Of a stretch of DNA of 39,896 nt, positions 1 to 39,896 are shown in pieces. Both the position numbers and the translations under genes were made by a program. Origin of the DNA: Bacillota bacterium (lineage in GTDB: Bacteria; Bacillota; Clostridia; Peptostreptococcales; Anaerovoracaceae); assembly GCA_029008005.1 (NCBI GenBank), contig JAQXIX010000046.1:1-39896 (forward strand), given 5' to 3'. Position 1 is the first letter of the stretch. Each line of letters begins with the position of its first letter. The notes beneath the pieces were generated by a model. It searched no databases and was not told the origin of the DNA. It saw only the letters and a program-made list of their open reading frames with translations.

Positions 1-779
<779 letters not shown>

Positions 780-792
<13 letters not shown>

Positions 793-1286
793 TGTGGATC
801 CCTCGCGTTTCTGATCACTTTATCAACAATAGCATCCTGACCTGCTTTTTCTATTTCGCTGCCGACAATCTGTTCAGCTGCCAGAAGTGCGAGCTCTGCA
901 ATCTCGTCACGAAGATCTTCAATTGCCTTTTCTTTTTCCTTCTCGACTGCCTTTTCTGCCTTTGCAATAATTGCTGCCGCCTCTGCATGAGCCTCCTCCA
1001 CAATCTGTGCGGAACGCTCGTCAGCTTTCTGCTTGGCTACTCTGAGAATTTCACGAGCTTCGTCTTCAGCATTGGAAATCCTTCTGGTATATGCGGCCAT
1101 CTTGGCGTCTGCCTTCTTGCTTACAGCATCTGCCTGATCGAATTTATCTCTTATTCTCTGCTTTCTGCCTTCAAGAGCTCCGAGAAACGGTTTGTAAATA
1201 AACTTTCCGAGAACTCCTACGAGAATAAGGAAGTTGACCATTGCAAATATTATTTCCTTCAGGTCTATTCCTAAAGCTTCAAGCAT
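780..1286 (-). CDS. atpF: F0 ATP synthase subunit b
   Basis: 168 aa, the usual length. There is one N-terminal membrane helix (about residues 10-30, IIFAMVNFLILVGVLGKFIY) followed by a long charged, Ala/Glu/Lys-rich coiled coil (about 40-150) that forms the peripheral stalk. It lies between atpE (42 nt upstream) and atpH (13-nt overlap), the standard bacterial order. Only one b-type gene is present, so the stalk is a homodimer. Confidence 0.97.
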
Positions 1287-1328
1287 AATTTATGCCTCCC
1301 TGCATTCTTTAACTTGTGTCCTTACAGC

Positions 1329-1556
1329 TTACATCTTAGCAATCAGCATGAATGCAAGTACGAGTCCGTAAATAGTAAGCGCTTCCATGAATGCGAAAGC
1401 AAGAATCATGTTTGTACGAAGTTCACCCATTACTTCCGGCTGACGTGACATACTTTCCATTGCGTTTGCACCTACTTTACCCATTCCGAGTCCCGGGCCG
1501 ATTGTTGAAACGCTAATAGTAATAGCTACTGCCAGTGCGATTAATCCTGTTGTCAT
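1329..1556 (-). CDS. atpE: F0 ATP synthase subunit c (ring proteolipid)
   Basis: 75 aa hairpin of two membrane helices joined by the polar loop RQPE (38-41). The ion-carrying carboxylate is Glu58 in helix 2 (FMEALTIYGL). The helix-1 motif GPGLGMG has Met25 where Na+-type rings carry Gln, and the residue after Glu58 is Ala where Na+ rings carry Ser or Thr. From known c-ring ion signatures this points to proton rather than sodium coupling; that is inference, not measurement. It is the third gene of the atp operon, with a 66-nt gap after atpB. Confidence 0.97.
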   Translation of the reverse strand: MTTGLIALAVAITISVSTIGPGLGMGKVGANAMESMSRQPEVMGELRTNMILAFAFMEALTIYGLVLAFMLIAKM

Positions 1557-1622
1557 TTTGTTGTTCTCCTTTCAGATGAAATGATTTGAAAATTTATTTG
1601 GATATTAATTGCAAACAATTTA

Positions 1623-2285
1623 TTAAAGGTGCTCTTTCTCACAGGCTTCTCCGATGTATATCGCAGTAAGAAGCGAGAATACCAGTGCCTGTACGAGAGC
1701 CAGTATTACGATCAGGAACTGCATTATTACCGGAAGGCCTACCGGGAACAGTCCGCTGAGTACATGCACAACCTCTTCGTCACCGAAGGTGTTTCCGTAA
1801 AGTCGCAAGGACAGGGATATAGGTTTCGCAAGCTCATCTATGAGCATAAGCGGAAGCATGAATGCGAAAGGCATTACCATTCGCTTATATGTTCCCAGTC
1901 CCTTGTGCTCTCTGATTCCGATTATCTGAACCAGTATTATTACGAGTATCGCGAAGCCGGCTGTGAAATTCAGGCTGCTTGTCGGTGCCTGGAAGCCCTT
2001 CGCAACACCTGCCAGCGGCAGGAGTCCTGTGTAGTTACATATGAGAATATATATGAACAGCGTTGCTACCAGAGGGAAATATCTCTTACAGAGATGCTCT
2101 CCCATCAGATTGTTGAAGAAATTGTGGAGTTTCTCAATTCCCATCTCAATCATGTTCTGAACACCTTCCGGCATTTCCTTGAGATTCCTGCTCACAATAA
2201 CCGAAATAATTATTATCAGTATCGTAAGCACGCTGCTCGTTATCATCGCGTCTGTCATTCCTATTGAATATAATTTGTCTATCAT
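1623..2285 (-). CDS. atpB: F0 ATP synthase subunit a
   Basis: 220 aa membrane protein with five or six helices that forms the ion half-channels against the c ring. The essential arginine is Arg161 in PISLSLRLYGNTFGDE, the family's most conserved stretch. It starts 5 nt after atpI and precedes atpE. Confidence 0.97.
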   Translation of the reverse strand: MIDKLYSIGMTDAMITSSVLTILIIIISVIVSRNLKEMPEGVQNMIEMGIEKLHNFFNNLMGEHLCKRYFPLVATLFIYILICNYTGLLPLAGVAKGFQAPTSSLNFTAGFAILVIILVQIIGIREHKGLGTYKRMVMPFAFMLPLMLIDELAKPISLSLRLYGNTFGDEEVVHVLSGLFPVGLPVIMQFLIVILALVQALVFSLLTAIYIGEACEKEHL

Positions 2286-2290
2286 AGTCC

Positions 2291-2596
2291 TTACTTCTCC
2301 TTAACGCTTGCCACTCTCTCCCTGATCGGCGCCAATTTGCCTGCTATACTTAACCCGATTGCTGCTGAAAGAATCATTGCCATAAAATTCAATGGCACTA
2401 AATTCCTGATTAGGAAAACAAAAAGAAGCGCAACAACGTTTATGGCATATCCTATGCCCATGCGAAGATACAGCGCTCCCAAGGTCAATTCTTTCTTAGA
2501 TTTTATTATACTTTTCCAAAGGCTTGCATACTTAATAAGCCCAACAACCAGTCCATACGTCAGTCCGGCTAATATGCCCTCAATTACGGACATCAT
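2291..2596 (-). CDS. atpI: AtpI-like ATP synthase assembly protein
   Basis: 101 aa with about four predicted membrane helices (6-24, 45-62, 66-85 and a short last one) and a charged tail. Its position directly ahead of atpB and its topology match the AtpI/subunit I family, which helps c-ring assembly or supports Mg2+ handling. Sequence conservation in this family is weak, so the call rests mostly on position and topology. It is the first gene of the operon. Confidence 0.8.
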   Translation of the reverse strand: MMSVIEGILAGLTYGLVVGLIKYASLWKSIIKSKKELTLGALYLRMGIGYAINVVALLFVFLIRNLVPLNFMAMILSAAIGLSIAGKLAPIRERVASVKEK

Positions 2597-2670
2597 AATA
2601 ACACCCTCACATTACTTCCCTTACAATAACTTGGAATAGCAAAATTGTATACTATATGTACAAAAAAAAC

Positions 2671-2699
2671 AACATCTTGCACAATAAACAGCATGTCAA
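2671..2699 (-). promoter_or_regulatory. candidate promoter of the atp operon
   Basis: A perfect TTGACA (complement of 2694-2699) lies about 100 nt upstream of atpI. At 17-nt spacing the -10 would be GATGTT, a poor match. An AT-rich TATAGTATACAAT stretch at 2645-2657 is an alternative -10 region but lacks a good -35. The start site is therefore not settled. Confidence 0.3.
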
Positions 2700-2776
2700 T
2701 AGGGCGTTTTGGACAATCTAGTACCGTTTTCTGTTAATTTGCAATTTAGCACCGCAAGTTAGTACCGATTGCAATT

Positions 2777-4141
2777 CTATAATCCGCCTATCACATTCCT
2801 TACCCACTTCTTGCTTCGGAACCTTTTCGTTACAATTAGAAGCTTTACAAAACCTTCTAATTTAACGCTCAGAACCGCCAGATATACAGGCCAGTGAAGA
2901 ACAAGTGCGGTTCCGAAGGCAACGGGAACTCCAATAAGCCAGACAGTTCCTACTTCCGTAAACATCGCGAACTTTGTATCGCCTCCGCAGCGCAAAGCAC
3001 CTGTAATCAAGGTCGCATTACACACTTCAATCCACAAGGTTGCCGCGTAAACCATCAGTATCTTCCATGCGGTATCGGCTCCCTCCGGGGTAAATTCAAA
3101 AAGTTTCAGAATCGGTTCTCCGAACAGGAAAGTCACTCCTCCAAGAACAAGTCCCAATATTGCCGACAGCTTCAGAAGATGCTTTGCCATCTGAAATGCC
3201 TGATCGGTAGCTCCCTCTCCAAGCTTCTGTCCGACAAGTATCAGTACTGCATCCCCAATGCTGAATGCTGCCATCGAAAAAAGATTATTTATCGTATTGC
3301 ATGCCTGAAAGGCTGCCCCCGCCGTAACGCTTATTCGCGCGTAAGCCGCTACGTACATAGCTGTACCGAGACCCCACATTGCTTCATTTACAGTCGTCGG
3401 CACAGCATTTCTTACAATTCTCACGGCGAGCTCTCTGCCGAATCCGAAAAATTCCTTTATCCGGCCTTTGACCGGATTCTCTCTTCCGAACACAAAAGCC
3501 ATTATCAGACAGATTTCTATGATTCTGGAGAAGACCGTAGCCAGGGCCGCTCCCTGAACACCCATTTCCGGCATTCCCAGCTTGCCGTAAATTAAAATAT
3601 AATTAAGTGCTGTATTCGCACACAATGCTGTCGCACTGGCGATAAGCGGCTGTTTTGTCTGCTGCGTTGCTCTTAATGCTATTGTCATCGGCTGAATAAT
3701 TGCCAAAAGCAGGAAACACGGTGCCCCCGTCCTTAAATAAAGCGCACCTTTCTCGATTACTTCAGGATACTTGGTGAAGACCCGGATAATCTGCTCCGGA
3801 AATATCACGGCTCCCAGAAAGAATACAACGGCGAATCCCATACATATTACAGCTGTAAAGCCCGTTGTCCTACGGACATTCATGTCATCACGGGCACCGA
3901 AAAACTGTGATATGAAAGTTGCCGCCCCGCCGCAAAATCCGAAAACCAGCATCCAGAACACAAAAAATATCTGGACAGCAACACCTACGGAATTGAGTGC
4001 TGCTTCTCCCAGACCTCCAATCATAAGATTGTCTACCAGGTTCAAGCTGGATCCTATCAGACTCTGCAATGCAATGGGTCCGGCTACAACTCCAACCTGC
4101 TTATACATTTTTTTCTTATCTATTTCGTTTAGTGTTTTCAC
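2777..4141 (-). CDS. MATE-family multidrug/cation exporter
   Basis: 454 aa, the usual length for MATE antiporters, with about 12 membrane helices in two six-helix halves. The N-terminal half opens with GPIALQSLIGSSLNLVDNLMIGGLG, a classical MATE signature, and continues GFCGGAATFISQFFGA. It would export cationic drugs or metabolites using an H+ or Na+ gradient; the substrate cannot be read from sequence. The start codon is GTG at 4141, overlapping the end of the upstream tagO/wecA-type gene by 26 nt with only a weak GGGAAGAG ribosome site. Met12 is a possible alternative start. Confidence 0.93.
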   Translation of the reverse strand: MKTLNEIDKKKMYKQVGVVAGPIALQSLIGSSLNLVDNLMIGGLGEAALNSVGVAVQIFFVFWMLVFGFCGGAATFISQFFGARDDMNVRRTTGFTAVICMGFAVVFFLGAVIFPEQIIRVFTKYPEVIEKGALYLRTGAPCFLLLAIIQPMTIALRATQQTKQPLIASATALCANTALNYILIYGKLGMPEMGVQGAALATVFSRIIEICLIMAFVFGRENPVKGRIKEFFGFGRELAVRIVRNAVPTTVNEAMWGLGTAMYVAAYARISVTAGAAFQACNTINNLFSMAAFSIGDAVLILVGQKLGEGATDQAFQMAKHLLKLSAILGLVLGGVTFLFGEPILKLFEFTPEGADTAWKILMVYAATLWIEVCNATLITGALRCGGDTKFAMFTEVGTVWLIGVPVAFGTALVLHWPVYLAVLSVKLEGFVKLLIVTKRFRSKKWVRNVIGGL

Positions 4142-5201
4142 GTTCTTCTCTTCCCAGTCTCCTTCCCCTTACATTTACCTTATTGTTTCCCGTGTCTGTA
4201 AGAACGACGCCCACAAGGATTACAGCTATTCCCGCCAGGCCAATACACTCAATAATAAGATTTCTGCTGTACATTACCGCCATTATCCCGAGAATTCCGC
4301 TTATGCAGTACATGAGGAGAACCGCTCTCCTCTGACCGAATCCGGCTTTCATAATACGATGATGCAGGTGTTCTTTGTCGGCAGTTCCTATTGACTGTCT
4401 GCGTATCAGTCGCCTCACAATCGCCATTATCGTATCAAAAATCGGCAATCCCAGAACTATAGCCGGAATTGCAACCACGACAACTGCCGCACTTTTAACG
4501 GTTCCCAGGATAGACATCGCCGCTATGGCAAACCCCAAAAGCTGAGATCCTCCGTCACCCATAAATATTTTCGCCGGGTGGAAATTGTACGGAAGGAATC
4601 CGAGAGCCGCACCGGCTACAACCATCATGCCGATTGTCGGAACATAGTGTCCGTGGATGAATGCGACAAACCCTATGCAAAGAGCCGAAATAGCAGCAAT
4701 TCCCGCAGCCAGTCCGTCCAGCCCGTCAATAAGATTTACAGCATTGGTAATCGCAATAAGCCACAATACAGTCATAACATAACACGCTATCTCACCGAAC
4801 ACCATATTGCCTTCGCCGAAATAATTCGTTATGTACGGTATCCTCAGCCCCATTGCGAAAGAAACTGACGCGCATACTATCTGGCCGATCAGCTTTACCA
4901 GAGGTCTCACATTTTTCAGGTCATCGACAACACCCAGAATGTATATCATCGTGCATCCTACCATTGCCGGTACTATTCCGGGCTCCTGACAAGCGAAAAC
5001 CGCCAGTCCCACAATTATCCCGGCAAAAATCGCAAGCCCGCCGAATCGCGGCATAGGTTTGCTGTGCACTCTTCGGTTATCTTTCGGTATATCCATTGCA
5101 CCTATTTTAGGGGCAATCCATATGGCAAAGGGCGTCACCAGAACAGCCACCAGTCCTGACGTTAAAAACGGAGCCCATAAATCAAAACTTGTTCCTGTCA
5201 A
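4116..5201 (-). CDS. undecaprenyl-phosphate N-acetylaminosugar-1-phosphate transferase (TagO/WecA type)
   Basis: 361 aa polytopic membrane enzyme of the MraY/WecA family. It transfers a HexNAc-1-phosphate from UDP onto undecaprenyl phosphate to begin teichoic acid or surface polysaccharide synthesis. Diagnostic motifs are DDLKNVRPL, NAVNLIDGLDGLAAG, FMGDGGSQLLG and the HLHHRI loop. The reading frame starts with TTG at 5201, supported by AAGGAG (5209-5214) 7 nt upstream; no ATG nearby has a better site. Neighbouring genes do not tell which polymer it primes. Confidence 0.93.
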   Translation of the reverse strand: MTGTSFDLWAPFLTSGLVAVLVTPFAIWIAPKIGAMDIPKDNRRVHSKPMPRFGGLAIFAGIIVGLAVFACQEPGIVPAMVGCTMIYILGVVDDLKNVRPLVKLIGQIVCASVSFAMGLRIPYITNYFGEGNMVFGEIACYVMTVLWLIAITNAVNLIDGLDGLAAGIAAISALCIGFVAFIHGHYVPTIGMMVVAGAALGFLPYNFHPAKIFMGDGGSQLLGFAIAAMSILGTVKSAAVVVVAIPAIVLGLPIFDTIMAIVRRLIRRQSIGTADKEHLHHRIMKAGFGQRRAVLLMYCISGILGIMAVMYSRNLIIECIGLAGIAVILVGVVLTDTGNNKVNVRGRRLGREERENTKRNR

Positions 5202-5222
5202 CTTGTTTCTCCTTAGCCTCTT

Positions 5223-5678
5223 TTATTCATCAAGCATTACAATTCGCAGTCCTGCTTCCTTAAGGATTTCAACTGACAGCTCGTCAGGATATCCTTCTCT
5301 GACTACAATTCTCTGTATGCCGGCGTTTATAATCATCTTGGCACATATAACACAGGGCTGATGGGTTACATAAATCGTAGCCCCTTCAATGCTCTGTCCC
5401 AGAGTCGCCGCCTGGATTATTGCGTTTTGCTCGGCATGCAGCGCTCTGCACAGCTCATGCTTCTCTCCGGACGGAACGTTAAGCTGCTGTCTGAGACAGC
5501 CACCTTCCCGCTCTCCGCAGTGACTTATTCCTCTGGGCGCACCGTTGTATCCGGTTGCAACAATATGTCTGTCTTTAACAATTACTGCTCCAACCTGCCG
5601 TCTTAGGCATGTGGATCTCTTGGCAGTAACCTGAGCCATCTCCATGAAATACTCATCCCAGCTTGGTCTTTCGTTCAT
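5223..5678 (-). CDS. deoxycytidylate (dCMP) deaminase, ComEB type
   Basis: 151 aa zinc deaminase converting dCMP to dUMP for thymidylate synthesis. The zinc motif is complete: His81-Ala-Glu83 (HAEQNAI) and Pro108-Cys109-Val-Ile-Cys112. The substrate loop [19 protein letters not shown] and further Cys/His residues near 54-61 (HCGEREGGC) also fit dCMP deaminases. The ATG at 5678 is chosen over a TTG one codon earlier because GGAGGG sits 6-7 nt upstream of it. It lies between truA and the TagO-type gene, probably co-transcribed. Confidence 0.93.
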
Positions 5679-5695
5679 CAATGTCCCTCCGTCTT

Positions 5696-6472
5696 TTAAT
5701 AAAACACCTTGGCCAGATAAAGACCAAAGGGTGGTGCAGTGTGTCCTGCAAGCCTTCTGTCGCAGGCTTCTGTTATTGTTTCAATATATTCCGGTTCGTA
5801 TTTACCTCTTCCGATTTCAACCAGCGTTCCCGTCATAATACGCACCATGTTGTATAAAAAGCCGTCTCCGCTAACATGAAATTCGATTATTCCGTCTTCC
5901 TTCCCGGTCACTCCGGCTTCAAATATCTCTCTGACAGTAGTTTCCCTCGGATTCCCTCCGGACGCTTCGAAGGATTTGAAATCCTTCCTGCCAACCAGCT
6001 TTTTCGCCGCCTCGTCCATCTTATCCACATCAAGCGACCCCTTCACATAATACAGATAATTTCTGTTAAATACTGAATCCGCATCGGGTCCGCCAGCTTT
6101 TATCTTGTATATATACTCTTTGCCTTTGCAGCTGAATCGTGCGTGAAAATCATCAGGCATTTCAACAGCATCCACTATTCTGACAGGCGACAATCCGAAG
6201 GATGTCTTCTCGCGGCCGCAAAGGGCATTATTCATTACCATAGCAAGCCGCTCCACGGGAATACTTATATCCGTTTTAAACGAAGCTCTCTGCGCAAAGG
6301 CATGAACCCCTGCATCTGTCCTGCTCGTCCCACTCAGTAAAATCTCACGATTAAAAAGGCGGCTGAAGGTTTCTTCCAGATAGCCTTGCACCGTCTTTTG
6401 TCCCGGCTGCTTCTGCCAGCCGTGAAAACCGCTTCCGTCATATGAAATTGTAAGAAGAATATTTTTTGTCAT
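5696..6472 (-). CDS. truA: tRNA pseudouridine(38-40) synthase
   Basis: 258 aa, the usual TruA size. It isomerises uridines 38-40 in the tRNA anticodon arm. The catalytic aspartate is Asp53 in [14 protein letters not shown], and the N-terminal [14 protein letters not shown] is the family hallmark. The ATG at 6472 gives the normal N-terminus, yet there is no Shine-Dalgarno upstream. The nearest -10-like TATAAT boxes are only 9-16 nt away, so the mRNA could be leaderless. First gene of the minus-strand run down to the MATE gene. Confidence 0.96.
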
Positions 6473-6480
6473 TTCAAATC

Positions 6481-6509
6481 ATTATACATTATATATTCGA
6501 TACACGCAA
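6481..6509 (-). promoter_or_regulatory. candidate sigma-A promoter of truA
   Basis: On the minus strand TTGCGT (6504-6509), 17 nt, TATAAT (6481-6486). A second TATAAT sits at 6488-6493 without a good -35. The predicted start falls within a few nt of the truA ATG. Confidence 0.4.
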
Positions 6510-6573
6510 ACCACGACGGGGTAGTTCAAATCAAAGTAAATAAATCCGAGGGATTGCCGGATAAGGAGTTTTT

Positions 6574-6675
6574 ATGATTGATTTTGACAAAAACTATACA
6601 AACAGAAAAATAATTTTTTATATATGGCAGTTTTTACTTGAAACTAAAGGATTTTATGAAGATTTTGCCATATAG
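6574..6675 (+). CDS. possible 33-aa small protein or leader peptide
   Basis: An ATG at 6574 is preceded by AAGGAG (6563-6568) at 5-nt spacing and opens a 33-codon frame ending TAG at 6673-6675. The peptide begins MIDFDKNYTNRKIIFYIWQF and is mildly hydrophobic and aromatic in the middle. It runs through the first TATATGGCA/TGCCATATA pair of the repeat cluster, so two of those elements are inside the frame. There is no homologue I recognise and no clear promoter ahead of it. It may be a chance frame with a chance ribosome site. Confidence 0.3.
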   Translation: MIDFDKNYTNRKIIFYIWQFLLETKGFYEDFAI

Positions 6676-6790
6676 GATTTTTATAAAGTGTATATGGCAG
6701 TTTCAGACCTTAAATTGCCATATACGATAAAATTAAACCTTCTATGTATAATTTTTGCCGTATACGAAAATTATACTCCTGCTATGGCAA
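6621..6790. repeat. cluster of six TATGGCA / TGCCATA elements
   Basis: Within 170 bp the core TATGGCA occurs in both orientations: TATATGGCA at 6621-6629, TGCCATATA at 6666-6674, GTATATGGCA at 6690-6699, TGCCATATAC at 6716-6725, the variant TGCCGTATAC at 6756-6765, and TATGGCA at 6783-6789. The middle pair forms a perfect 10-bp inverted repeat with a 16-nt loop. The cluster ends about 30 bp upstream of the -35 of the aldehyde dehydrogenase promoter. Its place suggests a multi-site operator, but no known regulator motif is recognised. Confidence 0.7.
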
Positions 6791-6820
6791 TTGAGAACAA
6801 TAAATGTACAATTTCATCGG

Positions 6821-6849
6821 TTGAAAGCCTTTGCGCGGAAATATATAAT
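6821..6849 (+). promoter_or_regulatory. sigma-A promoter of the aldehyde dehydrogenase gene
   Basis: TTGAAA (6821-6826), 17-nt spacer, TATAAT (6844-6849). Transcription would start near 6856, leaving a short leader with AGGAGG at 6867-6872, 7 nt before the ATG at 6880. Confidence 0.75.
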
Positions 6850-6879
6850 AGTGAATGAATAACAACAGGAGGATATAAA

Positions 6880-8247
6880 ATGGAAAGCAAAGCATATATT
6901 GATGAATATATCGAAAGAGCCCGTATAGCTCAGGCTGAATTTGAAAAGCTCAGCCAGGAACAGGTTGATGCCGCTGTTCAGGCAATCGGCAGAGTCGTTT
7001 ATGAAAACGCCCGCTATCTGGCAGAGATTGCAGTTGAAGAAACCGGCATGGGTAATGTTGAAGACAAATATGCCAAGAATAAACAGAAGGCCGGTATCGT
7101 CTGGAACAATCTTAAAGGCAAGAAGTCCAGAGGTATTCTGGAAACAAACGAAGAGACAGGAATAACAACAGTAGCTAAACCGATGGGTGTTGTTGCTGCC
7201 ATTACTCCGTGTACAAATCCAATCGTAACACCTATGAGCAATTCCATGTTCGCTCTCAAGTGCGGTAATGCGATTATCATAACACCGCACCATAAATCAG
7301 TTAAATGCAGCACTAAAACTGTCGAGATGATGAACGAAGCTCTGGCAGAACTGGGTATGCCGGAAAATCTGATTCAGATTCTCAGTGAGCACTCAAGAGA
7401 AAATACGAAAAACCTTATTTCATCGGCCGATGTGGTTGTTGCCACAGGCGGTCCGGGTATGGTAAACGCCGCTTACAGTTCAGGCAGACCGGCTCTCGGC
7501 GTCGGCGCCGGCAACGTACAGTGCATAATAGATGAAGGATATGATTATAAGGAAGCTGTTCCAAAAATTATTAAAGGGCGTTCTTACGACTACGGAATAA
7601 TCTGTTCGGCTGAGCAGAGTGTAATCTGCCCTGAAAAGGATTTCGAAGATATCCTCGCCGAATTCGAGTTAAATGGTGGCTATGTAGTAAGAGACAAAGC
7701 CGAGCTCGAAAAGATTCGCGGCGCTCTCTTCGAAGACGGCAAAACCAATCGTCATTCAGTCGGCCAGTCATGCGCTAAGGTTGCGGAACTGGCAGGCATT
7801 GAAATCCCTGACGATACGAAAGTAATTGTTGCCGCTGCCGAAGGTACAGGCAAGACAGACGTTCTCGGTGGAGAGAAAATGGCGCCTGTAATCAGCGCCT
7901 ATGCCTATAAGGATCTCGACGATGCAATAAGAATAGCTGCCGAAAATCTGGAAAAAGACGGCAAAGGCCATTCTGTTGCTTTTCATTCCGACAGCGAAGA
8001 GCATATCGCTAAAATCGGCGAAAGCCTTTGTGTATCCAGATTCGTAATCAATCAGTGCAGCGCCAACTCGGCCGGAGGAAGCTACTTCAACGGTCTGAAT
8101 CCGACGAATACCCTCGGTTGCGGCTCCTGGGGTCACAACTCGATTTCAGAAAACCTGAACTATCATCATCTGATGAACGTCTCCAGAATAGCCAGATTCA
8201 TGCCGAACAATCATGTTCCTACCGACGAAGAGCTCTGGGGTAAATAG
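6880..8247 (+). CDS. CoA-acylating aldehyde dehydrogenase (SucD/PduP/EutE-like)
   Basis: 455 aa, typical of stand-alone acylating aldehyde dehydrogenases that interconvert an acyl-CoA and its aldehyde with NAD(P)H. The catalytic cysteine is Cys242 in YGIICSAEQSVI. Other family stretches are VAKPMGVVAAITPCTNPIVT, VVVATGGPGMVNAAYSSGRP and the C-terminal NTLGCGSWGHNSISENL. From memory it most resembles the clostridial succinate-semialdehyde dehydrogenase SucD, but acetyl-, butyryl- or other acyl-CoA substrates are possible. No microcompartment targeting peptide or shell genes are seen. It has its own promoter and a strong AGGAGG, and lies downstream of an unusual repeat cluster that may control it. 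Confidence 0.9.
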   Translation: MESKAYIDEYIERARIAQAEFEKLSQEQVDAAVQAIGRVVYENARYLAEIAVEETGMGNVEDKYAKNKQKAGIVWNNLKGKKSRGILETNEETGITTVAKPMGVVAAITPCTNPIVTPMSNSMFALKCGNAIIITPHHKSVKCSTKTVEMMNEALAELGMPENLIQILSEHSRENTKNLISSADVVVATGGPGMVNAAYSSGRPALGVGAGNVQCIIDEGYDYKEAVPKIIKGRSYDYGIICSAEQSVICPEKDFEDILAEFELNGGYVVRDKAELEKIRGALFEDGKTNRHSVGQSCAKVAELAGIEIPDDTKVIVAAAEGTGKTDVLGGEKMAPVISAYAYKDLDDAIRIAAENLEKDGKGHSVAFHSDSEEHIAKIGESLCVSRFVINQCSANSAGGSYFNGLNPTNTLGCGSWGHNSISENLNYHHLMNVSRIARFMPNNHVPTDEELWGK

Positions 8248-8264
8248 ACATTATATTTTTCCGA

Positions 8265-9119
8265 ATGTTAGGGTATGTACAGATTTACAAACCGGATCTG
8301 AAGGTTCGGGAATATGAAACATATATGGGTTATTACTGCGGAATCTGCAAGTATATCGGCAAGAAATACGGGCAGCTTCCGCGTATGTCGCTCAGCTACG
8401 ATGCAGCATTTCTTGCAATCGCACTTGCTTCTGTCGTAGATTCTCCCGACGAACCCGTTCAAGAGCATTGCATTGTCCATCACATCAAGAAAAAAACTGT
8501 AATTCGCAACAGCTTCATTGAGTATGCCGGTGATGTTATGCTTATTTTAGCGTGGCACAAACTAGCTGACGATGCACGCGACGACAACAGCCTTCCTGCA
8601 AAATCCACAATGGTGCTCCTGAAACACCATTACAGGAAACTGCAGAAAAAATATCCTGAGCTGTGCCGCAATATCGCCATAGGACTTTCTCGACTTTCGA
8701 AACTCGAGAAGGAAAAATGCGCCAGTCTGGATCGCACCGCTGAAGCCTTTGCTAAAATAATGGAAGTAATATTTGTCGGAGGCTCTCCGGATTTTCACGA
8801 AACCTTCGCAAAAGCCGGTTATCATTTAGGCAAATGGGTCTATCTGGCAGATGCCGTTGACGATATCGAGAAGGATATTAAGTCCGGCGCATACAATCCG
8901 CTGATTTACAGGTTTGAATACTCTCCCGGCGAAGATCCGAAACAATTCAGAAACAGGATTACTCCGAACCTGGAATTCAATCTTTACCAGTATCTGTCTG
9001 TTATTGCAGATGCCTTTAATTCTCTTGATATAAAGAAAAATAAGGGTATAATAGATAACATAATTTATTTCGGTCTCAATAAAAAAACCGAAGACATAAT
9101 AAAAGGAGAAATTGAATGA
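8265..9119 (+). CDS. DUF5685 family protein
   Basis: 284 aa, function unknown. The N-terminus MLGYVQIYKPDLKVREYETYMGYYCGICKYIGKKYG carries the conserved Tyr-Cys-Gly-x-Cys-Lys element of DUF5685. A later acidic DAVDDIEKDIKSGAYNPL segment resembles the metal-binding Asp motifs of all-alpha prenyltransferase-like folds, which is only an impression. There is no signal peptide. It starts 17 nt after the aldehyde dehydrogenase with no obvious Shine-Dalgarno, and its stop overlaps the start of the J-domain gene as ATGA, so the two are translationally coupled and probably act together. Confidence 0.8.
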   Translation: MLGYVQIYKPDLKVREYETYMGYYCGICKYIGKKYGQLPRMSLSYDAAFLAIALASVVDSPDEPVQEHCIVHHIKKKTVIRNSFIEYAGDVMLILAWHKLADDARDDNSLPAKSTMVLLKHHYRKLQKKYPELCRNIAIGLSRLSKLEKEKCASLDRTAEAFAKIMEVIFVGGSPDFHETFAKAGYHLGKWVYLADAVDDIEKDIKSGAYNPLIYRFEYSPGEDPKQFRNRITPNLEFNLYQYLSVIADAFNSLDIKKNKGIIDNIIYFGLNKKTEDIIKGEIE

Positions 9120-9679
9120 ACCCATATGAGGTATTAGGCGTCAGAGAAGGCGCATCAGAAGCCGAAATCAAAGCAGCTTACAAGGAGCTGGTAAAAAAAT
9201 ATCATCCTGATAAATACAGCAACAATCCTCTGGCCGATCTCGCAGAGGAAAAAATGCAGGAAATAAATCAGGCATATGACATGCTTATGAAAGGAAACTC
9301 CGGATCATATACAGGTTCCGGCAGCACCCGTGCAGACTACATGCAGGTGCGTCGTGAAATCGACATGGGGAACCTGGGCGTTGCGGAAGATATTCTTAAC
9401 AAGACAAGCGACAGAAGCGCAGAGTGGTATTTTCTACGCGGAGTAATCTCCTCCCGCAAGGGCTGGTATGATGAAGCCGTAAGTAACCTTCAGCAGGCTG
9501 TTAACATGGACCCGTCAAATCAGGAATATCAGAGACACCTCAGCAGCCTGATGAATCAGGGAGGAATGTTCAGGAACCAGGCAAACAACAGAGGATACAA
9601 CAACTCAGGTAATGATGATTTATGCTGTCAGGCGCTTCAGTGCTACATTTGCGCTGACTGCTGCTGCGATTGCATCTGA
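9116..9679 (+). CDS. J-domain/TPR protein with cysteine-rich tail
   Basis: 187 aa. Residues 1-60 form a J domain with the Hsp70-stimulating His30-Pro31-Asp32 (KKYHPDKYS). Residues about 75-140 contain a TPR-like pair of helices (AEWYFLRGVISSRKGWYDEAVSNLQQAVNMDP). A polar Asn/Gly linker follows, then a C-terminal tail with eight cysteines in about 18 residues (CCQALQCYICADCCCDCI). It would deliver clients, perhaps DUF5685, to DnaK. The tail might bind metal, carry lipid or anchor to membrane; none of these is shown. It overlaps DUF5685 by 4 nt. Confidence 0.85.
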   Translation: MNPYEVLGVREGASEAEIKAAYKELVKKYHPDKYSNNPLADLAEEKMQEINQAYDMLMKGNSGSYTGSGSTRADYMQVRREIDMGNLGVAEDILNKTSDRSAEWYFLRGVISSRKGWYDEAVSNLQQAVNMDPSNQEYQRHLSSLMNQGGMFRNQANNRGYNNSGNDDLCCQALQCYICADCCCDCI

Positions 9680-9696
9680 TTCCGGGTGTTTTCATT

Positions 9697-10209
9697 ATGA
9701 GCAGAAGCAAAACTTTCAAAATAGCTCTCGGAGGAATCTGCCTCGCCTTGACACTGGTCTTTATGGCGCTGGCATCATTTGTTCCGGGAATTGAGCTCAC
9801 ACTGTTTCTCATTTCGTCGCTGTTTACGGCAGTTATGGTAATCGAAACCGGCGCAGGAGCCGCGGCTGTTTTTTATGTAGCCGCAGTGCTTCTGGGCTTT
9901 TTCATTGTTCCCGGTAAAATAGGGCTTATTCCTTACGTGTTCTGCTTCGGTTACTACCCGATTCTGAAATGGTTTATCGAGAAAATCAAAAGCAGACCGG
10001 TGCAGCTGGGCGTGAAGACTGTTTTCTTCGCCGCCCTTCTCTCTGCAGGTCTGCTGTTCTTCAAAAAACTTCTTACTGCGTCAGTTAATCTTCCCGATTA
10101 TCCCGTCGTAATCCTTATATTAGGCGGCACGGCAATGATGATTCTCTACGATTACATCCTTACCTATCTTATCGGCTACTATATTCGCCGCTTCAGAAAA
10201 ATTAGCTGA
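9697..10209 (+). CDS. small integral membrane protein, ECF S-component-like
   Basis: About 170 aa with five or six predicted membrane helices: a hydrophobic start ([20 protein letters not shown]), the loop [13 protein letters not shown], and the later segment [17 protein letters not shown]. The pattern resembles vitamin-transporter S components and related uncharacterised clostridial membrane proteins, but substrate and family are not certain. An in-frame TTG at 9670 would overlap the J-domain gene; the ATG at 9697 gives a better N-terminus, though with no clear Shine-Dalgarno. Its 3' end overlaps the convergent clpB by 8 nt. Confidence 0.65.
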
Positions 10210-12787
10210 AAATAAGTTTTTCTCCGTCGGTATCGATTGTTACATCGTCACCGTCGCTTATTGTACCTCTTATTAATTCTCCCGCCAGCTGAGTTTCTAT
10301 GTTGCGCTGCAGGAATCTCTTAACAGGTCGTGCTCCGTAAGCCGCATCGTAGCTTTCGTCTGCGATGAACTTCTTGGCTCTGTCTGTAAGTTCAAGGGTT
10401 ATTTCCCTTTCCTCAAGACGTTTCTCGATATCCTTCATACCCATCTGAATAATTTTGACAATCTGGTCTTCCGTCAACGGCGAGAACACTACGATATCGT
10501 CAATTCTGTTGAGAAACTCCGGTCTGAAGTATTTCTTCATTTCGTTTTCAACTGTTTCCTTAACTTTCGAGTCAACAGTTCCGTCCTCTCTGATTCCGTC
10601 AATCAGGTAGTTGCTTCCTATGTTGGACGTCATAATAACTATTGTATTCTTGAAATCCACAGTTCTTCCCTGATTATCTGTCAGTCTGCCGTCATCAAGA
10701 AGCTGAAGCAGGATATTGAAAACATCAGGATGCGCCTTTTCGATTTCGTCGAAGAGAATTACGCTGTAAGGCTTCCGTCTCACGGCTTCCGTAAGCTGTC
10801 CGCCCTCATCGTAGCCCACATATCCCGGAGGAGCCCCGACCAGTCTTGATACCGAATGCTTCTCCATGTACTCCGACATGTCGATTCTTATCATATTTCT
10901 CTCTGAATCAAACAAAGCCTCAGAAAGCGCTTTAGCAAGCTCGGTTTTACCTACTCCGGTAGGTCCCAGGAAAATAAAGGATCCTATCGGGCGCTTCTCG
11001 TCCTTAAGTCCCGCACGGGCTCTGAGGACTGATTCCGCCACAGCCTTCACGCCCTCTTCCTGACCGATTACTCTTCTGTGAAGTATTTCCGGAAGATGCA
11101 AAAGCTTATCACGTTCTGTTTCAACCAGCTTGGCTACGGGTATTCCTGTCCACGACGAAACGACTTCAGCGATTTCCTCTTCCCCTACCTCTTCCTTGAG
11201 AAGTCTGTTTTCTTCGGCCTTGTCTGCTTTGACCTTTTCCTCTTCCAGCCGTTTCTCAAGAGCAGGGAGCGTACCGTATCTAAGCTCTGCCAGCTTCTCG
11301 AGGTTGTAATTTCTCTCTGCTTCTTCGATAAGGTGCTTCGTATCTTCGATTTCCTGTTTTATTGCTTTAACTTCGGTAATGGCCTTTTTCTCGCCTTCCC
11401 ACTGGGCTCTCATGGCGTTGCTCTCATCCTTAAGCTCCGCAAGTTCCTCTTCCAGCCCGTTCAGCCTTTGCTTGGCTGCCTTGTCAGTTTCTTTGCCAAG
11501 AGCCTGTTTCTCAATCTCAAGCTGCATAATTTTTCTCGAGATTTCATCCAGCTCCGCAGGCATACTGTCTATTTCAGTTCTTATTCTTGCTGCCGCTTCA
11601 TCCATCAGGTCAATTGCCTTATCCGGCAGGAATCTATCGCTGATGTACCTGTCGGAGAGAGTTGCGCAGGCAATCAGTGCGCTGTCTGTTATTCTAACTC
11701 CGTGATGAATCTCGAATCTTTCCTTCAGTCCTCTTAGTATTGAAATGGTATCTTCAACGGTCGGCTGATCCACCATTACCTTCTGAAATCTTCTTTCCAG
11801 TGCCGCATCCTTCTCAATGTACTTTCTGTATTCATCAAGTGTTGTGGCGCCTAGACAGTGAAGCTCTCCTCTGGCAAGCTTAGGTTTGAGCAGATTGCCG
11901 GCATCCATTGCGCCTTCTGTTTTTCCGGCGCCGACAATGTTATGAATTTCGTCTATGAAAAGCAAAATCCTTCCTTCCGACTTCTCGATTTCGTTGAGGA
12001 CAGCCTTAAGTCTCTCCTCGAATTCACCTCTGAACTTGGCGCCTGCAATCAAGGAGCCCATATCCAGAGCAAATATGGTCTTATCCTTAAGCCCTTCAGG
12101 AACATCTCCGTTAAGAATTCTCTGTGCCAGTCCCTCGACTACGGCTGTCTTGCCCACACCCGGTTCCCCAATAAGAACAGGGTTGTTTTTCGTACGCCTG
12201 CTCAGAATCTGAATCGCATGTCTTATTTCCGCATCTCTTCCGATTACCGGATCCAGCTTGCCTTCTCGAGCCATTTCCACAAGATCTCTACCGTACTTAT
12301 TAAGAGCATCGTAGTTATCTTCAGGATTCTGACTTGTTACCCTCTGGTTTCCTCTTACCTTGTTCAACACGTTGAGGAAACAGTCCCTCGTGATGCCGTA
12401 GCGCTTGAAAATTCCGGCCGATGGCGTATTTCGCTCCTCAAGCAGCGCCAGATACAGATGCTCCACACTGACGTATTCGTCCTTAAGCTTCTCTGCTTTT
12501 TTCTCTGCATTGATAAAAATCTGCTGAAGCCTTCTTGTGGAATACATGTTATCGGCACCGCCGCTTACCTTAGGAAGTTTGTCAAGTTCAGCCTGAACGG
12601 CTCCGATTATCGCACCTGTATTCACCTCAGCGTACTTTAACAGTTTAGGAATCAATCCGTCCTTCTGCTGCAAAAGCGCCATATGCAGATGTTCACCGTC
12701 AACCTGCTGATGACCCTCTTCAATGGCTATGTTCTGGCAATCAATTATTGCCTCTTGTGCTTTCTGTGTGTATTTTTCTATATTCAC
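10202..12787 (-). CDS. clpB: ClpB disaggregase (Hsp100)
   Basis: 861 aa hexameric AAA+ chaperone that threads aggregated proteins together with DnaK. In order it has the N-terminal Clp repeat domain (1-145), AAA1 with Walker A GEPGVGKT at 207-214, the long coiled-coil middle domain (about 400-530) that identifies ClpB rather than ClpC, AAA2 with [12 protein letters not shown] near residue 600, and the C-terminal lid. No ClpP-binding loop is expected. The start is GTG at 12787 with AAGGGGG (12795-12801) 7 nt upstream. Its promoter abuts a perfect CIRCE, so HrcA control is likely. Confidence 0.97.
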
Positions 12788-12790
12788 AAT

Positions 12791-12827
12791 ATCACCCCCT
12801 TGATTACATTCTAATCCCGGGGGTGAT
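12791..12827. promoter_or_regulatory. 9-bp inverted repeat bracketing the clpB -10
   Basis: ATCACCCCC (12791-12799), 19 nt, GGGGGTGAT (12819-12827), a perfect inverted repeat. The -10 box (12808-12813) lies in the spacer and one arm contains the clpB Shine-Dalgarno. Only one arm would be transcribed, so it is more likely a protein-binding site than an RNA hairpin. It is not a CtsR site. Confidence 0.5.
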
Positions 12828-12836
12828 TAAAGTCAA
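12808..12836 (-). promoter_or_regulatory. sigma-A promoter of clpB
   Basis: Minus strand: TTGACT (12831-12836), 17-nt spacer, TAGAAT (12808-12813). Predicted start is near 12801, giving a very short leader before the GTG at 12787. Confidence 0.75.
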
Positions 12837-12843
12837 CAACTTT

Positions 12844-12870
12844 TTAGCACTCACTTCATTTGAGTGCTAA
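12844..12870. promoter_or_regulatory. CIRCE operator (HrcA site)
   Basis: TTAGCACTC-N9-GAGTGCTAA, a perfect match to the CIRCE consensus bound by the heat-shock repressor HrcA. It ends 7 bp upstream of the clpB -35 box and 17 bp downstream of the end of the 3D-domain gene. Confidence 0.95.
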
Positions 12871-12887
12871 TAATTTTTATTATGTTT

Positions 12888-13691
12888 TTATTTCAGATAC
12901 AAAACAACTGTGCGTCTGCCCCAGCTGATTGCCTGACCTCTGGTATTAAAGAACAGGTCAATTCTATTCCCTTTAATAGCTCCGCCTGTATCTTCCGCAT
13001 GTACGGCGCCGTATCCCGGAACATATCCGTAGGAGCCCATCGGAATAACTCGCCTGTCAACAGCCATTGTTCCGCGTTTCGGGTATGTTCCCGTTGCCGT
13101 TCTGTTTCCTGTGTGCGTGTATCCTGTAGAAACCACAGTAATTTTTTTCGAATATTTCACACCGTTATATGAAACTGCCGTGCCTTTTTCTATTATTTCG
13201 GTAACCGGTTTTTTGACTGTCTCTCTGTCTATTTCCTTTCGCTCCTGCTCTTTGCTTCCCAGATAAGCCACTTCATACGTCACTTTATCTTCTCCTTTAA
13301 CACCTTCCTGTGCTACACGCTCTTCTCCCTCAAGTATATCTGACGTATATACAGTTTTCGTCTTGAAATCGGTAGCTTCTTTTATGGTTTCTTCTCTGAC
13401 CTCATAAAGTCGTATTTCCACTTTCGTTCCGTCTTCGAGAGCTGCTTCGGCTCCCGGCTTGATGAAATCTTTGCTCTCAAGTTCAACCTTCCAGTCCGAA
13501 AGCATTTCATCTACCGTATTTGCGGTAGTCTTATACTCTATAGATTTCCCGTCAACTGAAACGGTAATGTCTTTGACTGTTTTTTCAACGAATATCAGCA
13601 CTCCTGCAGCCACAAGGTTAACACCTATTGCAACAGCCAGAACAATACAGAAGCTTTTGTGTGTATTCACGAAATCTTTTATTTTGTCCAT
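12888..13691 (-). CDS. membrane-anchored G5 and 3D domain protein (YabE/Rpf2-like)
   Basis: 267 aa. It has a short cytoplasmic N-terminus and one membrane helix or uncleaved signal (about 13-35), then a DUF348-like ubiquitin-fold region (about 40-100, VSVDGKSIEYKTTANTVDEML). A G5 domain follows (about 103-180, KTVYTSDILEGEERVAQEGVKGEDKVTYEV), then a C-terminal 3D domain (about 188-267) with its acidic residues in MAVDRRVIP, AEDTGG and NRIDLFF. The 3D fold is a lytic transglycosylase-type catalytic domain, so the protein probably cuts or remodels peptidoglycan outside the cell. It follows pepV by 5 nt. Confidence 0.9.
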   Translation of the reverse strand: MDKIKDFVNTHKSFCIVLAVAIGVNLVAAGVLIFVEKTVKDITVSVDGKSIEYKTTANTVDEMLSDWKVELESKDFIKPGAEAALEDGTKVEIRLYEVREETIKEATDFKTKTVYTSDILEGEERVAQEGVKGEDKVTYEVAYLGSKEQERKEIDRETVKKPVTEIIEKGTAVSYNGVKYSKKITVVSTGYTHTGNRTATGTYPKRGTMAVDRRVIPMGSYGYVPGYGAVHAEDTGGAIKGNRIDLFFNTRGQAISWGRRTVVLYLK

Positions 13692-13696
13692 ATTCT

Positions 13697-15118
13697 TTAC
13701 CTTGCCAGCAGATAAAGTGCTTCTGCGTATATACGCGTCATCTTCATCAGATTCTCTGCCGATATTTTCTCGTTTTTCTGGTGTCCGAGCTCAGGCTCTC
13801 CAGGGAATCTGGCACCAAAGGCCACAATATTATCCATAGCACGGGCATATGTTCCGCCTCCGATTACCAGAGGTTCGCTTTCTCTGTCTCCCGTATGCTT
13901 TCTGTATACGTCCATAAGCGTTTTAATAAGCGGATCATCTGCGGATTTAAAAATCGGAGCCTGGTGCTTGCCTTTGATAATCCCGATTCCGTAAGGTTCT
14001 GTAACCTTACCGATACCATCGTAAACCTTATCTGCATCAGCCGTGACCGGATATCTTACATTTACAGTCAGCTTCGCTGCCTTTTTATCTAACTCGATCA
14101 TGCCCACATTAAAAACAAGTTTGCCTGATTCATCATCCTCCATGGCGCACCCGATACGTTCACCGCCGAGATCGTAGCCGATGCAGCTATTGTAAAAGCT
14201 GATAAAATCAGCCGCACCATCGTTTATGAAATCAAGCTGTCCCAGAAACTCCATAAGTATCGAAACAGCGTTAACACCCTGCTCCGGCTTGGCTCCGTGG
14301 GCGCTTTTCCCCGAAACTGTAATTTCAAGACTTTTGCCTGTTCCCCTGCAGTTTATCTTCCGGCCTTTTTCTCGGCGTGCTTCGGCAACCATTTCTTTTA
14401 TGCTGTCGTATCCGCCTTCTGCAGTATTTATTACTACTGCACGTGCAAAGTCCGGTACCGAATTTGCTGCATTGCCGCCTCTGACGGAACTGAGAACGAG
14501 CCCTTTCCCCTGACTCTGAGGAAATTTACGTGCGAGATCGAATACTATTATTCCTTTTTCCCCGCTTATTACAGGGAAATCTCCGTCCGGCGTGAATCCG
14601 CAGTCCGGCTTGCTGTCCACATGCTCCAGGTAATAGTCCATACCTTCCCAGTTTGTTTCCTCATCAAGTCCGAGTATGAGACGAATTGTGGATTCAGGAA
14701 CAAATCCGCACTCCTTCAGAGCTTTCATAGCATAAAAGGCCGCCATAACCGGACCTTTATCATCCATTGTTCCTCGTCCGCATATGTAGCCGTCTTTTAT
14801 CTCTCCCCCATATGGAGCGAAATCCCATCCGTCTCCCTCGGGTACAACGTCAAGATGGCCTACTACTCCTACAATGCCCGTACCTTCTCCCGGAAAATCT
14901 ATATGTCCCCCGTAGTTGTCGGCATTAAATGTTTCGAAGCCTTCGTCTTTTGCATTATCCAGCATCAATTGAAAGGCCTGCTGTACATGTTCCCCAAAGG
15001 GGTACACTCCCTCCTGTGAGGATGCAACACTCGGCACTCTTAAAATTTCAGCTAGAGACGTTTCCATCTCTAGCCTGTTTTCTTCCAGTTTTCTGTTTAC
15101 TTGTTCTAAGAAATCCAT
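13697..15118 (-). CDS. pepV: M20-family dipeptidase PepV
   Basis: 473 aa, matching PepV/Sapep zinc dipeptidases that release amino acids from dipeptides in the cytoplasm. The metal-binding and catalytic segments are VVGHLDVVPEGDGWDFAPYGG, GRGTMDDKGPVMAAFYAMKAL and LDEETNWEGMDYY; the lid-domain and C-terminal GGGTYARAM with GHQKNEK complete the family pattern. It is 12 nt after the NifU-like gene, in a run that begins with an amino-acid-binding lipoprotein, consistent with nitrogen-source scavenging. Confidence 0.93.
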   Translation of the reverse strand: MDFLEQVNRKLEENRLEMETSLAEILRVPSVASSQEGVYPFGEHVQQAFQLMLDNAKDEGFETFNADNYGGHIDFPGEGTGIVGVVGHLDVVPEGDGWDFAPYGGEIKDGYICGRGTMDDKGPVMAAFYAMKALKECGFVPESTIRLILGLDEETNWEGMDYYLEHVDSKPDCGFTPDGDFPVISGEKGIIVFDLARKFPQSQGKGLVLSSVRGGNAANSVPDFARAVVINTAEGGYDSIKEMVAEARREKGRKINCRGTGKSLEITVSGKSAHGAKPEQGVNAVSILMEFLGQLDFINDGAADFISFYNSCIGYDLGGERIGCAMEDDESGKLVFNVGMIELDKKAAKLTVNVRYPVTADADKVYDGIGKVTEPYGIGIIKGKHQAPIFKSADDPLIKTLMDVYRKHTGDRESEPLVIGGGTYARAMDNIVAFGARFPGEPELGHQKNEKISAENLMKMTRIYAEALYLLAR

Positions 15119-15130
15119 AATTTTCTCTGC

Positions 15131-15355
15131 TTAGTTTACTGCTTCAACGGATTTGATTTCAGGGTAGCTTTCCTGAAGAATCTTCTGCACAACTCCCTTG
15201 ATAGTCATCTGTGCTCCCGGACATCCCGCACAATGTCCCTGAAGTCTTACTTTAACGATATTGTCTTCTGTATATTCAACGAATTCAATATCTCCCCCAT
15301 CTCTCTGAAGAAAAGGTCTGATCTGTTCAAGTGCATCTTTAATTTTCTGTTCCAT
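15131..15355 (-). CDS. NifU C-terminal-like Fe-S cluster carrier
   Basis: 74 aa, essentially a single NifU C-terminal domain. The cluster-binding pair is Cys42-x-x-Cys45 in LQGHCAGCPGAQMTIKG. Such stand-alone Nfu proteins carry or deliver [Fe-S] clusters; recipients are unknown here. GGAGAG lies 5-6 nt upstream of the ATG. It sits 21 nt after the lipoprotein gene and 12 nt before pepV, with no evident functional link to either. Confidence 0.93.
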   Translation of the reverse strand: MEQKIKDALEQIRPFLQRDGGDIEFVEYTEDNIVKVRLQGHCAGCPGAQMTIKGVVQKILQESYPEIKSVEAVN

Positions 15356-15376
15356 TTTTTCTCTCCTTTATTACAT

Positions 15377-16600
15377 TTATTTAGTTTCTATTGTATATAC
15401 ATTTTTCATGACGTCTTCCTGCCATGTATTTATATATGCTGTTTTATAAGGATCCCCGTCGCTGTTAAAACGGATTCTCCCGGAAGCACCGATAAAACTT
15501 TCATTCGGATCGGAAATCACCTTCACAATTTCCTTACCGTCTGCGTTTTCATCTGATTTCTCAATTGCTGAATATGCCACCATGTATGCGTCATATCCCA
15601 GAGCTACATCGTCATTATCCAGCTCTTCCTTCGTATATCCCTCTTTATTTGCCGCACGGTTAAAAGCATCCTGCTCTTTTGCCACATCCTCTTCGATAAT
15701 TTCTCCGTCTACCGAGAAGAACTGAACAAATGCTATATTTTCCGGGGCTACCTTGCTGTTGAGATTCTTTCTGAATCTTTTATCGCCCCAGAGCGTACTG
15801 CCCAGAAACTGCACATCCATTCCCATGTCTGCAGCCTGATTTATTATTTTTATTGAATCAGCCGTATCTCCCGGAAGCAGAACGGTTTTAACTTCAGCTC
15901 TCTTAAGCTTATTCAGCTGTTCCGTGAAATCTTTATCTCCGGCTTTATAACTTTCATTGTATGCAATTGCGTCTTCGTTCCCTGTCCTGCTTCTCATCAG
16001 CTCCTTAAATTCTGTGGCCATAGCAGTTGCCGCATCATCGTTTTCGGGGCTCAAAATACCTGCAACCGATTCTTTCTCTGATTCGAGAACATAACGGGCC
16101 AGAAGCTCTCCCTGATTGGCATCGGGATAGCAGACTCTGAAATAATACGGGTTGTTTTTCGTAACGAGCGGATTGGCGTTTGTTGCTGCGATAGCAGGAA
16201 TCTCCGCCTCTCCTATTGTATTTCCTGCCGCAAGAGAATACACACTTCCATAGCTTCCAAGTATTACTTTCGGTTCTTTTGCAATCAATGTCTCGACTGC
16301 CGTTTCCGTAGAATGTATGTCTGATTTGTTATCGGAAAATACAAGCTCTATCTTCTTACCGTGCACAACAGGATGCACTTTATTTGCCAGCTGCATTCCA
16401 CGTATTTCGTACTGTGCATTTACCGAATCAGCTCCCGTTACAGGTTCGAGGACTCCTATCTGTACTACTTCCTCTTTATTTTTTTCTTTATCGATAAATG
16501 CTGCTTTGAAGTTATCAAATGTTGTAAGTCCGCAGCCTGTCAGAGATAACAGCACCATAACCGTCGTAATAACTGCTGCTGCAGCCTTTGCTTTTCTCAT
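15377..16600 (-). CDS. amino-acid ABC transporter substrate-binding lipoprotein (LivJ type)
   Basis: 407 aa. The N-terminus is a lipoprotein signal: MRK, hydrophobic stretch 6-20, and lipobox LTGC with Cys23. The mature part is a type I periplasmic-binding fold (Peripla_BP_6) of the branched-chain amino acid class, opening VQIGVLEPVTGADSVNAQYEIRGM. The frame extends 8 codons upstream to a TTG, but AAAGGA (16609-16614) is 8 nt before the ATG at 16600, which decides the start. No permease or ATPase gene is adjacent, so the partner transporter must be elsewhere. The ligand is probably an amino acid or short peptide. Confidence 0.9.
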   Translation of the reverse strand: MRKAKAAAAVITTVMVLLSLTGCGLTTFDNFKAAFIDKEKNKEEVVQIGVLEPVTGADSVNAQYEIRGMQLANKVHPVVHGKKIELVFSDNKSDIHSTETAVETLIAKEPKVILGSYGSVYSLAAGNTIGEAEIPAIAATNANPLVTKNNPYYFRVCYPDANQGELLARYVLESEKESVAGILSPENDDAATAMATEFKELMRSRTGNEDAIAYNESYKAGDKDFTEQLNKLKRAEVKTVLLPGDTADSIKIINQAADMGMDVQFLGSTLWGDKRFRKNLNSKVAPENIAFVQFFSVDGEIIEEDVAKEQDAFNRAANKEGYTKEELDNDDVALGYDAYMVAYSAIEKSDENADGKEIVKVISDPNESFIGASGRIRFNSDGDPYKTAYINTWQEDVMKNVYTIETK

Positions 16601-16704
16601 ATCATCATCCTTTCTAATACCCAAGTACGCTTTTTAGTATACATTTTCTATTTTCCAGAGTAAAGTCGTCTACGTTCCCCTTATTGAAAATGTATTTACC
16701 CCAT

Positions 16705-16733
16705 ATTATAACACAACGTAATTGTCAGATGAA
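16705..16733 (-). promoter_or_regulatory. candidate promoter of the lipoprotein-nfu-pepV-3D run
   Basis: Minus strand TATAAT (16705-16710) preceded at 17 nt by a weak -35, TTCATC (16728-16733). It lies about 105 nt upstream of the lipoprotein ATG. No other good -10 is seen in the spacer. Confidence 0.4.
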
Positions 16734-16770
16734 TAATATTTTCCATTGCTTTGCGTGTGGCAGTCTGCAT

Positions 16771-16804
16771 AAAAAAAGCTGTCACACCGGTCAGTGCAAC
16801 AGCT
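16771..16804 (-). terminator. intrinsic terminator after rubredoxin
   Basis: On the minus strand AGCTGTTGCACTGACCGGTG leads into TGACAGCT and then seven T. The stem is AGCTGT/ACAGCT plus an inner CAC/GTG. It ends the reverse rubrerythrin-rubredoxin unit. Confidence 0.85.
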
Positions 16805-16828
16805 CTCTTATTAACTCATCTCTGTTGT

Positions 16829-16981
16829 TTATGCTTCTGTGAAGTCTTCCTTGCCAAGTCCGCAGATAGGGCACTTGTAGCTTGCAGGAACATCTTCCCA
16901 TGCAGTTCCGGCTTCGATTCCGTTTTCAGGATCGCCTGCTTCAGGATCATAAACATATCCACATGGACATTCGTATTTCAT
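16829..16981 (-). CDS. rubredoxin with a shortened first metal knuckle
   Basis: 50 aa. It reads [20 protein letters not shown], continues through [16 protein letters not shown] and ends [14 protein letters not shown], so the whole fold is present: aromatic Tyr/Trp core, the GDP-NG-PGT loop and the second knuckle Cys37-x-x-Cys40. The first knuckle is Cys5-Pro-Cys7-Gly, one residue shorter than the usual Cys-x-x-Cys-Gly. AAGGAG is 6 nt upstream of the ATG. It is a small one-electron carrier, most likely the donor to the reverse rubrerythrin encoded 61 nt upstream. Confidence 0.92.
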
Positions 16982-17042
16982 CTTCTTCTCCTTATCGTCT
17001 ATCTGTATTGTAGAGGAAATTTTCCTTATAAAATGTACTCGA

Positions 17043-17585
17043 TTAACCGAAGTATCTCTTCAGAAGACCTTCGAATGCCTTGCCATGTCTAGCTTCGTCT
17101 CTAGCCATTTCGTGAACTGTATCGTGGATAGCGTCCAGGTTCTGAGCCTTAGCCATCTTAGCCAGTTCGAACTTGCCTGCTGTTGCGCCGTTTTCTGCAT
17201 CAACTCTCATTTCCAGGTTCTTCTTAGTTGAATCTGTGATTACTTCGCCGAGAAGTTCTGCGAACTTAGCAGCGTGTTCAGCTTCTTCCCATGCAGCCTT
17301 TTCCCAGTAAAGGCCGATTTCAGGATATCCTTCTCTATGTGCTACTCTAGCCATTGCCAGGTACATTCCTACTTCTGTACATTCACCGTTGAAGTTATCT
17401 CTGAGGCCCTGGATGATTTCAGGATCTACACCCTTAGCAACGCCTACTACGTGTTCAGCAGCCCATTCTCTTTCGCCTTCTTCTACTTTATTGAACTTTT
17501 CTGCAGGTACTCCGCACTGTGGGCACTTAGCCGGTGCTGCATCGCCTTCATGAGTATAACCGCAAACTGTACATGACCATTTCAT
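17043..17585 (-). CDS. reverse rubrerythrin (NADH peroxidase component)
   Basis: 180 aa. Unlike classical rubrerythrin, the rubredoxin domain is N-terminal (Cys5-x-x-Cys8 and Cys21-x-x-Cys24) and the diiron four-helix bundle follows (about 50-180), with ExxH-type ligands in [21 protein letters not shown] and [11 protein letters not shown]. The family reduces H2O2 to water and protects anaerobes from oxygen. AAGGAGG lies 7 nt before the ATG at 17585, so the longer frame from 17603 is not the start. It forms a unit with the downstream rubredoxin. Confidence 0.94.
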
Positions 17586-17645
17586 AATTGAATCCTCCTT
17601 CATTTTTAATATCTTAAGTCAAATTATTATCTTTTATGTTCCTAT

Positions 17646-17674
17646 AGTATACTATTTTGGTCTACATTGGTCAA
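17646..17674 (-). promoter_or_regulatory. promoter of the reverse rubrerythrin-rubredoxin unit
   Basis: Minus strand TTGACC (17669-17674), 17-nt spacer, TATACT (17646-17651). The -10 lies inside a perfect 12-bp palindrome, ATAGTATACTAT (17644-17655), a possible operator. It does not match the PerR box. Confidence 0.65.
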
Positions 17675-17707
17675 TAGCTTTTTCATAATTTTTACGGATT
17701 TTGCACC

Positions 17708-18643
17708 TTATAATTCGATAATTACGGCAAAAATTGAAATCGTTACTATTGAAATTACCGTAGATAGCAGAACCGACTTCGTCGCGAAGCTCTGCTCTCC
17801 TCTGTATGCCTGACTGTATATTGCGGCAGCCGACGCTACCGGCATGGCAAAGTCCAGTATAAACACCTTCTCAAGAAGCCCTATGTCTCCTGCCCACACC
17901 TTGACCATAAGAAGTGCAATCAGCGGAACAATAATAAGCTTAACGAAGCACACGGCATAAACCTGCATGTCTCCGAGTATTTCTTTTAGCGACAAACCTC
18001 CCAGCTGGAATCCGATAATAAACATTGCCAGAGGAGTGGTGCATGTTCCGATTGTCTCAATAGGCAATGCAATTACAGCAGGAATTTCAATTCTGCACAG
18101 GAACAGCAGCAGCCCCACAAGCACACCTATAAGTCCCGGACTCATGAGATCCTTCGCACGGATTTTTACTTCACTTCCGGCAGAAAGCTGTATGCAGGCT
18201 ATACCTACTGTAAAAAGCAGTATGTCGTTAACCAGCTCCATAATCGCAGCATAAAACAGTGCTTCCGTACCGTAAAGCGCCTTGATTACGGGGATTCCGA
18301 TAAACCCTGTATTTCCAAACAAAAGCATAAATATCGTAAGATACTGTTTCGTCTTTGTCAGTCTTATAAGCTTCGCAAAAGGAAAACTTATAACAAAGAG
18401 AACCGCGAATAATATCAGGCACAGAACCATGATATAAAGACTGTCTCCCAGAATCTTCATACTGAATTCAATCTGCATTGCGTCTATTACAAGACACGGC
18501 CACGCCAGATTGACTACGAAGCTGTTAATCCCGTCACAATTCTTCATGGTCATCGGCGTGAACTTCCTGAATATCACACCGGGCAGAATCATAATAAAAA
18601 TCATTATTAGTGATTTAAGAATCGATAAAATAAGCATATTCAC
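17708..18643 (-). CDS. AEC-family permease (auxin efflux carrier type)
   Basis: 311 aa with about ten membrane helices in two five-helix halves. Hallmarks are LPGVIFRKF near the N-terminus, the FVVNLAWPCLVIDAM helix, GNTGFIGIPVIKALYG at about 108-123 and AMPVASAAAIYSQAYRG near the C-terminus. Bacterial members move organic acids such as malate or malonate, and the substrate here is unknown. AGGAGAG lies just upstream of the ATG. It sits alone between the rubrerythrin unit and the terminator of the lysine operon. Confidence 0.92.
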   Translation of the reverse strand: MNMLILSILKSLIMIFIMILPGVIFRKFTPMTMKNCDGINSFVVNLAWPCLVIDAMQIEFSMKILGDSLYIMVLCLILFAVLFVISFPFAKLIRLTKTKQYLTIFMLLFGNTGFIGIPVIKALYGTEALFYAAIMELVNDILLFTVGIACIQLSAGSEVKIRAKDLMSPGLIGVLVGLLLFLCRIEIPAVIALPIETIGTCTTPLAMFIIGFQLGGLSLKEILGDMQVYAVCFVKLIIVPLIALLMVKVWAGDIGLLEKVFILDFAMPVASAAAIYSQAYRGEQSFATKSVLLSTVISIVTISIFAVIIEL

Positions 18644-18691
18644 TCTCCTAAGCTGACTTTTATAATTCTACCACATAAAAGCTCCAAAAAC

Positions 18692-18731
18692 AAAAAAATC
18701 TCGGGTGCCGGCTAATAGCCGACCCCGAGAT
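18692..18731 (-). terminator. intrinsic terminator of the lysine operon
   Basis: Minus strand: ATCTCGGG, a GGCTATTAGCC inner stem, CCCGAGAT, then seven T. It lies 12 nt after the atoA stop and ends the eight-gene kdd-atoA operon. Confidence 0.9.
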
Positions 18732-18743
18732 TATAAGATTCAC

Positions 18744-19400
18744 TTAATTTTCGTTATATGGCTTCAGATCTTCAGCCCAGATGAGCTTGCAGCCTGTTGC
18801 CGCCTGAACATCTTCTCTGGTGAAATCAGGATGAAGCTCTCTGACAACAATCCCTTCAGGTGACACGTCCATTACTGCCATTTCAGTAATTATACGTGTT
18901 ACGCACTTCTCTGCAGTAAGCGGAAGTGTACACTTTTCCATTATCTTATGGGCACCTTTCTGGGTGTGAAGCATTACTATTATTACTTCAGGGCAGCCTG
19001 CGCAAAGATCCATTGCTCCACCCATTCCGGCAACTTTCTTGCCCGGAACAATCCAGTTGGCCAGATCTCCGTTTTCGGCAACCTGCATTGCTCCCAGAAC
19101 AGTTGCTTTAACATGTCCTCCTCTTACCAGACCGAAGCTTTCTGCCGTATCGAAGTACTTGACTCTGTCAAGAGCCGTTACGTAGCTTCCGCCGGAGTTG
19201 ATAATATCAACATCGAGACTTTCTGCGTTTGCCATTTCATCGATTCCCGCGAATCCGTTTTCCGAATGACATGTTACCATGATATCTTCGGGAAGGTAAT
19301 CCGCAACTTGTGTAGGAAGGCCTATTCCCAGGTTGATGAAATCGCCATCTTCAAATTCTTTCGCGCATCTTTTCGCGATTCTTGCTTTTAAATCTGCCAT
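18744..19400 (-). CDS. atoA: acetoacetate/butyrate CoA-transferase subunit B
   Basis: 218 aa, a normal beta subunit of class I CoA transferases. The catalytic glutamate is Glu47 in VTCHSENGFAGI. In lysine fermentation the AtoDA pair moves CoA between butyryl-CoA (or acetate) and acetoacetate. Its start overlaps atoD by 13 nt and it is the last gene before the terminator. GGAGAAAAG precedes the ATG. Confidence 0.93.
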   Translation of the reverse strand: MADLKARIAKRCAKEFEDGDFINLGIGLPTQVADYLPEDIMVTCHSENGFAGIDEMANAESLDVDIINSGGSYVTALDRVKYFDTAESFGLVRGGHVKATVLGAMQVAENGDLANWIVPGKKVAGMGGAMDLCAGCPEVIIVMLHTQKGAHKIMEKCTLPLTAEKCVTRIITEMAVMDVSPEGIVVRELHPDFTREDVQAATGCKLIWAEDLKPYNEN

Positions 19401-20113
19401 TTCTTTTCTCCTTCCACAATAGTGTCAACCAGAACACCTGCAACCTGCCACATGTCAGGATCGACTTCGCCTACTTCAACAAGCTTCTCCGGAGCAATAA
19501 TCGTATGCTTAGCAGCGCCTGCCATTACGTAATTGAAGTTTTTCGTTGCTTTCGAGCAGTAGTAGTTTCCGAACTTATCGGCAACTGTAGGTCTGATAAA
19601 AGAATAATCTGCGTATAAAGCTCTCTCGAAGAGATACTTCTTTCCGTCTATTACCATTACCTCTTTCTTTCTGCCCAGCTCATCCGGTTCCTCCTCCATT
19701 GGCGTTCCGACTCCCACAGGAGTAAGAACGCCTCCCAGGCCGTATGCTGCCGCTCTGATTTTTTCCGCCAGAGTTCCCTGAGGTACCAGTGTATATTTCA
19801 GACTTCCGTCTGCGAACTGTTCATTAAGCCTCGGGTTAACTCCCAGGTGGGATGCGATAATATGATCAACCATATGGTGCTCGAGAAGCTTGCCGATTCC
19901 TCTCGGTGTCTTTGCTGCAAAATCTCCTGCCGGCTGGCCTTCTGCCAGTCCGCCGTCGTTGCCGATTACAGTGAGATGCTTAACACCCTTCTCAACGAGG
20001 GCATCCATGAGAATCTCCGGGGATCCTGTTGCCAGAAATCCGCCGACCATTATGGTCATGCCGTCTTCAACACCGGCAACCGCTTCCTGCGGTGTTAAAA
20101 TTTTGCTTTTCAT
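19388..20113 (-). CDS. atoD: acetoacetate/butyrate CoA-transferase subunit A
   Basis: 241 aa alpha subunit of the same enzyme. The N-terminal MTIMVGGFLATGSPEILMDAL and central GNDGGLAEGQPAG segments are family features, with the CoA-binding GGVLTPVGVGT loop near residue 130. It begins 4 nt after the kamE stop, so ribosomes probably re-initiate; the local AAGGAT is too close to the ATG to act alone. Confidence 0.93.
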   Translation of the reverse strand: MKSKILTPQEAVAGVEDGMTIMVGGFLATGSPEILMDALVEKGVKHLTVIGNDGGLAEGQPAGDFAAKTPRGIGKLLEHHMVDHIIASHLGVNPRLNEQFADGSLKYTLVPQGTLAEKIRAAAYGLGGVLTPVGVGTPMEEEPDELGRKKEVMVIDGKKYLFERALYADYSFIRPTVADKFGNYYCSKATKNFNYVMAGAAKHTIIAPEKLVEVGEVDPDMWQVAGVLVDTIVEGEKKWQI

Positions 20114-20117
20114 ATCC

Positions 20118-20885
20118 TTATACCATCTTTCTGTTTACTATTTCCGTAAGAACGAATGATGCTACGTCTTCAGCATATTTATGCTGACCGAAGCCTGCGT
20201 CGTATCCCAGCTCCTGAGCCAGTTCATGGGAAATTCTCGGTCCGCCGCATACGAGTATAACTTTATCTCTCATGCCCTCGGCTTCGAGAAGTTCAACCAT
20301 ATTAGTCAGGTTCTGAATATGTATGTCCTTCTGGGTTACTGTCTGAGATACTAGAATTGCGTCTGCCTTAAGTTCTTTGGCTTTTGCGATAAGCTCCTCG
20401 TTCGGAACCTGCGAACCCATGTTGTAAGCCTCAATGCCTTCGTATCTTTCGAGTCCGAAGTGTCCGTGGAAGCCCTTCATGTTCATTATTGCGTCAATTC
20501 CTACAGTATGTGCGTCTGTACCTGTTGAAGCGCCGACGATTACTACAGGTCTCTTGATGTTTTCTTTTATGTATTCAGCACATTCAAGTCTGTCCATTAC
20601 ATCAACGTCAACTTTGGCAACTTTGATTGTTGTATAGTCAACTGTGTGCTGGAGCTTGCCGTAAACTACGAAGAATGTGTATTCCTTTGTCATCTCTTTG
20701 GAATATACAACGTTCGGTTCGTCGAGGCCCATTTTCCTGGCGAGAATCTTAGCCGCTTCATTAGCCTCATCTCCATAAGGAACAGGAAGGGTGAACGCCA
20801 CCTCTGTCATACCGTCGTTAAGAGTGTCGCCGTAAGGCTTTACCTTTGTCAGATCAATCTGAGCTACTGCTGTTTTATCTGCCAT
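20118..20885 (-). CDS. kamE: D-lysine/beta-lysine 5,6-aminomutase beta subunit
   Basis: 255 aa adenosylcobalamin-binding subunit. The base-off B12 motif D-x-H-x-x-G is Asp124-Ala-His126-Thr-Val-Gly129, and Lys137 (NMKGFHG) sits 11 residues after the histidine, at the position of the PLP-binding lysine of the characterised clostridial enzyme. With KamD it moves the terminal amino group of beta-L-lysine to C5, giving 3,5-diaminohexanoate. Its ATG overlaps the kamD stop (TAATG), so the two are made in step. Confidence 0.96.
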   Translation of the reverse strand: MADKTAVAQIDLTKVKPYGDTLNDGMTEVAFTLPVPYGDEANEAAKILARKMGLDEPNVVYSKEMTKEYTFFVVYGKLQHTVDYTTIKVAKVDVDVMDRLECAEYIKENIKRPVVIVGASTGTDAHTVGIDAIMNMKGFHGHFGLERYEGIEAYNMGSQVPNEELIAKAKELKADAILVSQTVTQKDIHIQNLTNMVELLEAEGMRDKVILVCGGPRISHELAQELGYDAGFGQHKYAEDVASFVLTEIVNRKMV

Positions 20886-22441
20886 TATTCTGCACCTCCT
20901 AACATAAGCGGAATGAATGGGTTGAAGTACTCGTCATCCTTAACGCACACGCCGTTAAGGCCTTTTCCTCCATCTCTCGGTCTCTTGACTCCACCGAATT
21001 TACCCTGTTCTATTGTTGAGAACAGACCTTCTTCAACAATGTCCTCGAGAAGCTTATCGGCCTTTTCGAGTACACTCTGAGCTCTAGACTGGATGATTCC
21101 GTTTTCTTTGAAGTATACTTCCGATCCTATATCTCTCATGTTGTTAAAAATGTACTGTGCGTTTTCGATTGAGAGGTATCTGTCGTGCATATGCGGTGTA
21201 TGAATAGCCTCTGTCAGCATTCCGAGAAGCTGCAGTGACTGTCCGGACCATACAGCAATCATGTTAAAGAGAGCATCCTGAACGTTGCCCTTGAAAATGT
21301 TGCCTGTCATGTATTTAGTAGGCGGCATGTATTTCAGCGGGGCGTTAGGGAAGATTTCTCTCGCCATAATTGCCTGTGACAGTTCATAGAGGAATCCGTT
21401 TTCGATATCCGGATCCATTTCAAATGCATGTCCGAGTCCCATCTGCTCTTCCTTAACATTAGCCAGAACAGCGAACTGTTCATTTATGAGCTGTGATGCC
21501 AGAACGGTATGTGCACTTTCATATGCATCGTCTGTTGTCAGGTAATTGTCTTCTCCTGAATTGAAGATAATGTCACAGTATCCGATGATTACTCTCGAGA
21601 AGTACTGGTCAACCAGTGTTCTCTGCATATTGATGTCTCTGAAAAGAATTCCGTAAAGGGCATCATTGAGCATTACGTCAAGTCTTTCGATAGCACCCAT
21701 TGCTGCGATTTCCGGCATGCACATTCCCGAAGAATAGTTACAGAGTCTGATATATCTGCCTACCTCTTCTCCTACCTCATCAAGGGCTTTTCTCATGATT
21801 CTGAAGTTTTCCTGTGTAGCGTATGTTCCACCGAAGCCTTCTGTTGTAGGACCGTACGGAACGTAGTCCAGAAGCGACTGAGCTGTTGTTCTGATTACGG
21901 CGATAATATCCGCACCCTGTCTGGCAGCAGCCTGTGCCTGTACAACGTCCTCGTAGATATTTCCTGTTGCTACAATTACATAGAGGTACGGTCTCCTTCC
22001 CTCTCCGATTGTGGCCAGATACTCATTTCTCTTCTCTGTCTGCGCTCTGATAACTTTAAGTGCTTCGTGTACTTTAGGCATTATCTTCGCTTCTGCTTCT
22101 TCCTTGGAAGCCAGCGGAAGCTTAGTGATATCCAGCCTTCCTGCTGCCATTTCTTCAGCTATCTCCTGAGGCTCCTTGCCTGTCTGAATCATAGCGTTAC
22201 CTATCCAGTAAGCTACTCCTCTCGGAAGTCCGCCTGCGTCAAGAATCTGATCCACAACTACATTCGGCAGGGGAGTTTCCACCTCATCGATTCCGTCAAC
22301 ACCCAGAAGCCTGAGAACTGTTCTTTCTGTACTTACTGTAGTGTGTCTGTCGATGAATTCCTGCATACTTTCGGCAATCTTTCTGGCACTGCCGCGAGCA
22401 TGTTCGACCTTTTTAGGATCCAGGTTCAGTTTGCTTTTCAT
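20885..22441 (-). CDS. kamD: D-lysine/beta-lysine 5,6-aminomutase alpha subunit
   Basis: 518 aa, full length for the alpha subunit, which has the TIM-barrel active site where B12 and PLP chemistry meet. Recognisable stretches are PRGVAYWIGNAMIQTG, VIVATGNIYEDVVQAQAAARQGADIIAVIR and TTEGFGGTYATQENFRIMRKA. It lies 11 nt after kamC and overlaps kamE by 1 nt. Confidence 0.96.
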   Translation of the reverse strand: MKSKLNLDPKKVEHARGSARKIAESMQEFIDRHTTVSTERTVLRLLGVDGIDEVETPLPNVVVDQILDAGGLPRGVAYWIGNAMIQTGKEPQEIAEEMAAGRLDITKLPLASKEEAEAKIMPKVHEALKVIRAQTEKRNEYLATIGEGRRPYLYVIVATGNIYEDVVQAQAAARQGADIIAVIRTTAQSLLDYVPYGPTTEGFGGTYATQENFRIMRKALDEVGEEVGRYIRLCNYSSGMCMPEIAAMGAIERLDVMLNDALYGILFRDINMQRTLVDQYFSRVIIGYCDIIFNSGEDNYLTTDDAYESAHTVLASQLINEQFAVLANVKEEQMGLGHAFEMDPDIENGFLYELSQAIMAREIFPNAPLKYMPPTKYMTGNIFKGNVQDALFNMIAVWSGQSLQLLGMLTEAIHTPHMHDRYLSIENAQYIFNNMRDIGSEVYFKENGIIQSRAQSVLEKADKLLEDIVEEGLFSTIEQGKFGGVKRPRDGGKGLNGVCVKDDEYFNPFIPLMLGGAE

Positions 22442-22452
22442 CCTTTGTCTCC

Positions 22453-24087
22453 TTAGTTAATGTACTTCTTTGCGTTTTCGATTATTTCTCTGTCGATGCC
22501 CAGCATTTTCGCGATGTTCAGAGCATCTTTGGGAATTTCACTGTTGCTGTCCACTTTAGCGAGACGAAAATCCATGTACTTCCGGATTATTTCGATTCTC
22601 TCCTTCCTGTTAGCGTAGCGTATTTCCCTGTTAAGCATGTCGAAATCAACGTCCGCAAGACCTTTGACCTGCATGTTCACCACATCTTCATCCTCTGTTA
22701 CCCTTTCAAAATGAGTTGTAATCAGAGAAATATATTCCTTTGACTTCAGATAATCGACTATGCTTTTTGTAAGTGCCAGTCCCTCAACGGGGTTTGTTCC
22801 CGATGCTATTTCATCAATGAGAATCAGCGACCGGTCGCGAGCGTTATCCATTATCTCCTTAAGCTCCTCCATTTCACTTCCGAAACTGGAAAGACCTCTC
22901 TCTATGGACTGGCTGTCGCCAATTAGAATCTGCATGAATGACGAGAGTCCGATTCTGGCCGATTCGCACGGAACAAAGAATCCGTACTGGGCGAGGACGG
23001 CAACCATTCCCGCCAGCTTAAGGGAAACAGTCTTGCCTCCCATATTCGCCCCTGTTATACAGGTAACGCCATCTCTCAGACTTATACTGATCGGACAGTA
23101 CTCTCCGCCCTTTCTTTTTACTATTTCTTCCACCTGCAGATGTCTTCCGTTCTCAAACTCCACAATATGTTCGCTTACGATTTCCGGTTTCACGCAGTTA
23201 TTAGCCTTTGCAAACAGTGCTTTCGCCAGTGTAACATCCAGCGCTCCCACTATCCTGCAGTTTTCAAGCAAAAGCTCTCCACGTTCCGCTATCTCTTTCG
23301 AAAGCCTCTCTCTGACTTTCTCTTCCTCGTCTTCTGTCTCCGCCGCCACAATATCCATCTTCTTAATAAGTTCATTTACTTCATCTGTCGGAGCCAGACT
23401 GTAGGTTACTGACACGTAATCCTCATCCGACCTTCTCAGGTCGCTAATCTCTTCTATCATTTTTATACGTCGGTCATCGCTCTTTGACAAAGTGATGTCA
23501 AATTTCGGAGTCAGCACGATGCCGAATTCTTCTTTCAGTTCCTTTTTCCTGAGCTTCTGTTCTCTCCTTATTGCTGTTTCCAGCTCCTTTTTTTCCTTCC
23601 TGAGCCGGGCCAGTTTTTCTGAGAAGACATCATAGATATAAAAGGTATTCAGTCTCTCTCCGTCCGGATCCAGAATATCAAGGAGTTCTTCTGTATCTGC
23701 CGGGACAAAATCCTCCGGCGCATTGCATTCCACTGCAACGCTTCTGATTTTTCCCATAAGCAGCAGCAAAGTCTTAAGCTCGAAGATTTCTACTGTTGAA
23801 AGTATCGATTTGCCACTTCTCTCAATGGTGAAAGTATTGTCTTTTATCAGCATAAGACATTCTCTCAGAACATTTACTTCCTGCTTGTACTGTGACGCAA
23901 TCTCCATCATTCGTTCCGTTCTGGCAAATTCCTCTCTTAAATCCCCCTCCTGACCTGGGAAAAACGGCTTTTGCTCTTTAATCAGCTTTTTCCCGAAAGG
24001 TGTAATAATCTCCAGTGCCGAAACCACATATTCCAGCCCTGTTTCCTTTCTTGTCTTAATATTTGCCAATCTTCCTGCTACAGCCAT
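22453..24087 (-). CDS. kamC: lysine 5,6-aminomutase reactivase ATPase (MutS-like)
   Basis: 544 aa. The C-terminal half is a MutS-type ABC ATPase: Walker A GANMGGKT at 346-353, Walker B LILIDEIASGTNP from 421, and a late ITTHFE switch. The middle (about 150-190) is coiled coil, resembling the MutS lever/clamp region, but the mismatch-reading N-terminal domain is absent. Its fixed place next to kamD/kamE and naming in known lysine operons indicate an ATP-driven reactivation role for the B12 enzyme, not DNA repair. It starts 9 nt after kamB. Confidence 0.88.
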   Translation of the reverse strand: MAVAGRLANIKTRKETGLEYVVSALEIITPFGKKLIKEQKPFFPGQEGDLREEFARTERMMEIASQYKQEVNVLRECLMLIKDNTFTIERSGKSILSTVEIFELKTLLLLMGKIRSVAVECNAPEDFVPADTEELLDILDPDGERLNTFYIYDVFSEKLARLRKEKKELETAIRREQKLRKKELKEEFGIVLTPKFDITLSKSDDRRIKMIEEISDLRRSDEDYVSVTYSLAPTDEVNELIKKMDIVAAETEDEEEKVRERLSKEIAERGELLLENCRIVGALDVTLAKALFAKANNCVKPEIVSEHIVEFENGRHLQVEEIVKRKGGEYCPISISLRDGVTCITGANMGGKTVSLKLAGMVAVLAQYGFFVPCESARIGLSSFMQILIGDSQSIERGLSSFGSEMEELKEIMDNARDRSLILIDEIASGTNPVEGLALTKSIVDYLKSKEYISLITTHFERVTEDEDVVNMQVKGLADVDFDMLNREIRYANRKERIEIIRKYMDFRLAKVDSNSEIPKDALNIAKMLGIDREIIENAKKYIN

Positions 24088-24096
24088 TTCTCTCTC

Positions 24097-25113
24097 CTAA
24101 AGCATTACGTCAATTACAGGTATGTCCGGAACTGCATCCTCCATTGCTTTCAACAGTTCTTCGTGATCGAAGGAATATCCCGATGGGGCAACGGGATTAA
24201 CGGTTACCGCAGCCACTTCTATGTTCTCAAGCACTTTTACCTTCATTCCCCGTTTTCTCAATTTTCCCCAGAGAGTTTTATCTATAAAAATCTTTGTCGG
24301 ATCCTTGAGCACAAATATGATTTTCTTCAGTTTACCGGGATTAATATCCTCAACCACACTTTGTGTAAATGCTCCGGGAACATAAATGTGAGTTGTTCCT
24401 TCATTAATTTCACTATCCAGATACCTTCCGGCGCCAAGGCCTGTTGCTCTTTCCAGCTCATAACCTTCGCCATCTGCGATAATGATTATTCGATCACGAT
24501 TCTGCCGGTCTTCTATTATCTTTCTCTCCTGTCCATCTTCGAGAATCGGAAGGCGGTAGAGGGCAACGGTATGTGCCGTATCCTCCACAACCTTGTTCAT
24601 CTTTCTCGATAATACCGCTCCTGTGGACAGAATAATCGCATCTGATGTTCCCGGTGCCGCAATTGACTTCCTGTCTATTGCGCCGTCAATCAACACCAGA
24701 TCTGCCCCGAGACCAAGCATTTCTTCACACATCCTCATGTGCTGTGCGTTTATTACCGGTCCTGCAACCTGCACGTATCCCGACGAGACAACTCTGCAAA
24801 GCATAATCTGTCCCAGGGATGTGCTGTAATCCGTCATCCGGACTATTTCCAAACCGGCATCTGCCAGCTCATAGAGCTGTGTAGGCACCGATACAATAGT
24901 GCCCGTATCCAGAAATACTCGAGGTTTCTCTGTACCTGTCACGAGATCTGTAATCTCCCCATCTCTGCCTGTTGAAGTTACTCCCAGCGTCAGCCCTTCA
25001 TCCATTGCTTCCTCTATCAGGTAATTCAAGGCTGTCGTCTTGCCTGCATTCTTGGCCATTCCGACGATTGATATACGTTTGTATTTTTCAGCTAATTCCT
25101 CGAGCAGGTACAT
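24097..25113 (-). CDS. kamB: lysine 5,6-aminomutase reactivase subunit KamB
   Basis: 338 aa. The N-terminus carries a P-loop (SIVGMAKNAGKTTALNYL, Walker A about 18-26) like small GTPase or MobB-type domains, so it is itself probably a nucleotide-binding protein. Further features are LVLIDGAIDRKS and the C-terminal NPVAPSGYSFDHEELL. It sits between kamA and kamC, the conserved order in lysine-fermenting clostridia, where it is assigned with KamC to aminomutase reactivation. Biochemistry is less certain than for the other Kam proteins. Confidence 0.85.
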   Translation of the reverse strand: MYLLEELAEKYKRISIVGMAKNAGKTTALNYLIEEAMDEGLTLGVTSTGRDGEITDLVTGTEKPRVFLDTGTIVSVPTQLYELADAGLEIVRMTDYSTSLGQIMLCRVVSSGYVQVAGPVINAQHMRMCEEMLGLGADLVLIDGAIDRKSIAAPGTSDAIILSTGAVLSRKMNKVVEDTAHTVALYRLPILEDGQERKIIEDRQNRDRIIIIADGEGYELERATGLGAGRYLDSEINEGTTHIYVPGAFTQSVVEDINPGKLKKIIFVLKDPTKIFIDKTLWGKLRKRGMKVKVLENIEVAAVTVNPVAPSGYSFDHEELLKAMEDAVPDIPVIDVML

Positions 25114-25134
25114 GAATATTTCCTCTGTTACTTC

Positions 25135-26394
25135 TTACTTCTTGTTTCTTTCATGTCTCAGAAGGTGAGCCGGTTCCATGGACATTCTTTCGCCCTGAGC
25201 CAGTCCCGCAACACCTTCATAATGATATTCTTCAACCGGCTTACAGTTTTCGTAACTGCACTGAAGCGGCGGAAGCATTGTCGGTTCTGTATAAGTTGTA
25301 ATAACGCCCTCGTAATTTCTCAGTATTACCTTCTCAGGTGTCTGTGAAATTACATACTGCGGCATTACAGGTGTCTTGCCGCCACCTCCCGGTGCGTCAA
25401 CAACAAATGTCGGCACTGCATATCCGGATGTATGACCTCTAAGTCCCTCGATTATTTCAATACCCTTCGATACAGGTGTTCTGAAGTGTTCGATTCCAAG
25501 TGAAAGGTCACACTGATAAATGTAGTACGGACGAACTCTGTTCTTGCAGCAGTGGTGTACCAGATTTCTCATTACATGAACATCATCATTCACGCCTCTG
25601 AGAAGAACCGACTGGTTTCCGAGAGGTATTCCTGCATCTGCAAGTTTACGAACAGCTTCTGCTGCTTCCGGCGTCCACTCCTTCGGGTGGTTGAAGTGCG
25701 TATTCAGCCAAATCGGGTGATATTTCTTGAGCATGTCACAAAGTTCATCTGTGATTCTCTGCGGCATTACTACAGGAACTCTCGATCCTATTCTTACGAT
25801 TTCAACATGATCGATCTTTCTGAGTTCACTGATAATATATTCAAGAACATCTGTCTCTACAAGAAGTGCGTCTCCGCCTGAGAGAAGCACGTCTCTTACA
25901 ACAGGTGTTCTTCTGATGTAGTCAATGCATGCGTTTATGTCTTCCATGCTTCTGGCGCCATCAGTTTCTCCGGCCATTCTTCTTCTCGTACAGTGTCTGC
26001 AGTACATTGAGCACTGGTCAGTAATAAGGAAAAGTACTCTGTCCGGATATCTGTGTGTAAGTCCCGGTGCAGGTGAATCCTCATCTTCGTGAAGCGGATC
26101 CAGCATATCTGACTCCGCTCTGTGTGTTTCAGCCAGTGTCGGAACCGCTTGCATTCTTACAGGGCAGCTTGCATCATCAGGATCCATCAGTGATGCATAG
26201 TATGGAGTGATACCTACTCTGAAACCTGACATTACCTTAGTAATGTCTGCTTCTTCTTCAGGTGTAAGGTTAATAACCTGTTTTATTGCTTCTACTGAGT
26301 CAAGTCTGTTGGCAACCTGCCAATGCCAGTCATTCCACTGCTCGTCTGTTACATCCTTAAATAACGGGATGTCTTTCCAGTTCCTAATAGCCAT
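25135..26394 (-). CDS. kamA: L-lysine 2,3-aminomutase
   Basis: 419 aa radical-SAM, PLP-dependent enzyme that makes L-beta-lysine, the first step of the pathway. The [4Fe-4S] ligands are Cys128, Cys132 and Cys135 (CSMYCRHC). The PLP lysine is Lys340 in DAPGGGGKTPV. Length and both motifs match authentic KamA rather than the shorter EpmB paralogue, and its operon setting removes doubt. A strong GGAG lies before the ATG, and the gene is 33 nt after kdd. Confidence 0.97.
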   Translation of the reverse strand: MAIRNWKDIPLFKDVTDEQWNDWHWQVANRLDSVEAIKQVINLTPEEEADITKVMSGFRVGITPYYASLMDPDDASCPVRMQAVPTLAETHRAESDMLDPLHEDEDSPAPGLTHRYPDRVLFLITDQCSMYCRHCTRRRMAGETDGARSMEDINACIDYIRRTPVVRDVLLSGGDALLVETDVLEYIISELRKIDHVEIVRIGSRVPVVMPQRITDELCDMLKKYHPIWLNTHFNHPKEWTPEAAEAVRKLADAGIPLGNQSVLLRGVNDDVHVMRNLVHHCCKNRVRPYYIYQCDLSLGIEHFRTPVSKGIEIIEGLRGHTSGYAVPTFVVDAPGGGGKTPVMPQYVISQTPEKVILRNYEGVITTYTEPTMLPPLQCSYENCKPVEEYHYEGVAGLAQGERMSMEPAHLLRHERNKK

Positions 26395-26427
26395 AGTGTT
26401 TCTCCTTTTTTATCCCCAATCTTATAA

Positions 26428-27495
26428 CTATGCGTACATTTCCTCAAAGAGCTTCTTTATTCCTTCATGCTCTCTGAGAACCTGAAGTGTAATTTCTGCA
26501 TGACCCTTTGTATAGCCGTTTCCTACCATCATGTTTACGTCCTTGCCTACGCCTTCTGCTCCGAGAGCTGCCTTTGTGAAATCTGTAGCCATGGAGAAGA
26601 AGTATACGGTTCCGTCATCCTTACACGAAAGTATTGATGCCATTTCTGTGTTTGGAATGTTTACGCAGTTGATTACAACATCACAGAGCTTGCCGTCAGT
26701 GAGTTCCATAATCTTGTTGTACATTCCGACTGCATCTGTTGCATCCATGTGGAAATATTCATCAGCCAGATCGAGCTTTCTTGCTCTGTCTTCTGATTTC
26801 TGTGAACCTGCTGCACAGATAACTTTACCTGTAACGCCTGCTCTCTTCTTAGCTTCGTAGAGGCAGAGAAGACCTGACTTGCCGCCGCCGCCGATTACGA
26901 GGATTGTGTCTCCCGGCTTCGAAAGCTTAGCTGCCTGTGCAGGAGCTCCGGCTACGTCCAGTGCCGAAAGAGCCAGTCCCTCAGGCATATCATCAGGAAG
27001 CACTGCATAGATTCCGCTCTGGAAGAGAATTGCCTGTCCTGTAATGTCAACCTGGTCGATTCCCGGTCTCATTTCGTGAATCTCTTCGATTACCAGTGGA
27101 GTAAGTGAAAGTGATACGAGTGTAGCAAGCTTATCTCCAACCTTCAGATCTCCAACATATGCAGGTCCGATTTCCTTAACTGTTCCGATGAGCATTCCGC
27201 CTGAACCTGTCCAAGGATTCTTGTGCTTTCCTGCATTCTTAACGATTTCCATCATGGTCTTCTTTACTTTTTCCTGATCTTCAGGGCTATTGTCGATATC
27301 TGTAGGCTTCTTGCCGTCGCATGATCTTCTTACGATTTCTGTAAATGAAGCTGAGTCAATGTTCAGAGTCTGAACGTCGATGAGAACTTCATTGTCGTAA
27401 ATTTCCATTGTATTGTCGATTTTATCTGCAGGCTGCGGCAGTACTCCTTTTGGTTCAATGACTCTGTGTGTTCCGTAAGGGCATCCTTTTTTCAT
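26428..27495 (-). CDS. kdd: L-erythro-3,5-diaminohexanoate dehydrogenase
   Basis: 355 aa. It oxidatively deaminates 3,5-diaminohexanoate to 3-keto-5-aminohexanoate with NAD(P)+. The fold is medium-chain-dehydrogenase-like: an N-terminal GroES-type half (residues 1-~180) and a Rossmann half with the nucleotide loop IGGGGKSG at 201-208. The frame extends 10 codons further, but AGGAGGA (27504-27510) lies 8 nt before the ATG at 27495. It is the first gene of the lysine operon and is preceded by a sigma-54 promoter. The adjacent regulator contains a degenerate copy of this protein. Confidence 0.95.
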   Translation of the reverse strand: MKKGCPYGTHRVIEPKGVLPQPADKIDNTMEIYDNEVLIDVQTLNIDSASFTEIVRRSCDGKKPTDIDNSPEDQEKVKKTMMEIVKNAGKHKNPWTGSGGMLIGTVKEIGPAYVGDLKVGDKLATLVSLSLTPLVIEEIHEMRPGIDQVDITGQAILFQSGIYAVLPDDMPEGLALSALDVAGAPAQAAKLSKPGDTILVIGGGGKSGLLCLYEAKKRAGVTGKVICAAGSQKSEDRARKLDLADEYFHMDATDAVGMYNKIMELTDGKLCDVVINCVNIPNTEMASILSCKDDGTVYFFSMATDFTKAALGAEGVGKDVNMMVGNGYTKGHAEITLQVLREHEGIKKLFEEMYA

Positions 27496-27553
27496 AGTTT
27501 GTTTCCTCCTAAAAAATGACTTCAAATAATACCAAATTCTATGCCCTTATTAA

Positions 27554-27571
27554 AAGCAATTAGCGTGCCAA
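27554..27571 (-). promoter_or_regulatory. sigma-54 promoter of the kdd-kam-ato operon
   Basis: Minus strand TTGGCACG-CTAA-TTGCTT: -24 element at 27565-27571, -12 element at 27554-27559, with exactly 10 nt between the invariant GG and GC. This matches the RpoN consensus. Transcription would start near 27545, about 50 nt before kdd. Confidence 0.92.
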
Positions 27572-27632
27572 CGACTCAAACACGCATTATTCGCTAAAAA
27601 CGAAGAAATTCAGGCAGATTCACCCAATATAT

Positions 27633-27650
27633 CGAACCTTATTCGGTTCA
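27633..27650. promoter_or_regulatory. activator site 1 (palindrome YGAACC-N6-GGTTCR)
   Basis: CGAACCTTATTCGGTTCA. The centre is about 96 bp upstream of the predicted kdd start, a normal place for a sigma-54 enhancer site. It shares its arms and 6-nt spacer with two other sites flanking the regulator gene. Confidence 0.8.
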
Positions 27651-27661
27651 AAACAAAACTG

Positions 27662-27679
27662 TGAACCTAATATGGTTCA
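27662..27679. promoter_or_regulatory. activator site 2 (palindrome TGAACC-N6-GGTTCA)
   Basis: TGAACCTAATATGGTTCA, extended by one more pair to GTGAACC/GGTTCAC. It lies 29 bp from site 1 (centre to centre) and overlaps the stop codon of the sigma-54 regulator (27677-27679). As minus-strand RNA it would form a 7-bp hairpin followed by AGTTTTGTTTTG, so it may also help end the regulator transcript. Confidence 0.8.
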
Positions 27680-29746
27680 CAGTCCGTATTTATGTTTTTT
27701 TCTTACAAGCTGCGTTTGAGAAATACCTATAGCTTTTGCGGCCTTTCGGGTAGATCCGTGTTTCTCGCATGCATATCTTATTATGTTCTTTTCATAGGCT
27801 TCCATGGCTGTAACAAGATCCATTTCACAGCTTTCGCCTACATCCCTGGCAGGCATCGCTCTTCTTATTCTCGCCGTTTTGCCCTCCAGCTCTCTCATTA
27901 CATCGACTATCGTTATTCCATCATGTGCGCTGGCAATCATCAGCCTCTGAACAACATTTTCAAGTTCCCTGATGTTTCCCGGCCATCTTCTGCCCGACAG
28001 ATATTCTTTCGCATCATCGTCCATGTATTTACTTACGCCGAATTTCTCATTGTATTTTTCGATAAAGTTGTCTACGAGAGGCGGCACATCTTCAGGTCTC
28101 TCATTAAGAGCCGGAACATTTATCGGGAAAACATTAAGTCTGTAGTACAGATCCCGCCTGAACAAGTTCTTTTCCACCAGTTCTTCCAGATTCCTGTTTG
28201 TCGCCGAAATTATTCTGACATCTGTCTTCGTCGGTGTCGTACTTCCTATACGCAGAAACTCTCCTTCCTGTATCACTCGCAAAAGCTTGGCCTGTATATC
28301 GAAAGGAAGCTCTCCCACTTCATCGAGAAAAATAACGCCGCCGTCTGCCGCTTCAAAATACCCTTTCTTGCCTTTGCTGTCCGCTCCTGTGAAGGAACCC
28401 TTCTCATATCCGAAAAACTCCGATTCCATCAGGTTCGGAGAAATTGATGCACAGTTGATTTTAACGAAGGGCTGAAGTTTTCTCGAGGAGTTCTTCTGTA
28501 TTATATTGGCAACTTTTTCTTTACCTACACCTGTATCTCCTGTTATCAGCACATTACAATCGTATCTCGATACGCTCATTATTTCATCCAGAACGTTATG
28601 CATCTTGTCACTGACTGCAACAAAACCGTCTGCCGCAGATATATCATAATGATTGTAGTGGTCAAATATCTGTTTTTCCGTCTCCGATTTGTAGCCTTTG
28701 CGCTTAAGCTTGTCTCTGCTTATCAGAGCATCTTCAATGTACGGGGCCAGTTCTCTTACCAGGTTAAAGTCGAATTCGTCATACACGCCGAGATAACCCT
28801 CGCTGCACAGGATTCTCAAGTCCTTTGATATGGATTCCGTAACATACAGTGCGATATTGTAATTGCTTATAAAGTTGGCGAATACAACTGTTCCGCCGTC
28901 TTTAGCCCCGATTACGCTTACTGTTTCCGCTCCCGGAATATCGGCACAGTTAACAACCAGATCCACCTGCGGATAATCGCTGAAATACTTTAGACAGTCT
29001 ACCGGTCTGAGAAGATTCTGATATGCCGTAACGTCGAAGACTTTGTCCATCAGCTCTTTTACTTTGTCGCCTGAAAGCAGCAAATCCGTATTCCTGTCGA
29101 AAAGGCAGTAAATCTCCGCTTCAGGCCCTGCCATCATTCTTATGGTGTATCCGTAAAGCAGGTTCATAAGCATGTTGTTTCCCACAACAGCAAACTTCTC
29201 TTTTCCCACTGAGTTTTCGCCGACTCTGTACAGTGTTCCCGACTCGTTGAAAACATAGAGAAGCAGATTCGTCGGTAAGTCCGCCGGTTTCCTGACAACC
29301 TGTCCTTCCGAAAGCATTATGGCATATCCGTCAACCTCAATCTGAGGATAATATTTATCTATTGATTTTATGCTGTTTATGTGCAGCGGAATCGCCGAAA
29401 GAGATGTGTTGCAGATAACTTCATCTCCCACCTTCAGCCCTTTCTCATTTATGAAGTCCGGTGAGATTTCTTCTATTACGCCATACAGCAGTCCTCCTGT
29501 ATCTGTAACAGGATTGTGCAGCTTGCCTCTCTTGATAACGATGTCCAGTATTTTCTCTTTTATCCGGTCTTCATCATTGGCCGCTTCATGGCAAATCTGC
29601 TTAAATCCCGTTCCCTCTACATGTATTGTTCGAACGGCAACACGCATTTCTCCTTTTCTCAGTTCTCTGCCGTTGTCCAGCTTCCAGGCTGAAGCCGGAA
29701 AAACTTTCGGCGGTGATACAACCCTGTCAAGCCCGTATGAACGCAT
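27677..29746 (-). CDS. sigma-54 activator with Kdd-homologous sensor domain
   Basis: 689 aa. Residues 1 to about 350 align along their length with the adjacent enzyme Kdd: RGKLHNPVTDTGGLLYGVIEEI against AGKHKNPWTGSGGMLIGTVKEI, and VDLVVNCADIPGAETVSVIGAKDGGTV against CDVVINCVNIPNTEMASILSCKDDGTV (aligned segments split here by position only). The Kdd nucleotide loop IGGGGKSG is replaced by VGNNMLMN (about 187-195). Then come an AAA+ domain (Walker A GDTGVGKE 403-410, GSFTGA 450-455, Walker B VIFLDE 471-476, R-finger RRDLYYRLN) and a TyrR-like HTH (about 663-685). The frame is open 27 codons further to 29827, but AAGGAG (29754-29759) is 7 nt before the ATG at 29746, and that start aligns with Kdd. 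It probably activates the kdd operon and kal in response to a pathway intermediate. Confidence 0.93.
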   Translation of the reverse strand: MRSYGLDRVVSPPKVFPASAWKLDNGRELRKGEMRVAVRTIHVEGTGFKQICHEAANDEDRIKEKILDIVIKRGKLHNPVTDTGGLLYGVIEEISPDFINEKGLKVGDEVICNTSLSAIPLHINSIKSIDKYYPQIEVDGYAIMLSEGQVVRKPADLPTNLLLYVFNESGTLYRVGENSVGKEKFAVVGNNMLMNLLYGYTIRMMAGPEAEIYCLFDRNTDLLLSGDKVKELMDKVFDVTAYQNLLRPVDCLKYFSDYPQVDLVVNCADIPGAETVSVIGAKDGGTVVFANFISNYNIALYVTESISKDLRILCSEGYLGVYDEFDFNLVRELAPYIEDALISRDKLKRKGYKSETEKQIFDHYNHYDISAADGFVAVSDKMHNVLDEIMSVSRYDCNVLITGDTGVGKEKVANIIQKNSSRKLQPFVKINCASISPNLMESEFFGYEKGSFTGADSKGKKGYFEAADGGVIFLDEVGELPFDIQAKLLRVIQEGEFLRIGSTTPTKTDVRIISATNRNLEELVEKNLFRRDLYYRLNVFPINVPALNERPEDVPPLVDNFIEKYNEKFGVSKYMDDDAKEYLSGRRWPGNIRELENVVQRLMIASAHDGITIVDVMRELEGKTARIRRAMPARDVGESCEMDLVTAMEAYEKNIIRYACEKHGSTRKAAKAIGISQTQLVRKKHKYGL

Positions 29747-29771
29747 ATTTCTTCTCCTTCCCACTTCCATG

Positions 29772-29789
29772 TGAACCGAATTCGGTTCG
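29772..29789. promoter_or_regulatory. activator site 3 (palindrome TGAACC-N6-GGTTCG)
   Basis: TGAACCGAATTCGGTTCG, with a perfect 16-bp core palindrome. It sits between the regulator start (29746) and the kal sigma-54 promoter; the centre is about 62 bp upstream of the predicted kal start. Lying in the regulator's own leader, it could also mediate autoregulation. Confidence 0.8.
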
Positions 29790-29816
29790 AAGTTGTTTTT
29801 TTTCAATGATATCCCA

Positions 29817-29834
29817 TTGGCACTCATTTTGCAA
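29817..29834 (+). promoter_or_regulatory. sigma-54 promoter of kal
   Basis: TTGGCAC-TCATT-TTGCAA: -24 at 29817-29823, -12 at 29829-29834, 10 nt between GG and GC. Transcription would start near 29843, about 50 nt before kal. It overlaps the upstream ATG (29827) of the extended regulator frame, further evidence that the regulator starts at 29746. Confidence 0.92.
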
Positions 29835-29892
29835 TATAATATATTCAGTAAAATAAAATCAAATACAGACTGAATGCAAAAGGAGAATTATC

Positions 29893-30282
29893 ATGGAAAA
29901 AATCACTTCAACTTTAAGAATGAGAATGTCAGCTAAAGATGCACATTACGGTGGAGAGCTTGTTGACGGAGCTCATATGGTTCACCTTTTCGGTGACGTT
30001 GCTACAGAACTTCTCATTAAGCTTGATGGCGACGAAGGTCTCTTCTGCGCATATGACAATGTGGAATTCCTGGCTCCTACATATGCGGGAGACTATATTG
30101 AAGCATACGGCGAAATCGATAAAATCGGAAACACTTCAAGACATATGAAATTCGAAGCAAGAAAGGTTATAGTATCGAGAAAAGATATTAACGCTTCCGC
30201 TGCCGACTTCCTGGAAGAGCCGATTGTTGTGGCAAGAGCTACCGGAACATGCGTTACACCTAAAGAAATGAAGAGAAAATAA
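29893..30282 (+). CDS. kal: 3-aminobutyryl-CoA ammonia-lyase
   Basis: 129 aa hot-dog fold protein. It removes ammonia from L-3-aminobutyryl-CoA to give crotonyl-CoA late in lysine fermentation. Family features are [34 protein letters not shown] at the N-terminus and [23 protein letters not shown] in the middle. AAGGAG lies upstream of the ATG. It is transcribed divergently from the regulator and kdd operon from its own sigma-54 promoter and followed by a terminator, so it forms a single-gene unit in the same regulon. Confidence 0.92.
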
Positions 30283-30307
30283 GCAAAGTCAATTAAAGTT
30301 CTGTATT

Positions 30308-30349
30308 GAAGCTGTCGTGCCGATCGAGATCAGTACGACAGCTTCTTTT
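30308..30349 (+). terminator. intrinsic terminator of kal
   Basis: Perfect 11-bp stem GAAGCTGTCGT (30308-30318) / ACGACAGCTTC (30335-30345), then TTTT. Confidence 0.88.
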
Positions 30350-30373
30350 GCTGTTTCGCGTATTCAAATTATA

Positions 30374-30382
30374 TGTTAGAAT
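30374..30382 (+). promoter_or_regulatory. candidate extended -10 promoter of the pseudouridine synthase gene
   Basis: TGTTAGAAT reads as an extended -10 (TG-N-TAGAAT, hexamer 30377-30382). The corresponding -35 is weak (TTTCGC). It lies about 36 nt upstream of the ATG. Confidence 0.35.
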
Positions 30383-30417
30383 TATCGTGGGTATTTCACA
30401 GGAGGAAACAGCAAAAC

Positions 30418-31122
30418 ATGAGACTGAACAAATACATCGCATCTGCCGGCATCTGTTCCAGGCGCAAGGCCGACGAGCTGATTGCCGCAGGTAAAGTTAA
30501 AATCAACGGAGCACTGATGACAACGCCCGGCTACATTGTAGAGGATGGCGATAAGGTCATGGTAAACGGTAAGCTGATCGAGAGCGAAGGGAAAAAAGTA
30601 TATATTCTCCTTAACAAGCCTCTGGGCTGCATCACATCAATGGACGACGACAAAGATCGTATTACTGTTGCCGACTATATCACAGATATCCCGGAGAGAA
30701 TTTTTCCCGTTGGAAGACTGGACTATAACACAACCGGTCTCCTTCTCATGACAAATGACGGAGATCTGGCCCAGAAGCTGGCTCATCCGGGACATAAAGT
30801 AACGAAAACTTATGTTGCAACCGTTGCCGGAGTCATCTCCGATTCCCGCATTAACAGACTCAGGAAAGGCGTAGATATCGGAGGATTCGTCACTTCACCG
30901 GCGAAGGTTAAAGTAATAAAACAAAACCCTCGTTCAACAGTCATCGAAATAACTATTCACGAGGGTAAAAATCGTCAGGTCAGAAAAATGTGTGCCGCTG
31001 TCGGCAACAAGGTTCAAAAACTTGAACGCGTTGCCATCGGTGACATCCGTCTGGGAAGACTCCTGAGCGGCCACTACCGTAAACTGACACGCGATGAAAT
31101 AGAATATCTCAAAAGTTTATAA
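30418..31122 (+). CDS. rluB: rRNA pseudouridine synthase, RsuA/RluB/E/F family
   Basis: 234 aa. Residues 1-55 are an S4 RNA-binding domain (MRLNKYIASAGICSRRKADELI) and the rest is the catalytic domain with Asp102 in VGRLDYNTTGLLLMTNDGDL. In Firmicutes such single-copy proteins usually modify 23S rRNA U2605 (RluB), hence the symbol, but RsuA-type specificity cannot be excluded. The frame extends 15 codons upstream, yet the S4 domain starts at the ATG at 30418, with AGGAGG 12 nt before it (rather long spacing). Its stop overlaps the convergent DUF4097 gene by 6 nt. Confidence 0.9.
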   Translation: MRLNKYIASAGICSRRKADELIAAGKVKINGALMTTPGYIVEDGDKVMVNGKLIESEGKKVYILLNKPLGCITSMDDDKDRITVADYITDIPERIFPVGRLDYNTTGLLLMTNDGDLAQKLAHPGHKVTKTYVATVAGVISDSRINRLRKGVDIGGFVTSPAKVKVIKQNPRSTVIEITIHEGKNRQVRKMCAAVGNKVQKLERVAIGDIRLGRLLSGHYRKLTRDEIEYLKSL

Positions 31123-31950
31123 CTCTCTCATTGCGCTATGTCCGAACAAAAGCTCGATATCACCATCTCCTGTGTTGATTTCAAGTGTCTTCGAACCGCT
31201 GCCGAAATTATAGTTTCCTCCTGCTTCGGATATGTCTTTCTCATTAACTTCGATATCACCTATTGCGGTCTTTGCATTAATGGTATAGGCACTTTCCTCA
31301 TCGTAAGATGCGAACACCACATCTCCCAGGTCAACCTTCACAACGGTTTTGTTTAAATCGCTTCCGACAATATCAATGTCTCCGTCACTGCTTGAAGCGT
31401 TAAACTCACCGGCAGATACGCCGATTGCCTCAATGTCCCCATATGCTGTCTTAACATCAATGTCCTTGATATTATCGCCGCATACAACAATTATCGCCGG
31501 CGTTTTGTCTCCTGTGCTGAAATCAAATGTTATTCCCGGTTTCTCGTTTTCATCTTTTATCTTCAATACCCCGTTATCTTTAGTCACTTCAGGCTTATCC
31601 AGGTTTTCCCCGTAGATCATGTACACATTTCCCGGTTCCGGTTTAGCATTATCAGAAATATATCCCCTTAATTCCCCCGGAATTTCACCGAGCATTAATG
31701 CATCCGAAAGGGCGTTCTCTCCTACCAGAATAACATCTCCGTTACTCGTATCTATTTCAATCGATTCGAATTCGCCGTACTCTTTCATGTCAGTTTCCAC
31801 ATTTCCAGGACTCCCCTTAATCCAGTCATGTTTCTCTGCTACTCTATCAATCCCCTGAATTCCTCCAATTGCGAAGCCGACAAAGGTAAGCATAATTCCT
31901 GCCGCGAATACCGCCGCGCATACTATTAAAAATACTGTTCTTTTTCTCAT
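31117..31950 (-). CDS. DUF4097-family membrane-anchored beta-repeat protein
   Basis: 277 aa. One N-terminal membrane helix (about 6-30) precedes an extracellular all-beta region built of repeated short motifs such as TSNGDVILVGE, TAYGDIEAIGV, SSDGDIDIVGS and TAIGDIEVNEK. These repeats, a beta-helix-like DUF4097/DUF4098 pattern, point to an envelope adhesin-like or sensing role; no enzyme motif is visible. It is the third gene of a PadR-DUF1700-DUF4097 operon, a combination often seen in Firmicutes, 5 nt after the DUF1700 gene. Confidence 0.88.
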   Translation of the reverse strand: MRKRTVFLIVCAAVFAAGIMLTFVGFAIGGIQGIDRVAEKHDWIKGSPGNVETDMKEYGEFESIEIDTSNGDVILVGENALSDALMLGEIPGELRGYISDNAKPEPGNVYMIYGENLDKPEVTKDNGVLKIKDENEKPGITFDFSTGDKTPAIIVVCGDNIKDIDVKTAYGDIEAIGVSAGEFNASSSDGDIDIVGSDLNKTVVKVDLGDVVFASYDEESAYTINAKTAIGDIEVNEKDISEAGGNYNFGSGSKTLEINTGDGDIELLFGHSAMREL

Positions 31951-31955
31951 TCAGT

Positions 31956-32600
31956 TCACCCCCTGTTCTCTTTTTTCATCCTGCGCTTTTCCACATATTT
32001 CGAGAAGCCTCTTCCCATTGCTCTGATAAGCGCTCGAGTTCCTGCAACCGCACCGTATCCGGTTACTGCAGCAAAGGCTATTCCCATAAGTGCAAAACCC
32101 GTAAACAGTGCCACTGTTGCCGCCGAGCCTCCAATCGCAACGACTGCAACTGCTCCCGCTGCCAGCCCTCCGATTCCTATGCTGATAATTGCAGCATATA
32201 TACTTATCATTACTGCGAATAATGTAGCGAATATTCCTATTATGCAGCATACGGTAACCACTGCCACCGGTATAGATACCGGTGCCGAACATATTCCGAT
32301 AACAATCCACCAGATTGCAGATAGCTTGTTCTTCGGTCCGCCCTTTTCTTTCCCCGTGTTATCATCGCTGTTGAGATATTTAGCCGCATACTCTGCTTTG
32401 ATTCTCGATGCCACCTGCTGCGGACTTCCCGCTTCGGCAATCAGCATTTCTTCCAGTTTGTCTCTTTCTGCTTCGCTGTCGCAGTGATCAAGAGCCTCAT
32501 TAAAGTATTCTTCATAAAACTCAACCGCTGCATCGATTTCCTCTTTCGGGAGCTTTGACAGATTTTTTCGAAGCTCATCGAGGAATTCATTTCTTCTCAT
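31956..32600 (-). CDS. DUF1700/HAAS domain membrane protein
   Basis: About 214 aa. The N-terminal soluble helical part (MRRNEFLDELRKNLSKLPKEE to about residue 75) is a HAAS/DUF1700 signalling domain, followed by several Gly/Ala-rich membrane helices (about 100-195) and a basic tail. GTG at 32609 is an alternative start, but AGAGG lies 8 nt before the ATG at 32600. The 5' end overlaps the PadR gene by 14 nt. Presumed to work with PadR and the DUF4097 protein in envelope stress sensing; this is inference from the gene group. Confidence 0.85.
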   Translation of the reverse strand: MRRNEFLDELRKNLSKLPKEEIDAAVEFYEEYFNEALDHCDSEAERDKLEEMLIAEAGSPQQVASRIKAEYAAKYLNSDDNTGKEKGGPKNKLSAIWWIVIGICSAPVSIPVAVVTVCCIIGIFATLFAVMISIYAAIISIGIGGLAAGAVAVVAIGGSAATVALFTGFALMGIAFAAVTGYGAVAGTRALIRAMGRGFSKYVEKRRMKKENRG

Positions 32601-32922
32601 CACCTTCACCTCTTTCGTTTCCGTTTAGCAGTTTTTCGATTGCAGACATGTGATCCTTCCACTGTTTTCTGTAATCACGCAGCTGCTTGCGTCCTTTGTC
32701 TGTTATGGAATAATATCGCCTGTTCCTGCCTTGATATGGTTCGTCATACGTAATACATAGTTCTTCTTTTAACAATCTTCGAAGTACCGGATAAAGTGTT
32801 GATTCCGATATTACGATTGCTTCTTTCATTTCCCGTGTAATCTCATATCCGTATGTGTCCCCTCTGTCTAATATCGCCAGGGCGCACGCATCCAACAGAC
32901 TTGATTCGATTTTAAATGCCAT
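32587..32922 (-). CDS. PadR-family transcriptional regulator
   Basis: 111 aa with a winged-helix domain: LDACALAILDRGDTYGYEITREM, then SESTLYPVLRRLLKEELC and the wing YYSITDKGRKQL, all PadR hallmarks. The C-terminal helix is for dimerisation. It heads the PadR-DUF1700-DUF4097 operon and probably represses its own promoter, which carries a near-perfect dyad over the -10. Confidence 0.93.
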   Translation of the reverse strand: MAFKIESSLLDACALAILDRGDTYGYEITREMKEAIVISESTLYPVLRRLLKEELCITYDEPYQGRNRRYYSITDKGRKQLRDYRKQWKDHMSAIEKLLNGNERGEGDEKK

Positions 32923-32945
32923 ACAGCGCCTCCTTTCTTGTGTAT

Positions 32946-32968
32946 AATACTATACGTCATATAATATT
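32946..32968. promoter_or_regulatory. probable PadR operator
   Basis: AATACTATA (32946-32954), 5 nt, TATAATATT (32960-32968), an inverted repeat with 8 of 9 pairs. It covers the -10 of the padR promoter, fitting autorepression. Confidence 0.55.
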
Positions 32969-32977
32969 ATTTGTCAA
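32949..32977 (-). promoter_or_regulatory. promoter of the padR operon
   Basis: Minus strand TTGACA (32972-32977), 17-nt spacer, TATAGT (32949-32954), close to the sigma-A consensus. Confidence 0.8.
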
Positions 32978-33022
32978 CATATGTCTTGAAAAAATTTGCG
33001 TTAAAAAAATAACGATTTTCTA

Positions 33023-33051
33023 TTTACTTTTTCCCACTTTAAGATTAAAAT
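33023..33051 (+). promoter_or_regulatory. promoter of the single-chain CoA-transferase gene
   Basis: TTTACT (33023-33028), 17-nt spacer, TAAAAT (33046-33051), about 42 nt before the ATG. No sigma-54 element or GAACC palindrome is seen here, so the gene is not obviously part of the lysine regulon. Confidence 0.55.
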
Positions 33052-33092
33052 GATAATGATTTGTTTTTTGATATTTTTCTGGAGGAAACAGC

Positions 33093-34451
33093 ATGTACAA
33101 AACATCTATGTTGGAGCAGGAATACAAGAAAAAGCTCATTACGGCAGATCAGGCAGCAGCAATGATAAAAAATGACAGCCGAATCCACTTCGGGCTGGGT
33201 CTCGGTACCGTCAAGGATATTGATGCCGCTCTGGCCAAACGTGCATCAGAGCTTAGAAACATCGAAATCGTCAGTACAGTAGGTGTAAGAAGCACACCAT
33301 TCGAGACTTATCTGGCAACGGACAGTAACGAACAGGTACGTTTCTCATCTGCGCATTTTAATGCTTTTGACAGAGGCATGAGCAAGAACGGCAGATGCTG
33401 GTACATCCCGATGATGTTTAACGAACTGCCGGTTTACTGGCAGCACAATAACAGCGGACTGGATGTAGCCTGCTTCCAGGTGGCACCTATGGATAAGCAC
33501 GGCAACTTCAACATAGGTCCTCAGGTTGCTGATATCTGGGGAGTTATCAAGAGTGCGAAGACTATTATCGTAGAAGTTAACGAAAACATGCCTATAGCTC
33601 ACGGACATCAGACACAGCTTAATCTCTACGGCGTTGACTACGTAGTTGAAGGCTCTAATTCTCCTATGGATGAGCTTCCTACAAAGGCTCCTTCGGAAAT
33701 CGATAAGAAAATTGCCGAGTTTGTAGTTTCCAAGATTAAATCTCACAGTACTCTTCAGCTTGGTATCGGCGCACTTCCGGGATGTATCGGATCGATGCTG
33801 GCCGATTCCGATGTACGAAACATCAATGCCCATACAGAAATGTTTGTTGATGCGTATGTTGATTTGTTTGAAGCAGGCAAGCTGACGGGAAACAAGCCGG
33901 TTGATAAAGGTAAGGCGGTATACACCTTTGCCGGCGGTACGAAGAGACTTTATGACTTTATAGATGACAATCCTATATGCTGCAGCGCACCTGTTGATTA
34001 CGTTAACAGCATCGCTACAGTTTCGCAGATTGATAATTTTGTGTCAATTAACAGCTGCATTCAGGTTGACCTTTACGGACAGGTTTGTTCTGAAACTGCA
34101 GGTGCTCAGCAGATAAGCGGCACCGGCGGTCAGCTGGATTTCGTTCTAGGCGCATATGCTTCCAAGGGAGGAAACAGCTTCCTTTGCACACCTTCCGTAA
34201 GAACTCTTAAGGACGGTACGAAGGAATCTCTCATAAGACCTATGCTGACGGAGGGAAGTATTGTTACTACCCCGAGAACAGCGACAAACTTCGTTGTAAC
34301 AGAATACGGTATAGCCAATCTTAAGGGAAAGAATACCTGGGAAAGAGCGGAACTTCTCATTAACATCGCTCACCCTGACTTCAGAGATCAGCTTGTCAAA
34401 GAAGCTGAGAAAATGGGAATCTGGAAAAATACATCTAAAATTACATACTAA
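33093..34451 (+). CDS. acetyl-CoA hydrolase/transferase family CoA-transferase
   Basis: 452 aa single-chain family I CoA transferase. The catalytic glutamate is Glu249 in INAHTEMFVDAY; the glycine-rich CoA loops are LGIGALPG (223-230) and ISGTGGQLDFVLGAYASKGG. Length and motifs suit 4-hydroxybutyrate CoA-transferase (Cat2) or butyryl-CoA:acetate CoA-transferase; the exact acyl group cannot be read by eye. GGAGG is 8 nt before the ATG. It is monocistronic, between its own promoter and a strong hairpin. It may make butyrate from butyryl-CoA, complementing AtoDA. Confidence 0.88.
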   Translation: MYKTSMLEQEYKKKLITADQAAAMIKNDSRIHFGLGLGTVKDIDAALAKRASELRNIEIVSTVGVRSTPFETYLATDSNEQVRFSSAHFNAFDRGMSKNGRCWYIPMMFNELPVYWQHNNSGLDVACFQVAPMDKHGNFNIGPQVADIWGVIKSAKTIIVEVNENMPIAHGHQTQLNLYGVDYVVEGSNSPMDELPTKAPSEIDKKIAEFVVSKIKSHSTLQLGIGALPGCIGSMLADSDVRNINAHTEMFVDAYVDLFEAGKLTGNKPVDKGKAVYTFAGGTKRLYDFIDDNPICCSAPVDYVNSIATVSQIDNFVSINSCIQVDLYGQVCSETAGAQQISGTGGQLDFVLGAYASKGGNSFLCTPSVRTLKDGTKESLIRPMLTEGSIVTTPRTATNFVVTEYGIANLKGKNTWERAELLINIAHPDFRDQLVKEAEKMGIWKNTSKITY

Positions 34452-34467
34452 TAATACTACCTCACAT

Positions 34468-34504
34468 AAGAGACCGCTGCAGCGTTAAGATGCAGCGGTC
34501 TCTT
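34468..34504. terminator. bidirectional hairpin between CoA-transferase and dusB
   Basis: Perfect 14-bp stem AAGAGACCGCTGCA (34468-34481) / TGCAGCGGTCTCTT (34491-34504) with a 9-nt loop, between two convergent genes. T tracts are short on both sides, so termination is likely but not canonical. Confidence 0.75.
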
Positions 34505-34523
34505 TAACTACGTTCTGTATTAT

Positions 34524-35519
34524 TTATATCTGTATTTTCTTAAAATCGTCAATCAGCGATTTCATTTCACCGACTGTTTCTGCCGAATTCATTTCGCGCC
34601 TCATTGCTGCTGCGCCACGCATTCCTTTAATATACCATCCGACATGCTTTCGCATTTCTCTGATGCCTGTTCTTTCTCCTTTGTCCAAAACCACTAGGTC
34701 GATATGGTGCATAAGCATGTTCAGACGTTCCTCCGGTGAAGGTTTAACAAAGGAATCCTCTCTCTTGTACAGGCTCACAGCTTCTGTAAATATCCACGGA
34801 TTTCCTAAAGCCCCTCTGGCAATCATAACTCCGTCACAGCCAGTTTCTTCAATCATTCTCATTGCATCTACGCCTGTCATTACATCTCCGTTTCCGATAA
34901 CAGGTATTTTCAATGCTGATTTTACTGTTTCTATTACCTTCCAATCCGCTTTACCTTCATAATACTGTTCCCTGGTTCTCCCATGAACCGCTACTGCCGC
35001 TGCTCCGGCTGCTTCTGCTGCCTTTGCTGCTTCAAGAGCTACGTTGTCATCTCTGTAGAAGCCTTTTCTGATTTTAACTGTAACAGGCTTCACCGGAAGA
35101 CCTGATTCCTCGGCTCCTATTCGTGCGCCTTTTACCATTGCGCTTATTACATCATACAACGTTTCAGGATTTTTCAGAAGAGCGGAACCCTCGCCGTTCT
35201 TCACTATTTTAGGAACAGGACATCCGCTGTTGAGATCCAGTATGCAGTTTTCTCTTCCTGCCAAGGTTCTTGCCGAATACTCCATTACTTCCGGTTCGCT
35301 TCCGAAGAGCTGATAAGCCACCGGACCTTCTCCTTCTGCTATTTCAAGGAGCCTGCCTGTATTCTTGTCACCGTATTTCAGGCCTTTGCCACTGACCATT
35401 TCCGTATACGTCAAAGAAGCCCCGGCCTGTGAGCAGAGACTTCTCATTGTTTTATCTGTTATTCCGGCCAGCGGTGCCAGCAGGAAGGGGTTTTCAAATC
35501 GTAAATCGCCTATTTGCAT
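34524..35519 (-). CDS. dusB: tRNA-dihydrouridine synthase
   Basis: 331 aa FMN-dependent TIM-barrel enzyme that reduces uridines in the tRNA D loop. The active-site cysteine is Cys100 in LDLNSGCPVPKIVKNGEGSAL. FMN-binding features are FLLAPLAGITDKTMR at the start and VAVHGRTREQYYEG with IPVIGNGDV. The C-terminal helical RNA-binding part is complete. The DusB subfamily is the usual Firmicutes form. Its start overlaps coaX by 10 nt. Confidence 0.93.
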   Translation of the reverse strand: MQIGDLRFENPFLLAPLAGITDKTMRSLCSQAGASLTYTEMVSGKGLKYGDKNTGRLLEIAEGEGPVAYQLFGSEPEVMEYSARTLAGRENCILDLNSGCPVPKIVKNGEGSALLKNPETLYDVISAMVKGARIGAEESGLPVKPVTVKIRKGFYRDDNVALEAAKAAEAAGAAAVAVHGRTREQYYEGKADWKVIETVKSALKIPVIGNGDVMTGVDAMRMIEETGCDGVMIARGALGNPWIFTEAVSLYKREDSFVKPSPEERLNMLMHHIDLVVLDKGERTGIREMRKHVGWYIKGMRGAAAMRREMNSAETVGEMKSLIDDFKKIQI

Positions 35520-36319
35520 TTCTTGTTCTTCTTGTAAATCAGTTCCAGGCCTTCCAGTGTCAACAGCTTATCTACATGATCAATACAGTCAACACCGCCA
35601 TCAATAAGATTGGCCAGTCCGCCTGTTGCAATAACCTTCACATCTTCTTCCGCCGTTTCTCTTCCCTCCGCGCGGCTGTATTCAACCAGTTCTTTTTTCA
35701 TTTTACCGGTTATAAATTCAACTACGCCCATGTGACCGTAAACGAGTCCTGACTGCATGCTACTGTTAGTATTTCTGCAGATTACATGTCCCGGTTCTTC
35801 CAGTTCAACTTTAGGAAGTGCCGCTGTCTTTTCAAACAGTGCGTCTGAGGAAATCTTAAGTCCCGGTGCTATGGTTCCTCCTATATATTCTCCTTTGTCC
35901 GTCACTGCACAGAAGGTTGTGGCTGTACCGAAATCGATTATTATCAGATTGCCGCCGTATTTAGCCCTCGCTGCTACAGCATTAACTATTCTGTCTGCTC
36001 CCACCTGTTTCGGGTTGTCGTATTTTACAATCAATCCGGTTTTTATTCCCGGCCCTATAACAAGCGCTTTCTTGTTAAAATATTTCTGTGACAGATGCTG
36101 CAGAGTATATAGAATTGAAGGAACTACTGTTGAAATTATTACATCCTTGACTTCCTTAGGGTCAAGCTTCTCATATTCGAAAAGATTCTGAATTATCATG
36201 CCGTATTCGTCTGCGCTCTTCCCGTTATCCGTGGCAAGTCGCCAGTTTGTTATCATTTCTCCGTCTTTGAATACGCCCAATACAATATTAGTGTTTCCTA
36301 CATCAAAAGCCAGTAACAT
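35510..36319 (-). CDS. coaX: type III pantothenate kinase
   Basis: 269 aa. It phosphorylates pantothenate in CoA synthesis. The N-terminal phosphate loop MLLAFDVGNTNIVLGVFKDG, the ADRIVNAVAA motif and the IIDFGTATTFCAV loop are diagnostic of CoaX (ASKHA fold, K+-dependent, not feedback-inhibited). It is co-transcribed with dusB (10-nt overlap). It lies downstream of the mmd genes but beyond a hairpin. Confidence 0.95.
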   Translation of the reverse strand: MLLAFDVGNTNIVLGVFKDGEMITNWRLATDNGKSADEYGMIIQNLFEYEKLDPKEVKDVIISTVVPSILYTLQHLSQKYFNKKALVIGPGIKTGLIVKYDNPKQVGADRIVNAVAARAKYGGNLIIIDFGTATTFCAVTDKGEYIGGTIAPGLKISSDALFEKTAALPKVELEEPGHVICRNTNSSMQSGLVYGHMGVVEFITGKMKKELVEYSRAEGRETAEEDVKVIATGGLANLIDGGVDCIDHVDKLLTLEGLELIYKKNKKCK

Positions 36320-36376
36320 TTATTATCTCCTTTGCTTTGCCGCTGCAAACTGCAGTCGCCCTACAATATCGAAACA

Positions 36377-36403
36377 GCAGAGGCGGAACAATTCCGCCTC
36401 TGC
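36377..36403 (-). terminator. hairpin after mmdC
   Basis: Perfect 12-bp stem GCAGAGGCGGAA/TTCCGCCTCTGC with a 3-nt loop, 28 nt after the mmdC stop. The following sequence is only weakly T-rich (TGTTTCG), so some read-through into coaX is possible. Confidence 0.7.
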
Positions 36404-36430
36404 CTTATATACTTGAATCCAAAATACTAT

Positions 36431-36853
36431 TTATTTTAATGTAACAAGAACATCTCCTGAGTTAACAGATGCACCCTTAGCTGCAACGATTTTGTCAACT
36501 GTTCCGTCTGCAGGTGCAGAAATTTCGTTCTCCATCTTCATTGCCTCGAGAATCAGAACAACATCTCCGGCTTTTACTGCCTGTCCTTCTGTTACCTTGA
36601 CATCAAGAACTGTTCCAGGCATTGGAGCTTCGATTGATGCTCCGCCTGCCGGTACTGCTGCTGCAGGAGCCGGTGCAGGTGCTGCCGCCGGTGCAGGAGC
36701 AGGCGCTGCTGCAGGTGCCGGTGCAGGAGCCGGTGCTACAGGTGCTACAGGTGCTGCAGGTGCTGCTGCCGCTGCCGGTGTCGGTGCTCCACCAACTTCT
36801 TCTACTTCTACTGCGTATACTGTTCCGTTTACAGTGATGTTATATTTTTTCAT
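36431..36853 (-). CDS. mmdC: biotin carrier subunit of acyl-CoA decarboxylase
   Basis: 140 aa. The C-terminal biotinyl domain (about 72-140) has the biotin site EAMKMEN with Lys106. It is joined to a short N-terminal segment by a flexible Ala-Pro hinge (about residues 22-68) encoded by imperfect GCAGGTGCC-like repeats. It shuttles CO2 from the MmdA carboxyltransferase to a partner. It follows mmdD by 37 nt and is the last mmd gene before a hairpin. Confidence 0.92.
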
Positions 36854-36890
36854 TTTCGTGTATTCCTTTCATATCTCAAAATATTCTGCA

Positions 36891-37322
36891 TTAGAATCTT
36901 GTGTCCATACGTGCACTTATACCAGCCGCTGTCCAAGGAGTTTCTTCCCCGGATAATCTTGTAATCTTCTTCACAACAAGATTATTCGCACTCGTTCCCT
37001 GCTGCGCAGCTATAGCTGCCGCAATCACAGCGATAAGTGTATCGTCTGACTTTACCGATACTGATGCCGGTGCTGCAGGTGCTACCGGTGCTGCTGAGGG
37101 TGTCGCAGCGGCTGCAGCCGGAGCCTGTGCCGTTGCTTCCTTTTTCTTACCGGTTCCGCCTATGCATTTTCCCATGATAGCGATGAACACCCAAATAAGA
37201 ATAAGCACAAGGAATGTAATACCCAGACCCAGAGCCATAGTAATCAGTGAGCCCTGCATTTTCTGTCCGAATGTCAGGGTATGTATTGTATCCGGGTTTG
37301 TAAAGATTTCCATTAAGCTCAT
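36891..37322 (-). CDS. mmdD: OadG/MmdD-type small membrane subunit
   Basis: 143 aa. One N-terminal membrane helix (about 25-52, SLITMALGLGITFLVLILIWVFIAIMG) is followed by a basic GGTGKKKE turn and an Ala/Pro-rich linker. The conserved C-terminal segment SDDTLIAVIAAAIAAQQG then leads to the IxARMDTRF end. This is the oxaloacetate decarboxylase gamma/methylmalonyl-CoA decarboxylase delta pattern, the subunit that ties the carboxyltransferase to the membrane. It lies between mmdA (15 nt) and mmdC. Confidence 0.88.
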   Translation of the reverse strand: MSLMEIFTNPDTIHTLTFGQKMQGSLITMALGLGITFLVLILIWVFIAIMGKCIGGTGKKKEATAQAPAAAAATPSAAPVAPAAPASVSVKSDDTLIAVIAAAIAAQQGTSANNLVVKKITRLSGEETPWTAAGISARMDTRF

Positions 37323-37337
37323 AGTGTCACCTCCCGA

Positions 37338-38885
37338 TTAAAGCGGAATGTTACCATGCTTCTTAGCTGGTAATGTTTCCTTCTTTGTCTTAAGCATATC
37401 GAGAGCACTTATTATTCTCTGTCTTGCTGTTGACGGCTCAATTACGTCATCAACATATCCGAGGCTTGCAGCGTAGTAAGGGTTGTTGAAGTTTTCTTCG
37501 TATTCTGCAATTCTCTGTTTTCTCAGTTCTTCAGGATTTTCGGCTTCTTTGAGTTCCTTCTTGACTGATGACATGATGTTAACTGCTCCGTCGGCACCCA
37601 TAACAGCAATCTGAGCCGAAGGCCATGCCATAACCATATCTGCTCCCAGCTCTTTGCTGCACATTCCGATGTATGCTCCACCGTACGCTTTTCTGAGAAT
37701 CATAGTTACCTTAGGAACTGTAGCTTCGCAGTATGCATAAAGCATCTTCGCTCCGTGTCTGATGATTCCACCGTGTTCCTGTGTCGATCCCGGAAGGAAT
37801 CCCGGAACGTCCTCGATTGTCAGAAGCGGAATATTGAAGCAATCACATCTTCTGATAAATCTTGCCGCCTTGTCTGATGCATTAATATCAAGACATCCCG
37901 CACCTGCCATCGGCTGGTTGGCAATAACACCTACTGTGCTGCCGCCCATTCTGATGAAGCAGGTAATCATATTCTTAGCGTACATCGGCATTACATCAAA
38001 GTATTTGCCGTCGTCTGCAATTCCCTTAATTATGTCATACATATTGTATGCCTTGTTTGGATTATCAGGAATAATGTCATTAAACTCAGGAATGAGTCTG
38101 TTAACATCATCTGCACAGCCGAATGCCGGAGGCATTTCCTGATTGTTTGAAGGCATATATGAGAGCAGCTCTCTTACCATAAGCAGTGTTTCTCTGTCAT
38201 CCGATCCTATGAAATGAGCAACTCCGCTTGTGCTGTTATGAGCTTTCGCACCACCCAGTGCTTCGGCAGTTATCTGCTCACCTGTTACGGTCTTTATTAC
38301 GTTCGGACCTGTAATGAACATCTGAGATGTCTGGTCAACCATGAAGATAAAATCTGTAATTGCCGGTGAATATACTGCTCCTCCGGCACAAGGTCCCATG
38401 ATTACTGAAATCTGTGGAATCACGCCTGAAGAAATTGTATTATTGTAGAAGATCTTACCGAATCCGGAAAGTGCTGCAACGCCTTCTTCGATTCTGGCTC
38501 CGCCTGAATCCTGTAATCCGACAATCGGCGCTCCCATTTTAAGAGCCATGTTCTGAACCTTAACAATCTTCTCTGCATGATATTCGCCCAGTGATCCTCC
38601 GCTTACTGTGAAGTCCTGTGCAAAAGCAAATACCAGTCTGCCATCAACCTGACCATAGCCTGTTACAACACCATCACCAGGCAGTTCCTTTTCATCCATT
38701 CCGTAGAATCTGCATCTGTGTGTTACAAAGGTGTCGATTTCAACAAAGCTATTCTCATCAAAAAGAATTGCCAGTCTTTCTCTAGCTGTAAGCTTGCCCT
38801 TGCTGTGCTGAGCTTCAATTCTTTTTTCTCCTCCGCCTAAAGCGAGTTTTTCTTTTTTTTCGAGGAGCTGTTCAAGCTTGTTCAT
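37338..38885 (-). CDS. mmdA: methylmalonyl-CoA decarboxylase / acyl-CoA carboxyltransferase subunit alpha
   Basis: 515 aa, close to MmdA and propionyl-CoA carboxylase beta chains and shorter than glutaconyl-CoA decarboxylase GcdA. Both crotonase-fold halves are present, with QDSGGARIEEGVAALSGFGKIFYNN and GPCAGGAVYSPAITDFIFMV in the first and EDVPGFLPGSTQEHGGIIRHGAKM and MCSKELGADMVMAWPSAQIAVMGADGAV in the second. It transfers the carboxyl group from the acyl-CoA to biotin on MmdC. It is the first gene of the set, with AGGAGG before the ATG and its own promoter. Without mmdB nearby the carboxylase direction remains possible. Confidence 0.9.
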   Translation of the reverse strand: MNKLEQLLEKKEKLALGGGEKRIEAQHSKGKLTARERLAILFDENSFVEIDTFVTHRCRFYGMDEKELPGDGVVTGYGQVDGRLVFAFAQDFTVSGGSLGEYHAEKIVKVQNMALKMGAPIVGLQDSGGARIEEGVAALSGFGKIFYNNTISSGVIPQISVIMGPCAGGAVYSPAITDFIFMVDQTSQMFITGPNVIKTVTGEQITAEALGGAKAHNSTSGVAHFIGSDDRETLLMVRELLSYMPSNNQEMPPAFGCADDVNRLIPEFNDIIPDNPNKAYNMYDIIKGIADDGKYFDVMPMYAKNMITCFIRMGGSTVGVIANQPMAGAGCLDINASDKAARFIRRCDCFNIPLLTIEDVPGFLPGSTQEHGGIIRHGAKMLYAYCEATVPKVTMILRKAYGGAYIGMCSKELGADMVMAWPSAQIAVMGADGAVNIMSSVKKELKEAENPEELRKQRIAEYEENFNNPYYAASLGYVDDVIEPSTARQRIISALDMLKTKKETLPAKKHGNIPL

Positions 38886-38963
38886 TAATTACGTCCTCCT
38901 TAGTATTCTGGATATTGGTTTCAATATGTTAAATTACTATCAAAAACAATTTACACCACAACT

Positions 38964-38992
38964 ACTATATCTCAACAGCATTGATAATTCAA
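38964..38992 (-). promoter_or_regulatory. sigma-A promoter of the mmd operon
   Basis: Minus strand TTGAAT (38987-38992), 17-nt spacer, TATAGT (38964-38969), about 78 nt before mmdA. Confidence 0.6.
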
Positions 38993-39072
38993 TAAAAAAT
39001 CGCTTGTATACATTATATTTCGGGGGATTTCCATCTTTCTTCTCTTTACGAAAGACAGTTCATTCCTTTCTG

Positions 39073-39531
39073 CTATTTCAGAATCTCCAAACCTTCTTTC
39101 TCAAGCATTATGTTTATGTTCATAACATTGGAATCGCCGCTCATAACAGCATATTTTATTCTAAGATCTCTTTCGTTTTTCGGATCGAATCTGCTGAAGT
39201 GTCCCAGACGCAATCCTCTGTTTATGTGGGCCACATCCATTCCGGCGCCGATACAAAGGCATAGTATTTTATCTCTTTTAGGCTGTCTGTCTCCGTTAAG
39301 TATGTTGTAAAAATACCCCTTATCAATATTGCTTTTCTTCATTATCGTCGGAAGATCCAAATTATTTTTCGCGACATAATCATTAAAGAAATCCTTAAAA
39401 CTTCCAAACTGATTATGAATATTTCGTGCAATAAAAACTTCAAGTTCGTCCTTGTTTGATATCTTATCGGTAGCTTCTTCCCATGTTACCGTTTCGTCTG
39501 TCAATAAACTGAGTTTATTTATGTTTTTCAT
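39073..39531 (-). CDS. small protein with helix-turn-helix-like domain, function unknown
   Basis: 152 aa. The central part (about 50-110) reads LPTIMKKSNIDKGYFYNILNGDRQPKRDKILCLCIGAGM, an Xre-type helix-turn-helix arrangement. The C-terminal LRLGHFSRFDPKNERDLRIKYAVM resembles the extension of uncharacterised clostridial XRE-like proteins, which follow the HTH with a one-residue-per-repeat style acidic/basic helix. The N-terminal 45 residues are helical and charged. No membrane helix or enzyme motif is seen. It stands alone between mmdA and the probable glyA. Confidence 0.65.
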   Translation of the reverse strand: MKNINKLSLLTDETVTWEEATDKISNKDELEVFIARNIHNQFGSFKDFFNDYVAKNNLDLPTIMKKSNIDKGYFYNILNGDRQPKRDKILCLCIGAGMDVAHINRGLRLGHFSRFDPKNERDLRIKYAVMSGDSNVMNINIMLEKEGLEILK

Positions 39532-39693
39532 TATGAATCCTTTTCTCCGTCACGAATATATTATCATTACCGCAATAACCGCAACTTTAATAATAATTAA
39601 TTCCCCGAGCAAAATCAACAGTTTCGCTTTCACTCGAGGCTCTTAACAGCATGATTTTTCTCCAGAACAGCGCAGTGTGGAGCGGAGGGCAAT

Positions 39694-39745
39694 ATAGACA
39701 AAAAGCTGTTACACTGATTCCTCAGTGCAACAGCTTCCTGTCTAT
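39694..39745 (-). terminator. terminator of the probable glyA gene
   Basis: Minus strand AGCTGTTGCACTG / CAGTGTAACAGCT stem followed by TTTTT, extended outward by ATAGACA/TGTCTAT. It lies 12 nt after the stop codon. Its sequence is strikingly similar to the rubredoxin terminator at 16771-16804. Confidence 0.88.
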
Positions 39746-39756
39746 TACTTTTTCGA

Positions 39757-39896
39757 TTAATAAGGGAAATTCTTGTGAAGAGGATATTTGTCTGTCAGGC
39801 TCTTTACGATTTCTCTCGCTTCTGCCATCTTCTCTTCGTTTTCAGGATTGTCGATTACCAGTGATATTGCATCTGTTACAAGCTTCACGTCATCTT
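39757..39896 (-). CDS. glyA: probable serine hydroxymethyltransferase, C-terminal end
   Basis: Partial: only the last 46 codons are inside the window. They read ...DDVKLVTDAISLVIDNPENE then EKMAEAREIVKSLTDKYPLH and end KNFPY. An amphipathic helix ending in the sequence LTDKYPL is the usual SHMT C-terminus. The call rests on this short stretch only, without the PLP domain. Confidence 0.65.
   Translation of the reverse strand, partial: DDVKLVTDAISLVIDNPENEEKMAEAREIVKSLTDKYPLHKNFPY

Follow-up and report, generated by a model that had tools for sequence, protein, structure and literature searches.

Sigma-54 control of kamA is already known from Bacillus thuringiensis, in which the PAS-type regulator KamR was described (PMC4428206). 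The evolution of enzymes into sensors of transcription regulators has precedents as well: an aminotransferase gave rise to the sensor of MocR/GabR (PMC6917764, PMC5320631) and a shikimate kinase to that of BzdR (PMC3602430). Among sigma-54 activators (EBPs), a survey that reconstructed 39 groups in Clostridiales describes clostridial EBPs with the hydrogenase-like domain Fe_hyd_lg_C (Nie 2019, PMC6615313). The sensor-domain list of that survey includes no dehydrogenase, and 'lysine', 'kam' and 'diaminohexanoate' each occur zero times in its main text. Here, we analysed a stretch of 39,896 nt (the window) from a Bacillota bacterium of the Anaerovoracaceae (GCA_029008005.1, contig JAQXIX010000046.1) in which an EBP with a sensor related to 3,5-diaminohexanoate dehydrogenase (Kdd) is encoded among lysine-fermentation genes. 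We think it likely that this protein is a one-component sigma-54 activator of these genes, whose altered Kdd domain recognises one of the pathway's diamino acids.

The activator and its gene neighbourhood

The features of the window are as follows (coordinates in the window, strand in brackets).
18744..19400 (-), CoA-transferase subunit B, profile match
19388..20113 (-), CoA-transferase subunit A, profile match
20118..20885 (-), kamE, lysine 5,6-aminomutase beta, profile match
20885..22441 (-), kamD, lysine 5,6-aminomutase alpha, profile match
22453..24087 (-), kamC, reactivase ATPase, profile match
24097..25113 (-), kamB, 5,6-aminomutase reactivase subunit, profile match
25135..26394 (-), kamA, lysine 2,3-aminomutase, profile match
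26428..27495 (-), kdd, 3,5-diaminohexanoate dehydrogenase, with the ATG at 27495 taken as its start codon
27555..27570 (-), sigma-54 promoter-like site TGGCACGCTAATTGCT ahead of kdd, exact pattern match
27634..27649 (no strand), palindrome GAACC-N6-GGTTC, candidate activator site on the kdd side, pattern match
27663..27678 (no strand), palindrome GAACC-N6-GGTTC, candidate activator site on the kdd side, overlapping the EBP stop codon and then T-rich
27677..29746 (-), Kdd-AAA+-HTH sigma-54 activator, 689 aa (716 aa, to 29827, in the list of open reading frames)
27680..27826 (-), HTH_50 DNA-binding domain (PF18024, E 4.7e-12)
27872..28630 (-), AAA+ sigma-54 interaction domain and lid (PF00158, PF25601)
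28382..28399 (-), GSFTGA loop, a variant of GAFTGA, by motif
28712..29746 (-), Kdd-derived sensor domain, residues 28-372 in the 716-aa numbering, by profile and structure comparison
29162..29185 (-), altered nucleotide loop VGNNMLMN (IGGGGKSG in Kdd), by alignment
29773..29788 (no strand), palindrome GAACCGAATTCGGTTC, candidate activator site on the kal side, pattern match
29818..29833 (+), sigma-54 promoter-like site TGGCACTCATTTTGCA ahead of the divergent kal, exact pattern match
29893..30282 (+), kal, 3-aminobutyryl-CoA ammonia lyase (188.7 bits, cut-off 160)

The N-terminal domain of the EBP had been proposed to be a Kdd-derived sensor, and homology and fold now agree in confirming this. 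The domain scores 140.4 bits against the Kdd profile NF052381, under the curated cut-off of 200 bits, as compared with 245.4 bits, over the cut-off, for the neighbouring Kdd. The structure comparison with Kdd that had been suggested revealed the same fold across the whole domain, with a Rossmann half that is predicted to be retained and well folded; chance homology is ruled out by the profile, alignment and structure comparisons together. No PAS domain was found in this EBP by Pfam at E <= 0.001. The central part matches PF00158 with an E-value of 1.6e-67, exhibits the Walker motifs GDTGVGK and GGVIFLDE and retains the GAFTGA loop as GSFTGA, a variant that still activates according to Nie 2019 (PMC6615313). 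Together with the PF18024 HTH, the two exact -24/-12-like sites nearby and an RpoN encoded in the genome (E 3.2e-140), this suggests that the protein would activate sigma-54 transcription. It weighs against an exclusive role of this EBP that the genome encodes others: it holds 11 matches to this EBP as query, and the two others listed correspond to the AAA+ and HTH part only. Elsewhere in the window, a 277-aa ORF at 31117-31950 (-) has no NCBIfam match at E <= 0.001, and an Rfam search of the window gave zero matches.

Promoters, palindromes and the GAFTGA loop

Exact -24/-12 promoters precede both kdd and the divergent kal, each of them near a GAACC-N6-GGTTC palindrome, an arrangement that is new. 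In the window, the exact pattern TGGCA-N6-TTGC occurs at these two sites alone; if one mismatch is allowed, however, the number of promoter-like sites does not exceed that of shuffled sequence (12 versus a mean of 9.9). At the scale of the 1.63-Mb genome, TGGCAY-N5-TTGCW occurs nine times, twice at this locus, and GAACC-N6-GGTTC three times, always at this locus, as compared with one occurrence of the same pattern read backwards. The next pathway gene, kce, is located on another contig (G000:C1:2677-3486), away from all three palindromes. The palindromes are candidate DNA sites of the Kdd-EBP, and the one at 27663, given its overlap with the stop codon and its T-rich 3' side, could be part of a terminator.

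A scan of a wide genome collection yielded 580 confirmed stretches with relatives, of which the best 80 were compared (L003-L022 and L032-L037, largely repeat contigs among L039-L064, are outside these totals). These 80 loci, from organisms such as Emergencia timonensis, Hornefia butyriciproducens, Aminicella lysinilytica, Clostridium aminobutyricum and Sinanaerobacter, encode a full EBP in 78 cases, kdd in 72, kal in 72, one or the other in 79 and kamA in 63. The genome search for the fusion and its linkage to lysine genes that the earlier note had proposed was thus positive in relatives. A promoter is present in 57 and a palindrome in 40 of 70 kdd-side gaps among these best 80 loci, and in 52 and 34, respectively, of 70 kal-side gaps. 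Single-base shuffles of the kdd-side gaps produced a promoter in 0.17% and a palindrome in 0.014% of cases. The density in control regions (1.55 promoters and 1.25 palindromes per kb) exceeds that in the remainder of these loci (0.033 and 0.0026 per kb) about 47-fold and 480-fold, and on the kal side promoter and palindrome lie 45 or 46 nt apart in each of the 27 gaps with both matches. Genome counts, shuffles and densities therefore rule out that the two elements occur by chance. Linkage and conserved cis-elements together support, by comparative genomics, the proposal that the EBP controls the lysine genes. Two tandem copies of kdd were observed in 18 of the best 80 loci (for instance L077 12241-14535 and L069 12383-14671, with about 69-70% and 81-84% identity to the window Kdd), and in L162 (7735-9306) a KamC-like ATPase of 29% identity is encoded between the Kdd-EBP and kdd.

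In some relatives, the GAFTGA loop and the promoters are missing together. In 78 of the best 80 loci (L093 and L114 were dropped), G[AS]FTGA is kept in 64, of which 63 have a sigma-54 promoter match and the last, L094, has a site with one mismatch; the exact palindrome is absent in 17 of these 64. GAFTGA has been lost in the 14 others (L068, L080, L081, L083, L087, L095, L099, L100, L104, L106, L107, L110, L113 and L115), none of which has a promoter match at kdd or kal, whereas nine keep the palindrome; the end of Walker B is altered in 13 of the 14. Fisher's test gives p 1.5e-14 if kinship is ignored. On the best tree the association corresponds to four changes, one of them forced by strongly supported branches, and an independent-pairs test had too few pairs to reach significance. 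Loss of RpoN as the general cause is rejected, as RpoN was found in 47 of 49 genomes searched, including 12 of the 14 with GAFTGA lost; the genomes of L100 and L104, of unstated completeness, yielded no RpoN match. The 14 relatives, exemplified by A. lysinilytica (L099), have apparently been converted, judging from their sequences, to sigma-54-independent regulators; most simply, they retained the sensor and the DNA site as their output moved away from sigma-54. They represent a natural experiment, in which sensor, HTH and often palindrome stay and both GAFTGA and sigma-54 promoters are missing. In L113 and L115, kal, kdd and the kam genes are all divergent from the GAFTGA-less EBP.

In the mechanism that we favour, the C-terminal HTH would bind GAACC-N6-GGTTC near the promoters of kal and of kdd-kamABCDE-CoA-transferase, presumably one operon. 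The N-terminal altered Kdd would keep the fold and a third of the invariant positions of the enzyme without its NADP loop, and would bind a diamino acid of the pathway, either 3,5-diaminohexanoate or beta-lysine, less likely lysine. Ligand binding might then free the AAA+ ring for ATP hydrolysis, and its GSFTGA loop would remodel the sigma-54 polymerase. The cell would thus probably gauge a pathway molecule with an eroded copy of the very enzyme that uses it up.

The altered sensor, its possible ligand and its origin

We aligned 97 EBP domains with 49 Kdds (row L114 dropped, near-identical rows retained, numbering of the window Kdd) and called a position Kdd-invariant if it is the same in at least 98% of Kdds (n=84). 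The loss of the NAD(P) loop, claimed from the change of IGGGGKSG to VGNNMLMN, proved general: Gly215, Lys216 and Gly218 are kept in only 1, 4 and 4 of the 97 EBPs. The replacement loop GNN/GNS...N recurs across lysine-linked EBPs, as would be expected if the site had been remodelled and had not simply decayed. The four EBPs that retain both Lys216 and Gly218 (L028, L029, L123 and L124) are those nearest to Kdd on the tree, and this order resembles a gradual passage from a loop of Kdd type to GNN...N. A substrate pocket 'kept or reshaped', as had also been proposed, finds partial support, with 28 of the 84 invariant positions kept in at least 90% of EBPs and 56 not, so that the pocket may differ much from that of Kdd. 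Glu46, Lys100, Pro104, Thr106, Pro143, Asp282 and Glu294 are kept in all 97 EBPs, Asn38 and Glu324 in 96, Arg21 in 94 and Ser138 in 93. Glu324, which corresponds to Glu310 of PDB 7dl3, the residue mutated in 7dl0 and 7dl1, may have a functional role.

These residues bear on two other readings. The sensor could read NADPH/NADP or redox state, with an altered cofactor binding kept and a vestigial substrate side: the Rossmann half is conserved, 89 of 97 EBPs still have Gly212 and four EBPs retain part of the loop. We nevertheless find this improbable in view of the near-complete loss of the three loop residues, the recurrence of the new loop and the presence of Glu324, Glu294, Asp282, Lys100 and Thr106 in at least 96 of 97 EBPs. 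Continued enzyme activity of the domain, as a dehydrogenase that doubles as a regulator, would fit its conservation at full length, but seems highly implausible: Lys216 and Gly218 are lost in 93 of 97 EBPs, the Kdd residues His20, Thr135 and His342 are changed in 97, 97 and 92 of them, and the neighbouring gene already encodes a Kdd over the enzyme cut-off.

More distant Kdd-EBPs, 38-54% identical to that of the window, adjoin other gene clusters. Genes for CoA-transferase, thiolase and class III aminotransferase are found beside that of L023 (in L024 the aminotransferase alone was recognised) and, with kamA in addition, beside those of L030 and L031. The Kdd-EBPs of L028, L029 and L161 adjoin a divergent Kdd, Kce and a TRAP transporter, with Kal also in L028 and L161 and a HemL-like aminotransferase in L028, and that of L026 adjoins a transporter of the Na+/H+-antiporter family, which has a promoter-like site to itself. 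The neighbours in L025 and L027 showed no shared theme. Ahead of these other promoters, inspection by eye revealed a GAACC-type palindrome in L024 and one with a single mismatch in L026; none was recognised in L028-L031.

The genomes of L028-L031, G044 (100% complete) and G055 (98%), carry two tandem Kdd-EBPs, 47-54% identical, beside the kamA cluster (L030 2562-12312, L031 2258-11891), which could represent a lysine route via beta-lysyl-CoA to 4-aminobutyryl-CoA. A search of both for KamD (lysine 5,6-aminomutase) gave no match, so that the kamA-linked EBPs there cannot read 3,5-diaminohexanoate made by KamDE. Beta-lysine, the product of KamA according to PMC3149608, is an intermediate common to this route and that of the window, which places it on a par with 3,5-diaminohexanoate as ligand of the window EBP. 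The earlier prediction of 3,5-diaminohexanoate hence stays possible, but these two near-complete genomes mean that it is not singled out. That the ligand lies upstream of the Kdd substrate, as beta-lysine or lysine, is a narrower form of the favoured explanation, compatible with it, and a serious possibility to which we give slightly less than even weight. Against it, the first gene after the promoter in the window lineage is kdd, whose product has 3,5-diaminohexanoate as substrate, and the ligand may have changed in the paralogues.

Gal80 offers a model for another alternative, in which the sensor has no small-molecule ligand and forms a mixed dimer with Kdd, reading enzyme level or occupancy. 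The sensor has indeed the fold of the enzyme encoded next door, in company with kdd in 72 of the best 80 of 580 loci. We regard such pairing as unlikely, because no kdd could be recognised in the clusters adjoining the relatives in L023, L024, L030 and L031 and because the EBP domains have long been separate from Kdd.

This separation is apparent from a tree built with 38 EBP domains plus 49 Kdds (a quick search, with some long branches), in which the groups are split by a single branch with SH-aLRT 100. The fusion was therefore not made from the kdd of the window genome itself, and a recent duplication of the neighbouring kdd is ruled out. The earlier view of the sensor as a local copy of that Kdd is not supported: EBP domains form one old group outside all sampled Kdds, and relatives adjoin other clusters. 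According to these sequences, the fusion arose long ago and, within the sample, once. Nearly full-length matches to the window EBP, of 60-76% identity, are present in 24 of 36 other genomes of the genus. Among 291 genomes sampled from the class there were 25 matches, six with the fusion (called from an open frame of >600 aa) and 19 with stand-alone Kdd only. For a broader proposal we see the balance as even, namely that Kdd-derived domains are an undescribed class of small-molecule sensors, spread by duplication over several clusters for amino acids and beta-amino acids, in which the sensor travels with its DNA site as a portable module and the output has been switched to sigma-54-independent promoters in some lineages. 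If true, this class would cover lysine fermentation, the kamA-CoA-transferase-thiolase-aminotransferase and divergent Kdd-Kce-TRAP clusters and the Na+/H+-antiporter-family transporter.

Comparison with other regulators

In the class sample, 15 of the 19 Kdd-only genomes encode an EBP just upstream of kdd (L125, L127-L131, L133, L135-L137 and L139-L143), and no second Kdd-type match was found in the 19; unrelated regulators thus occupy the same place. These unfused EBPs resemble that of the window in their position and in the kind of sigma-54 promoter, which is found ahead of kdd in 14 of the 15 loci, so that lysine fermentation may often be under sigma-54 control in this class. They differ in their domains and DNA sites: among the ten of 15 scanned with Pfam, clipped at the locus edge, HTH_8 is present in all and PAS_4 in five (once below the Pfam cut-off), the five without visible PAS_4 being the clipped ones, and GAACC-N6-GGTTC occurs in none of the 15 loci.

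TyrR shares with the Kdd-EBPs an HTH of the HTH_50 type and boxes that are palindromes with a 6-bp centre, and its lack of GAFTGA recalls the 14 apparently converted relatives. It senses through ACT/PAS domains, whereas in the window EBP GSFTGA is intact and sigma-54 promoters are present at its locus. In comparison with Kdd itself (PDB 7dl0, 7dl1, 7dl3 and 7dl7), the sensor has no NADP loop, is fused to AAA+ and HTH domains and falls below the NF052381 cut-off.

In the literature that we searched, mostly main texts of open papers, so that a prior mention is possible, we found neither a Kdd-type sensor on an EBP nor a Kdd-domain regulator of lysine fermentation. The earlier remark that a metabolic enzyme is unusual as a sensor holds in that no dehydrogenase-type EBP sensor appeared there, but is too broad in view of Fe_hyd_lg_C EBPs, MocR/GabR and BzdR. 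MocR/GabR, with a GntR-type DNA-binding domain, and BzdR, with another, share the turning of an enzyme into a sensor, but have no AAA+ sigma-54 module and did not start from dehydrogenases; Fe_hyd_lg_C EBPs carry an enzyme-like domain in the regulatory region, although of hydrogenase type. KamR is likewise a sigma-54 activator encoded beside kamA, which it activates from a -24/-12 promoter, with a PAS sensor and a different gene cluster. For lysine-to-butyrate fermentation in many Clostridia there is now a candidate regulator, together with a candidate site on the DNA and ligands that can be tested. Against a background in which enzyme-to-sensor evolution and sigma-54 control of kamA are both known, what looks new is a sigma-54 activator built from an enzyme of the very pathway that it controls.
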